In this document: piece after piece, positions 1 through 52,756 of the stretch
How positions within the stretch are numbered: position 1 is the first letter of the stretch
Layout: each line of letters begins with the position of its first letter
NCBI GenBank assembly: GCA_025463365.1
Contig: JAOBWM010000030.1
Coordinates: 1 to 52,756, forward strand
Direction: 5' to 3'
DNA from: Acidimicrobiales bacterium
GTDB lineage: Bacteria; Actinomycetota; Acidimicrobiia; Acidimicrobiales; Iamiaceae
Length of the DNA: 52,756 nucleotides
Program-made: the position numbers and the translations under genes
Notes under the pieces: model-generated
What the model was told of the DNA's origin: nothing
The model's input: only the letters and a program-made list of their open reading frames with translations
Database searches by the model: none

Positions 1-152
1 GCCGACGTGCCGACGTCCCGACGTGCCGACGTGCCGACGTGCCGACGTGCCGACGTGCCGACGTGCCGACGTGCCGACGTGCCGACGTGCCGACGTGCCG
101 ACGTGCCGACGTGCCGACGTGCCGACGTGCTGACGTGCTGACGTGCTGACGT
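1..152. repeat. 8-bp tandem repeat array (unit GCCGACGT, 19 copies)
   Basis: Nineteen head-to-tail copies of an 8-bp unit fill the left edge. Copy 3 reads CCCGACGT and the last three read GCTGACGT; the rest are identical. The array may continue beyond the window. It stops 31 bp before the ATG of the next gene. The unit length is not a multiple of three, so the array is unlikely to be coding. Copy number changes could alter promoter spacing, which is inference. Confidence 0.95.
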
Positions 153-183
153 CCCCGGTCCGGCGCGCCTGCCAGGGTTGAGC

Positions 184-1191
184 ATGCGAATCGACGAGCT
201 CCCCACACCGGCGCTGGTGGTCGACCTCGACCTGCTCGACGCCAACATCGCCCGCATGGCCGCAGCCTGGCCGGGCACGCGCCTGCGTCCCCACGTGAAG
301 GCGTTCAAGTCGACCGCACTGGCGCAGCGGCTCGCAGCCGCAGGCCACACCGCGTTCTGCGCGGCCACCCGCCGGGAGATCGCCGGGTTGGCCGCCGCCG
401 GCCTCGGCCACGACCTGCTCCTTGCCAACGAGGTGGTCGATGGGGACCGGCTGGCGGCATTGATCTCGGGTGCGCCCGATGCGCGGATCACCGTCGCCGT
501 CGATTCGCCCGAGACGATCGAGGTCGCCGCCCGCGCCGGCGTCGCCGAGGTGCTGATCGATGTCAACGTCGGCATGCCTCGCTGCGGCTGCGCCCCGGAG
601 GACGCGGGGCGCCTGGCGGAGCTGGCCCGCAGCCGGGGCCTGGGCGTGCGCGGGGTCATGGGCTACGAGGGGCACCTCATGGCCGAGCCCGTTGACCGGG
701 CCGCCAAGGTCGAGGCGGCCATGGCGCTGCTGCTGGCGGCTCACGAGCTGGTCGGCGGGGACATCGTCTCGGGCGGTGGGACGGGGACGTGGGACAGCAA
801 CCAGTGGGTCACCGAGCTCCAAGCCGGCAGCTTCACGTTGATGGACACCCACTACGACGCGGCGGGCGTCGGGTTCGCCAAGGCGCTCAGCCTCCACACG
901 ACGGTGCTGTCGGTCAACGCGATCGGCGGCTGGTCGACGTGCGACGGCGGCCTCAAGGCGCTCGGCATGGACCACGGCGACCCAGCCATCGACGGCGCGT
1001 CGGTCTGGTACTGCGCCGACGAGCACACCGTGTTCTCGATGGCAGACGGCGCTCCCCTGCCCGGCATCGGCGACCGGGTCCGCATCTGGCCGGCCCACGT
1101 CGACCCGACGGTCGCCTACCACGAACGGTTGTGGGTGACGCAGGGCGACCAGGTGCTCGACGAGTGGCCCGTCGACCTCCGCGGCTGGTGA
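184..1191 (+). CDS. D-threonine aldolase / D-serine dehydratase-like PLP enzyme
   Basis: 335-residue protein of the alanine-racemase-fold (type III PLP) family that includes D-threonine aldolase and D-serine dehydratase. The N-terminal RPHVKAFKS segment carries the expected PLP lysine (about K39). The C-terminal metal site reads H-V-D-P-T (about H305/D307). Family knowledge: His-x-Cys is typical of eukaryotic-type D-serine dehydratase and His-x-Asp of D-threonine aldolase, so aldolase-type chemistry on D-3-hydroxy amino acids is favoured. It is likely cytoplasmic. I chose ATG at 184 over TTG at 178 because AGGG at 174-177 is correctly spaced for 184. It is monocistronic, converging on rdgB. 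Exact substrate is unknown. Confidence 0.85.
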   Translation: MRIDELPTPALVVDLDLLDANIARMAAAWPGTRLRPHVKAFKSTALAQRLAAAGHTAFCAATRREIAGLAAAGLGHDLLLANEVVDGDRLAALISGAPDARITVAVDSPETIEVAARAGVAEVLIDVNVGMPRCGCAPEDAGRLAELARSRGLGVRGVMGYEGHLMAEPVDRAAKVEAAMALLLAAHELVGGDIVSGGGTGTWDSNQWVTELQAGSFTLMDTHYDAAGVGFAKALSLHTTVLSVNAIGGWSTCDGGLKALGMDHGDPAIDGASVWYCADEHTVFSMADGAPLPGIGDRVRIWPAHVDPTVAYHERLWVTQGDQVLDEWPVDLRGW

Positions 1192-1202
1192 CCGCTCATC
1201 GG

Positions 1203-1250
1203 TTCTTGTGTTCGAACGTCGCCCTCACACCGACGAATGCACACCAGAAG
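1203..1250. repeat. Degenerate copy of dispersed palindromic repeat
   Basis: The left arm TTCTTGTGTTCG and the inner CGTCG...CGACG stem match the better copy at 1264-1312 almost base for base, but the right arm is decayed (TGCACACCAGAA). It lies between the convergent gene ends at 1191 and 1320. Confidence 0.7.
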
Positions 1251-1263
1251 CGGGCCACCTCGC

Positions 1264-1312
1264 CTTCTTGTGTTCGAACGTCGCCCTGACACCGACGAAC
1301 GAACACAAGAAG
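1264..1312. repeat. Palindromic repeat / hairpin between convergent genes
   Basis: A perfect 13-bp inverted repeat pairs 1264-1276 with 1300-1312. An AA/AA internal loop separates it from a second 5-bp stem (CGTCG 1279-1283 with CGACG 1293-1297), leaving a 9-nt loop. It ends 7 bp before the rdgB stop and may act as a bidirectional terminator. The same layout and core (TTGTGT, CGA, TCGCCC) recur at 50535-50579, so I treat it as a dispersed repeat family. Confidence 0.8.
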
Positions 1313-1319
1313 TGAACCG

Positions 1320-1940
1320 TCAGGCGGCGGACAGTTGGGCGAGCAGGGCTTCGAGCGAGCGGCCGCGGTGGCTGATCGCGTGCTTGTCGGCCGGGTCCAT
1401 CTCGGCGAACGTGCGGCCGTCGCCGTCATCGGGCACGAACACGGGGTCGTAGCCGAACCCGCTGTCCCCACGCGCTGCGGTTGCGATGTGGCCCTCGACG
1501 GTGCCGTCGGCCACCAGCTCGGAGCCGTCGGGGCGCTGGAGGACGACCACCGATCGGAATCGGGCCCGGCGCGCCACGGGATCTGGCCGGTCGGCGAGCG
1601 CGGCCAGGAGCTTGGCGACGTTGTCGGCATCGGTCGCGTGCTCGCCGGCGTAGCGGGCCGACCACACGCCGGGCGCGCCGTCGAGGGCGTCGACCTCGAG
1701 ACCCGAGTCGTCGGCCAACGCGGCCAGACCGGTGGCGGCTACCAGCGCCGCGGCCTTGAGCCGGGCATTGCCGAGGAACGTGTCCTGGTCCTCCACGACC
1801 TCGGGCACCTCGTCCTCGGACGGCCGGGGCACGAGGTCCATGCGGTCGCCGAGCACCCAACGGATCTCGTCGGCCTTCTTGGGGTTGGCCGACGCCAGCA
1901 CGACCGGCTCGCGCCGGGCCGGGGCGGCGCCGTCCACCAT
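1320..1940 (-). CDS. rdgB: Non-canonical purine NTP pyrophosphatase (RdgB/HAM1)
   Basis: 206 residues, normal for the family. It hydrolyses dITP, dXTP and ITP to the monophosphate, clearing deaminated purines from the nucleotide pool. Visible motifs are ASANPKKADEI at the N-terminus (substrate and metal binding), ADDSGLEVDAL in the middle, and GDSGFGYDPVF followed by a conserved SHRGR near the C-terminus. The ATG at 1940 shares one base with the rph stop (TGATG), so the two are translationally coupled, as in the actinobacterial rph-rdgB pair. Frame-extended versions reaching upstream into rph are artefacts. Confidence 0.95.
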   Translation of the reverse strand: MVDGAAPARREPVVLASANPKKADEIRWVLGDRMDLVPRPSEDEVPEVVEDQDTFLGNARLKAAALVAATGLAALADDSGLEVDALDGAPGVWSARYAGEHATDADNVAKLLAALADRPDPVARRARFRSVVVLQRPDGSELVADGTVEGHIATAARGDSGFGYDPVFVPDDGDGRTFAEMDPADKHAISHRGRSLEALLAQLSAA

Positions 1941-2680
1941 CACCGCCCGGGGCGGGGCGACGGGGGCGTGGCCAGGACCTCGGCCTGCACCGCCGTGATC
2001 TGTGCGATGCCGGACTCCGCCAGCGACAACAGCGCGTCGAGCTCGCTGCGGGAGAAGGCGGCGCCCTCGGCCGTCCCCTGCACCTCGACGAAGCGCCCGG
2101 CGCCGGTCATGACCACGTTCATGTCGACCTCGGCGGTCGAGTCCTCCACGTAGGGAAGGTCGAGCAGCGGAGTGCCGCCGACGATGCCCACCGAGATCGC
2201 CGCGCAGGCATCGGTGAGCGGGAGGGCGGGGATCTTGCCGGCCTGCACGAGCCGGGTGAGGGCGTCGTGCAGGGCCACGTAACCGCCGCAGATCGACGCG
2301 GTGCGGGTGCCGCCGTCGGCCTGGAGGACGTCGCAATCGACGATCACCTGGCGCTCGCCGAGGGCCGCCATGTCACAGACGGACCGCAGCGACCGGCCGA
2401 TGAGGCGTTGGATCTCCTGGGTCCGGCCGGACTGCTTGCCCTTGGCCGCCTCGCGACCGATGCGTTCGGCCGAGGCACCGGGGAGCATCGAGTACTCCGC
2501 GGTCACCCAGCCCTTGCCGCGTCCGCGCATCCAGCGGGGCACGTCCTCGTCCACCGAGGCGGTGCACAGCACGCGGGTGCCGCCGAACGACACCAGCACG
2601 GACCCAGCGGCCTGTTCGGTGAAGTCGCGCTGGAAGGTGATCGGGCGGAGTTCGTCGGGCTGGCGGCCGTCGGGTCGCAT
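1940..2680 (-). CDS. rph: Ribonuclease PH
   Basis: 246-residue phosphorolytic 3'-5' exoribonuclease that trims tRNA 3' ends. The PH-domain signatures are clear: [18 protein letters not shown], then [17 protein letters not shown] (phosphate and metal site) and [21 protein letters not shown] chose ATG 2680, not the 11-codon-longer start at 2713, because GAGGAG sits 6 nt upstream of 2680 and the family starts near MRPDGRxPDELRP. It lies downstream of murI after a 59-nt gap and is coupled to rdgB. The order murI-rph-rdgB is conserved in actinobacteria. Confidence 0.96.
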
Positions 2681-2739
2681 GGGGGCTCCTCGGTGGTGCG
2701 GGCGAGCAGCCATCGTCGCAGACGGCGTCGCCGAGCTCC

Positions 2740-3582
2740 TCAGTCGGCCCAGGGCGCCGGTTCGGCCGACGCCAGCTCGGGGCCGAGGAGCCGGGCGCCC
2801 AACTCGCGGAAGTGGTGCACGTCGCCCGACGAGATGAAGCGATGGGTGCCGACGTGATCCGTCTCGTGACGCCCGACGGCCGCGGTGCCGACATCGGGAC
2901 CGCCGCCAGCGATCAGGGCTCGGACCTCAAACGCCGTCTCGTCGGCCGACGACACGAGCACGACCTCACGCCCCACGACGTCGGAGAGCGCCCGGGCGAG
3001 GAACGGGTAGTGCGTGCAACCGAGCAACAGGGCGTCGACCTTGGCGTCGATGACCGGGGCCAGCAGCCGCTCGGCCAACACGAGGACTTGATCGGTGTGC
3101 GTCTCGCCCCGCTCGACGAACTCCACGAATCCGGGGCAGGCCGCGATCGTCAGGTCGACGTCCGCGCCGGTGGCGGCGACGGCCCGCTGGTAGGCACCCG
3201 AACGCACCGTGCCGACCGTGCCGATCACGCCCACCCGGCCCGTCTCGGTGGCCCGAACCAGCGAGCGGACGCCAGGCTCGATCACGCCGACGATCGGGAC
3301 GGGAAGCTCCGCTCGCAACGTGTCGAGCGCGGCCGCGGTGGCGGTGTTGCAAGCGACGACCAGCAGCTTCACGTCGTGGTCGCGGACCAGGTAGCCGGCG
3401 ATCTGGCGAGCGAAACCGGCCACCTCGTCGAGCGAGCGCGGGCCGTACGGGTAGCGGCCGGTGTCGCCGACGTACACGAGGTCCTCGCCGGGCAGGAGGT
3501 CGATCAGCGCCCGGGCCACCGTGAGGCCGCCGAAGCCGCTGTCGAACATCCCGATCGGTCGAGGGTCGAGGGCAGCGGACAC
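2740..3582 (-). CDS. murI: Glutamate racemase
   Basis: 280 residues. Converts L- to D-glutamate for peptidoglycan. The two catalytic cysteines are in VVACNTA (C78) and LLGCTHYPF (C189), and the N-terminal [12 protein letters not shown] motif supplies the conserved Asp-Ser. The protein is full length. The GTG start at 3582 has no Shine-Dalgarno; a TAGCCT box ends 6 nt before it, so it is probably a leaderless mRNA that also carries rph and rdgB. Confidence 0.96.
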
Positions 3583-3588
3583 GTCACC

Positions 3589-3594
3589 AGGCTA
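3589..3594 (-). promoter_or_regulatory. -10 box of murI (leaderless)
   Basis: TAGCCT followed by exactly 6 nt and then the murI GTG. The predicted transcription start coincides with the start codon. No convincing -35 is visible. Confidence 0.6.
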
Positions 3595-3738
3595 CGAGGA
3601 CCGATCGAGCCGCGATGACCACGCAACGTAGGATCGGCGCACCAGGGGAACTCTGATGGAATTCCCAGGTTCGTGTGCTTCGCTGCCAGTCCGCAGTTCA
3701 CGCCAACGCTGGAATGCGTGACCAAAAGGGGACAACAG

Positions 3739-4599
3739 ATGGCCAACCGCAAGCTCCTCGGGGCCGCCGCCATGGCTGGCGCCCTCACCATCGGTGGCGT
3801 CGTCGGCGTTGCCCTCGGCAGCCCATCGACGTCGGGCGCCGAGAAGGCGGCCACCACCACCACCACCACCACCACCACCACCACCACCACGACCGTGCCC
3901 AGCCGCGGGCCTGGCAAGGGGCCTGGCATGGGCGGGCCTCGCCGCGGTCCTGGCGGCGGCGTGGAGCTCGACGCCGCGGCGAAGGCCATCGGCATCTCCG
4001 TCGACGACCTGCGGACCGCGCTCGAGGGCGGCAAGAGCATCGCGGACGTCGCCAAGGGCAAGGGCGTCGACAAGCAGAAGGTGATCGACGCCATGGTCGC
4101 GGCGGCATCGAAGCAGCTCGACGAGGCCAAGCAGGCACTCCCCGACCGCATCGCCAAGCAGGTCGACGGCACGTTCCGGCCCCCCAAGGACGGCAAGGGC
4201 GGGCCCGGCGGCTTCGGCGGCCGCGGGCCCGGCATGGCCGGTGGCCGCTTCGGCCTGACGGCCGCGGCCAAGGCGCTCGGCATCTCCGAGGATGATCTCG
4301 CCACGGCGCTGAAGGACGGCAAGAGCATCGCGGACGTCGCCAAGGACAAGGGCGTCGACAAGCAGAAGGTGGTCGACGCCATGGTGGCGGCGGCGAAGGA
4401 CGCCATCGCCGCTCAGGTCAAGGCCGGCCACCTCCAGCAGGACAGGGCCGACACGATCGTGAAGGACCTCCCCGACCACATCGCCACGTTCGTCGATGGC
4501 AAGGGCTTCGCCGGCCGTGGTCCTGGTGGCCACGGTCCCGGCCCGGGCCCCGGTGGCCCCGGCCACCCCGACGGTCCCGAGGGCCCTGGCGGCAACTGA
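3739..4599 (+). CDS. Secreted Thr/Gly-rich protein with two duplicated helical domains
   Basis: 286 residues from ATG 3739, with AAGGG about 8 nt upstream. Residues 1-30 are a signal peptide or anchor (NRKLLGAAAMAGALTIGGVVGVALG). A run of about 14 threonines follows, then a Gly/Pro/Arg-rich linker, helical unit 1 (about 75-145), a second Gly-rich linker, helical unit 2 (about 170-250) and a Gly/Pro-rich tail. Both units contain the segment KSIADVAKxKGVDKQKVxDAMVAAA, and the DNA encoding them (about 4030-4107 and 4318-4395) is nearly identical. Similar units occur in actinobacterial surface proteins of unknown role. It is probably exported to the cell surface; I assign no function. Confidence 0.85.
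   Translation: MANRKLLGAAAMAGALTIGGVVGVALGSPSTSGAEKAATTTTTTTTTTTTTTVPSRGPGKGPGMGGPRRGPGGGVELDAAAKAIGISVDDLRTALEGGKSIADVAKGKGVDKQKVIDAMVAAASKQLDEAKQALPDRIAKQVDGTFRPPKDGKGGPGGFGGRGPGMAGGRFGLTAAAKALGISEDDLATALKDGKSIADVAKDKGVDKQKVVDAMVAAAKDAIAAQVKAGHLQQDRADTIVKDLPDHIATFVDGKGFAGRGPGGHGPGPGPGGPGHPDGPEGPGGN
3851..3890 (+). repeat. ACC trinucleotide run encoding poly-threonine
   Basis: About 13 perfect ACC/CCA units inside the secreted protein gene. Slippage by whole units would lengthen or shorten the Thr linker without changing frame. Confidence 0.95.
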
Positions 4600-4607
4600 C
4601 GCTTCGG

Positions 4608-4613
4608 TAGCGT
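4608..4613 (+). promoter_or_regulatory. -10 box of the 4622 membrane protein gene
   Basis: GGTAGCGT, with TAGCGT ending 8 nt before GTG 4622. It lies just after the upstream stop codon. The downstream gene lacks a Shine-Dalgarno, consistent with leaderless transcription. Confidence 0.5.
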
Positions 4614-4621
4614 CTCGGCTC

Positions 4622-5206
4622 GTGCCGGACGCTGGGGGGACGATCGAGGCGCGCCCGGCGCGGCTCGCAGCGGTCGCGGTGCTGGGCGGGTTGTTCATCT
4701 CGGTGGGCGACCACCTCTTCCACGTCCGCACCGGGATCCTGGTGCACCACTGGTACCCGCAGTGGGACGGCCAGACGTTGGTCGTGCTCCCGATGTTCGT
4801 CGGGGCCGCGGCCGCCATGGTCCTCGTCGCCCGACCGCTGGCGCGGACCCTGCCCCGCCCGACGCCGCGCGCCGCGGTGCTCGCGGCCGCCCTGTTCTTC
4901 GCCGCCTACGCGTTCACCGGCTGGGCGGGCACGGACCATCCGATGGCGTGCCTGCTCGTGCTCCTCACCGCGTTCGCGGTCCGGCTCGCCCTGGCCCTGC
5001 CGGCGGAGCGTCGGCCGACGGTGATCGTCGGCATCCTCATCGGCCTGGGCGGCTGCCTCGGTGAAGCGCTGGTGTCGAAGATGGGGCTGTTCGACTACGT
5101 GCATCGAGACGCGATCGTGCCGTTCTGGTTGTTCCCGCTCTACCTCAACGGCGCCGCCGCGGTCCTCGCGGCGACGAAGCTGAGCGAGGCACCGGCCGAG
5201 CAGTAG
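4622..5206 (+). CDS. Multi-pass integral membrane protein, unknown function
   Basis: 194 residues from GTG 4622, with about five to six hydrophobic helices: AVAVLGGLFISVG, VVLPMFVGAAAAMVLVA, AVLAAALFFAAYAF, ACLLVLLTAFAVRLALA, VIVGILIGLGGCLG and a last one near PFWLFPLYLNGAAAVLAA. The C-terminal GLFDYxxxDAIVPFWLFPLY pattern recalls small inner-membrane families such as DUF2878, but I cannot assign it. Longer reading-frame versions start inside the preceding gene and are unlikely. It converges on cysM with 3 nt between the stop codons. Confidence 0.75.
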   Translation: MPDAGGTIEARPARLAAVAVLGGLFISVGDHLFHVRTGILVHHWYPQWDGQTLVVLPMFVGAAAAMVLVARPLARTLPRPTPRAAVLAAALFFAAYAFTGWAGTDHPMACLLVLLTAFAVRLALALPAERRPTVIVGILIGLGGCLGEALVSKMGLFDYVHRDAIVPFWLFPLYLNGAAAVLAATKLSEAPAEQ

Positions 5207-5209
5207 GCC

Positions 5210-6157
5210 TCAGAAGTAGATGGTCTTCTTGGCCCGCTCGACGACCTCGTCGATCGGTGCGGTCCAGGCGCCGGTGCTGAGGTACTTCCAGCCGCCGTCG
5301 CACACGATCATGACGACCACGCCTCGCTCGATCTCCGCCGCGCACTTGGCGGCACCGGCCGCGATGGCGCCCGACGAGATGCCGACGAACAGGCCGAGCT
5401 CGGTGAGGCGGCGGGTCCACTCGATGCTCTCGCGGGGTCGGACGATCATCCGGCGGTCGAGCAGGTTGGGCCCGTCCCAATCGGAGTACACGGGCGGGAT
5501 GAAGCCCTCGTCGAAGTTCTTCAGCCCGTCGACCATCTCGCCCGCCGGCGGCTCGATGGCCCAGATCTGGATGTCGGGGTTCTGCTCCTTGAGGTAGGTG
5601 CCCACCCCCATCAAGGTGCCCGCGGTGCCGAGGCCTCCGACGAAGTGGGTGATCTCGGGGACGTCGGCCCAGATCTCGGGGCCGGTGCCCTCGTAGTGGG
5701 CACGGGGGTTGGCGTCGTTGCCGTACTGGAACGGGAAGTACCAGTCGGGGTTCTCGGCGGCGAGGGCCTGGGCCCGGCGCATCGCGCCGTTCGAGCCCTC
5801 CGATCCCGGCGATGAGATGATCTCGCTGCCCCAGACCTCCAGCGCCTGACGCCGTTCCACCGACACGTTCTCCGGCAGCACGACCTTGAACGTGTAGCCG
5901 CGCATCTTGGCGATCATCGCCAGCGCGATGCCGGTGTTGCCCGACGACGACTCGATGATCACCGACCCGGGCTGCAGGCGGCCTTCCTTCTCGGCGTCCT
6001 CGATCATGTACTTGGCGGCGCGGTCCTTGACCGACCCACCCGGGTTCTGCCCCTCGAGCTTGGCGAGGATCCGAACCTCGGCGTTCGGGCTGATCGCGGA
6101 GATGTCGACCACAGGTGTGTCCCCGATGAGGTCGGTGACACTGGAATAGAGCGCCAC
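5210..6157 (-). CDS. cysM: Cysteine synthase, CysM type
   Basis: 315-residue fold-type II PLP enzyme making L-cysteine. The PLP lysine is K44 in PGGSVKDRAA and the phosphate loop is SSSGNTG (about 70-76). The actinobacterial CysM described in mycobacteria uses O-phosphoserine and the thiocarboxylated carrier CysO. The upstream gene encodes a Mec-type protease, which points to that branch, but no cysO lies in the 86-bp gap. GTG 6157 was chosen because it gives the family N-terminus (MALYSSVTDLIGDTP); the longer frame is spurious. Substrate (O-phosphoserine or O-acetylserine) cannot be told from sequence. Confidence 0.9.
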   Translation of the reverse strand: MALYSSVTDLIGDTPVVDISAISPNAEVRILAKLEGQNPGGSVKDRAAKYMIEDAEKEGRLQPGSVIIESSSGNTGIALAMIAKMRGYTFKVVLPENVSVERRQALEVWGSEIISSPGSEGSNGAMRRAQALAAENPDWYFPFQYGNDANPRAHYEGTGPEIWADVPEITHFVGGLGTAGTLMGVGTYLKEQNPDIQIWAIEPPAGEMVDGLKNFDEGFIPPVYSDWDGPNLLDRRMIVRPRESIEWTRRLTELGLFVGISSGAIAAGAAKCAAEIERGVVVMIVCDGGWKYLSTGAWTAPIDEVVERAKKTIYF

Positions 6158-6243
6158 AGCGCGGCTCCCGGAAAGTTGACTGGAACGCTCAGGATTGTAG
6201 GAGGACGCCGACACGGGTCCCCACAACGAGGCCGGCCCGCAGT

Positions 6244-6660
6244 TCAGCCTTCGACGATCGCCACCGGGGTCTCGACGATCGTGCGGCCGTCGAGGATCCA
6301 GGACCGCAGCATGGGCTCGGTGTCGCGCAAGGAGACGATCACGTAGTGCCAGCCCTCGAGCAACGGGTTGTCGGCCTTGTCGACGTCGGTCGGCGACGGG
6401 TACGGATCGGTGTGGGTGTGGGAGTGCATGACGCCCACGATGTCGAGGCCTCGGGGGCCGAGCGCCTCGTCTGCGGCGAGGAACCCGTCGGGACCGATCC
6501 CGTACGTCTTGGCCGACTGGTCGGCGTTTCGGGCCGGCACGAACGCGTCGATCCGATCGCCGCCCCACGGCCCGCCGAGGAGCCCGCACGCCTCGAACGG
6601 CAGGCCCCGGATCGCATGGCCGATCATGGCGGCACGGGCGGATCGGGCGATGCGGAGCAC
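6244..6660 (-). CDS. mec: Mec-type JAMM metalloprotease
   Basis: 138 residues, a complete MPN/JAB domain. The JAMM zinc site is intact: E23 in FEACGLLGG, then H79-S-H81 and S89/D92 in the MHSHTHTDPYPSPTD segment. In mycobacteria the homologue cleaves the CysO-cysteine adduct to release cysteine. It sits directly upstream of cysM, as expected. GTG 6660 has no Shine-Dalgarno and follows TACCGT by 6 nt, so the mec-cysM transcript is probably leaderless. Confidence 0.88.
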   Translation of the reverse strand: MLRIARSARAAMIGHAIRGLPFEACGLLGGPWGGDRIDAFVPARNADQSAKTYGIGPDGFLAADEALGPRGLDIVGVMHSHTHTDPYPSPTDVDKADNPLLEGWHYVIVSLRDTEPMLRSWILDGRTIVETPVAIVEG

Positions 6661-6666
6661 CCGGCC

Positions 6667-6672
6667 ACGGTA
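6667..6672 (-). promoter_or_regulatory. -10 box of mec-cysM (leaderless)
   Basis: TACCGT, then 6 nt, then the mec GTG. Same spacing as at murI and comF. Confidence 0.55.
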
Positions 6673-6711
6673 CCGACCAGCCCGCCCCGCCCCGAGGATC
6701 GGAGCGGGGCT

Positions 6712-8034
6712 CTACGCCGCCGCCACGGGTACCGCGCCCAACACCAGCCACCGGTCGCCCCGGAAGCGGACGACGAGGACGACGGCGCGGGCCGCCATGA
6801 AGGCCCCGAAGGCGGCCCAGACCCAGCCGATGCCGGCGTCGAGCGGGAGGATCGGGGCGACGGCGAGCGCGAACACCAGCGCAGCACCGGCCATGGCCCA
6901 CGCCAGGAACCGTTGGTCGCCGGCACCGATGAGCACGCCGTCGAGCACGAACGCCACCGCGGCCAGCGGCTGGAGTACCGCTACCCACAAGAGCAGGAAC
7001 GTCACGAGGTGGACGACGCGCGGATCGTCGGTGAACACGTGCGGCAGCCAGGGCGACGCGGCGGCCACCACCGCGCCGGTGCCCACGCATGCATAGATCC
7101 CGAGGCGCAGCAACCGGTTCGAGGCTGCACGAGCGCCGTCGCCGTCCGAGGCGCCGAGCAGGCGGCCGACGAGGGCCTGGCCGGCGATGGCCAGCGCGTC
7201 GAGGCCCATGGCGAGCAGGTTCCACACCTCGAACGCGATCTGGTGGGCGGCGACATCATCGGACCCGATCCGAGTGGCGACCGCGGTGAGGAGCACCAGC
7301 GCGCCCCGAAGCGAGGCCGTGCGGATGGCCAGGTCCGCACCCACCCGGATGAGGCGCCGCTGCTGCGCAAGGCGAGGCCGCAGCGGTGCTCCGGCCCGGC
7401 GCGCCGCTCCCCCGACAGCCCGTAGGTACAGCGCGGCGCCGACCACCTGAGCCAGGACGGTTCCGACCGCTGAGGCACCGATGCCCTGATCCAGCCCGTA
7501 GACCAACACCAGCTCGAGCACGAGGTTCAGCGCCGCCGTCCCGACCGCGACGAGCAACGGGGTCCGGGTGTCCTGGAGCCCCCGCAGGTACCCGGTACCG
7601 GCCAGCGTGACGAGCAGGAACGGCAGGCCGACGAGGCTGATCCGCAGGTAGAGGAGGGCCTGCGCCGCGACTTCGCCGTGGGCGCCGAGCGCGGAGATCA
7701 GGGGCCGACCGGCCAAGCCGAGCGCGATGGCGATGGCGACGCCGACGAACAGTCCCAGCCACACGCCTTGGACCGCGTCCTCGGCGGCGTCGGCGTGGCG
7801 ACCGGCCCCAAGCAGGCGCGAGACCGAGGCAGTGGTGCCGTAGGCGAGGAAGATGCACAGCGACGTCGCCGTCAGCAGGATCGACGACGCCACCGCCAGC
7901 CCGGCCAGCGGCGCGGTCCCCAGGTGCCCCACCACCGCCGTGTCGGCCAACAGGTACACCGGCTCGGCCAGCAGGGCCACGAGCGCGGGACCGGCGAGCC
8001 GGGCGATCTCGCGATCGAGCGTCGGTGCGGGCAT
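6712..8034 (-). CDS. MATE family efflux transporter (DinF-like)
   Basis: 440 residues with about 12 membrane helices in two homologous halves. The N-terminal stretch AEPVYLLADTAVVGHLGTAPLAGLAVA is the classic MATE helix-1/2 signature, and TGYLRGLQDTRTPL lies at the end of helix 4. Such proteins export cationic or amphipathic compounds using Na+ or H+ gradients; the DinF branch has no firmly known substrate. The ATG is at 8034. The promoter region overlaps that of smpB, which runs the other way. Confidence 0.88.
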   Translation of the reverse strand: MPAPTLDREIARLAGPALVALLAEPVYLLADTAVVGHLGTAPLAGLAVASSILLTATSLCIFLAYGTTASVSRLLGAGRHADAAEDAVQGVWLGLFVGVAIAIALGLAGRPLISALGAHGEVAAQALLYLRISLVGLPFLLVTLAGTGYLRGLQDTRTPLLVAVGTAALNLVLELVLVYGLDQGIGASAVGTVLAQVVGAALYLRAVGGAARRAGAPLRPRLAQQRRLIRVGADLAIRTASLRGALVLLTAVATRIGSDDVAAHQIAFEVWNLLAMGLDALAIAGQALVGRLLGASDGDGARAASNRLLRLGIYACVGTGAVVAAASPWLPHVFTDDPRVVHLVTFLLLWVAVLQPLAAVAFVLDGVLIGAGDQRFLAWAMAGAALVFALAVAPILPLDAGIGWVWAAFGAFMAARAVVLVVRFRGDRWLVLGAVPVAAA

Positions 8035-8073
8035 CGGCCCAGCTTGGTCGGCGGGGCCAACGCACCCGGCCGG

Positions 8074-8079
8074 TAGCCT
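8074..8079 (+). promoter_or_regulatory. -10 box of smpB
   Basis: GGTAGCCT, ending 11 nt before the smpB ATG and giving a leader of only about 5 nt. It matches the GGTAGCNT boxes upstream of 4622 and the tmRNA. Confidence 0.5.
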
Positions 8080-8090
8080 CGGGCCCCGCC

Positions 8091-8570
8091 ATGAGCACCA
8101 AGCCCCCCGGACCCAAAGTCGTTGCCACCAACCGCCAGGCGCGGCGCGACTACGAGATCCTGGACACGTGGGAGTGCGGGATCATGCTCAAGGGCAGCGA
8201 GGTGAAGTCGCTCCGCGAGGCGAAGGTGCAGTTGGCCGACGCCTACGCCCGAGTCGACGGCAACTCCATCTGGCTCATCGGCCTGCACATCGCCGCGTAC
8301 TCGCTCGCCTCGGCGCAGGGCGGCCACGAGCTGGCCCGCAACCGCAAGCTGCTCCTGCACCAGCACGAGATCCAGGAGATCAAGGAACGGGTCAGCCAGG
8401 AGCGGCTGTCGCTCGTACCGCTTTCGCTCTACTTCAAGGGCGGTCGGGCCAAGCTCGAGCTCGGGATCGGTCGGGGCCGCAAGCACTACGACAAGCGCCA
8501 GGTGATCGCCAAGCGCGACGCCGACATGGACGCCCGTCGAGCCATGGCCGCCCGCCGCCGCACGGAGTGA
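8091..8570 (+). CDS. smpB: SsrA-binding protein SmpB
   Basis: 159 residues, full length. Binds tmRNA and delivers it to stalled ribosomes (trans-translation). The N-terminal NRQARRDYEILDTWECGIMLKGSEVKSLR and the LHIAAY segment are the SmpB OB-fold signature. The basic tail that enters the mRNA channel (RKHYDKRQVIAKRDADMDARRAMAARR) is present. Its partner tmRNA lies 970 bp downstream on the same strand. In many actinobacteria smpB follows ftsX; here ftsX is 26 kb away. Confidence 0.97.
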   Translation: MSTKPPGPKVVATNRQARRDYEILDTWECGIMLKGSEVKSLREAKVQLADAYARVDGNSIWLIGLHIAAYSLASAQGGHELARNRKLLLHQHEIQEIKERVSQERLSLVPLSLYFKGGRAKLELGIGRGRKHYDKRQVIAKRDADMDARRAMAARRRTE

Positions 8571-8575
8571 CCTCG

Positions 8576-9445
8576 GTGCGACGGCGCTCCCCCGTCGCCC
8601 GCACCATCGTGGCGCTCGCGCTCCTCGCCGGGCTCGTCACGGGCGCGGTGGCGTGCGCCAGCTCGTCGGGCACCGATTCGTCGGGCACCAATGCGGCGAC
8701 GGCCCGTACGTCCCCGACCACGACGGGCCCGACCGCGCCCGCAACCACCGCAACCACCGCAACGACACGCCCACCGGTCCCGCCGAAGGTCGTCCTCATC
8801 GGCGACTCGATGGCGCGCGAGGCCCGTACCGACATCGCCGCCGACGGGCGCGACGCCGGGCTCGACCTCCGGCTCGACGTGCGTGGCCAGGCCGCACCGT
8901 GCAGCCAGGAGCGCACCGCCATCGCCGCGCTCGCCGAGCGGCCGGCCGTCGTGGCGATCGAATGGATCGGCAACGCACTCTTCACCGCGGGATGCTCGAA
9001 GGCGTTCCAACCCGACGAGGTGGTCGCTGAGTACCGAGCGTCGCTCGAGCGGATCGCCGCCGCCCGCCTGTCCGGCACCAGGCTCGCCCTCATCGGCGTC
9101 CCGCCCATCCGCCAGGTCCCGTGGGACAGCACCTGGGCCCCGCTCGACCGGCTGTACCGCGACGTCGCGGCCAGCGAAGCTGGCGTCGAGTACCTCGACG
9201 TCGACCCGACGATCGCTCCCGGCGGAAGGTTCGCGGCCACGCTCCCGTGTACCGACGCCGAGCGGGCCGCCCATCGCTGCGCCACGTACGGGGCTCCCGC
9301 GGGCCAGGCCATCATCCGCGACCCCGAGGGGTTCCACTTCTGCCCCGTCCGCTACGAGCTGTCGACCGGCAACTGCCCCGTCCCCAGCCCCGGCGCCGCC
9401 CGCTACGCCCGCGCCATCGTCGACGGCCTCACCGCCCTCGCCTGA
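8576..9445 (+). CDS. Secreted SGNH-hydrolase-like (probable lipo)protein
   Basis: 289 residues from GTG 8576, 5 nt after the smpB stop and probably co-transcribed. Residues 1-28 form a signal peptide ending in a possible lipobox (GAVAC). A Thr/Ser/Pro linker of about 35 residues follows, then an SGNH domain starting at VVLIGDSMAREA (block I, nucleophile Ser). Conserved blocks continue with the EWIGN segment and a late DPEGFHF segment that could carry the catalytic Asp/His. It resembles the periplasmic SGNH domain of OafA-type acyltransferases, so it could act on acyl or acetyl groups of envelope glycans. Function is inference. Confidence 0.75.
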   Translation: MRRRSPVARTIVALALLAGLVTGAVACASSSGTDSSGTNAATARTSPTTTGPTAPATTATTATTRPPVPPKVVLIGDSMAREARTDIAADGRDAGLDLRLDVRGQAAPCSQERTAIAALAERPAVVAIEWIGNALFTAGCSKAFQPDEVVAEYRASLERIAAARLSGTRLALIGVPPIRQVPWDSTWAPLDRLYRDVAASEAGVEYLDVDPTIAPGGRFAATLPCTDAERAAHRCATYGAPAGQAIIRDPEGFHFCPVRYELSTGNCPVPSPGAARYARAIVDGLTALA

Positions 9446-9491
9446 GCGTTCGCCACGGCGGCCGGGCTGAGGGCCACGGGCGTGCGGCCGG

Positions 9492-9497
9492 TAGCAT
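9492..9497 (+). promoter_or_regulatory. -10 box of the tmRNA gene
   Basis: GGTAGCAT, about 46 nt upstream of the mature tmRNA 5' end. A start near 9504 would leave a short 5' extension for RNase P to remove. Confidence 0.5.
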
Positions 9498-9542
9498 GGT
9501 TGTCCGCCCACCTCCACGTGTCCGTGGGCGGACTCTTGACAA

Positions 9543-9926
9543 GGGGCTGACCGGTTTCGACGTGGGGACCTGGAAGCCGAACGTGCGACCCGAGTTTCTC
9601 AGACTCGTTAAACGGGGAACCAACAGAAGCGCCGATGGCGACTTCGCTCTCGCCGCCTGATCATCTGATCTAGCGAAGAGAGACATCGTGACCAGCAATG
9701 GCGCACGGGGCCTGACCACTACAGCCCGGCAACAGAAGTAGAGGTTGACGGCGGGAAAGACCGCTGACGGTGAGAAAGACCACTGACGTTCCGGAAAGAC
9801 GGAGCGGAGGGCGCAAGCCCACCTGACCCGGCAGGGAGCCAGCCGTCACGGCTCGTCTCGGGAACGGTCGTAGCGCGGTCGTCAACCGCCTCGCGGACGA
9901 GGGTTCGATTCCCTCCAGCTCCACCA
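9543..9926 (+). ncRNA. ssrA: Transfer-messenger RNA
   Basis: Rescues stalled ribosomes together with SmpB. The 5' end GGGGCUGACCGGUUUCGACG is the standard tmRNA start. It pairs over 7 bp with CAGCUCC at 9916-9922, and the encoded ACCA ends the RNA. The T-arm GGTTCGATTCC is intact. The tag reading frame ends near 9659 with GCC GCC TGA and encodes ...NRSADGDFALAA, keeping the proteolysis signal ALAA. Length 384 nt is normal. The exact resume codon (Ala or Thr before NRS) is not certain. Confidence 0.96.
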
Positions 9927-10026
9927 AACCAACCAGCCAGAGAGCGACTTCTCGTGTCGCGCCAGGCAACGTTCGCTTCGGTGCAACCGTCGCGAACCCG
10001 GCGTTCTGGGGCACGCCCAGGCGCCT

Positions 10027-10374
10027 GTGGGTCATGCTGCAGGAGTGCTGATCGAAGGACCGTTCCCATTCGTGGGCGAGGTGACGTGGTTGACCCCTGA
10101 GGGTGGTGGTCGACGCAGGGGCGTGCCACCGGTTCTTGCGGGCGTGTCCTACGCCCAGGTCGCCTACGTACCGCCGTACTCCCCAGCGGATGGGATGGCG
10201 AGCTTCGTCTTGCGCGGCTGGGACTCAGAGCGGTTGCAATCGCAGGCGGAAGGCCGCTGGCTACTGGTGGAGAACGAAGGCAACCACCTCGTCACCGCTG
10301 GAACGGTCGTGATCGTCTGCGAAGGCCCGCGTTCCGTCGCCACCTTCCGCGTCGATGAGGTCCGGGTCGGATGA
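10027..10374 (+). CDS. Small EF-Tu C-terminal-domain-like protein
   Basis: 115 residues if GTG 10027 is used; GTG 10045 is possible and a CAGGAG lies between them. The segment GEVTWLTPEGGGRRRGVPP and a later tyrosine- and proline-rich strand resemble the stand-alone beta-barrel proteins related to EF-Tu domain 3. No GTPase domain is present. It is the first gene downstream of the tmRNA, after a 100-bp gap with nothing recognisable. Function unknown; family call is tentative. Confidence 0.6.
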   Translation: MGHAAGVLIEGPFPFVGEVTWLTPEGGGRRRGVPPVLAGVSYAQVAYVPPYSPADGMASFVLRGWDSERLQSQAEGRWLLVENEGNHLVTAGTVVIVCEGPRSVATFRVDEVRVG

Positions 10375-10450
10375 ACAGAAGTCAGAAGCGTGGCCTGAAG
10401 CCGGCGTTCTGAGGCTGGGGGATGCGGGAGGATCTGGATTGCGGTTTCGC

Positions 10451-11053
10451 TCACGCAGGGTCACCGAAGATGTACAACAAGTCGCCCCACACGGGGATCT
10501 CGTCGACCTTGTCTGCAGCCCACGATGGGCGAGTGATGCCGAACTCCCGGTGGAGGTAGTCGGCCAGGTCCTGGCCGTAGATGGTCGCGTCAGTGGGCTG
10601 CCACACCGAGAGGACCGGCCGAGGCCCTGCCGCGGGCTCGGTCACGAGGAAACGGTGGGCGTAGATCGGCACCAGCATCGGAGCGGCATGGACGGCCGCC
10701 AGCGCCACCTCGATCGCAGCCTCATCGGTGGCGGGACGTGGCCCGAGATGATCGTGCCAGTACCCGTTCTGCCGGACGTCGAAGGTGAAGGCATCGTCCA
10801 ACCACTTCCGGGCGCCCTCCGCTACCGCCGACGGGCCTTCCGCCCATCTCGCCCACCGCTCAGACACTGGGACGCCTACAGCGAGGAACGTCGAAAGCTC
10901 GGGCGGCAGTCGGATTCCGAGCTCCTGCTCACATGCATGGATCTCGCCGGGGCCGAATCCACCGGTGAAGTCGACTCCGTGGCTGTGGAGCTCGTCGTGT
11001 GCTCGCTGTGCCCACGCTGGCCACACCGATGGATGGTCCTCGTCGATCAACAC
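10451..11053 (-). CDS. SMI1/KNR4 (SUKH)-like protein
   Basis: About 200 residues. The segment FGPGEIHACEQELGIRLPPELSTFLAVG has the form of the SMI1/KNR4 core (acidic helix, E-xxx-LGxxLPxxLxxFL). This superfamily contains immunity proteins of contact-dependent toxins and other house-cleaning proteins; no toxin gene is seen nearby. The start is uncertain: GTG 11053 keeps only the conserved part, while TTG 11149 would add 32 Arg-rich residues that look non-coding. Confidence 0.6.
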   Translation of the reverse strand: MLIDEDHPSVWPAWAQRAHDELHSHGVDFTGGFGPGEIHACEQELGIRLPPELSTFLAVGVPVSERWARWAEGPSAVAEGARKWLDDAFTFDVRQNGYWHDHLGPRPATDEAAIEVALAAVHAAPMLVPIYAHRFLVTEPAAGPRPVLSVWQPTDATIYGQDLADYLHREFGITRPSWAADKVDEIPVWGDLLYIFGDPA

Positions 11054-11176
11054 GCGCAAATGATGCCAGCGCAACCGGCCGCGCTCGCCGTTGCGGTCGA
11101 AACCAGACCCGTATAACCGGCGTTGCGGGCCAGGGTGGACCCGACTCAACTCCCTTCTCGTGAAGGCTCCTCCGAA

Positions 11177-11770
11177 TCAGCCGCTGTCCTCGTACCGGAC
11201 CTTTGACAGGTGGAGTCCGCCGCCCTGATCGGCTTCGACGCAGAGGACGTCGGCGATTCCGACCATGACACCGGCGCCCATCCGACGGAACGTCCGCTGC
11301 ACGGTGCGCCGCAGTCCCTCGTTCTGCACGCTCTCGTAGGTCCGAAGGTCCATCACCCGTGCACCGCTCCGCACCCTGACGTCAGCCTCGACGGCGGCCC
11401 ACAGACTGTCCAAGGTGTCCCATGCTTCGCGAGACGCGTCGCTGAGCCACGGCTCGAAGATGGCAGGCGTTGCCGCCACGTCAACATGGCTCGCGATGTT
11501 CTGCACGTCTTCCAACAAGCCGATCGTCACCAGCTCGATCTCTTCTGGATCTCCCGAGATCAAGAGCGCTTCGGCCTCGGCCAGTACCGGCGCGATCCTG
11601 CCCTGGCCTCCTGGGCCGCCGGCGATCCCGACCATGTAGTGCGCGAGTTCGCCGATCAAGGTGTAGTCCGAGATGGATTCGTCGCCGACCTCGGGTACAT
11701 CGAAGGACTCGCAGGCGGCGACCAGCCGAAGGATCGCATCGCCGTCGGCCACCTCAAAACCTTGGCACAC
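11177..11770 (-). CDS. Hypothetical protein (about 197 aa)
   Basis: An acidic, mostly helical, soluble protein: VTIGLLEDVQNIASHVDV in the middle, then SREAWDTLDSLWAAVEADV and a basic RRTVQRTFRRMG near the end. I do not recognise the family. GTG 11770 is a guess that avoids overlap with the methyltransferase gene upstream; the open frame extends to 11857. Codon third positions are GC-rich as in neighbours. It follows the methyltransferase on the same strand and may be co-transcribed. Confidence 0.6.
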   Translation of the reverse strand: MCQGFEVADGDAILRLVAACESFDVPEVGDESISDYTLIGELAHYMVGIAGGPGGQGRIAPVLAEAEALLISGDPEEIELVTIGLLEDVQNIASHVDVAATPAIFEPWLSDASREAWDTLDSLWAAVEADVRVRSGARVMDLRTYESVQNEGLRRTVQRTFRRMGAGVMVGIADVLCVEADQGGGLHLSKVRYEDSG

Positions 11771-11837
11771 ATGGGGCTCCGCGCTTGTCGACAGGGGTGT
11801 TCCAGATGTGGCGCTCCACCGAGTGAGCGGGCCCCGG

Positions 11838-12521
11838 TCAGCCGGCGATCGCCGCAATGGCGGCCTGCGGCCGACGGCCGGGTTCCGCGACGCCGGGCCG
11901 CAACTGGCGCTCGATCTCCGTGAAGCCCGACCGCCGCAGCCGTGCGGAGAGCTCGTCGACCGGCCAGTAGTAGGCCGTCACGACCTTGTGCTCGAAGGCC
12001 GCGACCTCGTCGCCATCGAAGAACCCCGCGACCAGCAGGCCGGCCGGGGCCATCGCCCGCCGCAGCTCGGCGAACACGCTGTCGAGATCGTCCGGCGGCA
12101 CATGGATCAGCGAATACCACGCCAGGATGCCGACGACGGAACGGTCGGGGACGGGAAGGCGGTGCATGGAGCCGAGTTCGTACCGGCCGTCCGGATGGGT
12201 GGCGCGGGCATGGTCGATGAACTCGGCCACAAGGTCGATTCCGGCCGCGTCCACATCCTGCGAGCGCAGGTGTTCGGTGAGATGCCCTGGCCCGCAACCC
12301 ACATCGAGCACGGTGCCGGGCCGGATCGACAGGTGCCGGGTGATCAGGGCGAGGTCGTCCGTGTGTACCTGGGCGCTGCTGCCGAACAGCTCGATGTACT
12401 GCTCCGCCATGACTCCGTACGCCCGGCGAACCTGTTCCAACGTCGAGCACCCTAGAGGCGCGTCGAGGGCCCGGTCGCGGTCAGTGCGTCGTGTCAGCAC
12501 TCGTCCACCGCAAGATGACAC
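11838..12521 (-). CDS. Class I SAM-dependent methyltransferase
   Basis: 227 residues. SAM-binding motif I is VLDVGCGPGHLTEHL (about 71-85), followed by the acidic end of strand 2 (AAGIDLVAEF) and a motif IV region around GILAWYSLIHVP. This is the Methyltransf_11/UbiE-like fold; the substrate cannot be inferred. The start is probably GTG 12521, beside the stop of the upstream PPOX gene (TAG at 12524-12526), so the two are likely one operon. Confidence 0.85.
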   Translation of the reverse strand: MSSCGGRVLTRRTDRDRALDAPLGCSTLEQVRRAYGVMAEQYIELFGSSAQVHTDDLALITRHLSIRPGTVLDVGCGPGHLTEHLRSQDVDAAGIDLVAEFIDHARATHPDGRYELGSMHRLPVPDRSVVGILAWYSLIHVPPDDLDSVFAELRRAMAPAGLLVAGFFDGDEVAAFEHKVVTAYYWPVDELSARLRRSGFTEIERQLRPGVAEPGRRPQAAIAAIAG

Positions 12522-12523
12522 TC

Positions 12524-13018
12524 CTAGGCGGGGGCGTTCGAATACACGAGCCGGGGTCGCACCGGCACTGCGGCGTGCCGCTCGAGCGTGATGGCAGCGT
12601 CTCGCGATGCCCAGTCGTCGAGGGTCCCGCCGATGGCCGCGACGTAGATCTCGTGGAACACCCCGATGACCTCGTCGCCCTCGATGCCGGCGAGGGAATC
12701 GTCGGGTCCGACGAGGTCGACCTCGCCTTCGATGGCGACCCAGTCCCAGCCGGACCGGAAGATGACCGTCGACTGGCGCCGCGCCCGCAAGTTGGCCAGC
12801 TTCTTCCGGGCGGCACCCTGGATCGCGTATCCCACGGCCGGTTCGCCTGTCACCGGGTGGCTCACGATCCCCGCGTTCACGACTGATGCAGCTGCCGCCC
12901 CATCAGCGCAGTACGTGATCACGACGGCGAGACCGCCGTCACGAGCTGCGAGCTCCCGCGCACGATCCAACAGCAACACGTCGACCACAGCTCCCAGCCT
13001 GACACGACCGTCTGTCAC
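12524..13018 (-). CDS. Pyridoxamine-phosphate-oxidase-fold flavin/F420 protein
   Basis: 164 residues. The order of strands with RKKLANLRARRQSTVIFRSGWDWVAIEGEVDLVGPDD matches the split-barrel PPOX family (FMN- or F420-binding), of which actinobacteria carry many. Catalytic roles range from F420-dependent reductases to haem-utilisation proteins; nothing here decides between them. The start GTG 13018 has no strong ribosome-binding site. Confidence 0.75.
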   Translation of the reverse strand: MTDGRVRLGAVVDVLLLDRARELAARDGGLAVVITYCADGAAAASVVNAGIVSHPVTGEPAVGYAIQGAARKKLANLRARRQSTVIFRSGWDWVAIEGEVDLVGPDDSLAGIEGDEVIGVFHEIYVAAIGGTLDDWASRDAAITLERHAAVPVRPRLVYSNAPA

Positions 13019-13168
13019 TTCGGTCGATGTCGCTTGGGCCGATCCTCATCGTGAGGGATGGCGGCGAGACTCGAACGTCCGAGCGGACCTCGACCTGCGA
13101 CCACGACTGCAACCACCGCTGCCCGCACGATGTCGCATCGACACCCGAACTGTCGGGCGAAGCGGGGC

Positions 13169-13411
13169 TCAGCGGTCGTCCGGGTCGACGGCGTCGTCGT
13201 CGGGCAGGACCCGGGCCTGCTCGAGGAGGTCGGCTTCGGGGACGTCGAACGGGAGGGTCGCGGGCTGATCGTCCACGTCGTCGGGGACCGTGTCCTGGTG
13301 CTGTTCGATCGCGTCGGCTTCGGGGATGCCGCTCTCGACCTCTCGCAGCGGGGGATCCGGGACCGGCTCGTCCGACGCAAACTCGTCGTTCGGTTCGGTG
13401 AGATCGCTCAT
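13169..13411 (-). CDS. Small acidic repeat protein
   Basis: 80 residues from ATG 13411, with GAGGAAG placed 5 nt upstream. Very acidic. The motif EADxxEQ occurs twice (EADAIEQHQDTVPDD and EADLLEQARVLPDDD), each followed by an acidic stretch, and no hydrophobic core is obvious, so it is probably intrinsically disordered. Short actinobacterial proteins with this EQ repeat are common and uncharacterised. The 150 bp upstream of 13169 (13019-13168) hold no gene I can support. Confidence 0.75.
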   Translation of the reverse strand: MSDLTEPNDEFASDEPVPDPPLREVESGIPEADAIEQHQDTVPDDVDDQPATLPFDVPEADLLEQARVLPDDDAVDPDDR

Positions 13412-13588
13412 CGGCTTCCTCTCTCGTGACCGGCACCGTCCATCGTCGCGCCGGCTCCGGACGGGCACCAGCAGTCCACCCAACGGTGGACGCGCCGCCG
13501 GTCTGTGCCTCAAGGGCAGGGGGTAGCGATTGGTCCATCATCTGCGCGCCACACGGCGCGCAGTGTCGAGCACAAGGAGCGTCGAACC

Positions 13589-14065
13589 ATGGCAGCGCCA
13601 CTCGGAACCCAACACGGTTACCACCGTGTCGACCACGTCCTCGCACGCGATGCAACCATCGCCTACCGCCTCATGGCCACGATCGCGGCCGCCGTACCGA
13701 CGATCATCGGCCTGGTCGCACTGGCCCGCATCGACTGGAGCAACGGAGGCATCCACGCCCCCTTCGTCCAGTCGGCCGGCATGGCCTTCACCCCCGTGGT
13801 CGCCATCGCCACCACCGCGTTCGGGCTCATCGCCATCTTCACCGCCGCATCTCCGGACCGGGCCACCAAGCTGGTCGTCGGCACGCTGTTCATCTGTGCG
13901 GCGATCACCGCATTCGCGGCCAAGCCTTCTTCACGTGATGTCATCCTCGACAACGACCACGGCTGGCTCTTCGGCATCGTGGGAGCGGTGATCCTGCTCG
14001 CCGCGGTGCTGATGTCGTGGACCACGGAATCCCGCGTCGTGGAGACCGACGACGAACGGTTCTAG
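13589..14065 (+). CDS. Four-helix membrane protein, unknown function
   Basis: 158 residues from ATG 13589 with AAGGAG 12 nt upstream. Four membrane helices: ATIAAAVPTIIGLVALA, FTPVVAIATTAFGLIAIFTAA, LVVGTLFICAAITAF and LFGIVGAVILLAAVLMSW. The short N-terminus is His-containing and cytoplasmic, and the C-terminus is acidic. No enzyme motif is visible. Possibly one of the actinobacterial DUF4383-like membrane families, but I cannot confirm it. Confidence 0.75.
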   Translation: MAAPLGTQHGYHRVDHVLARDATIAYRLMATIAAAVPTIIGLVALARIDWSNGGIHAPFVQSAGMAFTPVVAIATTAFGLIAIFTAASPDRATKLVVGTLFICAAITAFAAKPSSRDVILDNDHGWLFGIVGAVILLAAVLMSWTTESRVVETDDERF

Positions 14066-14088
14066 GCAGGGATCGACCACCGCCGAGA

Positions 14089-14700
14089 TCAGCACAGGTG
14101 GTGGATGGCCTGCGTGAAGATCGAAGCCAGGCGCCGGGCGCCCGCCCGGTTCGGATGCACGCCATCGGTCCGGACCACGAGGGCGCCCGGCGCCGCGGCC
14201 ATCACCGCGTTGCGCCAATCGTCGAGCACGTGAACGTGGGGATAGGCGCGGGCAGCGCTCTTGACGCGATGGTTCCAGCGGTTCGTCCGGTCGTCACGAA
14301 GCGGCACCGGCGGCAGCGTGAGCCAGATGGCGCAATCGAAGCGGCCGGCCAGCGCCATGACGCGATCGAGCGCCTTGGTCTCGACATCGTCCTTCAGGAC
14401 ATCGTCGTAGCCGACGAGGAGTGCGACCTGTCGCAACCTCTGATGCGCCCGCTCGCGGGCGCGCACCGCAGCGGTGAACAAGGGCAACAGCTCGGTCGAT
14501 CGATAGCCCGACCGGGCCAGGTACAGCGGATGCTTCGAGCCGACCTGTTGGTTCAGCTGGTCGAGTGAGAGGAAGGTGACCGAGTCACCGACGAACATCA
14601 CCCCGGGCGCCACCGGCGCAGGGCGCAGCCAGATCCACAGGCCGCCGCCGACCAGCCCGATCACCAGCACGACAGTCAGCGTCTTCCCTGCTCTGCCCAT
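14089..14700 (-). CDS. Membrane-anchored SGNH/GDSL hydrolase
   Basis: 203 residues. Residues 6-25 form a single N-terminal helix ([17 protein letters not shown]), probably an uncleaved anchor. The SGNH catalytic motifs are GDSV (block I, Ser about 40) and a C-terminal DGVHPNRAG (Asp and His). The domain is short but complete. It likely faces the periplasm and acts on an ester of an envelope lipid or glycan. Start ATG 14700 is preceded by AGAGG. Divergent from dnaK. Confidence 0.82.
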
Positions 14701-14729
14701 ACCTCTTCTCTACCCACCTGGTGTCCGAT

Positions 14730-14747
14730 ACCACGCGATCGCGTGGT
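14730..14747. promoter_or_regulatory. 18-bp perfect palindrome in the dnaK upstream region
   Basis: ACCACGCGATCGCGTGGT reads identically on both strands. It lies 68 bp upstream of the dnaK ATG and 30 bp upstream of the divergent SGNH gene. It is neither the HspR HAIR site (CTTGAGT-N7-ACTCAAG) nor CIRCE. A dimeric repressor site is the simplest reading. Confidence 0.5.
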
Positions 14748-14815
14748 CCCTGGTGCCATCGCTGGCGCGACCGTGGAGGACATCAGGAATCCTCGACCAC
14801 GAAGGCAGGCGCGCC

Positions 14816-16695
<1,880 letters not shown>

Positions 16696-16699
<4 letters not shown>

Positions 16700-17211
16700 C
16701 CGTCCACGACACGCCGTCCACGGAGGCGGAGGGCTCCTCGGAGCAAGACCCGGGCGAACCGGGCGAGCCGGGCGAGGAGGAACAGGCGCAGCACCCCTCC
16801 GCAGAGCTCGACGAGCGCATGCGGCGGGTGCTCGCCGACCTCGACAACCTCCGGAAGCGGTTCGAGCGGGAGGTGGCACGCGAGCGTGACGAGGAGCGCG
16901 CTCGCACGACCGCGGCGTGGCTCCCGCTCGTCGACGACCTCGAGCGCGCCCTCGGCCACGGGGCCGACGAGGCCGGCCCGGTCGTGGAAGGCGTGCGCGC
17001 CGTGCACGAGCACGCGCTCGCGCTGCTCGAGCGCCTCGGCTACCCGCGGTTCGACGACGTGGGCGTGGCGTTCGACCCGGTACGCCACGAGGCCGTGAGC
17101 GCGATCGAAGCCGATGCTCCACCCGGCACCGTCGTGGCCACGGTACGGCCCGGCTACGGCCACGACGGACAGGTGCTGCGGCCTGCCGCGGTCGTCGTCT
17201 CGAAGCGCTGA
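16696..17211 (+). CDS. grpE: Nucleotide exchange factor GrpE
   Basis: 171 residues. An acidic, disordered N-terminus (about 1-35) leads into the long dimerising helix ([29 protein letters not shown]) and the DnaK-contacting beta domain that ends [18 protein letters not shown]...[11 protein letters not shown]. Releases ADP from DnaK. Overlaps dnaK by 4 nt (ATGA) and cbpA by 1 nt (TGATG), so the genes are translationally coupled. Confidence 0.95.
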
Positions 17212-18200
17212 TGGCCGACAAGCGCGACTTCTACGACGTCTTGGGCGTCCCTCGCACCGCTTCGCAGGACGAGATCCAGCGGGCGTACCGCAAGCTGGCG
17301 CGCACGGTGCATCCCGACGTCAACAAGGATCCCGGCGCCGAGGACCGGTTCAAGGACATCGCCGAGGCCTACGACGTCCTCTCCGACCCCGATGCCCGGA
17401 CGCGCTACGACGCCTTCGGCCATGACTTCCGCAAGGTCCCCGACGACGTCGATCCCGAGACCTGGGCGCGGGCCCAAGCCGGGTCACCCGGTGGGTTCGG
17501 CGGGGGTTCCCGGGGCCGGCGCGGCACCGGTCCCGGCGACGACGGCGTCTGGTTCAGCACCACCGGCGGCGGCGGCTTCGAGGACATCGACATCGACGAC
17601 CTGTTCGGCGGCATGTTCGGCGGGAGGGCCGGGCGAGCCGACCGCGGTGGGTGGGGACGGGTTGCCGGCGCCGACCACGAGGCGGAGTTGGTGCTCACCG
17701 TCGAGGAGGCGTACCGGGGAGGCCGTCGGAGCGTCACCCTCCAAGGCACCGGCGGTCCGCGGACGTTCGACGTCGAGATCCCGCCGGGGGTGGTCGATGG
17801 TCAGCGGATCCGGCTCGCCGGCCAGGGCGGCAAGGGCTCCTCGGGTGCCGCTCCGGGCGACCTCTACCTCGTCGCCCGCATCGCCCCGCACCGCCGGTAC
17901 CGGCTGGACGGGCGGGACATCTCCGTCGATCTGCTCCTCAGCCCGTGGGAGGCGAGCCTCGGGACGACCGTCCCCGTCGACACCCCCGGCGGTGAGGCAA
18001 AGGTGCGCGTGAGCCCGGGCACGTCGAGCGGCAAGCGGTTGCGCCTCCGCGGCCGTGGGATGCCGCGGCGCTCGGGCCCACCCGGTGACCTGTACGCCGA
18101 GGTCCAGATCATGGTGCCCCCATCGTTGACCGACGAGGAGCGCCGCCTCTTCGAGGACCTGGCCCGGGTCTCGGACTTCGACCCGAGGAGACGAGCGTGA
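17211..18200 (+). CDS. cbpA: DnaJ-type co-chaperone without zinc finger (CbpA)
   Basis: 329 residues. The J-domain (about 5-70) has the HPD motif in RTVHPDVNKD. A Gly/Phe-rich linker with an acidic FEDIDIDDLFGGMFGG patch follows, then two C-terminal beta domains with IPPGVVDGQRIRLAGQGGKG and LRLRGRGMPRR. The four CxxCxGxG zinc repeats of canonical DnaJ are absent, which makes it a class II/CbpA-type protein. It stimulates DnaK ATPase and binds clients. The next gene encodes a CbpM-like modulator, supporting this subtype. Confidence 0.92.
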   Translation: MADKRDFYDVLGVPRTASQDEIQRAYRKLARTVHPDVNKDPGAEDRFKDIAEAYDVLSDPDARTRYDAFGHDFRKVPDDVDPETWARAQAGSPGGFGGGSRGRRGTGPGDDGVWFSTTGGGGFEDIDIDDLFGGMFGGRAGRADRGGWGRVAGADHEAELVLTVEEAYRGGRRSVTLQGTGGPRTFDVEIPPGVVDGQRIRLAGQGGKGSSGAAPGDLYLVARIAPHRRYRLDGRDISVDLLLSPWEASLGTTVPVDTPGGEAKVRVSPGTSSGKRLRLRGRGMPRRSGPPGDLYAEVQIMVPPSLTDEERRLFEDLARVSDFDPRRRA

Positions 18201-18568
18201 CGACCACAGCCCTGATCGCGGTGCGCCACGTCGGAATCGACCTCGAGTCGTTCGCGGCGGCGAGCGGGCTCCACCCTGAACTGGTGCGAAGGCTCGTGGC
18301 GCTCGGTGCGCTCGATCCCGTCACCGACGCGAACGGCGAGCTGTGGTTCCCGCCCGGCCAGATCGCCGCCGCGGCGCGCCTCCAGCGCCTGCGCGCCGGC
18401 CTGTCGCTCAACTACGCCGCCCTCGGGCTCGTCAGCGAGCTCCTCGACCGCATCGACGCGCTCGAGGCCGCCGTGCGACGCCGCGGGAGCGTGCGCGCCA
18501 TCCCGATCGCCAGATCGCTCCCACCACGGGAGCAAGGAGGTACCGGCTCGTGGACGCCGACCGGCTGA
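18197..18568 (+). CDS. cbpM: MerR-like chaperone modulator (CbpM)
   Basis: 123 residues; GTG start overlapping the cbpA stop by 4 nt. The layout is that of CbpM: a MerR-like helix-turn-helix ([19 protein letters not shown]), a W/F-containing wing ([19 protein letters not shown]), then the helical [27 protein letters not shown] tail. In E. coli CbpM binds the CbpA J-domain and blocks its use of DnaK. It lacks the LRxYExxGLxxPxR signature of HspR repressors, so I prefer CbpM; an HspR-like regulatory role cannot be excluded. Confidence 0.8.
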
Positions 18569-21177
18569 CCCAGAAGTCCCAAGAAGCCCTGCATGATGCG
18601 CAGACCAAGGCGATCCGGTTCGGCCACACCGAGGTCGATGGTGAGCACCTGCTCCTCGCGCTGCTCGACCAGGCCGACGGACTGACGCCACGCCTGCTCG
18701 GGCAGGCCGGTGCCGACCCCGAGGTGCTGACCAAGGAGCTGGAAGAGGAGCTGTCCCGGCGGCCGCGGGTGAGCGGGCCTGGCGCCGCGCCCGGCCAGGT
18801 CTTCCTCACCCAGCGCCTCTCCCGCCTGCTCGACGCGGCCGACCGCGAGGCCAAGCGCCTCAAGGACGACTACGTATCGGTGGAACACCTCATCATCGCC
18901 CTGATCGACGAAGGCGCAGACTCGGCGGCCGGGCGCCACCTGCACCAGCAAGGCCTGACGCGAGACCGGTTCCTCCAGGCGCTCACGGCCATCCGCGGCA
19001 ACCAGCGGGTCACCTCGGCGATGCCCGAGGTGGCGTACGAAGCACTGGAGAAGTACGGGCGCGACCTGGTGGCCGACGCCCGCGCCGACCGGCTCGACCC
19101 GGTCATCGGCCGTGACAGCGAGATCCGCCGGACCATCCAGATCCTGTCCCGCAAGACGAAGAACAACCCGGTCCTCATCGGCGAACCGGGCGTCGGCAAG
19201 ACCGCGATCGTCGAGGGGCTGGCGCAGCGCATCATGCGCGGCGATGTCCCCGAGGGCTTGCGCGACAAGACCGTGTTCGCGCTCGACATGGGCTCCCTCG
19301 TGGCCGGCGCGAAGTACCGCGGCGAGTTCGAGGAGCGGTTGAAGGCCGTGCTCAACGAGGTGAAGGCGGCCGCGGGCCGGATCCTGCTGTTCATCGACGA
19401 ACTGCACACGGTGGTCGGCGCCGGCGCGACCGAGGGCGCCATGGACGCCGGCAACATGCTCAAGCCGATGCTCGCCCGCGGCGAGCTGCACATGATCGGT
19501 GCGACCACGCTCACCGAGTATCGCAAGCACGTCGAGAAGGACGCCGCGCTCGAACGGCGGTTCCAGCCGGTCCTGGTCGAGGAGCCGTCGGTGGAGGATG
19601 CGATCTCGATCCTGCGCGGCCTGCGCGAGCGGTTCGAGGTGTTCCACGGGGTCAAGATCCAAGACGGCGCCCTCGTCGCGGCGGCCGTGCTGAGCCACCG
19701 GTACATCTCGGATCGCTTCCTGCCCGACAAGGCGATCGACCTCGTCGACGAAGCCTGCGCCATGTTGCGGACGGAGATCGACTCCATGCCCGCCGAACTG
19801 GACGAGCTGAGCCGCCGCGTCGTGCGACTCGAGATCGAGGAGGCCGCCCTCGCGAACGAGGAGGACCCGGCCAGCACGCTCCGGCTGGAGGAGCTGCGAC
19901 GCGAACTGGCCGACGTCCGATCGGAGACCGACGCCATGCGGGCCCAGTGGGAGGCCGAGCGTCACGCGTTGAAGAAGGTGCAGTCGCTCCGCGAGGAGAT
20001 CGAGCGGACGCGCCACGAAGCCGAGGAGAGCGAGCGCGCCTACGACCTGGACCGCGCCGCCTCGTTGCGCCACGGACGGCTGCCCGAGCTCGAACGCCAG
20101 CTCGAGGCCGAGGAGGAACGGCTGGCGTCGAAGCAAGGCGGCGGACGCCTCCTGCGGGAGGTGGTCACCGATGACGAGATCGCCGGCATCGTGTCGCGCT
20201 GGACCGGGATCCCGCTGAGCCGCCTGCAGGAGGGCGAGCGCGACAAGCTCCTCCGCCTCGACGAGATCCTCCACGAGCGGGTGATCGGCCAGGACGAGGC
20301 CGTGCAACTCGTGGCCGACGCGATCATCCGCTCCCGCTCGGGGGTGAAGGACCCTCGCCGGCCGATCGGCTCGTTCATCTTCCTCGGGCCGACCGGCGTC
20401 GGGAAGACGGAGCTGGCCAAGGCCTTGTCCGCGGCCCTGTTCGACACGGAGGACAACCTGGTCCGGATCGACATGAGCGAGTACCAGGAGCGCCACACGG
20501 TGAGCCGGCTCATGGGCGCGCCCCCTGGCTACGTCGGCTACGAGGAGGGCGGCCAGCTCACCGAGGCCGTGCGGCGCAAGCCCTATTCGGTGGTCCTCTT
20601 CGACGAGGTCGAGAAGGCCCATCCCGACGTGTTCAACACGCTCCTCCAGGTGCTCGACGATGGTCGGCTCACCGACGCGCAGGGCCGCACCGTCGACTTC
20701 CGCAACACGGTGATGATCATGACCTCGAACATCGGATCGCACTACCTGCTCGACGGCGTGACCTCCATGGGCGAGATCAAGCCCGATGCGCGCGAGAGCG
20801 TGATGGGCGAGCTGCGACGCCACTTCCGGCCCGAGTTCTTGAACCGCGTGGATGACATCGTGCTGTTCAAGCCCCTCACCGAACGGGAGATCGAGCGGAT
20901 CGTCGGGCTGATGTTCGACGAGCTCCGCGACCGGCTCGCCGAACGGCGCATGAGCCTCGAGCTGAGCGACGCCGCCCGGCGCTCCATCGCCGAGCAGGGC
21001 TTCGACCCGGTCTACGGCGCCCGCCCTCTGCGGCGATTCATCGCCCACGAGGTCGAGACCCGCATCGGGCGCGAGTTGCTCGCAGGAGACGTTCCTGCCG
21101 GTTCGATCATCCGGATCGACCTGGAGGGCGGCGAGCTCGCCGTGTCCTTCGAACCGCCGCGCAAGATCAACGAGTGA
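18550..21177 (+). CDS. clpB: Disaggregase ClpB
   Basis: 875 residues. Two Clp_N repeats (about 1-145), AAA+ domain 1 with Walker A GEPGVGKT (about 211-218), a coiled-coil middle domain (about 410-530), AAA+ domain 2 with Walker A GPTGVGKT (about 613-620), and the small C-terminal domain ([14 protein letters not shown]). Hexameric ATPase that pulls proteins out of aggregates with DnaK. GTG 18550 was chosen: AGGAGG at 18535-18540 is 9 nt upstream and the N-terminus matches the family. It overlaps cbpM by 19 nt. Confidence 0.96.
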
Positions 21178-21194
21178 CCCAGGAGGTCGCCACC

Positions 21195-21803
21195 ATGGCT
21201 GACGAAGCCGAAGGAATCGTCGAGGTCATCGGCGGGAGCTGGAAGCGGAACGCAGGGCGCGGCCTGGCCGCGCTCGCGTTCGGCGTGCTCACGCTCATCT
21301 GGCCCGGACTCACCGTCCTCGCCCTGGTGCTCCTGTTCGGTGCCTTCGCGCTCGTCGACGGGCTCACCATGGTGGGGGCGCTGTTCACCTCCGCATCGCA
21401 CGAACCGCGCCAGACCAGGGCCATCCTCGCGGTCCAAGCCGGCGTGAGCATCGCCGCGGGGCTGCTGACGTTCCTGTGGCCCGACATCACGGCCCTCGCC
21501 CTCTTGTTCGTCATCGCCGCGTGGGCGATCGTCAACGGTGGTGCGGAGATCGTGGCGGCGATCCGACTCCGGCGACTGCTGCAGCACGAATGGCTGCTCG
21601 TCGTCGCCGGCATCGTGTCGATCGCGGCGGGGGTGCTGCTCGTGATCACGCCGGGCGCCGGCGTCCTCGTCATCACCTGGCTCATCGGGTGGTTCGCGAT
21701 CATGAGCGGCGCGATCCGCCTCGCGCTGGCCTGGCGCCTGCACAAGCTCGAACACGAGGTCGAGCAGCACCTCCACGGCCCGATCGGCGCCGCTCCCGCA
21801 TGA
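21195..21803 (+). CDS. HdeD-like (DUF308) membrane protein
   Basis: 202 residues with six membrane helices in three pairs, each with the HdeD-type pattern LTLIWPGLTVLAL / LTFLWPDITALAL / LLVITPGAGVLVI. HdeD takes part in acid resistance in E. coli; the actinobacterial copies are uncharacterised. The ATG follows AGGAGG by 8 nt and lies 17 nt after the clpB stop, so it is probably the last gene of the chaperone operon and may be stress-induced with it. Confidence 0.88.
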   Translation: MADEAEGIVEVIGGSWKRNAGRGLAALAFGVLTLIWPGLTVLALVLLFGAFALVDGLTMVGALFTSASHEPRQTRAILAVQAGVSIAAGLLTFLWPDITALALLFVIAAWAIVNGGAEIVAAIRLRRLLQHEWLLVVAGIVSIAAGVLLVITPGAGVLVITWLIGWFAIMSGAIRLALAWRLHKLEHEVEQHLHGPIGAAPA

Positions 21804-21855
21804 TCAGGCAGTGGCTGGAGGGCGCGCGGCGCGAGCGCGCTGAACCGAGATCCGG

Positions 21856-22140
21856 CTAGCCCGTCTGGCGGACGCCGCCGAGCGCGCCGTTCTCCAGCGC
21901 GAACCGCACCAGCTCCACCCGGGAGTGGATGGCCAGCTTGCGGAAGATCTGTCGGAGGTGGAAGTCGACGGTGTGGCGGGAGAGGAACAAGCGCTCGGCG
22001 GCGGTGGCGTTCGTCAGGCCCTCTGACACCACCTCGGCGACTCGGACCTCCGTCTCGGTCAGGCTTTCCCAGCCCGTGACCGGTCGAGGTGTTCGACCCT
22101 CGTGGTCGGGCAACGGGCTGGGAGATCGGTCGGGGGGCAT
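21856..22140 (-). CDS. HTH-only LuxR-type regulator
   Basis: 94 residues from ATG 22140, with GGAGGT 5 nt upstream. Apart from a 25-residue Pro-rich N-terminus it is a single GerE-type helix-turn-helix: LTETEVRVAEVVSEGLTNATAAERLFLSRHTVDFHLRQIFRKL. There is no receiver or ligand-binding domain, so activity may depend on a partner or on its level. Divergent from the GAF/PucR gene across a 164-bp spacer (22141-22304) in which I see no clear operator. Confidence 0.88.
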   Translation of the reverse strand: MPPDRSPSPLPDHEGRTPRPVTGWESLTETEVRVAEVVSEGLTNATAAERLFLSRHTVDFHLRQIFRKLAIHSRVELVRFALENGALGGVRQTG

Positions 22141-22304
22141 GGCGGACCTCCGGTGCGGGTACGCGGCCGAGGACGGGTCGCGACATGTACGACTCTCCAC
22201 CCCTGGTGCTCGAGAAGCGTGGCTCTGGGGACACCAAACCGCCATCGGATCTCGTCCTGCCGTGACCAACGCTTCCGGCACGACCCGAAGAAGCGAGGCC
22301 GACG

Positions 22305-23981
22305 ATGCCCGACGACCTGCCCGGTCAGGCATTGCTGCAGCGGCAGGCATCGGCGTTCCGGGCGCTCCACGTCCTTGCCACGACGATGGCGGAGAACGCC
22401 GACGAGCAGGACATCCTCCAGATGGCCGTGTCGTCCATCCCGTCGTTCTGCCGGTGCGACATGCTCGCGATCTGCCTCGGCGGCGCGTGGAGATCTGCGG
22501 CCGGGCTCACTCCGCCCGAGGATCGCGCCGGGCTCGAAGGCCAGATCGCGCAGTTGGGAGCAGACGGAGGCCGGGTGAACGTGCCGGGCCAGCGCTGGGC
22601 CTGGGCCTACCCGTTGACCGACATCGCCGAGGTCGGCGGCCACCTCGTCGCCGCGACCTCGGCCGAGCCCCTCGAGCACGAGCAGTTCCTCCTCTCCTCG
22701 CTCGGGCACCAGCTCGGCGCCTCGCTGGCGAACGCTCGACGCCACGAGCGGGAACGGGCCGGTGCCGGGGGGCTGCAGATGTCGAACGACGCGCTCGAAC
22801 GGTCGATGATCGAGCTGCGGCGCACCCTCGACATCCACGACCGCCTGACGGGTGCGGCGGCCGCCGGTGAAGGTCGTGACGGGATCGCCGGCGCCGTCCA
22901 CGAGCTCACCGGTCATCCCGTCGCCATCGAGGATCCCTACGGCAACCTCACGACGTGGGTCGGAGCGGGCCGCCCCGACCCCTACCCGAAGGACACCCCG
23001 GGCCACCGCGCCGAGCTGGTCGACCGGATCATGACGGCCGGGCACCCGGTCCGGGAGGACGGCAGGCTCGTGGCCGTCGCCCGCGCCGGGGAGGAGGCGA
23101 TGGGCGTCATCGCACTCGTGGATCCCGACATGACCGTGGTCCCGGCCGACCAGGTCGCCCTCGAACGCGGCGCAACCGTGCTCGCCATCGAGCTCGCCCA
23201 CCTGCGCGACCTCGCGGAGGCGGAGCTGAGTCGACGACGCGACCTCGTCGACGAGCTGCTGGTCGGGACCGATGCCGACAGCGCGATGGAACGCGCCCTT
23301 GCCCTCGGCTACGACCTGGCCCGGCCGCACCGGGTCGTCGTCATCGAGCGAGGCGACGACGGCCTCGGCCACGAGGAGTTCTTCCATGCCGTCCGACGGG
23401 CAGCACGCGACACGGGCGCCGGCTCGCTGTTGGCCGCCCGCGGTGGCGCCGTCGTGGTGCTGGCCGACAACGTCGTCGACTGGACCGGGCTTCGAGACAC
23501 CGTTGCGCGGGGCTCAGGGGTGGCGTGCCGGATCGGGATCGGTGGATCGTGCGGGGACGTGGAGGACTTCCGGCGGTCCTTCCGCGAGGCCCAGCTCGCG
23601 CTGCGGCTGCAACACGCCGTGGCCGGCGGCGAGCCGGTGACCGTCTTCGACGACCTCGGCGTCTACCGCCTCCTCGCGGACGTGCGCGATGCGGGCATGG
23701 TCGAGGCATTCGCCCGACGGTGGCTGGGCCCACTCCTGGACTACGACGACGCGAGGGGATCGCAGCTCGTGGAGACCCTGAGCGAGTACCTCGAGGCAGG
23801 CGGCAGCTACGAGACCGCGACCCTGAAGCTCTCGGTCCACCGGAGCACGTTGCGGTACCGGCTCCAGCGGTTGCGCGACCTGTCCGGCCACGACCTCGGC
23901 GATCCGGACACCCGCTTCAACCTGCAACTCGCCACGCGGGCCTGGCACACGCTCGAGGCCATGCGCGGGGTCGAGCCGTGA
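22305..23981 (+). CDS. GAF + PucR-type transcriptional regulator
   Basis: 558 residues. The N-terminal third looks like a GAF sensor (SIPSFCRCDMLAICLGGAW through VGGHLVAATSAEPLEHEQFLLSSLGHQLGASLANARRHE). A second, GAF/PAS-like segment follows (about 200-300). A central GGDEF-like CdaR region (about 315-430) comes next, and the C-terminus is the PucR helix-turn-helix (LVETLSEYLEAGGSYETATLKLSVHRSTLRYRLQRLRDLSG). PucR/CdaR relatives activate catabolic genes. ATG 22305 has a GAGG site. Target genes are unknown. Confidence 0.88.
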   Translation: MPDDLPGQALLQRQASAFRALHVLATTMAENADEQDILQMAVSSIPSFCRCDMLAICLGGAWRSAAGLTPPEDRAGLEGQIAQLGADGGRVNVPGQRWAWAYPLTDIAEVGGHLVAATSAEPLEHEQFLLSSLGHQLGASLANARRHERERAGAGGLQMSNDALERSMIELRRTLDIHDRLTGAAAAGEGRDGIAGAVHELTGHPVAIEDPYGNLTTWVGAGRPDPYPKDTPGHRAELVDRIMTAGHPVREDGRLVAVARAGEEAMGVIALVDPDMTVVPADQVALERGATVLAIELAHLRDLAEAELSRRRDLVDELLVGTDADSAMERALALGYDLARPHRVVVIERGDDGLGHEEFFHAVRRAARDTGAGSLLAARGGAVVVLADNVVDWTGLRDTVARGSGVACRIGIGGSCGDVEDFRRSFREAQLALRLQHAVAGGEPVTVFDDLGVYRLLADVRDAGMVEAFARRWLGPLLDYDDARGSQLVETLSEYLEAGGSYETATLKLSVHRSTLRYRLQRLRDLSGHDLGDPDTRFNLQLATRAWHTLEAMRGVEP

Positions 23982-23985
23982 GCCC

Positions 23986-24246
23986 TCAGCGGCGATGCGG
24001 TCGGCTCGGGACCGACGGGCGCTGGAGGTGGACGTTGCAGCGACCCCCGCGGCGTTCCACGTCGAGCAGGCGCCAGCCGAGCTGACCAGCGGCCTCGGTG
24101 ACCTGGTCGAGGCTGGCGGCGTCGTCGTACAGCCCCAAGCCTGCCAGCGCCATGATCGGAGACACCTGGGCCGTGCGCTCCCAGTGGAGCGCTCCCCAGT
24201 CGTCGTAGCTCCCGTGCACTTCCAGGGCCTGGAAGACCAGGTTCAT
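23986..24246 (-). CDS. Small conserved-looking protein, unknown function
   Basis: 86 residues from ATG 24246, preceded by AAGGAGG at ideal distance, which is strong evidence for translation. The sequence opens MNLVFQALEVHGSYDDWGALHWERT and ends in a basic tail. The central LDQVTEAAGQLGWRLLDVERRGGR looks like an alpha-beta unit similar to short ligand- or phage-type domains, but I do not recognise it. Its stop lies 5 nt from the stop of the PucR gene. Confidence 0.75.
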   Translation of the reverse strand: MNLVFQALEVHGSYDDWGALHWERTAQVSPIMALAGLGLYDDAASLDQVTEAAGQLGWRLLDVERRGGRCNVHLQRPSVPSRPHRR

Positions 24247-24391
24247 GAATTGCCTCCTTGCTTGGGCGCATCAACCGAATGCGGTGAAGCTAGTACCAAT
24301 TGCGGTTCTCGACTCACCCTTTGTGACGTGATCGCCTGGTTCGAACGGATGAGGTCGCCGCCGCTGACCCAGCGATCGCGCCACCTGTGGA

Positions 24392-24397
24392 TACCAT
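24392..24397 (+). promoter_or_regulatory. -10 box of the FAD oxidase gene (leaderless)
   Basis: TACCAT, then 6 nt, then GTG 24404. No Shine-Dalgarno precedes the start. Confidence 0.55.
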
Positions 24398-24403
24398 CGC
24401 CGC

Positions 24404-26020
24404 GTGGCCGTGGCTCCCGAACCGCCTCCTGCCCCGGCCCGCGGGTGGGACCGGCGGGACGTGCTCCGGCTCATGGGCGCGGCGACCGTCGCGACCGGGC
24501 TCGGGGCCTGCTCGGGATCGTCTGACGACCGTTCGAGCTCGGCGAGCTCCACGAGCTCGACGGCCCAGCCCCGCCCGAGCACCACGACGGCACCGAAGGC
24601 GACGACGACCTCGAGCACGCCGCCTGCTCCCCCATCGGAGGCGGACTGGACCGCGCTGAGCCAGGCGGTGCGAGGCGGCGTCACGCGGCCGCCCGACCGC
24701 ACCTACGCGGCCGATCGAGTCCTGTTCAACCCGCTGTTCGACGGGATCCGCCCGCAGGGGATCGCCCACTGCGCGACCGCGGCCGAGGTCGCCACCAGCC
24801 TCGCCTTCGCGCGGCATCACGGGCTCCCGTTCACCGCCCGTAGCGGCGGCCACAGCTTCGGCGGCTACTCGACGTCCCAAGGCCTGGTGATCGACCTGGA
24901 ACCGGCGAACCAGGTCCAGGTGCAAGGCAATGGCACGGCCACGGTCGGCTCCGGGGCCCGACTCGGCGACGTGTACGCCCGGCTCGCCGATCGAGGCGTG
25001 ATGATCCCGGCCGGGTCGTGCCCCTCCGTGGGGATCGCCGGGCTGACCCTCGGTGGCGGGGTCGGCGTGGTGGCCCGCAAGTACGGGCTGACCATCGACA
25101 ACCTGCGGGCGGCCGAGATCGTGGTGGCCGACGGTCGCACCTTGACGTGCGATGCCAACCGTGAGCCCGACCTGTTCTGGGCGCTGCGTGGCGGCGGCGG
25201 CGGGAACTTCGGCATCGTCACGTCGTTCACGTTCGCCACCCACCCGGCGCCCACGCTGGCGCTCGCTTCCATCCACTGGCCGTGGTCCGCGGCGGGCGCC
25301 GTCCTGTCGGCCTGGCTCGACTGGGCCCCGTCCGCTCCCGACGAGCTCTGGTCGAACGCCCTCCTGCTGGCCGGCGACGACAAGCGGGCCGGCGTGGAGC
25401 CGACCGTTCGCATCGGTGCCGCCTTCGTCGGGGCGGCAGGCGCGCTGCGCGACCTGCTCGACAGTCTCGTGGCCACCGTCGGGGCCGCACCGAGCAGCCG
25501 GTCGGGGCGAACGGTGAGCTACCTCGACGCGATGACCTACGAGGGTGGCGGGAGCACCGCCCGCGAAGCTTCGGTGGCACGGTCGGAGTACCTCGCCGCG
25601 AAGCTGCCACCCGCGGGGATCCAGACGGTCGTCGATGCCGTGGCGCGGCGCCAGGCCGACCCACAGCTCGGGGGCGGGGGCGCCGCCTTCGATGCCTATG
25701 GCGGAGCGATCAACCGCGTGGCCCCGGCCGCCACCGCCTTCGTCCACCGCGACCCGCTGTGTGGCGTGCTCTTCAACGGCACGTTCGCCGACGATGCGGC
25801 GCCGGTGGTCGTCGAAGCCAACCGCTCCTGGGTCGACGACCTCGGCTCGGCCGTGAAGCCCTACGTGAACGGCGAGGCGTACCAGAACTACATCGATCCG
25901 CGGCGCGCGGACTGGGCCGACGCCTACTACGGCAGGAACCTCGATCGACTGCGGGCGGTGAAGGGCCGTTACGACCCCGACGACGTGTTCCACTTCGCGC
26001 AGTCCATCCCACTCCCGTGA
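24404..26020 (+). CDS. Exported FAD-linked oxidase, berberine-bridge type
   Basis: 538 residues. An N-terminal Tat-like signal (DRRDVLRLMGAATVATGLGACSG) also contains a lipobox (LGAC). A Ser/Thr-rich linker of about 45 residues follows, then the PCMH-type FAD domain. H150 in RSGGHSFGGYS and C206 in AGSCPSVGIAGLTLGGG match the two residues that bind FAD covalently in berberine bridge enzyme. The C-terminal BBE motif is NYIDPRRADWADAYYGRNLDRLRAVK. Such enzymes oxidise alcohols, sugars or amines with O2. Folded export by Tat fits a bound flavin. Substrate unknown. Confidence 0.9.
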   Translation: MAVAPEPPPAPARGWDRRDVLRLMGAATVATGLGACSGSSDDRSSSASSTSSTAQPRPSTTTAPKATTTSSTPPAPPSEADWTALSQAVRGGVTRPPDRTYAADRVLFNPLFDGIRPQGIAHCATAAEVATSLAFARHHGLPFTARSGGHSFGGYSTSQGLVIDLEPANQVQVQGNGTATVGSGARLGDVYARLADRGVMIPAGSCPSVGIAGLTLGGGVGVVARKYGLTIDNLRAAEIVVADGRTLTCDANREPDLFWALRGGGGGNFGIVTSFTFATHPAPTLALASIHWPWSAAGAVLSAWLDWAPSAPDELWSNALLLAGDDKRAGVEPTVRIGAAFVGAAGALRDLLDSLVATVGAAPSSRSGRTVSYLDAMTYEGGGSTAREASVARSEYLAAKLPPAGIQTVVDAVARRQADPQLGGGGAAFDAYGGAINRVAPAATAFVHRDPLCGVLFNGTFADDAAPVVVEANRSWVDDLGSAVKPYVNGEAYQNYIDPRRADWADAYYGRNLDRLRAVKGRYDPDDVFHFAQSIPLP

Positions 26021-26097
26021 CCTGACCGACGAGCACCACCCGGCGGGGCCGCCCCCGCGGATGGGTACCGCAGTCGGTCCGGCCGCCAGACTGGGCC

Positions 26098-26844
26098 ATG
26101 GACCTGCTGCTGCTGTCGAACTCGACCAACTACGGCAGCGTGATGTTCTCCCACGCGGCCGAGGCCTTCACGGAGGTCACCGCCGGCGACACGGTGACGT
26201 TCATCCCGTACGCCTTGGCTGATTGGGATGACTACGCGGATCGCGTATCCGAAGCGTTCGCCACGCTCGACATCGAGGTCGTGTCCGCCCACCGCAGCCC
26301 GGCTCCCGATCGAGCGATCCTCGAGGCCGACGTGGTGATGATGGGAGGGGGCAACACGTTCCGCCTCCTCGACTCGCTCTCGGACCTCGGGGTCATCGAT
26401 GGCCTCAGCCGGCGGGTGCGAGACGGGGACACCCGCTACATGGGCGCGTCAGCGGGCACCAACGTGGCCTGCCCCACGATCCGCACCACCAACGACATGC
26501 CCATCTGCCTGCCCCCGACGTTCTCCGCACTGGGCCTGGTGCCGTTCCAGATCAACCTCCACTACTTCGACGCCGATCCCGCCTCGACGTTCATGGGCGA
26601 GAGCCGCGAGGAGCGCATCGCCGAGTTCCTGGAGGAGAACGAATGCCCGGTGCTGGCCATGTACGAGGGTTCGTGGTTGCGGGTACAGGGCGACACGGCT
26701 GCGGTGACCGGCCCGGCCCGGCTGTTCGACGACTCCGGCGTCGAGGCCTTCGCCGACGGCGTGGACGTCTCTCGCCTGCTCGACTTCACGCCGACGTTCG
26801 ACCGCGGCCGGCGTCCTCGGCCCGGCCTGCGTGCGGACGCGTAA
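26098..26844 (+). CDS. pepE: Peptidase E (alpha-aspartyl dipeptidase)
   Basis: 248 residues, family S51. Cleaves dipeptides with N-terminal Asp. The nucleophile is S119 in GASAGTN, and the other two triad members appear to be D133 (TTNDMP) and H155 (QINLHYFDAD), equivalent to S120/D135/H157 of the enterobacterial enzyme. The substrate-binding MMGGGNTFRLL motif is present. It is cytoplasmic. It precedes the DUF1611-racemase operon by 130 bp. Confidence 0.92.
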   Translation: MDLLLLSNSTNYGSVMFSHAAEAFTEVTAGDTVTFIPYALADWDDYADRVSEAFATLDIEVVSAHRSPAPDRAILEADVVMMGGGNTFRLLDSLSDLGVIDGLSRRVRDGDTRYMGASAGTNVACPTIRTTNDMPICLPPTFSALGLVPFQINLHYFDADPASTFMGESREERIAEFLEENECPVLAMYEGSWLRVQGDTAAVTGPARLFDDSGVEAFADGVDVSRLLDFTPTFDRGRRPRPGLRADA

Positions 26845-26867
26845 GGGGGATCGAGCCCGAACGGGTG

Positions 26868-26974
26868 TACGCTTGTGAGTTCCACTCCACTTAGCGGGGA
26901 CCCTCCTTTGTCGCCTGGTCACACCTGACCGGCGTCGATCCGTCGCCTCCTCTGAGCCCAATCGAGGAGCACGC
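26868..26974 (+). promoter_or_regulatory. Promoter and hairpin leader of the DUF1611-racemase operon
   Basis: A TACGCT box at 26868-26873 predicts a start near 26880 and a leader of about 95 nt. At 26912-26934 a hairpin forms from CGCCTGGTCA and TGACCGGCG with a CACC loop and one bulged U. The ribosome-binding site GAGGAG is about 6 nt before ATG 26975. No known riboswitch class is recognised. Confidence 0.4.
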
Positions 26975-28144
26975 ATGCCGTCCCCATCAGTCCGTTCCGA
27001 TCTGTCGCGCGCGCACGACGAGCAACCGACCCGAACTGCCGCCGGCGGGGCGGCACCCGATGGCGGGACCGCGGTCGTCTACTGCGAGGGCAACTTCGGG
27101 GCCATCGACGGCAAGACCGCCAACGGCCTCGTGCGCCACTCCGAGCGCTACGAGATCCTCTCGGTGATCGACAGCGGCCACGCCGGGCTCGATGCCGGCG
27201 AGGTGCTCGACGGAACGCCGAACGGCATCTCGATCTGCACCGACCTCGCCGCCGCTGTCGCCCTGGCCGGCTCCGTGCCCGACTTCTTCATCTTCGGCGT
27301 GGCCCCGACGAGCGGCATGCTCTCGCCGGTCGAGCGCCAGATCGTGCTCCAGGCGATCGGCCTCGGCATGAACATCGTCAACGGCCTCCACGAGTTCTTG
27401 AACGAGGATCCCGAGTTCGTGACTGCTGCCGCGGCCACGGGCGTGGCGATCCTCGATGTGCGCCGCCCGCGCGACAAGAAGGACCTGCACATGTTCAGCG
27501 GGCGCATCGACTCGGTGACGTGCCCGCGCATCGCCGTGCTCGGCACGGACGGCGCGATCGGCAAGCGCACCACCGCAACGATCCTCACCAAGGCCCTCAA
27601 CGACCGTGGCATCAAGGCGGTCCTCGTCGGCACCGGGCAGACCGGCCTCATCCAAGGAGCCCGCTACGGCGTGGCCCTCGACGCCATCCCCTGCCAGTTC
27701 TGCTCCGGCGAGATGGAGCACGCGGTGGTCGAGGCCTTCGAAGGCGAGCACCCCGACGTGATCATCATCGAAGGCCAGGGCGCGCTCAGCCACCCTGCGT
27801 ACCTGTCGTCGACGTTCATCCTGCGCGGCAGCCGCCCGCACGCCGTCGTCCTGCAGCACGCGCCGGCCCGCAAGCGTCTCGGCGACTTCGGCGACGTGGT
27901 CGCACCGACCCCTGCCAGCGAGATCAACCTCATCCAGACGTTCGCCGACACCCAGGTCATCGGCCTCACCCTCAACCACGAGCACATGACCGACGCCGAG
28001 GTCGACGCGGCGATCACCATGTACGAGCTCGAGTTGGGCATCCCGGCCACCGATGCCCTCACCCGTTCGCCGGACCGCCTCGTCGAGATGGTGCTCGGCG
28101 CGTTCCCCGAGCTGGGGCAGGAACTGGCCAACCTGGGCGCATGA
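26975..28144 (+). CDS. DUF1611 family P-loop protein (DgcN-like)
   Basis: 389 residues. After a variable N-terminus, a Rossmann-like domain (about 30-165; VVYCEGNFGAIDGKTANGL) is followed by a P-loop domain with GTDGAIGKRTTA (about 190-201) and IIIEGQGALSHPAY (Walker-B-like). This is DUF1611. One member, DgcN, has been linked to D-glutamate catabolism as an N-acetyltransferase, but the P-loop suggests nucleotide use. The stop overlaps the start of the racemase gene by 4 nt (ATGA), so the two proteins are made together and probably act in one pathway, perhaps on a D-amino acid. Specific activity is not established. Confidence 0.85.
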   Translation: MPSPSVRSDLSRAHDEQPTRTAAGGAAPDGGTAVVYCEGNFGAIDGKTANGLVRHSERYEILSVIDSGHAGLDAGEVLDGTPNGISICTDLAAAVALAGSVPDFFIFGVAPTSGMLSPVERQIVLQAIGLGMNIVNGLHEFLNEDPEFVTAAAATGVAILDVRRPRDKKDLHMFSGRIDSVTCPRIAVLGTDGAIGKRTTATILTKALNDRGIKAVLVGTGQTGLIQGARYGVALDAIPCQFCSGEMEHAVVEAFEGEHPDVIIIEGQGALSHPAYLSSTFILRGSRPHAVVLQHAPARKRLGDFGDVVAPTPASEINLIQTFADTQVIGLTLNHEHMTDAEVDAAITMYELELGIPATDALTRSPDRLVEMVLGAFPELGQELANLGA

Positions 28145-29223
28145 CCACCCCGAGGTTGGAGGTCTGCCTCGACCGCATCCACCACAACGCCCGGACGTTG
28201 GTGGAGCGGTTGGGTGCCCGGGGCATCACCGTCGCGGGGGTGACCAAGGCGACCCTCGGCGCACCCGAGGTCGCTCGCGCCCTCGTCGCCGCCGGCGTGA
28301 CCTCGATCGGTGAGTCCCGCGTCGAGAACCTCGAAGCCCTGCGCCACGCGGGGCTCACCTCGCCGATGGTGCTGATCCGATCGCCGATGGCGAGCCAGGC
28401 CGATCGGGTCGTGGCCGCGGCGGACGTCAGCCTCAACTCCGAGGTGGCGGTCCTCGAGCAGCTGTCGGCCGCGGCCGTCGCCCAAGGCCGGACGCACGGC
28501 ATCGTGCTCATGGTCGAGCTGGGCGACCTGCGCGAGGGGGTCCTCCCCGCCGACCTGCTCGACGTCGCCCGCCGTACCGGAGAGCTTCCCAACCTCAGCC
28601 TGCGCGGCATCGGCACCAACCTGGCCTGCCAGAGCGGTGTCGCCCCCGACGACGACAACATGGCCGAGCTGTCGGCGCTGGCCGCATCGATCGAGGCCGC
28701 GCTGGACATCACCCTCGACCTCGTGTCGGGCGGCAACTCCGCCAACCTCGGGTGGGCGATGCGCACCGCCACGGTGGGTCGCGTCAACCACCTCCGCCTC
28801 GGCGAGTCCATCCTGTTGGGCACCGATCCACTGGACCGCCGGCCGATCGACGGCCTCCACACCGACGCCATCACGTTGGTGGCCGAGGTGATCGAGTCGA
28901 AGGCCAAGCCGACACGCCCCTGGGGGATCATCCAGCAGACCGCCTTCGGCCTGCAGGACGCCCCGACCGATCGGGGGACGACCAGCCGCGCCATCCTCGC
29001 CATCGGTCGCCAGGACGTGGATCCCGATGGCCTCGTCGCACCCCCCGGCCTGGAGATCCTCGGCGCCAGCAGCGACCACCTCGTGCTCGATGCCGGCGAC
29101 GCTCCGCTCCCCGTCGGGACCGAGGTCCGCTTCCAGCTCGACTACAGCGCCCTGGTCCGCGCGGCCACGTCCCCGTTCGTCGCCCGCTGCTACCTCGACG
29201 GCGGGGGTGCCGGAGCCGCCTGA
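28141..29223 (+). CDS. PLP-dependent amino-acid racemase (Orr/YhfX-like)
   Basis: 360 residues, alanine-racemase N-terminal TIM-barrel fold. The PLP lysine is K36 in GITVAGVTKATLG; later conserved pieces are IGESRVENLEAL, LVSGGNSANLGW and NHLRLGESILLGTDPLDR. This matches the ornithine-racemase / YhfX group of predicted amino-acid racemases rather than Alr. The C-terminal beta domain is partly retained. It is coupled to the DUF1611 gene. Its 3' end overlaps the convergent oxidoreductase gene by 34 bp. Substrate is unknown; ornithine, glutamate or a derivative are candidates. Confidence 0.85.
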   Translation: MTTPRLEVCLDRIHHNARTLVERLGARGITVAGVTKATLGAPEVARALVAAGVTSIGESRVENLEALRHAGLTSPMVLIRSPMASQADRVVAAADVSLNSEVAVLEQLSAAAVAQGRTHGIVLMVELGDLREGVLPADLLDVARRTGELPNLSLRGIGTNLACQSGVAPDDDNMAELSALAASIEAALDITLDLVSGGNSANLGWAMRTATVGRVNHLRLGESILLGTDPLDRRPIDGLHTDAITLVAEVIESKAKPTRPWGIIQQTAFGLQDAPTDRGTTSRAILAIGRQDVDPDGLVAPPGLEILGASSDHLVLDAGDAPLPVGTEVRFQLDYSALVRAATSPFVARCYLDGGGAGAA

Positions 29224-30647
29224 CGGCGTCCGGAGGAACGGAGGTGCTCGAGGGCCGACGCCGCGGCGTTGGCCCCGCACATCCCGTGCACGCCACCGCC
29301 GGGAGGCGTCGCCGCCGAGCACAGGTACACGCCGGGCATGCCCGTGGCATAGGGGTCGATCGCGATCCGCGGCCGGAACACCACCTGGAGGGGGTCGTTG
29401 GCGCCGGTGCCGATGTCACCGCCCACGAAGTTGGCATTGGCCGCCTCCAGGGCCGCGGGGTTCCGCACGTGGCTCCCCACGATGCGATCGCGGAACCCCG
29501 GCGCGAACCGCTCGATCTGGGCGAGGATCGCACCGGTCGCGTCGCCCGCATAGGCGTGCGGCACATGGGCGTAGGCCCAGATGGGATGGATGTCGCCGGC
29601 CGACCGCGACGGATCGGCGAGGTACTGCTGCGCCACCAGGACGAACGGCTTGTCCGGCATGCGGCCAGCGTGCACCGCCTGCTCCGCAGCAGCGATCTCC
29701 TCGAACGTTCCCCCGACGTGGACCGTGCCGGCTCGCCGCGCCTCGGCGGCAGCCCACGGCACCCCACCCTCGACGGCCAGATCCACCTTGTAGGAACCGG
29801 GCCCGTGCCGGAACCGTACGTAGGCCTTGCGGATCCGCGGCGGAAGAGCGTCACCGGCGATGGCCACGAGCGCCGCGGGCGCCACATCGAACAAGGTGAC
29901 GCGGGCCGGCGGAACGTCGCGGAGCGAACGGACCTGCACCCCGGTCTCGATGGTGCCGCCGTGCTCGGCCAAGAGCGCGGCCAGCGCGTCGGTGATCGCC
30001 CGGGAGCCACCCACGGCGACGGGCCACCCGACGTGGTGCCCCGCCGCGACGAGCATCAGCCCCACCGCCGACGTGGTCGGCCGTGAGAGCGGCTGGATGG
30101 CGTGGGCCGCCACCCCGGCGAAGAGGCCACGGGCTTCGTCCGTCTTCCAACGACGGGCCAGCAACGTCGCAGGCTGCAATCCCTTGACGCCGAACCCGAC
30201 CATCCGGATCGGGTGCGCCGGCACATGGAGGAAGGGCCGCAGCAGGTCGTCGGTGATCTCCGCGAAGCCCGACGCCAGCGGACCGAAGGTGCGTCGCCAC
30301 GCCGGACCGTCCGCCCCCAACCCGGCAGCCGTCTCGTCGATCGAGCGCACCATCACCCCGGCGCGCCCGCTGTCGAGGGGGTGCACGAGGTCCAACTCCG
30401 GCCACGCCCACTCGAGCCCGTGCTCGGCCAGCGGGAGCGATGGGAGGAACCCGGTGGACACCGCGAGCGGGTGCACGGCCGAGCAGAGGTCATGGAGGAC
30501 CCCGGGGAACGTGAGCTCCTCGGTGCGCGTACCGCCGCCGATCGTCGGCGCCGCCTCCAAGACCGTGACCGAGTAGCCCTCGCGGGCGATCACCACCGCC
30601 GCGGCCAGCCCGTTGGGCCCCGAGCCCACCACGACGGCATCGACCAT
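29190..30647 (-). CDS. Phytoene-desaturase-like FAD oxidoreductase
   Basis: 485 residues. The N-terminal dinucleotide-binding motif DAVVVGSGPNGLAAAVVIAREGYSVTVLEA is intact, and the C-terminal FAD contact is PGVYLCSAATPPGGGVHGMCGANAA. The protein falls in the CrtI/PDSFN1-like amine-oxidase superfamily, whose members desaturate carotenoids or oxidise other hydrophobic substrates; no other carotenoid synthesis genes are adjacent. Ends inside the 3' end of the racemase gene on the other strand. The DUF305 gene is directly upstream (3-nt gap), so they may be co-transcribed. Confidence 0.88.
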   Translation of the reverse strand: MVDAVVVGSGPNGLAAAVVIAREGYSVTVLEAAPTIGGGTRTEELTFPGVLHDLCSAVHPLAVSTGFLPSLPLAEHGLEWAWPELDLVHPLDSGRAGVMVRSIDETAAGLGADGPAWRRTFGPLASGFAEITDDLLRPFLHVPAHPIRMVGFGVKGLQPATLLARRWKTDEARGLFAGVAAHAIQPLSRPTTSAVGLMLVAAGHHVGWPVAVGGSRAITDALAALLAEHGGTIETGVQVRSLRDVPPARVTLFDVAPAALVAIAGDALPPRIRKAYVRFRHGPGSYKVDLAVEGGVPWAAAEARRAGTVHVGGTFEEIAAAEQAVHAGRMPDKPFVLVAQQYLADPSRSAGDIHPIWAYAHVPHAYAGDATGAILAQIERFAPGFRDRIVGSHVRNPAALEAANANFVGGDIGTGANDPLQVVFRPRIAIDPYATGMPGVYLCSAATPPGGGVHGMCGANAAASALEHLRSSGRRQAAPAPPPSR

Positions 30648-30650
30648 CGG

Positions 30651-31421
30651 TCAGTCCGGGGCGGGAAGGGAGAGGCTCAACGGGATCAAGCGCTGGTCCT
30701 TGGCCGGATCGGTGAAGCCCTTCGGGATCGGCAGCTGGTGCATGGTGCGGTAGCGCTGGAGATCCAAGATCTCGCCCCGCTGGGTGCGGACCATGGCGAG
30801 GGCGAGGTTCGTGGTGGTGCGATCGTGACCGTGACGGGCCTCGTAGTCCGCCATGTGGATGCCGCCCAGGTGGTGTTCGGACATGAGCGCGATCCACAGC
30901 GCGGCGGCGGTGCGACCCTTGGCCGACGTCAGCTCTGCCATCTGGGCGGCGGTGGCGAGGCCTTCCATCTGATCGACCGGAACCGCCGCGTGCGGGCCCA
31001 TCCACCCCATGGCCGTGCGGCCCGGCGACGACGCGTGGCCGTACCGGTCGAGCGTCGCGTTGAACACGCCCTCCTCCATCCGCTGACCCATGATGATCTC
31101 CATCGCATAGCTGCCGAGGTCGGGGTCCACGTCAGGCTTGCCCAGCAAGATGATCGACATCTGCACGGCCTGGTCGTGGTGGTACCCCATGTCCTGCATG
31201 AAGCCCACGTCGGTCGCGCTCAGCGGATCGGCCGTACCGTGGCGGTTGCCGACGGCGTAGCCCACCGCCGCGGTCAAGAAGCCGATCGCCAGGACCAGGG
31301 CGATGATCCGCAGCCCGGTCATGGGCCCGAACGCCTGAGCCACCGCACCGGGCTCCCGGTCGGTGGGATCCGCGGATCGAGGCGCTTCGGCGGTGGCCAC
31401 GCCGGCGAAGGGGTCAACCAT
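30651..31421 (-). CDS. DUF305 membrane-anchored protein
   Basis: 256 residues from ATG 31421. A cytoplasmic N-terminus of about 30 residues is followed by one membrane helix (LRIIALVLAIGFLTAAVGYAV) and an extracytoplasmic four-helix domain. The domain contains the paired His/Met motifs of DUF305: DVGFMQDMGYHHDQAVQMS and LMSEHHLGGIHMADYEARHG. Family members often sit near copper genes and are thought to bind metal; that role is inference here. ATG 31430 and GTG 31457 are alternative starts. Confidence 0.85.
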   Translation of the reverse strand: MVDPFAGVATAEAPRSADPTDREPGAVAQAFGPMTGLRIIALVLAIGFLTAAVGYAVGNRHGTADPLSATDVGFMQDMGYHHDQAVQMSIILLGKPDVDPDLGSYAMEIIMGQRMEEGVFNATLDRYGHASSPGRTAMGWMGPHAAVPVDQMEGLATAAQMAELTSAKGRTAAALWIALMSEHHLGGIHMADYEARHGHDRTTTNLALAMVRTQRGEILDLQRYRTMHQLPIPKGFTDPAKDQRLIPLSLSLPAPD

Positions 31422-31480
31422 GGCGTCCATCCTGCCAGCCGGGCCCATCGGGACCACCGTCGCTGGACCGTTGGCGCGTC

Positions 31481-31511
31481 GGTGGGCCCGAGCCGACGGC
31501 CCGGGCCCACC
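31481..31511. other. Hairpin in the DUF305/desaturase intergenic region
   Basis: GGTGGGCCCG (31481-31490) and CGGGCCCACC (31502-31511) form a perfect 10-bp stem around an 11-nt loop. It lies within the 333-bp divergent spacer 31422-31754. No T-run follows, so it may be a protein or RNA element rather than a terminator. Between it and 31688 I see nothing else I can name. Confidence 0.5.
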
Positions 31512-31688
31512 TGGCGGTTCCCGACGACCGACCTGACCAGACCACCCCAGCCTGGTCGGCCGATCGCACGATTCCCGAAGGGTAGATAGGGAGGGGAACC
31601 GCAGGTGATGACCCCGGCAGGCACGCGTCGTGACGCCATCGGCCGAAGAATCTTCCGCCGGCCGGTGATCGATGCACCACGAGGCGCG

Positions 31689-31718
31689 TTGAATGGCCTA
31701 CCTACCGGTAGGTAGGCT
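31689..31718 (+). promoter_or_regulatory. Desaturase promoter with overlapping 22-bp palindromic operator
   Basis: TTGAAT at 31689-31694 and TAGGCT at 31713-31718 with an 18-bp spacer form a promoter. A perfect 22-bp palindrome with half-site GCCTACCTACC fills 31696-31717, covering the spacer and most of the -10. The form (ACCTACCGGTAGGT centre) is typical of TetR-family operators. Bound protein would block RNA polymerase. The gene for a TetR repressor is not in the window. Confidence 0.7.
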
Positions 31719-31754
31719 GGAGGCTCCGCCGCCCGACCCCTGAAGTGAGGACCG

Positions 31755-32861
31755 ATGACGAACCACGGCATCGAACGAGCACCCGAGGAGCGCGTCAACT
31801 GGTCGGCGTCGATCCCGTTCTTCCTGGTCCACGGACTGGTGCTGCTCGCCTTCGTCACCGGGGTCACCACCACGGCCCTCGTGCTGTTCCTCGTCATGTT
31901 CTGGGGCCGGATGTTCTTCATCACCGCCGGTTACCACCGCTACTTCGCGCACCGGTCCTACAAGCTGGGGCGCGGCATGCAGTTCGTGATGGCGTTCGGC
32001 GGCTCGATGTCGGCCCAGAAGGGTCCGCTGTGGTGGGCCGGTCACCACCGCAACCACCACCGCTACAGCGACACCGACCTCGACCTCCATTCCCCGCAGA
32101 AGGGGTTCTGGTGGAGCCACGTCGGCTGGATCCTTTGCGACAAGAACAAGGACTACGACCCCGAGGGCATCCGGGACTTCGCCAAGTTCCCTGAGCTGCG
32201 CTGGCTCACCAAGCACGACTGGGTGGGCCCGTGGTTCGCCGGCGTGCTGTGCACGGTGATCGGTGGCTGGAGCGGCCTCGTGTTCGGCTTCTTCACGTCG
32301 ACCGTGCTGCTGTGGCATGCGACGTTCCTCGTGAACTCGCTCGCCCACGTCATGGGTCGCCGCCGCTACGCCACCACCGACACCAGCCGGAACTCCGCCA
32401 TCATCGCCGTGCTCACCATGGGCGAGGGATGGCACAACAACCACCACTACTACCAAGCCTCGGCTCGCCAGGGCTTCTTCTGGTGGGAGTTCGACCCGAG
32501 CTACTACATCCTCCGCGGCCTCAGCTTCGTGGGCCTGGTCAAGGACCTGAAGCAACCGCCGGCGCGGGTGAAGGCTGCCGGTCGCGTGCGCGATGGGTCG
32601 TTCGACATGGGCATGTTCAAGGCCCACTGGGCCAAGGCCGGCGCCGCCATCGCCAACGTGCGCTCGCACCACCACGACGTCGAGGCTGACCCGGTCGTGC
32701 TCGAATCCGATCCGGAGCTGGCCACCCGCCGCGACCAGCTCGACGAGCTCATCGCCACCAACCGGGCCGCCCTCCAGGACCACGTGGCCAATGCACTGGC
32801 CCATGCCGAGGAGCTCGGCCGCCTCTCCCGCCGCCAGGAACGCCAAGCCGCGATCGACTGA
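31755..32861 (+). CDS. Membrane acyl-CoA (stearoyl-type) delta-9 desaturase
   Basis: 368 residues. All three histidine boxes of the di-iron site are present: HRYFAH (61-66), HHRNHH (97-102) and EGWHNNHH (224-231). Four membrane helices flank them. It introduces a double bond into fatty acyl chains, adjusting membrane fluidity, and needs a ferredoxin or cytochrome-type reductase not encoded here. The ATG follows GTGAGGA. A hydrophilic C-terminal extension of about 90 residues is longer than in minimal family members. Expression is likely repressed at the 31696-31717 palindrome. Confidence 0.95.
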   Translation: MTNHGIERAPEERVNWSASIPFFLVHGLVLLAFVTGVTTTALVLFLVMFWGRMFFITAGYHRYFAHRSYKLGRGMQFVMAFGGSMSAQKGPLWWAGHHRNHHRYSDTDLDLHSPQKGFWWSHVGWILCDKNKDYDPEGIRDFAKFPELRWLTKHDWVGPWFAGVLCTVIGGWSGLVFGFFTSTVLLWHATFLVNSLAHVMGRRRYATTDTSRNSAIIAVLTMGEGWHNNHHYYQASARQGFFWWEFDPSYYILRGLSFVGLVKDLKQPPARVKAAGRVRDGSFDMGMFKAHWAKAGAAIANVRSHHHDVEADPVVLESDPELATRRDQLDELIATNRAALQDHVANALAHAEELGRLSRRQERQAAID

Positions 32862-32947
32862 GGTCGGTCTCACCCGTCGCTGCGCGCCCAGGCAGAACGC
32901 CGAATCGCGAGGACGAGGCAGGGTCCCGAGCGACGCAGGCCCCGGGG

Positions 32948-32999
32948 GTTCGTGCGGCGCTCAGCTCAGTTCGAGGAACGGAGCGAGGCGCAGCCGAAC
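32948..32999. terminator. Imperfect long inverted repeat between convergent genes
   Basis: GTTCGTGCGGCGCTC (from 32948) is imperfectly complementary to GAGCGAGGCGCAGCCGAAC (to 32999). It lies in the 151-bp spacer where the desaturase and carD converge, so it may end both transcripts. No T-run is present. Confidence 0.3.
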
Positions 33000-33012
33000 G
33001 AGTGACGGGATG

Positions 33013-33492
33013 TCACTCCAAGCCCTTCTCGAGCTTGCTGAGGGCATCGTCCTCGGTGACGTTGAGGGCGAAGCTGAGCTCGCTCACGAGGATGCCACGG
33101 GCCCGCTCCAGCATCGACTTCTCTGCGGTCGACAGGCCCTTGCCCTTCTCGCGCAGCGCCAGGTTCCGGACCACCTCGGCGACCTGGTAGACGTCGCCTG
33201 ACTTCATCTTCTCCTGGTGGTTCTTGAACCGCCGGGACCAGTTGGCCGGCTCCCGCACGTCGCGCTTGGCGATCAGGCGGAACAGGTCGTCGACGTCGGA
33301 CTTGGAGATCGGTGGGCGCATGCCGACCTCCTCGGCCTTGTCGACCGGAACGGACAAGATGAGGTCACCGTGGACCATCTCGAGGACGAAGTACTCCTTC
33401 GTCTCACCCTGCAGCTCGCGCTTGACCTTCTTCTTGATCACAGCGGCGCCGTGGTGGGGGTAGACCACGCGATCGTTGACCTTGAACGACAT
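33013..33492 (-). CDS. carD: CarD family transcription regulator
   Basis: 159 residues. The N-terminal RNA-polymerase-interacting Tudor-like domain is FKVNDRVVYPHHGAAVI...EYFVLEMVHGDLILSVPVDKAEEVGMRPPIS. The C-terminal helical DNA-binding domain carries the conserved WSRRFKNHQEKMKSGD with the tryptophan that wedges the promoter minor groove. In mycobacteria CarD stabilises the open promoter complex and is essential. The ATG has GGAG 5 nt upstream. A much longer open frame through ftsX on this strand is an artefact. Confidence 0.95.
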   Translation of the reverse strand: MSFKVNDRVVYPHHGAAVIKKKVKRELQGETKEYFVLEMVHGDLILSVPVDKAEEVGMRPPISKSDVDDLFRLIAKRDVREPANWSRRFKNHQEKMKSGDVYQVAEVVRNLALREKGKGLSTAEKSMLERARGILVSELSFALNVTEDDALSKLEKGLE

Positions 33493-33633
33493 CTGGCTCC
33501 AGTTCGGGGGCGGTCCGGCGACCGCGAACGACGGACCATTGTGCCAGACCTCAGGTGATGCCGGACAACCGAGCGGGCCAGGGCCCCGGGCCAGGTGTTT
33601 GCATGGCCACTGCAACTTCTTGCCCGGCAGCAC

Positions 33634-33639
33634 TACGAT
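33634..33639 (+). promoter_or_regulatory. -10 box of the P450 gene (leaderless)
   Basis: TACGAT, then 6 nt, then ATG 33646. A GGAG directly abuts the ATG and is too close to act as a Shine-Dalgarno. Confidence 0.5.
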
Positions 33640-33645
33640 TCGGAG

Positions 33646-34880
<1,235 letters not shown>

Positions 34881-34884
<4 letters not shown>

Positions 34885-35777
34885 ACGTCGAGGAAGCGCC
34901 GGGTGGCCAGCAGCGAGCTGGCCACGCTGAGCAGCAGCGCCGAGATGCCGACCCACAGGCAGGCCAGCACGACATCGCCCGAGCTGATCGTGAACGACCG
35001 CAGCAGGGCGACGCGGTCCGACGTCCGGATCAAGCCGTCGATGAAGCGCCGCGCCACGAAGATGAACCCGACGGCGAGCGCGCCGCCGAGCAGGCCCTGG
35101 ACGAGCCCTTCGAGCAGGAACGGCACCCGGATGAACCAGTTGGTCGCCCCGACCAGCTTCATCACCTCGATCTCGCGACGGCGGGCGAACATGGCCGTGC
35201 GGATCGTGTTGAGGATGAGCAGCGTCGACGCGACGAGCAGGAACGCGGCGAAGACGGTGAGCGCCATGTTGAGCTTGTTGGTGGTGCTGGTGACCTCGCG
35301 CAGCACCTCGATCGCACCGCGGACCTCGTACACGTGGTCCTGGCCCTGGTAGTAGCGGATCAGCGACTGCACCGTCTCGACGCTGGCGTCTTTGGGCTCG
35401 ACCCGGAAGCTGGTGGGCAGGTCCTGGGGCCGCACGTTCTCCACCATGGCCGGCTGGTCCTTGAAGAGCCGCTTGAAGTCGGCGTAGGTCTTCTTCTGGC
35501 CGAGGTACGTGGCGTGCTTGACCCCGGGGTTGTCGTCGACCGCCTTGCGGACCTGGTTGAGCTGCGCCGGGGTGATGCCCGGGTCGACGTAGACGATGAA
35601 CTCGACGCCGCCCTTGAACTCGGCGGTCATGTTCGCGGCGCCCTGCCGCACGAGGACCACCGTGCCGACGATGGCGAGCGACACGAAGACGGTGAGGATC
35701 GACGCGACCGTGAGCGTGATGTTGCGGGTCAGGTTCGCGGTGGTCTCGCGGACCACGTAGTTCGCGTTGAGGGCCAT
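34881..35777 (-). CDS. ftsX: Cell division protein FtsX
   Basis: 298 residues. A first membrane helix (ITLTVASILTVFVSLAIVGTVVLV) is followed by a periplasmic domain of about 110 residues (VEFIVYVDPGITPAQ to VYEVRGAIEVLREVTS), then three more helices. With FtsE it forms an ABC-type complex at the septum that activates peptidoglycan hydrolases rather than transporting. 12 nt downstream of ftsE. Downstream, the usual actinobacterial smpB is missing and a P450 gene converges instead. Confidence 0.95.
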
Positions 35778-35789
35778 GGGGTCTTCCTG

Positions 35790-36467
35790 CTATTCGTAGA
35801 CGCCGCGCGCCTGGTCGCGGATGATCGAGCCCCGGTCGAGCTCGATCACGCGACGGCGCATGGTGTCGACGATGCTGCGGTCGTGGGTGGCCATGACCAC
35901 CGTGGTCCCGGTCCGGTTGATGCGGTCGAGCAGCCGCATGATCCCGACCGAGGTCGCGGGGTCGAGGTTGCCCGTCGGTTCGTCCGCCAGGAGGATCAGC
36001 GGGCGGTTCACGAAGGCCCGGGCGATGGACACCCGCTGCTGCTCGCCGCCCGACAGCTCGTCGGGATAGTTCTTGTGCTTCTTGGCCAGGCCCACCAGCT
36101 CGAGGATGGCTGGGACCTGGGTCTTCACCACATGGCGGGGGCGACCGATCACCTCGAGGGCGAAGGCCACGTTCTCGTACACGGTCTTGTTGGTGAGCAG
36201 CTTGTAGTCCTGGAAGACGCACCCGATGTTGCGGCGCAGGAACGGGACCTTCCAGTTGCTGAGCTCGCCGATGTGCTTGCCGGCCACGTAGATGCGCCCG
36301 GTGCTGGGCTCGTCCTGCTTGTTGAGCAGGCGGATCATCGTGCTCTTGCCGGAGCCCGAGGGCCCGACCAGGAACACGAACTCTCCCTTGGAGATGTCGC
36401 AGTCCGCCTCGCGCAGGGCCACCACGTCGCCCTTGAAGACCTTGGACACGTTCTCCAGCTTGATCAT
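35790..36467 (-). CDS. ftsE: Cell division ATP-binding protein FtsE
   Basis: 225 residues. Walker A GPSGSGKS (35-42), Q-loop [10 protein letters not shown], signature LSGGEQQR, Walker [14 protein letters not shown] and H-loop MATHD are all intact. Drives FtsX conformational changes at the divisome. Start ATG 36467 gives the conserved [12 protein letters not shown]-terminus; no strong ribosome-binding site. The order prfB-ftsE-ftsX is the standard actinobacterial arrangement. The 115-bp gap to prfB holds nothing recognisable. Confidence 0.96.
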
Positions 36468-36582
36468 GCGGCGATGAACCCCAGGTGGACGAGAGGGCCA
36501 GATGGGGCGGGACCCCCGACGGCGGAGCACGACGTTACCAGCGCGTTCCGGCCTGACCGTGGCACCGCCGAGGGCGACCGGC

Positions 36583-37695
36583 TCAGGACGAGCCGAGCGA
36601 CTCGGCCCGCTGCCAGCGGAGGAACGCCTCCATGAAGGGGTCGAGATCCCCGTCGAGGACGCCCTCGACGTTGCCCGTCTCGTACTCCGAACGCAGGTCC
36701 TTCACCATCTGGTACGGCTGCAGCACGTAGGAACGGATCTGCGAGCCGAAGCCCACGGAGTGCTGCACGCCGCGGATCGCATCGAGCTCCTCGACCCGCT
36801 TCAGGCGTTCCAGCTCGGCCAGCTTCGCCTTCAGGACCTGCATGGCGCGGTCCTTGTTCTGGTGCTGGCTCCGCTCGTTCTGGCACGACGCGACGGTGCC
36901 GGTGGGCAGGTGGGTGATCCGCACCGCGGAGTCGGTCACGTTCACGTGCTGGCCACCGGCGCCCGACGATCGGTACGTGTCGATCCGGAGGTCCTTGTCG
37001 TCGATCACGATGTCGGGCACGTCCTCCAGGAAGGGCGTGACCTTCAGGGCGGCGAAGGCGGTCTGGCGCTTGCCCTGGGCGTTGAACGGACTCATCCGCA
37101 CCAAGCGGTGCACCCCGTGCTCGGCGCGCAGCAGGCCGTAGGCGTAGCGGCCCTTCACCATGAACGTGGCCGAGGAGATGCCCGCTTCGCTGCCGGCCGA
37201 GACCTCGTCGAGCTCGACGTCGAGCCCCTTGCGCTCGGCCCAGCGCAGGTACATGCGCAGCAGCATGTTGGCCCAGTCCTGGGCATCGGCACCGCCCTCA
37301 CCGGACTGGACCTCGCAGATCGCGTCGAGCTCGTCGTGTTCGCCGGTGAAGAGGCTCCGAAGCTCGAGGCTGGCGAAGTCGGCGGCGAGCTCCGCGAGGG
37401 ACGACTCGATCTCGGCGGCCACGGAGTCGTCGGACTCCTCCTTGGCCAGCTCGGCCAGGGTCTCGGCGTCGTCGATGCGCGCACCGAGCTGGTCGTACCG
37501 CTCGATGTCCTCGGTGACCGACGACAGCTCACCGGTCACCATGCGGGCGCGGTCCGCGTCGTCCCACAGGTCGGGACGCGATGCCTCGGTCTCGAGCTGC
37601 GGCTTGCGGGCGCGCAGGTCGTCCACCTTGAGGTAGGTGGCGGCCTCGGCGTGGCGCTTGCGCAGGGCGCTGATGTCGTCGCTGACGTCTCGCAT
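36583..37695 (-). CDS. prfB: Peptide chain release factor 2
   Basis: 370 residues. Recognises UGA and UAA through the SPF motif (S202-P-F204) and triggers peptide release with GGQ (247-249, in [10 protein letters not shown]). An N-terminal coiled coil (1-110) is present. The frame is continuous from ATG 37695, with none of the early in-frame UGA used for programmed frameshifting in many bacteria. A G-rich site (GGGGGACC) precedes the ATG. Confidence 0.97.
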
Positions 37696-37719
37696 GGTCC
37701 CCCGATCCTGCCCGATGGG

Positions 37720-38229
37720 TCAGGCGATGGGCGATCCCAGTTCGGTGAGGTCGTCGCCCTCGACCCGCCAGGTGGTCCAGTCGTCCTGCGGCCGAGCTCC
37801 GAGCGATTCGTAGAAGCGGTGTGCCGGCTCGTTCCAGTCGAGGACCCACCATTCGAACCGCGGCCATCCGCGCTCGACGCAGACAGACGCCAGCTCGGCC
37901 AGCAGGGCCCGACCGAGGCCGAGCCGCCGATGCTCAGGCCGGACGAACAGGTCCTCGAGCCACAACCCGTGACGCCCCTTCCAGGTGGAGAACGTCACGA
38001 ACCACACCGCGATCCCGGCGACCTCCCACCGCTCGCCCACCCGAACCTCGGCCACGTGGGCGTGCACGCGCGGGTCGGGACCGAACAGCGCGGCCTGGAA
38101 GTCGTCGGGCGTGGCTTCCACCGCATCGGGCTCGCGCTCGTAGTCGGCCAGTGCCAGGACCAGCTCGTGGATCGCCCCCACGTCCCCCGGCTCCGCTCCC
38201 CGGACCCGCCACCCCACGTCTTCGACCAC
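37720..38229 (-). CDS. GNAT family N-acetyltransferase
   Basis: 169 residues from GTG 38229, with GAGGAGG 5 nt upstream. The acetyl-CoA loop is VRPEHRRLGLGRALLAEL, preceded by the strand LWLEDLF and followed by WVLDWNEPAHRFYESLGA. It resembles the diamine/thialysine acetyltransferase branch (SSAT-like), which has this WLEDLFVxPxxRxxGxG pattern, so a small amine may be the substrate. The ORF frame continuing past 38229 opposite the ABC gene is spurious. Confidence 0.88.
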   Translation of the reverse strand: MVEDVGWRVRGAEPGDVGAIHELVLALADYEREPDAVEATPDDFQAALFGPDPRVHAHVAEVRVGERWEVAGIAVWFVTFSTWKGRHGLWLEDLFVRPEHRRLGLGRALLAELASVCVERGWPRFEWWVLDWNEPAHRFYESLGARPQDDWTTWRVEGDDLTELGSPIA

Positions 38230-38328
38230 GAGACCTCCTCGAACGTTCTGTGCCAATCGGTGTGTGAGGCACGTTGCCACAGAAAGTTCCTGGGTCCGAT
38301 CGTCGGGGCTTCGTAGCTTGGGCGGGCT

Positions 38329-40083
38329 GTGCCTGCCCACGACCCCCCTGCCGACGCGCGTCTCCTGACCGCCTACCTCCGCCCCGAAGGGCGGGCGCTC
38401 AGCGCGCTCACCGGGATCCTCGTCGTCGCCATGCTCCTGCCCCTCGCCGGCCCGGTGCTGGTCGGGCGGTTCGTCGACGGTGCCCTCCATGGTCGGCCGA
38501 GCCACGAACTGGCCCTGCTCGGAGCCGGGTTCCTCGTCACCGCCCTTGCCGGCGACGGGCTCCAGCTGCTCGTCACCTGGCTCTCGGTCCGCCTGGCGTG
38601 GCGCGTGGGCAACTCCCTGCGGCTCGACCTCTGCCGCCACGCCCTCGGCCTCGACCTCGACTGGCACGGCGGGCACAGCGCCGGGCAGCTGATCGAGCGC
38701 ATCGACGGCGACATCGATGCGGTGACCACCTTCTCGTCCACCGCCGTGCTGCAACTGCTCGGCAACGCCATCCTCGTGCTCGGCGTGCTCGTGATCTCGG
38801 CCTTCATCGACTGGCGAGCCAGCATCTTGATCGCCGTCACCGTGGCCGCCGCGGTGGCGATCATGCTCCGGCTCCGACGCCTCGCCGTCCCGTTCTACGA
38901 CGAAGAGCGCGAGGTCCAGGGCCGCCTCTACGGCGATGTCGAGGAGCGCCTCGGCGGCCTCGAGGACCTGCGGGCCAACGGAGCCGGTGACTGGGCCGTG
39001 CACCAGCTCCACCGGAACTCGGCGGCGTGGTGGCGCACGGCGCGGCGCGCCGCCCTTCGGGGCGACGGATCACTGTCAGGAGCGGGTGCCGTGTTCGCGG
39101 CCGGCAGCGTGGTCATGTTGGCGCTCGGCGCCTGGCTGTGCCGGCGCGGCGAGCTGAGCGTCGGGTCCGTGTTGGCCCTGCTGCGCTTCTCCCAGCTCGT
39201 CAGCGACCCGCTCTGGAAGGTCGCCGAGCAGCTCGCCGAGGCGCAGAAGGCAGTGGCCGGCACCCGGCGCGCGGCGCGGCTGCTCGCCACCCGATCGGCG
39301 ATCGTCGACGGCACCGCCGAGCTCGCCGGCGACCGGTCGCTCACCGCCGAGCTGCGGGCCGTCACCTTCGGCTACGGGACCGGCCACCCGGTCCTCGACG
39401 CCGTGGATCTCGTGGTCCCTGCCGGCACGTCGCTCGGGCTGGTCGGTCGGACCGGCAGCGGGAAGTCAACTGTCGGCCGGCTGCTCGCGCGGCTCTGGGA
39501 CACCGAGGTCGGCACCGTCCTCGTCGGCGGGGTCGACGTCCGGGCGCTGCAGAGCGGCTCGCTCCGCCGCCGGGTCGGAGTGGTCACCCAGGAGGTCGAG
39601 CTGTTCCGGGCGTCCGTCCGCGACAACCTCACCGTCTTCGGGGCCACCACCACCGACGACGCCACCCTGCTGCGCACGCTCGAGGATGTCGGGCTGGCGT
39701 CGTGGACCGCGGACCTGACCGATGGGCTCGACACCCACCTCGACGGCCCAGGCGACCTCTCGGCCGGCGAGGCCCAGCTGCTCGCCTTCGCACGCGTCCT
39801 CCTCGCAGACCCGGGCCTGGTGATCCTCGACGAGGCGTCGAGCCGGCTCGATCCCGCCACCGAGGATCGGCTGGTGGCTGCCACCGAGCGCCTGCTGCGC
39901 GGTCGCACGTCGATCATCATCGCCCACCGGCTCGCCACGCTCGACCGGGTGGACGCGATCGCCGTGCTCGATCGCGGGCGGTTGGTCGAGCACGGTCCCC
40001 GCGCGGCGCTGGCCGAGGACCCGGGTTCGCGCTTTCGCGCCCTGCTCGACGCGTCCCGAGTGGCCGAGGTGGTCGGGCAATGA
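38329..40083 (+). CDS. Heterodimeric ABC exporter, subunit 1
   Basis: 584 residues: six-helix transmembrane domain (about 1-310) fused to a nucleotide-binding domain. Walker A is GRTGSGKS (373-380), Walker B LVILDEASS with the catalytic Glu (E502), and the H-loop is IIAHR. The ABC signature is LSAGE (477-481) rather than LSGGQ. Together with the next gene, which overlaps by 4 nt, it should form a heterodimer with one active ATP site. GTG start; TAGCTT lies 9 nt before it. Substrate unknown (drug, lipid or peptide). Confidence 0.9.
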   Translation: MPAHDPPADARLLTAYLRPEGRALSALTGILVVAMLLPLAGPVLVGRFVDGALHGRPSHELALLGAGFLVTALAGDGLQLLVTWLSVRLAWRVGNSLRLDLCRHALGLDLDWHGGHSAGQLIERIDGDIDAVTTFSSTAVLQLLGNAILVLGVLVISAFIDWRASILIAVTVAAAVAIMLRLRRLAVPFYDEEREVQGRLYGDVEERLGGLEDLRANGAGDWAVHQLHRNSAAWWRTARRAALRGDGSLSGAGAVFAAGSVVMLALGAWLCRRGELSVGSVLALLRFSQLVSDPLWKVAEQLAEAQKAVAGTRRAARLLATRSAIVDGTAELAGDRSLTAELRAVTFGYGTGHPVLDAVDLVVPAGTSLGLVGRTGSGKSTVGRLLARLWDTEVGTVLVGGVDVRALQSGSLRRRVGVVTQEVELFRASVRDNLTVFGATTTDDATLLRTLEDVGLASWTADLTDGLDTHLDGPGDLSAGEAQLLAFARVLLADPGLVILDEASSRLDPATEDRLVAATERLLRGRTSIIIAHRLATLDRVDAIAVLDRGRLVEHGPRAALAEDPGSRFRALLDASRVAEVVGQ

Positions 40084-41849
40084 CCACCACGTCGATCCCC
40101 ACGGACACCGCGGGCGCGGCCACGAGCACGGCGACGGGCACGGCGAGCAGCACCCGGTTCGCCTGGCGGATGCTCAAGGCCGACCCGCTCGCCTGGCTGT
40201 TCTCGCTGTCCATGTGGGTCGTATTCTTCACGATGCCGATCGGGTCCGGTTTGCTCATCCGCAGCGTCGTCGACCGGCTCCCGCACGCGCCCGGCGCCTC
40301 GATCTGGTGGTTCCTCGTGGCCTTGGGCGCCTGCGAGCTCGCCCGGTGGGCGATCCTGCTCCCGGCCATCATCCAGTGGCACGGCGCCTTCGTCCTGTGG
40401 CACACGATCCCGCGCCTCAACGCGCTGACCTCGCTGGTCGCCGACCCTGGACCCGTCACCGGCCGGCTCCCCGGCTCGCCCGGCGAGGCGGTGAGCCGCT
40501 TCCGCGACGACGCGCGAGACCTGGCCCTCGTGCTCGACGTGTGGCTCGACCTCGTTGCCGCCTTCGCGGCGACGGGCGTGGGCCTGGTGGTGCTGGCCGT
40601 CGTGTCACCGGTGGGCGCGATCGCCGTGGCCTTCCCCATCGTGATCGTGCTCGGGATCGGCCAGTCGCTCGGTTCCCGACTCCGGCGCTGGCGGCTTGCC
40701 GAGCGGCAGGCCACGGCCCGCGTCACCGGGTTCATCGGTGACGTCTTCGGCGGCATCGCCGCGGTCAAGGTCGGCGCAGCCGAAGCTGCGGTGCTCGACC
40801 GCTTCGAGCGGCTGGGCCACGACCGGGCCGCGGCCGCCCGCAAGGACCAGGTGGGCACGCAGCTCTCCCAGGTGCTCGGCGGCATCACCGCGAACGCGGG
40901 CCTCGGCCTGGCGCTGCTGCTGGTCGCTCCGGCCGTCCGTCGAGGCGACCTCGATGCCGGCGACATCGCCCTCTTCACCACCTATGCGACCACGGTCGGC
41001 GGGCTGCCGCGCATCACCGCCCGCTGGGCCGCGTTCCAACGCCAGGGCGACGTGTCGGCGGCACGGTTCGCGCGCCTCATGGCCGACGGCGACGCCGACA
41101 GCGCGTCGCAGCGCGTGACCACCTGGCTCCGCACCGGTCCGCCCGTTGCGGAACCGATCGCGCTCCCCGCTCCTCCCGACCGCACCGGCTCGGACCGCTT
41201 CCACCAGCTCACCGTTCGTGATCTGCACGTGCGCCTGGACGATGGCGAGCAGTTGACCGGCATCGACCTCACACTCGTCCGCGGGGAGCTGGTGGTGGTC
41301 ACCGGACCGGTCGGCGCCGGCAAGTCGATCCTGGTCCGGGCCCTGCTGGGCTTGATCCCACGAGACGCCGGCACCGTCACGTGGAACGGCACCGTGGTCG
41401 ACGATCTCTCCACCTGGTTCGTCCCGCCACGGGTGTCCTACCTGCCTCAGGTCCCGCGGCTCTTCTCCGAGCCGCTCGACGACACGATCCTGCTCGGTTC
41501 GGACCGCAGCGGACTCGAGCGTGCCTTGCGCCTCGCGTGCCTCGACGACGATCTCGACGAGATGCCCGACGGGCGCGCCACGCTCGTGGGCCCGAAGGGC
41601 GTGCGCCTATCGGGCGGCCAGGTGCAGCGAGCGGCCGCCGCCCGTGCCTTCGTGCGCCGTCCGGAGCTGCTCGTCGTCGACGACCTGTCCAGCGCCCTCG
41701 ACGTCGCAACCGAGACGCGGCTCTGGGACGGGCTGTTCGACGCGGCCGGCGGCGACCTCACCGTGCTGGCGATCAGCCACCGGCCTCGGGTGCTCGCCCG
41801 CGCCGACCAGGTGGTCGAGCTGCGCGACGGGCGGATCTCGCCACCCTGA
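40080..41849 (+). CDS. Heterodimeric ABC exporter, subunit 2
   Basis: 589 residues with a Thr/Ser/Ala-rich N-terminus (1-25), six membrane helices and a nucleotide-binding domain. Walker A GPVGAGKS (409-416), canonical signature LSGGQ (510-514), and Walker B LLVVDDLSS where the catalytic Glu is replaced by Asp (D535). The H-loop is ISHR. The non-catalytic Walker B here and the altered signature of subunit 1 belong to the same composite site, as in TM287/288-type exporters. ATG overlaps the stop of subunit 1. Confidence 0.9.
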   Translation: MTTTSIPTDTAGAATSTATGTASSTRFAWRMLKADPLAWLFSLSMWVVFFTMPIGSGLLIRSVVDRLPHAPGASIWWFLVALGACELARWAILLPAIIQWHGAFVLWHTIPRLNALTSLVADPGPVTGRLPGSPGEAVSRFRDDARDLALVLDVWLDLVAAFAATGVGLVVLAVVSPVGAIAVAFPIVIVLGIGQSLGSRLRRWRLAERQATARVTGFIGDVFGGIAAVKVGAAEAAVLDRFERLGHDRAAAARKDQVGTQLSQVLGGITANAGLGLALLLVAPAVRRGDLDAGDIALFTTYATTVGGLPRITARWAAFQRQGDVSAARFARLMADGDADSASQRVTTWLRTGPPVAEPIALPAPPDRTGSDRFHQLTVRDLHVRLDDGEQLTGIDLTLVRGELVVVTGPVGAGKSILVRALLGLIPRDAGTVTWNGTVVDDLSTWFVPPRVSYLPQVPRLFSEPLDDTILLGSDRSGLERALRLACLDDDLDEMPDGRATLVGPKGVRLSGGQVQRAAAARAFVRRPELLVVDDLSSALDVATETRLWDGLFDAAGGDLTVLAISHRPRVLARADQVVELRDGRISPP

Positions 41850-41858
41850 TCCGACCGC

Positions 41859-42062
41859 TCAGGCCCGCAGCCCGCGCCAGTCGTTGCCGGTCCGGTGCTC
41901 CCACGGCAACAGCGGGCGGGGCTGTCCCATGTCGGCGCGGGCCCATGGCAGGTACCGCTTGGTGCCCGACACCGTGTCGCGCTTCTCCGACGGCATCATC
42001 GGCCGCTTCGAGACGAACCCGTCGATCCAGTTCCAGGCATACAGGGACTTGGCATCACTCAT
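41859..42062 (-). CDS. Small unknown protein (67 aa), probable leaderless gene
   Basis: 67 residues from ATG 42062, rich in Trp and Arg (LYAWNWIDGF, YLPWARADMG, LLPWEHR). It has no membrane segment and is not recognised. Support comes from TACCGT (42070-42075) placed 7 nt before the ATG, the arrangement seen at other genes here, and from filling the gap between the ABC operon and secA. No homology claim is made. Confidence 0.5.
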   Translation of the reverse strand: MSDAKSLYAWNWIDGFVSKRPMMPSEKRDTVSGTKRYLPWARADMGQPRPLLPWEHRTGNDWRGLRA

Positions 42063-42069
42063 GGGGTCG

Positions 42070-42075
42070 ACGGTA
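42070..42075 (-). promoter_or_regulatory. -10 box of the 67-aa ORF (leaderless)
   Basis: TACCGT followed by 7 nt and the ATG at 42062. Confidence 0.4.
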
Positions 42076-42157
42076 CGGATGGCGTCCGTCGACCCGGTTT
42101 CGCGCCGGTGAGCGCACCGTTGACGCTTGCTGACGCGCGCCTGTCAGCTGGAGCGGG

Positions 42158-44866
<2,709 letters not shown>

Positions 44867-44922
44867 GAGGTCCGCGAGTGTAGAGGCTGGACCCTTCATC
44901 CCCTGCGGCAGCTGGCCGCTGG

Positions 44923-45612
44923 TCAGCTGGGGTCGGCCAGGCCCTCACGGACGGCGTACAGCGCAGCCTCGGTGCGGCTCTTCACGTCGAGCTTCTCCAG
45001 CACGCCGCGCACGTGGTTCTTGACGGTGTTCTCGGCGATGCCCAGCTCGGTGGCGATCTCGCGGTTGGACAGGCCCCGGGCGATCCCCCGCAAGGCTTCG
45101 AGCTCGCGGTCGGTGAGGTTCCCGCCCGGGCCGACGACCGATGCCGGGCGAGCTTCGGCTTGGCGGGCGAGGTCGGAGAACCCATCCAGCAGCTTGGTGG
45201 TCATGGTCGGTGACAGGAGGCTGTTGCCGGCAGCCACCGTGCGGACCGCGTCGGCGACCTCCTCGATGGACACCTCCTTGAGCAGGTAGCCGACGGCCCC
45301 CGCCTTGATGGCCTCGAACAGGTCGGCGTCGTCGTCGCTCACCGTCAACACGATCACGCGCGCTTCGGGGTGCAGGGCCCGGATCCGACGGGTGGCTTCG
45401 AGGCCGCCCCCGCCGGGCATCCGCAGGTCCATCAACACCACGTCCGGCAGGTGGTCGAGCGCGGCCTGGACGGCGGCCGCGGTGTCGGCGGCCTCCCCGA
45501 CGACGGTGATGTCGTCCTCCGGCTCGAGCACGAGCGCCAGGCCGCGCCGGAAGACCACGTGGTCGTCACAGATGACGACGCGGGTCGGTGCGGCGTGGGC
45601 TGAGGAGGTCAT
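44923..45612 (-). CDS. NarL/FixJ-type response regulator
   Basis: 229 residues. The receiver domain (1-125) has the acidic pair DD near 16-17 and the phosphorylation site D62 in VVLMDLRMPG. The LuxR-type helix-turn-helix is LTDRELEALRGIARGLSNREIATELGIAENTVKNHVRGVLEKL. No histidine kinase gene is adjacent, so it is an orphan in this window. It lies between hpf and secA on the same strand and could be part of that transcription unit. Confidence 0.93.
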   Translation of the reverse strand: MTSSAHAAPTRVVICDDHVVFRRGLALVLEPEDDITVVGEAADTAAAVQAALDHLPDVVLMDLRMPGGGGLEATRRIRALHPEARVIVLTVSDDDADLFEAIKAGAVGYLLKEVSIEEVADAVRTVAAGNSLLSPTMTTKLLDGFSDLARQAEARPASVVGPGGNLTDRELEALRGIARGLSNREIATELGIAENTVKNHVRGVLEKLDVKSRTEAALYAVREGLADPS

Positions 45613-45679
45613 GGCGTCCCGGTGGGTGCGGTTGGGGTGGCGGGGTGGATCGGTCGAGGGCGCCGGATCGGACGCAGGC

Positions 45680-46282
45680 TCAGTCCGCCTCGTCGATGAG
45701 GCCGACCTGGCCGTCGTCGCGCCGGTAGACCACGGCGGCGCGGCTGGTCTCGACGTGGGTGAAGAAGAAGAACCCGTGCCCGAGCAGGTCCATGCGCTCG
45801 ACGGCCTCCTCGGCCGCCATCGGGTGCATGGCGAAGCGCTTGGACTTCACGATGCGCAGCTCCGGCTCGGCCTCTGCCTCGGCACCGGCACCGGCGCTCT
45901 CGACGAGCGGGTCGGCCTCGACGACCGCGCCGAGGGCGCCCAGCGCGTCGACGCCCTTGCGGCCCTTCGGGGCCCCCTGGTAGCGGCGGGTCAGCTTGGT
46001 CTTCAACTTGTGCAGCTGGTGCTCGAGCTTGTCGTAGGCCTTGTCGACCGCCTGGAACCCGTCGGGAGCCTGCACCTTGCAGCGCACGTGGTGGCCGTGG
46101 CCCTCGATGGTGACCTCGCACACCTCCTTGTCGGCGATGCGCGGGTTCTTGTGCTCCCAGAAGTGCACCTCCGCGTGGTCCAGGCCTTCCACGAATCGGG
46201 CCAATCGGCCGATCTTCTCCTCGGTGGTGAGCCTGAGACTGTCGGAGACCTCCGTGTGGCGACGACTGACCGTGACCTGCAC
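45680..46282 (-). CDS. hpf: Ribosome hibernation promoting factor, long form
   Basis: 200 residues. The N-terminal domain (1-105; MQVTVSRRHTEVSDSLR to KLKTKLTRRYQG) binds the 30S decoding region. An acidic linker of about 35 residues follows, then the C-terminal dimerisation domain (IVKSKRFAMHPMAAEEAVERMDLLGHGFFFFTHVE) that joins two ribosomes into 100S particles. GTG 46282 is preceded by AGGAGGT. Order comF-hpf-secA is common in actinobacteria. Confidence 0.95.
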   Translation of the reverse strand: MQVTVSRRHTEVSDSLRLTTEEKIGRLARFVEGLDHAEVHFWEHKNPRIADKEVCEVTIEGHGHHVRCKVQAPDGFQAVDKAYDKLEHQLHKLKTKLTRRYQGAPKGRKGVDALGALGAVVEADPLVESAGAGAEAEAEPELRIVKSKRFAMHPMAAEEAVERMDLLGHGFFFFTHVETSRAAVVYRRDDGQVGLIDEAD

Positions 46283-46366
46283 CGGCTGGACCTCCTGATC
46301 GGGGATGGTGATCGGATGGTAGACGGGCCGCGGAGGTGCCGCGTCCCGCGGCGCGTAGCGGGCCCG

Positions 46367-46945
46367 TCACGGGGGGTGGGCGGCGGCCAGGCCCACGACG
46401 TAGGCCGCTCCAGCGCTGCGCAAGGCCCGTCCGGCAGCGCCGAAGGTGGCTCCCGTGGTGACCACATCGTCGATCACCACCACCCGCAATCCGTCGACGC
46501 GACCGCGGGGCATGAAGGCCGGACCTCGCCGGCGGGCCATGAGGGTCCGGCCGGTCTGCGGTGGACCCGGTGTCCGCACGAGCAGCGAGCGGCAGGGCAG
46601 CTCCCACAGCCGCGCCGCGCGACGGGCGAGCAGCTCGGCGTGGTCGAACCCCCGCTGACGCCGACGCAGGTCCGTGGTGGGCGCCCACGTGACCACATCG
46701 GCTTCGCCGGCCGGCAACAGCCCCGCGAGGCCCGCCGCGAGCCAGGTGGCCGTACCCCGCGCGTTGCGGTACTTGAGCTGGGCGACGACCTCGCGCGCCG
46801 GCCCCTCGTAGGCCAAGAGGGCCTGGCATCGATCGATGGATGTGGGAGGCGGCAGCGCCGGCGCCACGGACATGGCGGCGACACAGCCCGGACAGGGAGC
46901 GGGACCAACGGTTCCACACCCGGGGCAGGAGGTGGCGAGCAACAT
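46367..46945 (-). CDS. ComF family phosphoribosyltransferase-like protein
   Basis: 192 residues. An N-terminal zinc-ribbon-like pair of CPGC motifs (CPGCGTVGPAPCPGC) leads to a PRTase domain with RRQRGFDHAELLAR and the PRPP-binding loop VVVIDDVVTTGAT. ComF is needed for DNA uptake in competent Gram-positives; in actinobacteria its role is unclear. ATG 46945 has no Shine-Dalgarno and follows TACCGT by 6 nt. The longer frame to 47545 is antisense to the DsbA-like gene. Confidence 0.9.
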   Translation of the reverse strand: MLLATSCPGCGTVGPAPCPGCVAAMSVAPALPPPTSIDRCQALLAYEGPAREVVAQLKYRNARGTATWLAAGLAGLLPAGEADVVTWAPTTDLRRRQRGFDHAELLARRAARLWELPCRSLLVRTPGPPQTGRTLMARRRGPAFMPRGRVDGLRVVVIDDVVTTGATFGAAGRALRSAGAAYVVGLAAAHPP

Positions 46946-46951
46946 GGCCGC

Positions 46952-46957
46952 ACGGTA
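46952..46957 (-). promoter_or_regulatory. -10 box of comF (leaderless)
   Basis: TACCGT, then 6 nt, then the comF ATG, identical in box and spacing to mec. Confidence 0.55.
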
Positions 46958-47044
46958 CGAAGGGGGTACGACAACCAAGGTGGGAACACCTCGGCTGCGA
47001 GGGTGGTTGGACACTCGGTCCCCGAACGAGAGAGCTGGTCTGCG

Positions 47045-47695
47045 ATGCGAGTCGACGTGTGGTCCGACGTGGTGTGCCCGTGGTGCTTCATCGGGCTGGC
47101 GAACTTCGAGCAGGCGCAAGCGGACTTCGAACACGGCGACGAGGTGGAGCTGGTCCTGCACAGCTTCCAGCTCGATCCCGACGCGCCCGCCCGCGACGAC
47201 ACGCCGCTCGTCGAGCGGCTCGCCCGCAAGTACGGCACCACCCCCGAACAGATCGATGCCCAGCACGACCGCATCACCGCGCTCGGCGCGGAGCGCGGCA
47301 TCGAGTTCCGGTTCGACCGGTCGATCCGGGGCAACACCTTCGACGCCCATCGCCTCCTCCACCTCGCCCGTGAGCGTGGTGTGCAGGTGGCGCTGAAGCA
47401 CCGGCTGGGCCGGGCCTACTTCACCGACGGCGAAGCGATCGGTGAGGCCGACACGTTGCGCAAGGCGGCCGCGGACGTGGGCCTCGATCCCGCCGAGGTC
47501 GACGACGTCCTCGCCACCGACCGCTATGCGGCCGAGGTCCACCAAGACATCGACGCGGCCCGAGAGATCGGGGTGTCCGGGGTCCCCTTCTTCGTGATCG
47601 ACGGCCGGCTCGGCCTGTCGGGCGCCCAGCCGCCCGAAGCGCTCCAGCAGGTGCTCGAACGGGCCTGGCCCGAGCGGGTCACCGGCCGGGCCTGA
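47045..47695 (+). CDS. DsbA-family oxidoreductase, FrnE type
   Basis: 216 residues, no signal peptide, so cytoplasmic. The thioredoxin-fold active site is CPWC (11-14) in VWSDVVCPWCFIGL. The inserted helical domain and the conserved cis-Pro loop GVSGVPFFVIDGRLGLSGAQ are typical of FrnE/polyketide-type isomerases. Members act in disulfide exchange and oxidative-stress tolerance. It is divergent from comF across 99 bp, which contain an imperfect AGGTG/CACCT inverted repeat. Confidence 0.92.
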   Translation: MRVDVWSDVVCPWCFIGLANFEQAQADFEHGDEVELVLHSFQLDPDAPARDDTPLVERLARKYGTTPEQIDAQHDRITALGAERGIEFRFDRSIRGNTFDAHRLLHLARERGVQVALKHRLGRAYFTDGEAIGEADTLRKAAADVGLDPAEVDDVLATDRYAAEVHQDIDAAREIGVSGVPFFVIDGRLGLSGAQPPEALQQVLERAWPERVTGRA

Positions 47696-47707
47696 AACCC
47701 GGGCGGG

Positions 47708-48553
47708 TCAGTCCGTCGGGGCCATGGGCAAGCTGGCGACGATCGGATCTTCGCCGTCGACGATGCGTTGCGTGCGTTCCGCGGCGAACCGCGTCCAGTC
47801 GGGGTGGGTCAGGACGTAGAAGCGGCGGGTCTTGACGGCGTCCACGACCATGGCGGCGACGTCGGCCGGATCGATGCCGGCCGCGATGACCGAGGCGATC
47901 AGCTCGCGCATGCCTTCGTCGGCCATCTGGACCGGGTCGACGCCACCGGGGCGGTTGCGGCCGGCCTCGTGGATGCGGGTGTTGACCCATCCGGGACACA
48001 GCACCGACACGCCGACGCCCGTCGCGCCGGTGAGCTGCAGGTCCGCGTGCAGGGTCTCCGAGAGCGTGACGACGCCGTGCTTGGACACGTTGTAGATGCC
48101 CATGAAGGGCGCGGACAGGAGCCCCGCCATGGAGGCGGTGTTCACGATGTGGCCCTCGCCCTGTTCGATCATCAGCGGCGTGAAGGCACGCATCCCGTGG
48201 ATCACGCCCCAGAGGTTGACGCGGAGCACCCACTCCCAGTCCTCGATGCTCTGCTCCCAGATCGGACCGCCCGCCGAGACCCCGGCGTTGTTGCAGACGA
48301 CGTGGACCGCACCGAAGCGCTCCACCGCGGCGTCGCGCAGCGCCTCGACCTGGGCGCCGTCGCCCACGTCGCAGACGACGGGGAGGGATTCGGTGCCCTC
48401 GGGGAGGTCCGCCACCGCCTTGTCGAGGGCATCGGCCTCGATGTCGGCCATGACCACCTTCATGCCCTCGGCGGCGAACGCTCGGGTGAGCGCCAGGCCG
48501 ATGCCCGATGCCGCGCCGGTGACGACCGCGACCTTGCCCGACAGTTCGTCCAT
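47708..48553 (-). CDS. Short-chain dehydrogenase/reductase
   Basis: 281 residues. The NAD(P)-binding motif TGAASGIG (12-19), NNAG, the catalytic Ser in NTASMAG and the YNVSK motif (Tyr/Lys) are all present: a classical SDR. ATG 48553 follows AAGGGG. A C-terminal extension of about 50 residues (RRFYVLTHPDWTRFAAERTQRIVDG) is found in actinobacterial SDRs annotated near lipid or steroid pathways; substrate is not known. The stop lies 12 nt from that of the DsbA-like gene. Confidence 0.92.
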   Translation of the reverse strand: MDELSGKVAVVTGAASGIGLALTRAFAAEGMKVVMADIEADALDKAVADLPEGTESLPVVCDVGDGAQVEALRDAAVERFGAVHVVCNNAGVSAGGPIWEQSIEDWEWVLRVNLWGVIHGMRAFTPLMIEQGEGHIVNTASMAGLLSAPFMGIYNVSKHGVVTLSETLHADLQLTGATGVGVSVLCPGWVNTRIHEAGRNRPGGVDPVQMADEGMRELIASVIAAGIDPADVAAMVVDAVKTRRFYVLTHPDWTRFAAERTQRIVDGEDPIVASLPMAPTD

Positions 48554-48608
48554 GTCGAATCCCCTTGCACTGGCGGCCGGGACACCCGGCGAACCGCCGA
48601 ACCCTAGG

Positions 48609-50081
48609 TCAGGCCCGGAGCGCCGACCCGGGGGCCCACGCGGCATGCGTGCCGCTGGAGATGCGCTCGGGAAGGCGGAGGCGGGCGATGGGCCCGTCGG
48701 AGATGCGGCGACCGTCGAGGACCAGGCATTCCGAGCGGTCGTTCGCCTCGTCGGTCGTGAACGTCACGACGTAGGCGTCGTCCTCCGCCGTGCCGTGGGC
48801 CTTCGGCGCCACGCCGACCTCGGACCCGAAGACGCCCTCGGGCAGTCGGAGGTGGTCGTCCTCGCCCGTCGCCGTGTCGTGGCGGACGAGGCCGTCGAAC
48901 AGGAACCAGCCGGGCTTGCCGGTGGCGGCCCACACGTAGCGGTGCGCGCGCCCGATGTGGCGACCGTTGATGATCCCGAACTCGGTGAAGTCGTCGCGCA
49001 TGCGCTCCTCGGTGCACGTGCCGGTGCGCCGGTTGAGCCGCCAGCGGTGCAGGCGCGTCTGCATCCAGTCGAGGGCGAGGTACCGGAACATCCACAGCGC
49101 GTCGTCGACGTTCGGGCGCGGCGACGGGGTGCCTTGGTGGAACCCCTCCAGCACGACGTCGTCGCCTTCCTCGTACGCGTTGGTCCAGTGGAGGACGTAC
49201 GTGGGATCGGCCTCGAACCACTGCACGTCCTTCGCGCCGCCTCGCCGCGGGACGACCGCGAGGCGGGTGGGCTTGTCGTGCATCCGGACGGCGTGGATGC
49301 CGCGAGAGAGGAGGTCCTCGTCCCAGTGCATCGGGAGGTCGTTGAGCACCACGAAGTGCTCGGTGATCGCCATGTCGTGCGGGAGCCGCGGCCCGGGCAG
49401 GGGCACCGGGGCGTAGTGGACGAGCGTGCCCGTGCGATCGACGCACCCGAAGTGGAGGTAGGGCGCGACGGTGCCGTAGTTGAAGAAGAACAGCTCGCCG
49501 GTGGCCTCGTCGACCTTGGTGTGGGCCGAGACGCCCTCGGCCGGGAACCAGCCGTCCCAGCGGGTGGGGCCGTTGGTCTCGAGCGTGTCGGCGTCGAGCC
49601 GGTACAGCTCGCCGCACTGCCAGAAGGAGGTGAGCACCTCGCCGCCGTGCACCACCAGGTCCGTGCTCGACGCGTCCTTCATGGCGCCACGGGCCGTCCG
49701 GCCATCGGTGCGCGTGGCGACCTTCGGGCTCTCGGCCAATCCGGCCCACAGCGACTCGCCCGCCTCCTGCTCGGCCAGCAGACCCTCGGTCCGCACGAAG
49801 CGATTGCGGTAGCTCGCCCTCCCGCCACGGAACCGGATGGCGTGCACCATGCCGTCGCCGTCGAAGGGGTGGTAGCCCGAGATCGACTCGTGCAGCGGGT
49901 TCTCGGTGTTGCGTGCGTACAGGCCGTCGAGGTCCTCGGGGACGGCGCCCTCCACGACCTCGACATCGTCGACCGACCACTCCCGGCTCTGGGGCCGCCA
50001 CGCGCCTGACCGATACGGATGCGGATCGTCGTCGGGCAGCGTCCGGCGCAGCTCCTCGACCCACGTCCCCTGCCGGTTCAT
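48609..50081 (-). CDS. Carotenoid oxygenase family dioxygenase
   Basis: 490 residues from ATG 50081. Seven-bladed propeller of the RPE65/lignostilbene-dioxygenase family. Candidate ligands of the iron are the four conserved histidines in SAHTKVD, LPHDMAITEH, LHWTNAYEEGD and SSGTHAAW. The substrate-side DPHPYRSGAWRP and the NGLYARN-like N-terminus (LDGLYARNTENP) fit. Cleaves a C=C bond in apocarotenoids or stilbenes; which one is unknown. The start codon follows TAGCGT by 8 nt. Confidence 0.92.
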   Translation of the reverse strand: MNRQGTWVEELRRTLPDDDPHPYRSGAWRPQSREWSVDDVEVVEGAVPEDLDGLYARNTENPLHESISGYHPFDGDGMVHAIRFRGGRASYRNRFVRTEGLLAEQEAGESLWAGLAESPKVATRTDGRTARGAMKDASSTDLVVHGGEVLTSFWQCGELYRLDADTLETNGPTRWDGWFPAEGVSAHTKVDEATGELFFFNYGTVAPYLHFGCVDRTGTLVHYAPVPLPGPRLPHDMAITEHFVVLNDLPMHWDEDLLSRGIHAVRMHDKPTRLAVVPRRGGAKDVQWFEADPTYVLHWTNAYEEGDDVVLEGFHQGTPSPRPNVDDALWMFRYLALDWMQTRLHRWRLNRRTGTCTEERMRDDFTEFGIINGRHIGRAHRYVWAATGKPGWFLFDGLVRHDTATGEDDHLRLPEGVFGSEVGVAPKAHGTAEDDAYVVTFTTDEANDRSECLVLDGRRISDGPIARLRLPERISSGTHAAWAPGSALRA

Positions 50082-50089
50082 CGGCGACA

Positions 50090-50095
50090 ACGCTA
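50090..50095 (-). promoter_or_regulatory. -10 box of the carotenoid oxygenase gene
   Basis: TAGCGT ends 8 nt before ATG 50081; no Shine-Dalgarno in between. Confidence 0.45.
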
Positions 50096-50127
50096 GGACC
50101 GATCCGGCTGCCCCGTGAGGCGATCCC

Positions 50128-50133
50128 TACGCT
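50128..50133 (+). promoter_or_regulatory. -10 box of the 50141 gene (leaderless)
   Basis: TACGCT followed by 7 nt and ATG 50141. It lies 33 bp from the divergent oxygenase box, so the two promoters are back to back. Confidence 0.5.
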
Positions 50134-50140
50134 GGCCGAC

Positions 50141-50491
50141 ATGCTCCGCCGGGTCGTCCTCCCACTCCTCGCGATGGCGTGGATCGCCGGCATCGCCATC
50201 GCGGGCCTGCGCGGCGGTCGTCCGGTCGACGACGCCCGCGTCCCGCTGCCGATCGAGCGGGCCTACCCGCACGGGTTCGGCGCCCGGATCCAGTTGCGGG
50301 TCGAGTGCGCCACCGATGTCGAGGTCGTCATCGGCAAGGATCACGGCGGCAGCGACCTACCCGAGATCACCGTGTGGGGCCGCCCCAAGGTCGGCCGCTG
50401 CCACCCCGAGGAGGCGGCCATCGGCTCCACGCCGACGGTCGGGCCCAAGTTCGTCGACGGCGCAACCAGCCAGGTCGTCGAGATCACCTGA
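50141..50491 (+). CDS. Small secreted or anchored protein, unknown function
   Basis: 116 residues. Residues 3-22 form a signal peptide or anchor (RRVVLPLLAMAWIAGIAIAGL). The remainder is a small extracytoplasmic beta-rich domain with two cysteines (VECATDVEV and GRCHPEE) that could form a disulfide. I do not recognise the family. Its reading frame is closed by TGA at 50491. Downstream, 50492-50534 is a GC-rich stretch with two tandem copies of CCGGCCGACGGG. Confidence 0.65.
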   Translation: MLRRVVLPLLAMAWIAGIAIAGLRGGRPVDDARVPLPIERAYPHGFGARIQLRVECATDVEVVIGKDHGGSDLPEITVWGRPKVGRCHPEEAAIGSTPTVGPKFVDGATSQVVEIT

Positions 50492-50534
50492 CCGCCGCCG
50501 GCCGACGGGCCGGCCGACGGGCCCGCCTTGCCGA

Positions 50535-50579
50535 ATTTGTGTCGATCATCGCCCGCAGCGGACAACGATCGACACAAAT
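50535..50579. repeat. Palindromic repeat, second site of the family
   Basis: ATTTGTGTCGATC (50535-50547) and GATCGACACAAAT (50567-50579) are a perfect 13-bp inverted repeat with a 19-nt loop. The core TTGTGT-CGATCATCGCCC closely matches TTGTGTTCGAACGTCGCCC at 1269 onward. Both sites lie between convergent genes. Confidence 0.75.
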
Positions 50580-50614
50580 CCAAGCGAAGCTCGAAGCGCC
50601 AGGCGCGGAGGCGG

Positions 50615-50647
50615 GCAGCAGTCCACCGCGGCGCGGTGAACTGCTGC
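50615..50647 (-). terminator. Strong hairpin after ahcY
   Basis: A 15-bp stem (50615-50629 with 50633-50647, one C/A mismatch) closes a 3-nt loop, beginning 9 bp beyond the ahcY stop. No U-tract follows, as is usual for terminators in high-GC actinobacteria. Confidence 0.55.
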
Positions 50648-50655
50648 AGCGAACC

Positions 50656-52104
<1,449 letters not shown>

Positions 52105-52247
52105 GTGGGTCTCCTCCACGCGTTGATGAGGGATCGCCGGTGGTTCGCACCGAGGGCGCGCCAGCAGCGATCTGGTTGTCGTGTGGTGGGGCTGGAGCCT
52201 GCTGGCTCACCCATGACAGCCCATCCGTGGCCCGAAGGCCGGACCAC
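52105..52247 (-). promoter_or_regulatory. Structured ahcY leader, candidate SAM-clan riboswitch
   Basis: Read on the minus strand, the leader has GUCAUGGGUG near 52217-52208, a perfect hairpin GAGCC-AGCA-GGCUC (52208-52195), an ACGACAACC core (52180-52174), a long-range helix GAUCGCUG (52172-52165) with CGGCGAUC (52139-52132), and between them the hairpin CGCGC-CCUCG-GUGCG (52160-52146). GGUGCGAACC (52151-52142) resembles the GGUGCNAAYCC joint of SAM-I-type aptamers, and GACAACC the GGCAACC core. CGGUG/CACCG can form an alternative stem, so two states are possible. The Shine-Dalgarno GGAGGAG (52117-52111) is just downstream. Ligand assignment (SAM or SAH) is inference. Confidence 0.6.
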
Positions 52248-52253
52248 AACCTA
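52248..52253 (-). promoter_or_regulatory. -10 box of ahcY
   Basis: TAGGTT on the minus strand. A start about 7 nt later would give a leader near 137 nt that begins with a GGCC-UUCG-GGCC tetraloop hairpin. Confidence 0.4.
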
Positions 52254-52376
52254 GCCGAACGGCCCGGCCGGGACGAGGTCGTGCACCAGCCGCAGCTTCG
52301 CCTTCACGGCATCGTTGAGGACGAAGCGGCCCACCGGCCATGCGTACCCCATCGTCGTCGCACGAGACGTCTCCAC
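52251..52376 (-). CDS. Possible short ORF upstream of ahcY (33-41 aa)
   Basis: From ATG 52352 (33 aa) or GTG 52376 (41 aa) to TAG 52251. It reads MGYAWPVGRFVLNDAVKAKL..., with codon usage like real genes. There is no clear ribosome-binding site or -10 box. Its stop overlaps the ahcY -10 box. It could be a remnant of a longer gene, a small protein, or chance. Confidence 0.3.
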   Translation of the reverse strand: METSRATTMGYAWPVGRFVLNDAVKAKLRLVHDLVPAGPFG

Positions 52377-52403
52377 TTTCTGACGCCCCCCGGTGGGCGC
52401 AAA

Positions 52404-52423
52404 ACTGGAACGTGTTCTAGTGT
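52404..52423 (+). promoter_or_regulatory. KstR-like operator overlapping the -10 of the SDR gene
   Basis: ACTGGAACGTGTTCTAGT (52404-52421) is an 18-bp inverted repeat with one mismatched pair. It matches the published KstR consensus TnnAACnnGTTnnA exactly at 52406-52419. TAGTGT (52418-52423) overlaps it, then 6 nt, then ATG 52430: a leaderless gene under repression. Confidence 0.65.
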
Positions 52424-52429
52424 GAGGCC

Positions 52430-52756
52430 ATGCCGCTCGAGCGCTTCACCGACCGCGTCGCCATCGTCACCGGGGCTGCCTCGGGGATCGGCAAGGCCAC
52501 CGCCGCCCGCCTCGCCACCGAGGGAGCCAGGGTCCTCGCCTCCGACATCACCAAGGACGCGCTCGACACCTCGGTGGAGGAGGCAAACGCCGCAGCGGAG
52601 GCGTCGGGTGCGGGCGGCGCGGTCGTCGGCCACGTGGCCGACATCAGCGACGAAGCCCAGGCCGCCGGGACCATCGAGGCCGCGATCAGCCAGTGGGGCC
52701 GCCTCGACGCGCTGTGCAACATCGCCGGGATGCTCCGCACGGTCCGCACCCACGAG
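52430..52756 (+). CDS. Short-chain dehydrogenase, cut by the window end
   Basis: The first 109 residues only; the frame is open at the right edge. The NAD(P) motif TGAASGIGKATA (about 14-25), the adenine-pocket acidic residue in VLASDIT and the NIAG motif are present. The leaderless start and the KstR-like operator suggest a role in sterol or related lipid catabolism, by analogy with KstR-controlled SDR genes in mycobacteria and rhodococci; that is inference. Confidence 0.85.
   Translation, partial: MPLERFTDRVAIVTGAASGIGKATAARLATEGARVLASDITKDALDTSVEEANAAAEASGAGGAVVGHVADISDEAQAAGTIEAAISQWGRLDALCNIAGMLRTVRTHE

Follow-up and report, generated by a model that had tools for sequence, protein, structure and literature searches.

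The leader of ahcY, the gene for S-adenosylhomocysteine (SAH) hydrolase, in the window (the whole 52,756-nucleotide stretch of DNA analysed, from a bacterium of the family Iamiaceae, order Acidimicrobiales, class Acidimicrobiia) carries a short element that, judged by sequence comparison, is well supported as conserved, acting at the level of RNA and specific to ahcY leaders. This conserved leader RNA of the class matches no catalogued (Rfam) family. The features of the locus are as follows, with motifs, boxes and the extra hairpin as read from the sequence.

50656–52104 (−), ahcY, SAH hydrolase (PF05221, E = 1.5e-149; PF00670, E = 4.4e-80)
52104–52102 (−), ahcY start codon ATG
52111–52117 (−), Shine-Dalgarno GGAGGAG, predicted to be paired in the lowest-energy fold of the leader
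52142–52151 (−), GGUGCGAACC
52174–52180 (−), GACAACC
52189–52222 (−), conserved RNA element (type 1), 34 nt, GGGCUGUCAUGGGUGAGCCAGCAGGCUCCAGCCC, aligned in 50–82 ahcY leaders
52217–52222 / 52189–52194 (−), type-1 helix P1, GGGCUG / CAGCCC
52209–52216 (−), type-1 bulge, UCAUGGGU, 8 nt
52204–52208 / 52195–52199 (−), type-1 helix P2, GAGCC/GGCUC, 5 bp
52200–52203 (−), type-1 tetraloop AGCA
52193–52246 (−), leader stretch matched by covariance model R3 (22.3 bits, E = 0.0033 in 37.7 kb; E-values from the models built here, R1, R2 and R3 included, are rough)
52229–52240 (−), extra 5' hairpin GGCC-UUCG-GGCC, ahead of the element
52248–52253 (−), putative −10 box TAGGTT

From 52222 down to 52189, the element of the window reads GGGCUG-UCAUGGGU-GAGCC-AGCA-GGCUC-CAGCCC. 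When upstream regions of relatives were compared, this short element was shared by 51 of 92 ahcY leaders of the window's order; the first type-1 set was selected on the pairing of its helices, an (A/U)GNN loop adding a small bonus. Across 50 sequences, 92.7% of P1 and P2 cells were paired, 7 of the 11 pairs showed changes on both sides in some sequence, and the covariation of the helices was matched by none of 500 shuffles, a result with which the extended set of up to 82 leaders agrees. In the five inner pairs of P1, G.U or U.G filled 36 cells over 76 distinct sequences, and A.C or C.A filled none; since a G.U pair on one strand is an A.C pair on the other, this asymmetry shows that the ahcY-sense RNA is under constraint. 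In the (A/U)GNN loop the second base, G, is invariant in all 76 distinct rows, although these loop statistics are partly selected because both model and pattern favour such loops. The bulge, 6 to 15 nt long, usually contains GA. Hallmarks of a cis-regulatory RNA were thus found together: compensatory changes, restriction to one strand and a place upstream of one functional class of gene. Folding of the whole leader was not unusual in the window (z = −1.27, with 23 of 200 shuffles equally stable), so that the fold by itself is no evidence.

The most frequent place for the end of the best TANNNT box, over 149 leaders, was 9–12 nt upstream of P1, and the start codon lay 27–141 nt downstream of P1 (median 54). 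Given this promoter-like sequence just upstream, P1 probably starts close to the 5' end of the mRNA. In the window the gap from the −10-like box to P1 is 25 nt, with the extra GGCC-UUCG-GGCC hairpin intervening; that hairpin is common to the window and one close relative (L033) and is not general. Between the element and the Shine-Dalgarno, a GGNGCG block (mostly GGCGCG, approximately 52151–52164, minus strand) is common to leaders of the window's family (L003, L004, L010, L033 and L035), and GC-rich hairpins like it were also seen in other ahcY leaders.

Covariance model R1 gave about one good match per genome, upstream of ahcY, in the window's order, including one strong copy in the genome of the window, and the element stands at the head of ahcY mRNAs in many families of that order. 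A strict pattern returned at least 120 matches in GTDB species genomes, at least 91 of them directly upstream of ahcY: among the matches listed, 89 lay on the same strand directly before the gene, and two more (L254 and L307) had the N-terminus of ahcY visible at a contig end. By record title, the first 80 matches listed were mostly from Acidimicrobiia, Acidimicrobiales, Ilumatobacteraceae, Microthrixaceae and unclassified Actinomycetota; those of the listed matches with no adjoining ahcY were scattered, many of them in Streptomyces. Nothing convincing was found outside the window's class among 246 genomes drawn from the phylum. The weaker or secondary R1 matches examined in the window's order proved to be coding or unrelated, and viral matches to the pattern lay inside a phage-like coding region. 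Five metagenome-assembled genomes titled Bifidobacterium breve (L231, L236, L246, L273 and L301) carry the element directly upstream of ahcY, and their taxon labels look wrong. Many genomes of the window's order contain no close AhcY; their best matches are distant (42–48% identical) and cover approximately residues 200–475.

The type-1 element also occurs upstream of the adenosine deaminase gene, add, in four genomes (G286, G314, G339 and G587), all from one family of a sister order. These copies sit just downstream of a −10-like box and closely resemble the ahcY element of G164 (L223); the adenosine deaminase assignment at L190 is given by PF00962 (E = 5.1e-83). AhcY releases adenosine, and clearing this product draws SAH hydrolysis onward, so the pairing of ahcY with add points to SAH or adenosine as the compound concerned.

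In sister orders, ahcY leaders carry a second form (type 2), GUCGG-GCC(N)GGC-UGUCA-YCCGG-UGAU-CCGGG-CCGAC-UCC, a three-way junction that RNAalifold also yields when given no structure. The five junction bases UGUCA are invariant. Its covariation score was reached by none of 500 shuffles, although such high sequence conservation leaves room for few compensatory changes. Model R3 found type 2 in 44 genomes of the class, with one match in each (E ≤ 4.3e-9, again approximate), upstream of ahcY at all 30 loci fetched, and type 2 has no Rfam match. R3 matches in other classes of the phylum (L401–L407) were discarded, with neither ahcY nor add nearby. The leader of the window was the top match of the 37.7-kb R3 search, yet covariance model R2 fails to find the type-2 element, and the modest similarity of the two types is suggestive of a common origin.

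The two types differ in their relation to the ribosome-binding site (RBS). The type-2 tail GACUCC overlaps the 3' strand of P1 and is complementary to the Shine-Dalgarno region; this complementarity exceeds that of shuffled sequence (t = −9.9, n = 33), part of the signal being the generic match of CUCC to GGAG. The longer GGAGUC, which extends the pairing into P1, was present in 15 of 33 type-2 RBSs versus 14 of 148 of type 1 (p = 5e-6, a value that ignores kinship). For 12 type-2 leaders that were folded, the free fold was predicted to lie 4–10 kcal/mol below the junction-forced fold, with the Shine-Dalgarno paired in most free folds; as modelled, the opposition of these two folds is the logic of an ON switch. 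In several of the 12 the Shine-Dalgarno stayed partly paired with the junction forced, so no clean two-state switch is predicted. Type 1 gave no anti-Shine-Dalgarno signal (t = 0.2), and pairing of its bulge with downstream sequence was hardly above shuffled (strongest t = −2.4 among many tests). A pseudoknot between bulge and RBS was rejected: despite striking single-sequence examples, it had no real support in shuffled-sequence tests on 90 non-redundant leaders, and a partner permutation was weak and confounded by composition. The leader of the window is predicted to fold at −68.3 kcal/mol freely and at −63.8 kcal/mol with the element forced; in the free fold P1 is open, with its 5' strand paired at the start codon instead, and in the forced fold the Shine-Dalgarno is not cleanly released. 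Two mutually exclusive folds that involve the RBS, as the original prediction supposed, are plausible, but the alternative pairing lies elsewhere than in the CGGUG/CACCG and CGCGC pieces which it named. Separately, GACC, the complement of the element's 5' GGUC, occurs within the first 24 coding bases of 27 of 33 type-2 ahcY genes (L351–L400) versus 37 of 148 for type 1; it could be part of an off-state, or merely the MTTT start of the protein.

The single reading that best fits these data is a riboswitch for SAH or a related compound, at about even odds, with a protein-bound hairpin as its main rival. That the element is a cis-acting RNA sensing SAH or a hydrolysis product (adenosine or homocysteine) and switching translation ON is a candidate function that we regard as equally apt to be right or wrong. 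A fuller proposal falls somewhat short of an even chance: the element would represent a new structural class of translational ON riboswitch, sensing SAH or adenosine and already present in the ancestor of one class of Actinomycetota, which sister orders have as a three-way junction and which in the window's order has been reduced to a bulged hairpin of 34 nt; it would also have been placed upstream of add. In type 2, the P1 3' strand and GACUCC tail would hold the Shine-Dalgarno when ligand is scarce; ligand would stabilize the P1 helix of the junction, which requires the same 3' strand, and P1 formation would free the RBS, giving more ahcY as SAH accumulates. In the window, folding predicts that P1 of type 1 would compete against an alternative pairing, that of its 5' strand with the region around the start codon. 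The riboswitch reading is favoured by covariation in both types together with the RNAalifold junction, by the imbalance of G.U over A.C (36 versus 0), by specificity for ahcY with adenosine deaminase as second type-1 target, and by the type-2 tail-to-RBS complementarity and fold energies. It is weakened by the few conserved unpaired bases of type 1 (bulge GA and loop G), which are thin for a small-molecule aptamer, by the want of an anti-Shine-Dalgarno signal or of support for bulge–RBS pairing in type 1, by the window Shine-Dalgarno that the forced element does not cleanly release, and by the modest likeness of the two types.

Those sparse unpaired bases are what a site for a protein would show: a short stem, an asymmetric bulge, an invariant loop G and little else conserved in single strands are typical of protein-bound hairpins, and about one good copy per genome fits as well. 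A translational regulator that senses SAH or AhcY status and recognizes the bulge and (A/U)GNN loop, the RNA itself sensing no metabolite, is nonetheless rather unlikely, in that the invariant UGUCA and anti-Shine-Dalgarno tail of type 2 bear a closer likeness to the aptamer and expression platform of a riboswitch. Less probable again is a constitutive, non-sensing 5'-end structure that protects the mRNA or fixes the level of ahcY translation. Stabilizing hairpins are common near mRNA 5' ends, where P1 is inferred to lie, but GGCUG, the loop G and UGUCA are conserved far past the needs of a stable hairpin, and neither the near-exclusive link to ahcY and add nor a tail complementary to the Shine-Dalgarno would be expected of it. 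A DNA operator that adjoins the promoter on its downstream side and is the target of a SahR-like repressor is very improbable: the inverted repeat does adjoin a −10-like box, and SahR controls ahcY in Proteobacteria (PMC4239095), but a DNA palindrome would not prefer G.U over A.C in inner P1, nor tolerate such variation in bulge length.

Equally improbable is a divergent SAM-I or SAM-IV RNA, or a known SAH or SAM/SAH riboswitch; the SAH riboswitch shares the gene and the position upstream of it, but the window and 29 relatives gave no match to the SAM-I, SAM-IV, RF01057, RF01727 or RF01724 models, and the core blocks once claimed are not conserved. No SAM-clan or SAH model matched at E ≤ 10 in the window leader or at E ≤ 1 in relatives; that leader had no Rfam match at gathering score and, up to E = 10, only chance matches to unrelated families. 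The original prediction was right to place a conserved structured RNA in the ahcY leader, which covariation across the order locates at 52189–52222, a stretch not singled out there, and right that the known SAH riboswitch does not fit. Its resemblance to SAM-I/SAM-IV falls away. The pieces it named (a hairpin, GACAACC, a long-range helix GAUCGC/GCGAUC and GGUGCGAACC) all exist in the sequence of the leader, but the last three are not conserved in six leaders of the window's own family, where neither a GACAACC-like core nor a GGUGC block persists; the loss of GACAACC and GGUGCGAACC is an outcome that the original prediction had itself named as refuting it. Covariation among homologous leaders resides in the 34-nt element.

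Among known RNAs, the SAH riboswitch (RF01057) also precedes ahcY and its expected logic is alike, more SAH hydrolase at high SAH, but its consensus sequence differs. It has a pseudoknot linking a bulge strand to a downstream strand; no universal one was found in type-1 leaders. It has been reported in beta- and gamma-proteobacteria, in a study of Proteobacteria only (PMC4239095). The SAM/SAH riboswitch (RF01727) is likewise a small RNA of SAM-cycle genes and also has a CUGUCA stretch (PMC7367207), but is marked by its own H-type pseudoknot, which includes the Shine-Dalgarno, upstream of metK. SAM-Chlorobi (RF01724) is an orphan structured RNA that lies before metK and ahcY genes of a single phylum and is accompanied by strong promoter-like sequences. 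Preliminary in-line probing of it detected binding of neither SAM nor SAH (PMC2864571), a fair warning, by analogy, for an SAH reading of the present element. The element gave no match to models of SAM-I, SAM-IV or the SAM-I-IV variant. These riboswitches of methionine-cycle genes are multi-helix junction aptamers.

In the open-access literature, we found no publication on this motif or on ahcY control in the window's class of actinobacteria. To our knowledge, few RNA classes respond to SAH. If the riboswitch reading is true, RNA would have solved the recognition of SAH a second time, by unrelated means, in one form that approaches the smallest size for a regulatory RNA and another that has a clear ribosome-site switch, and the ways in which RNA distinguishes SAH from SAM could be compared directly. 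Should the element bind no metabolite, it would indicate that the methyl cycle has an RNA-binding regulator still to be discovered.

Elsewhere in the window, a tmRNA gene at 9543–9926 (plus strand; 82.6 bits) is the sole Rfam match at gathering level. Downstream of ahcY lies a 493-aa ORF (48609–50090, minus strand), which we take to resemble a carotenoid oxygenase.
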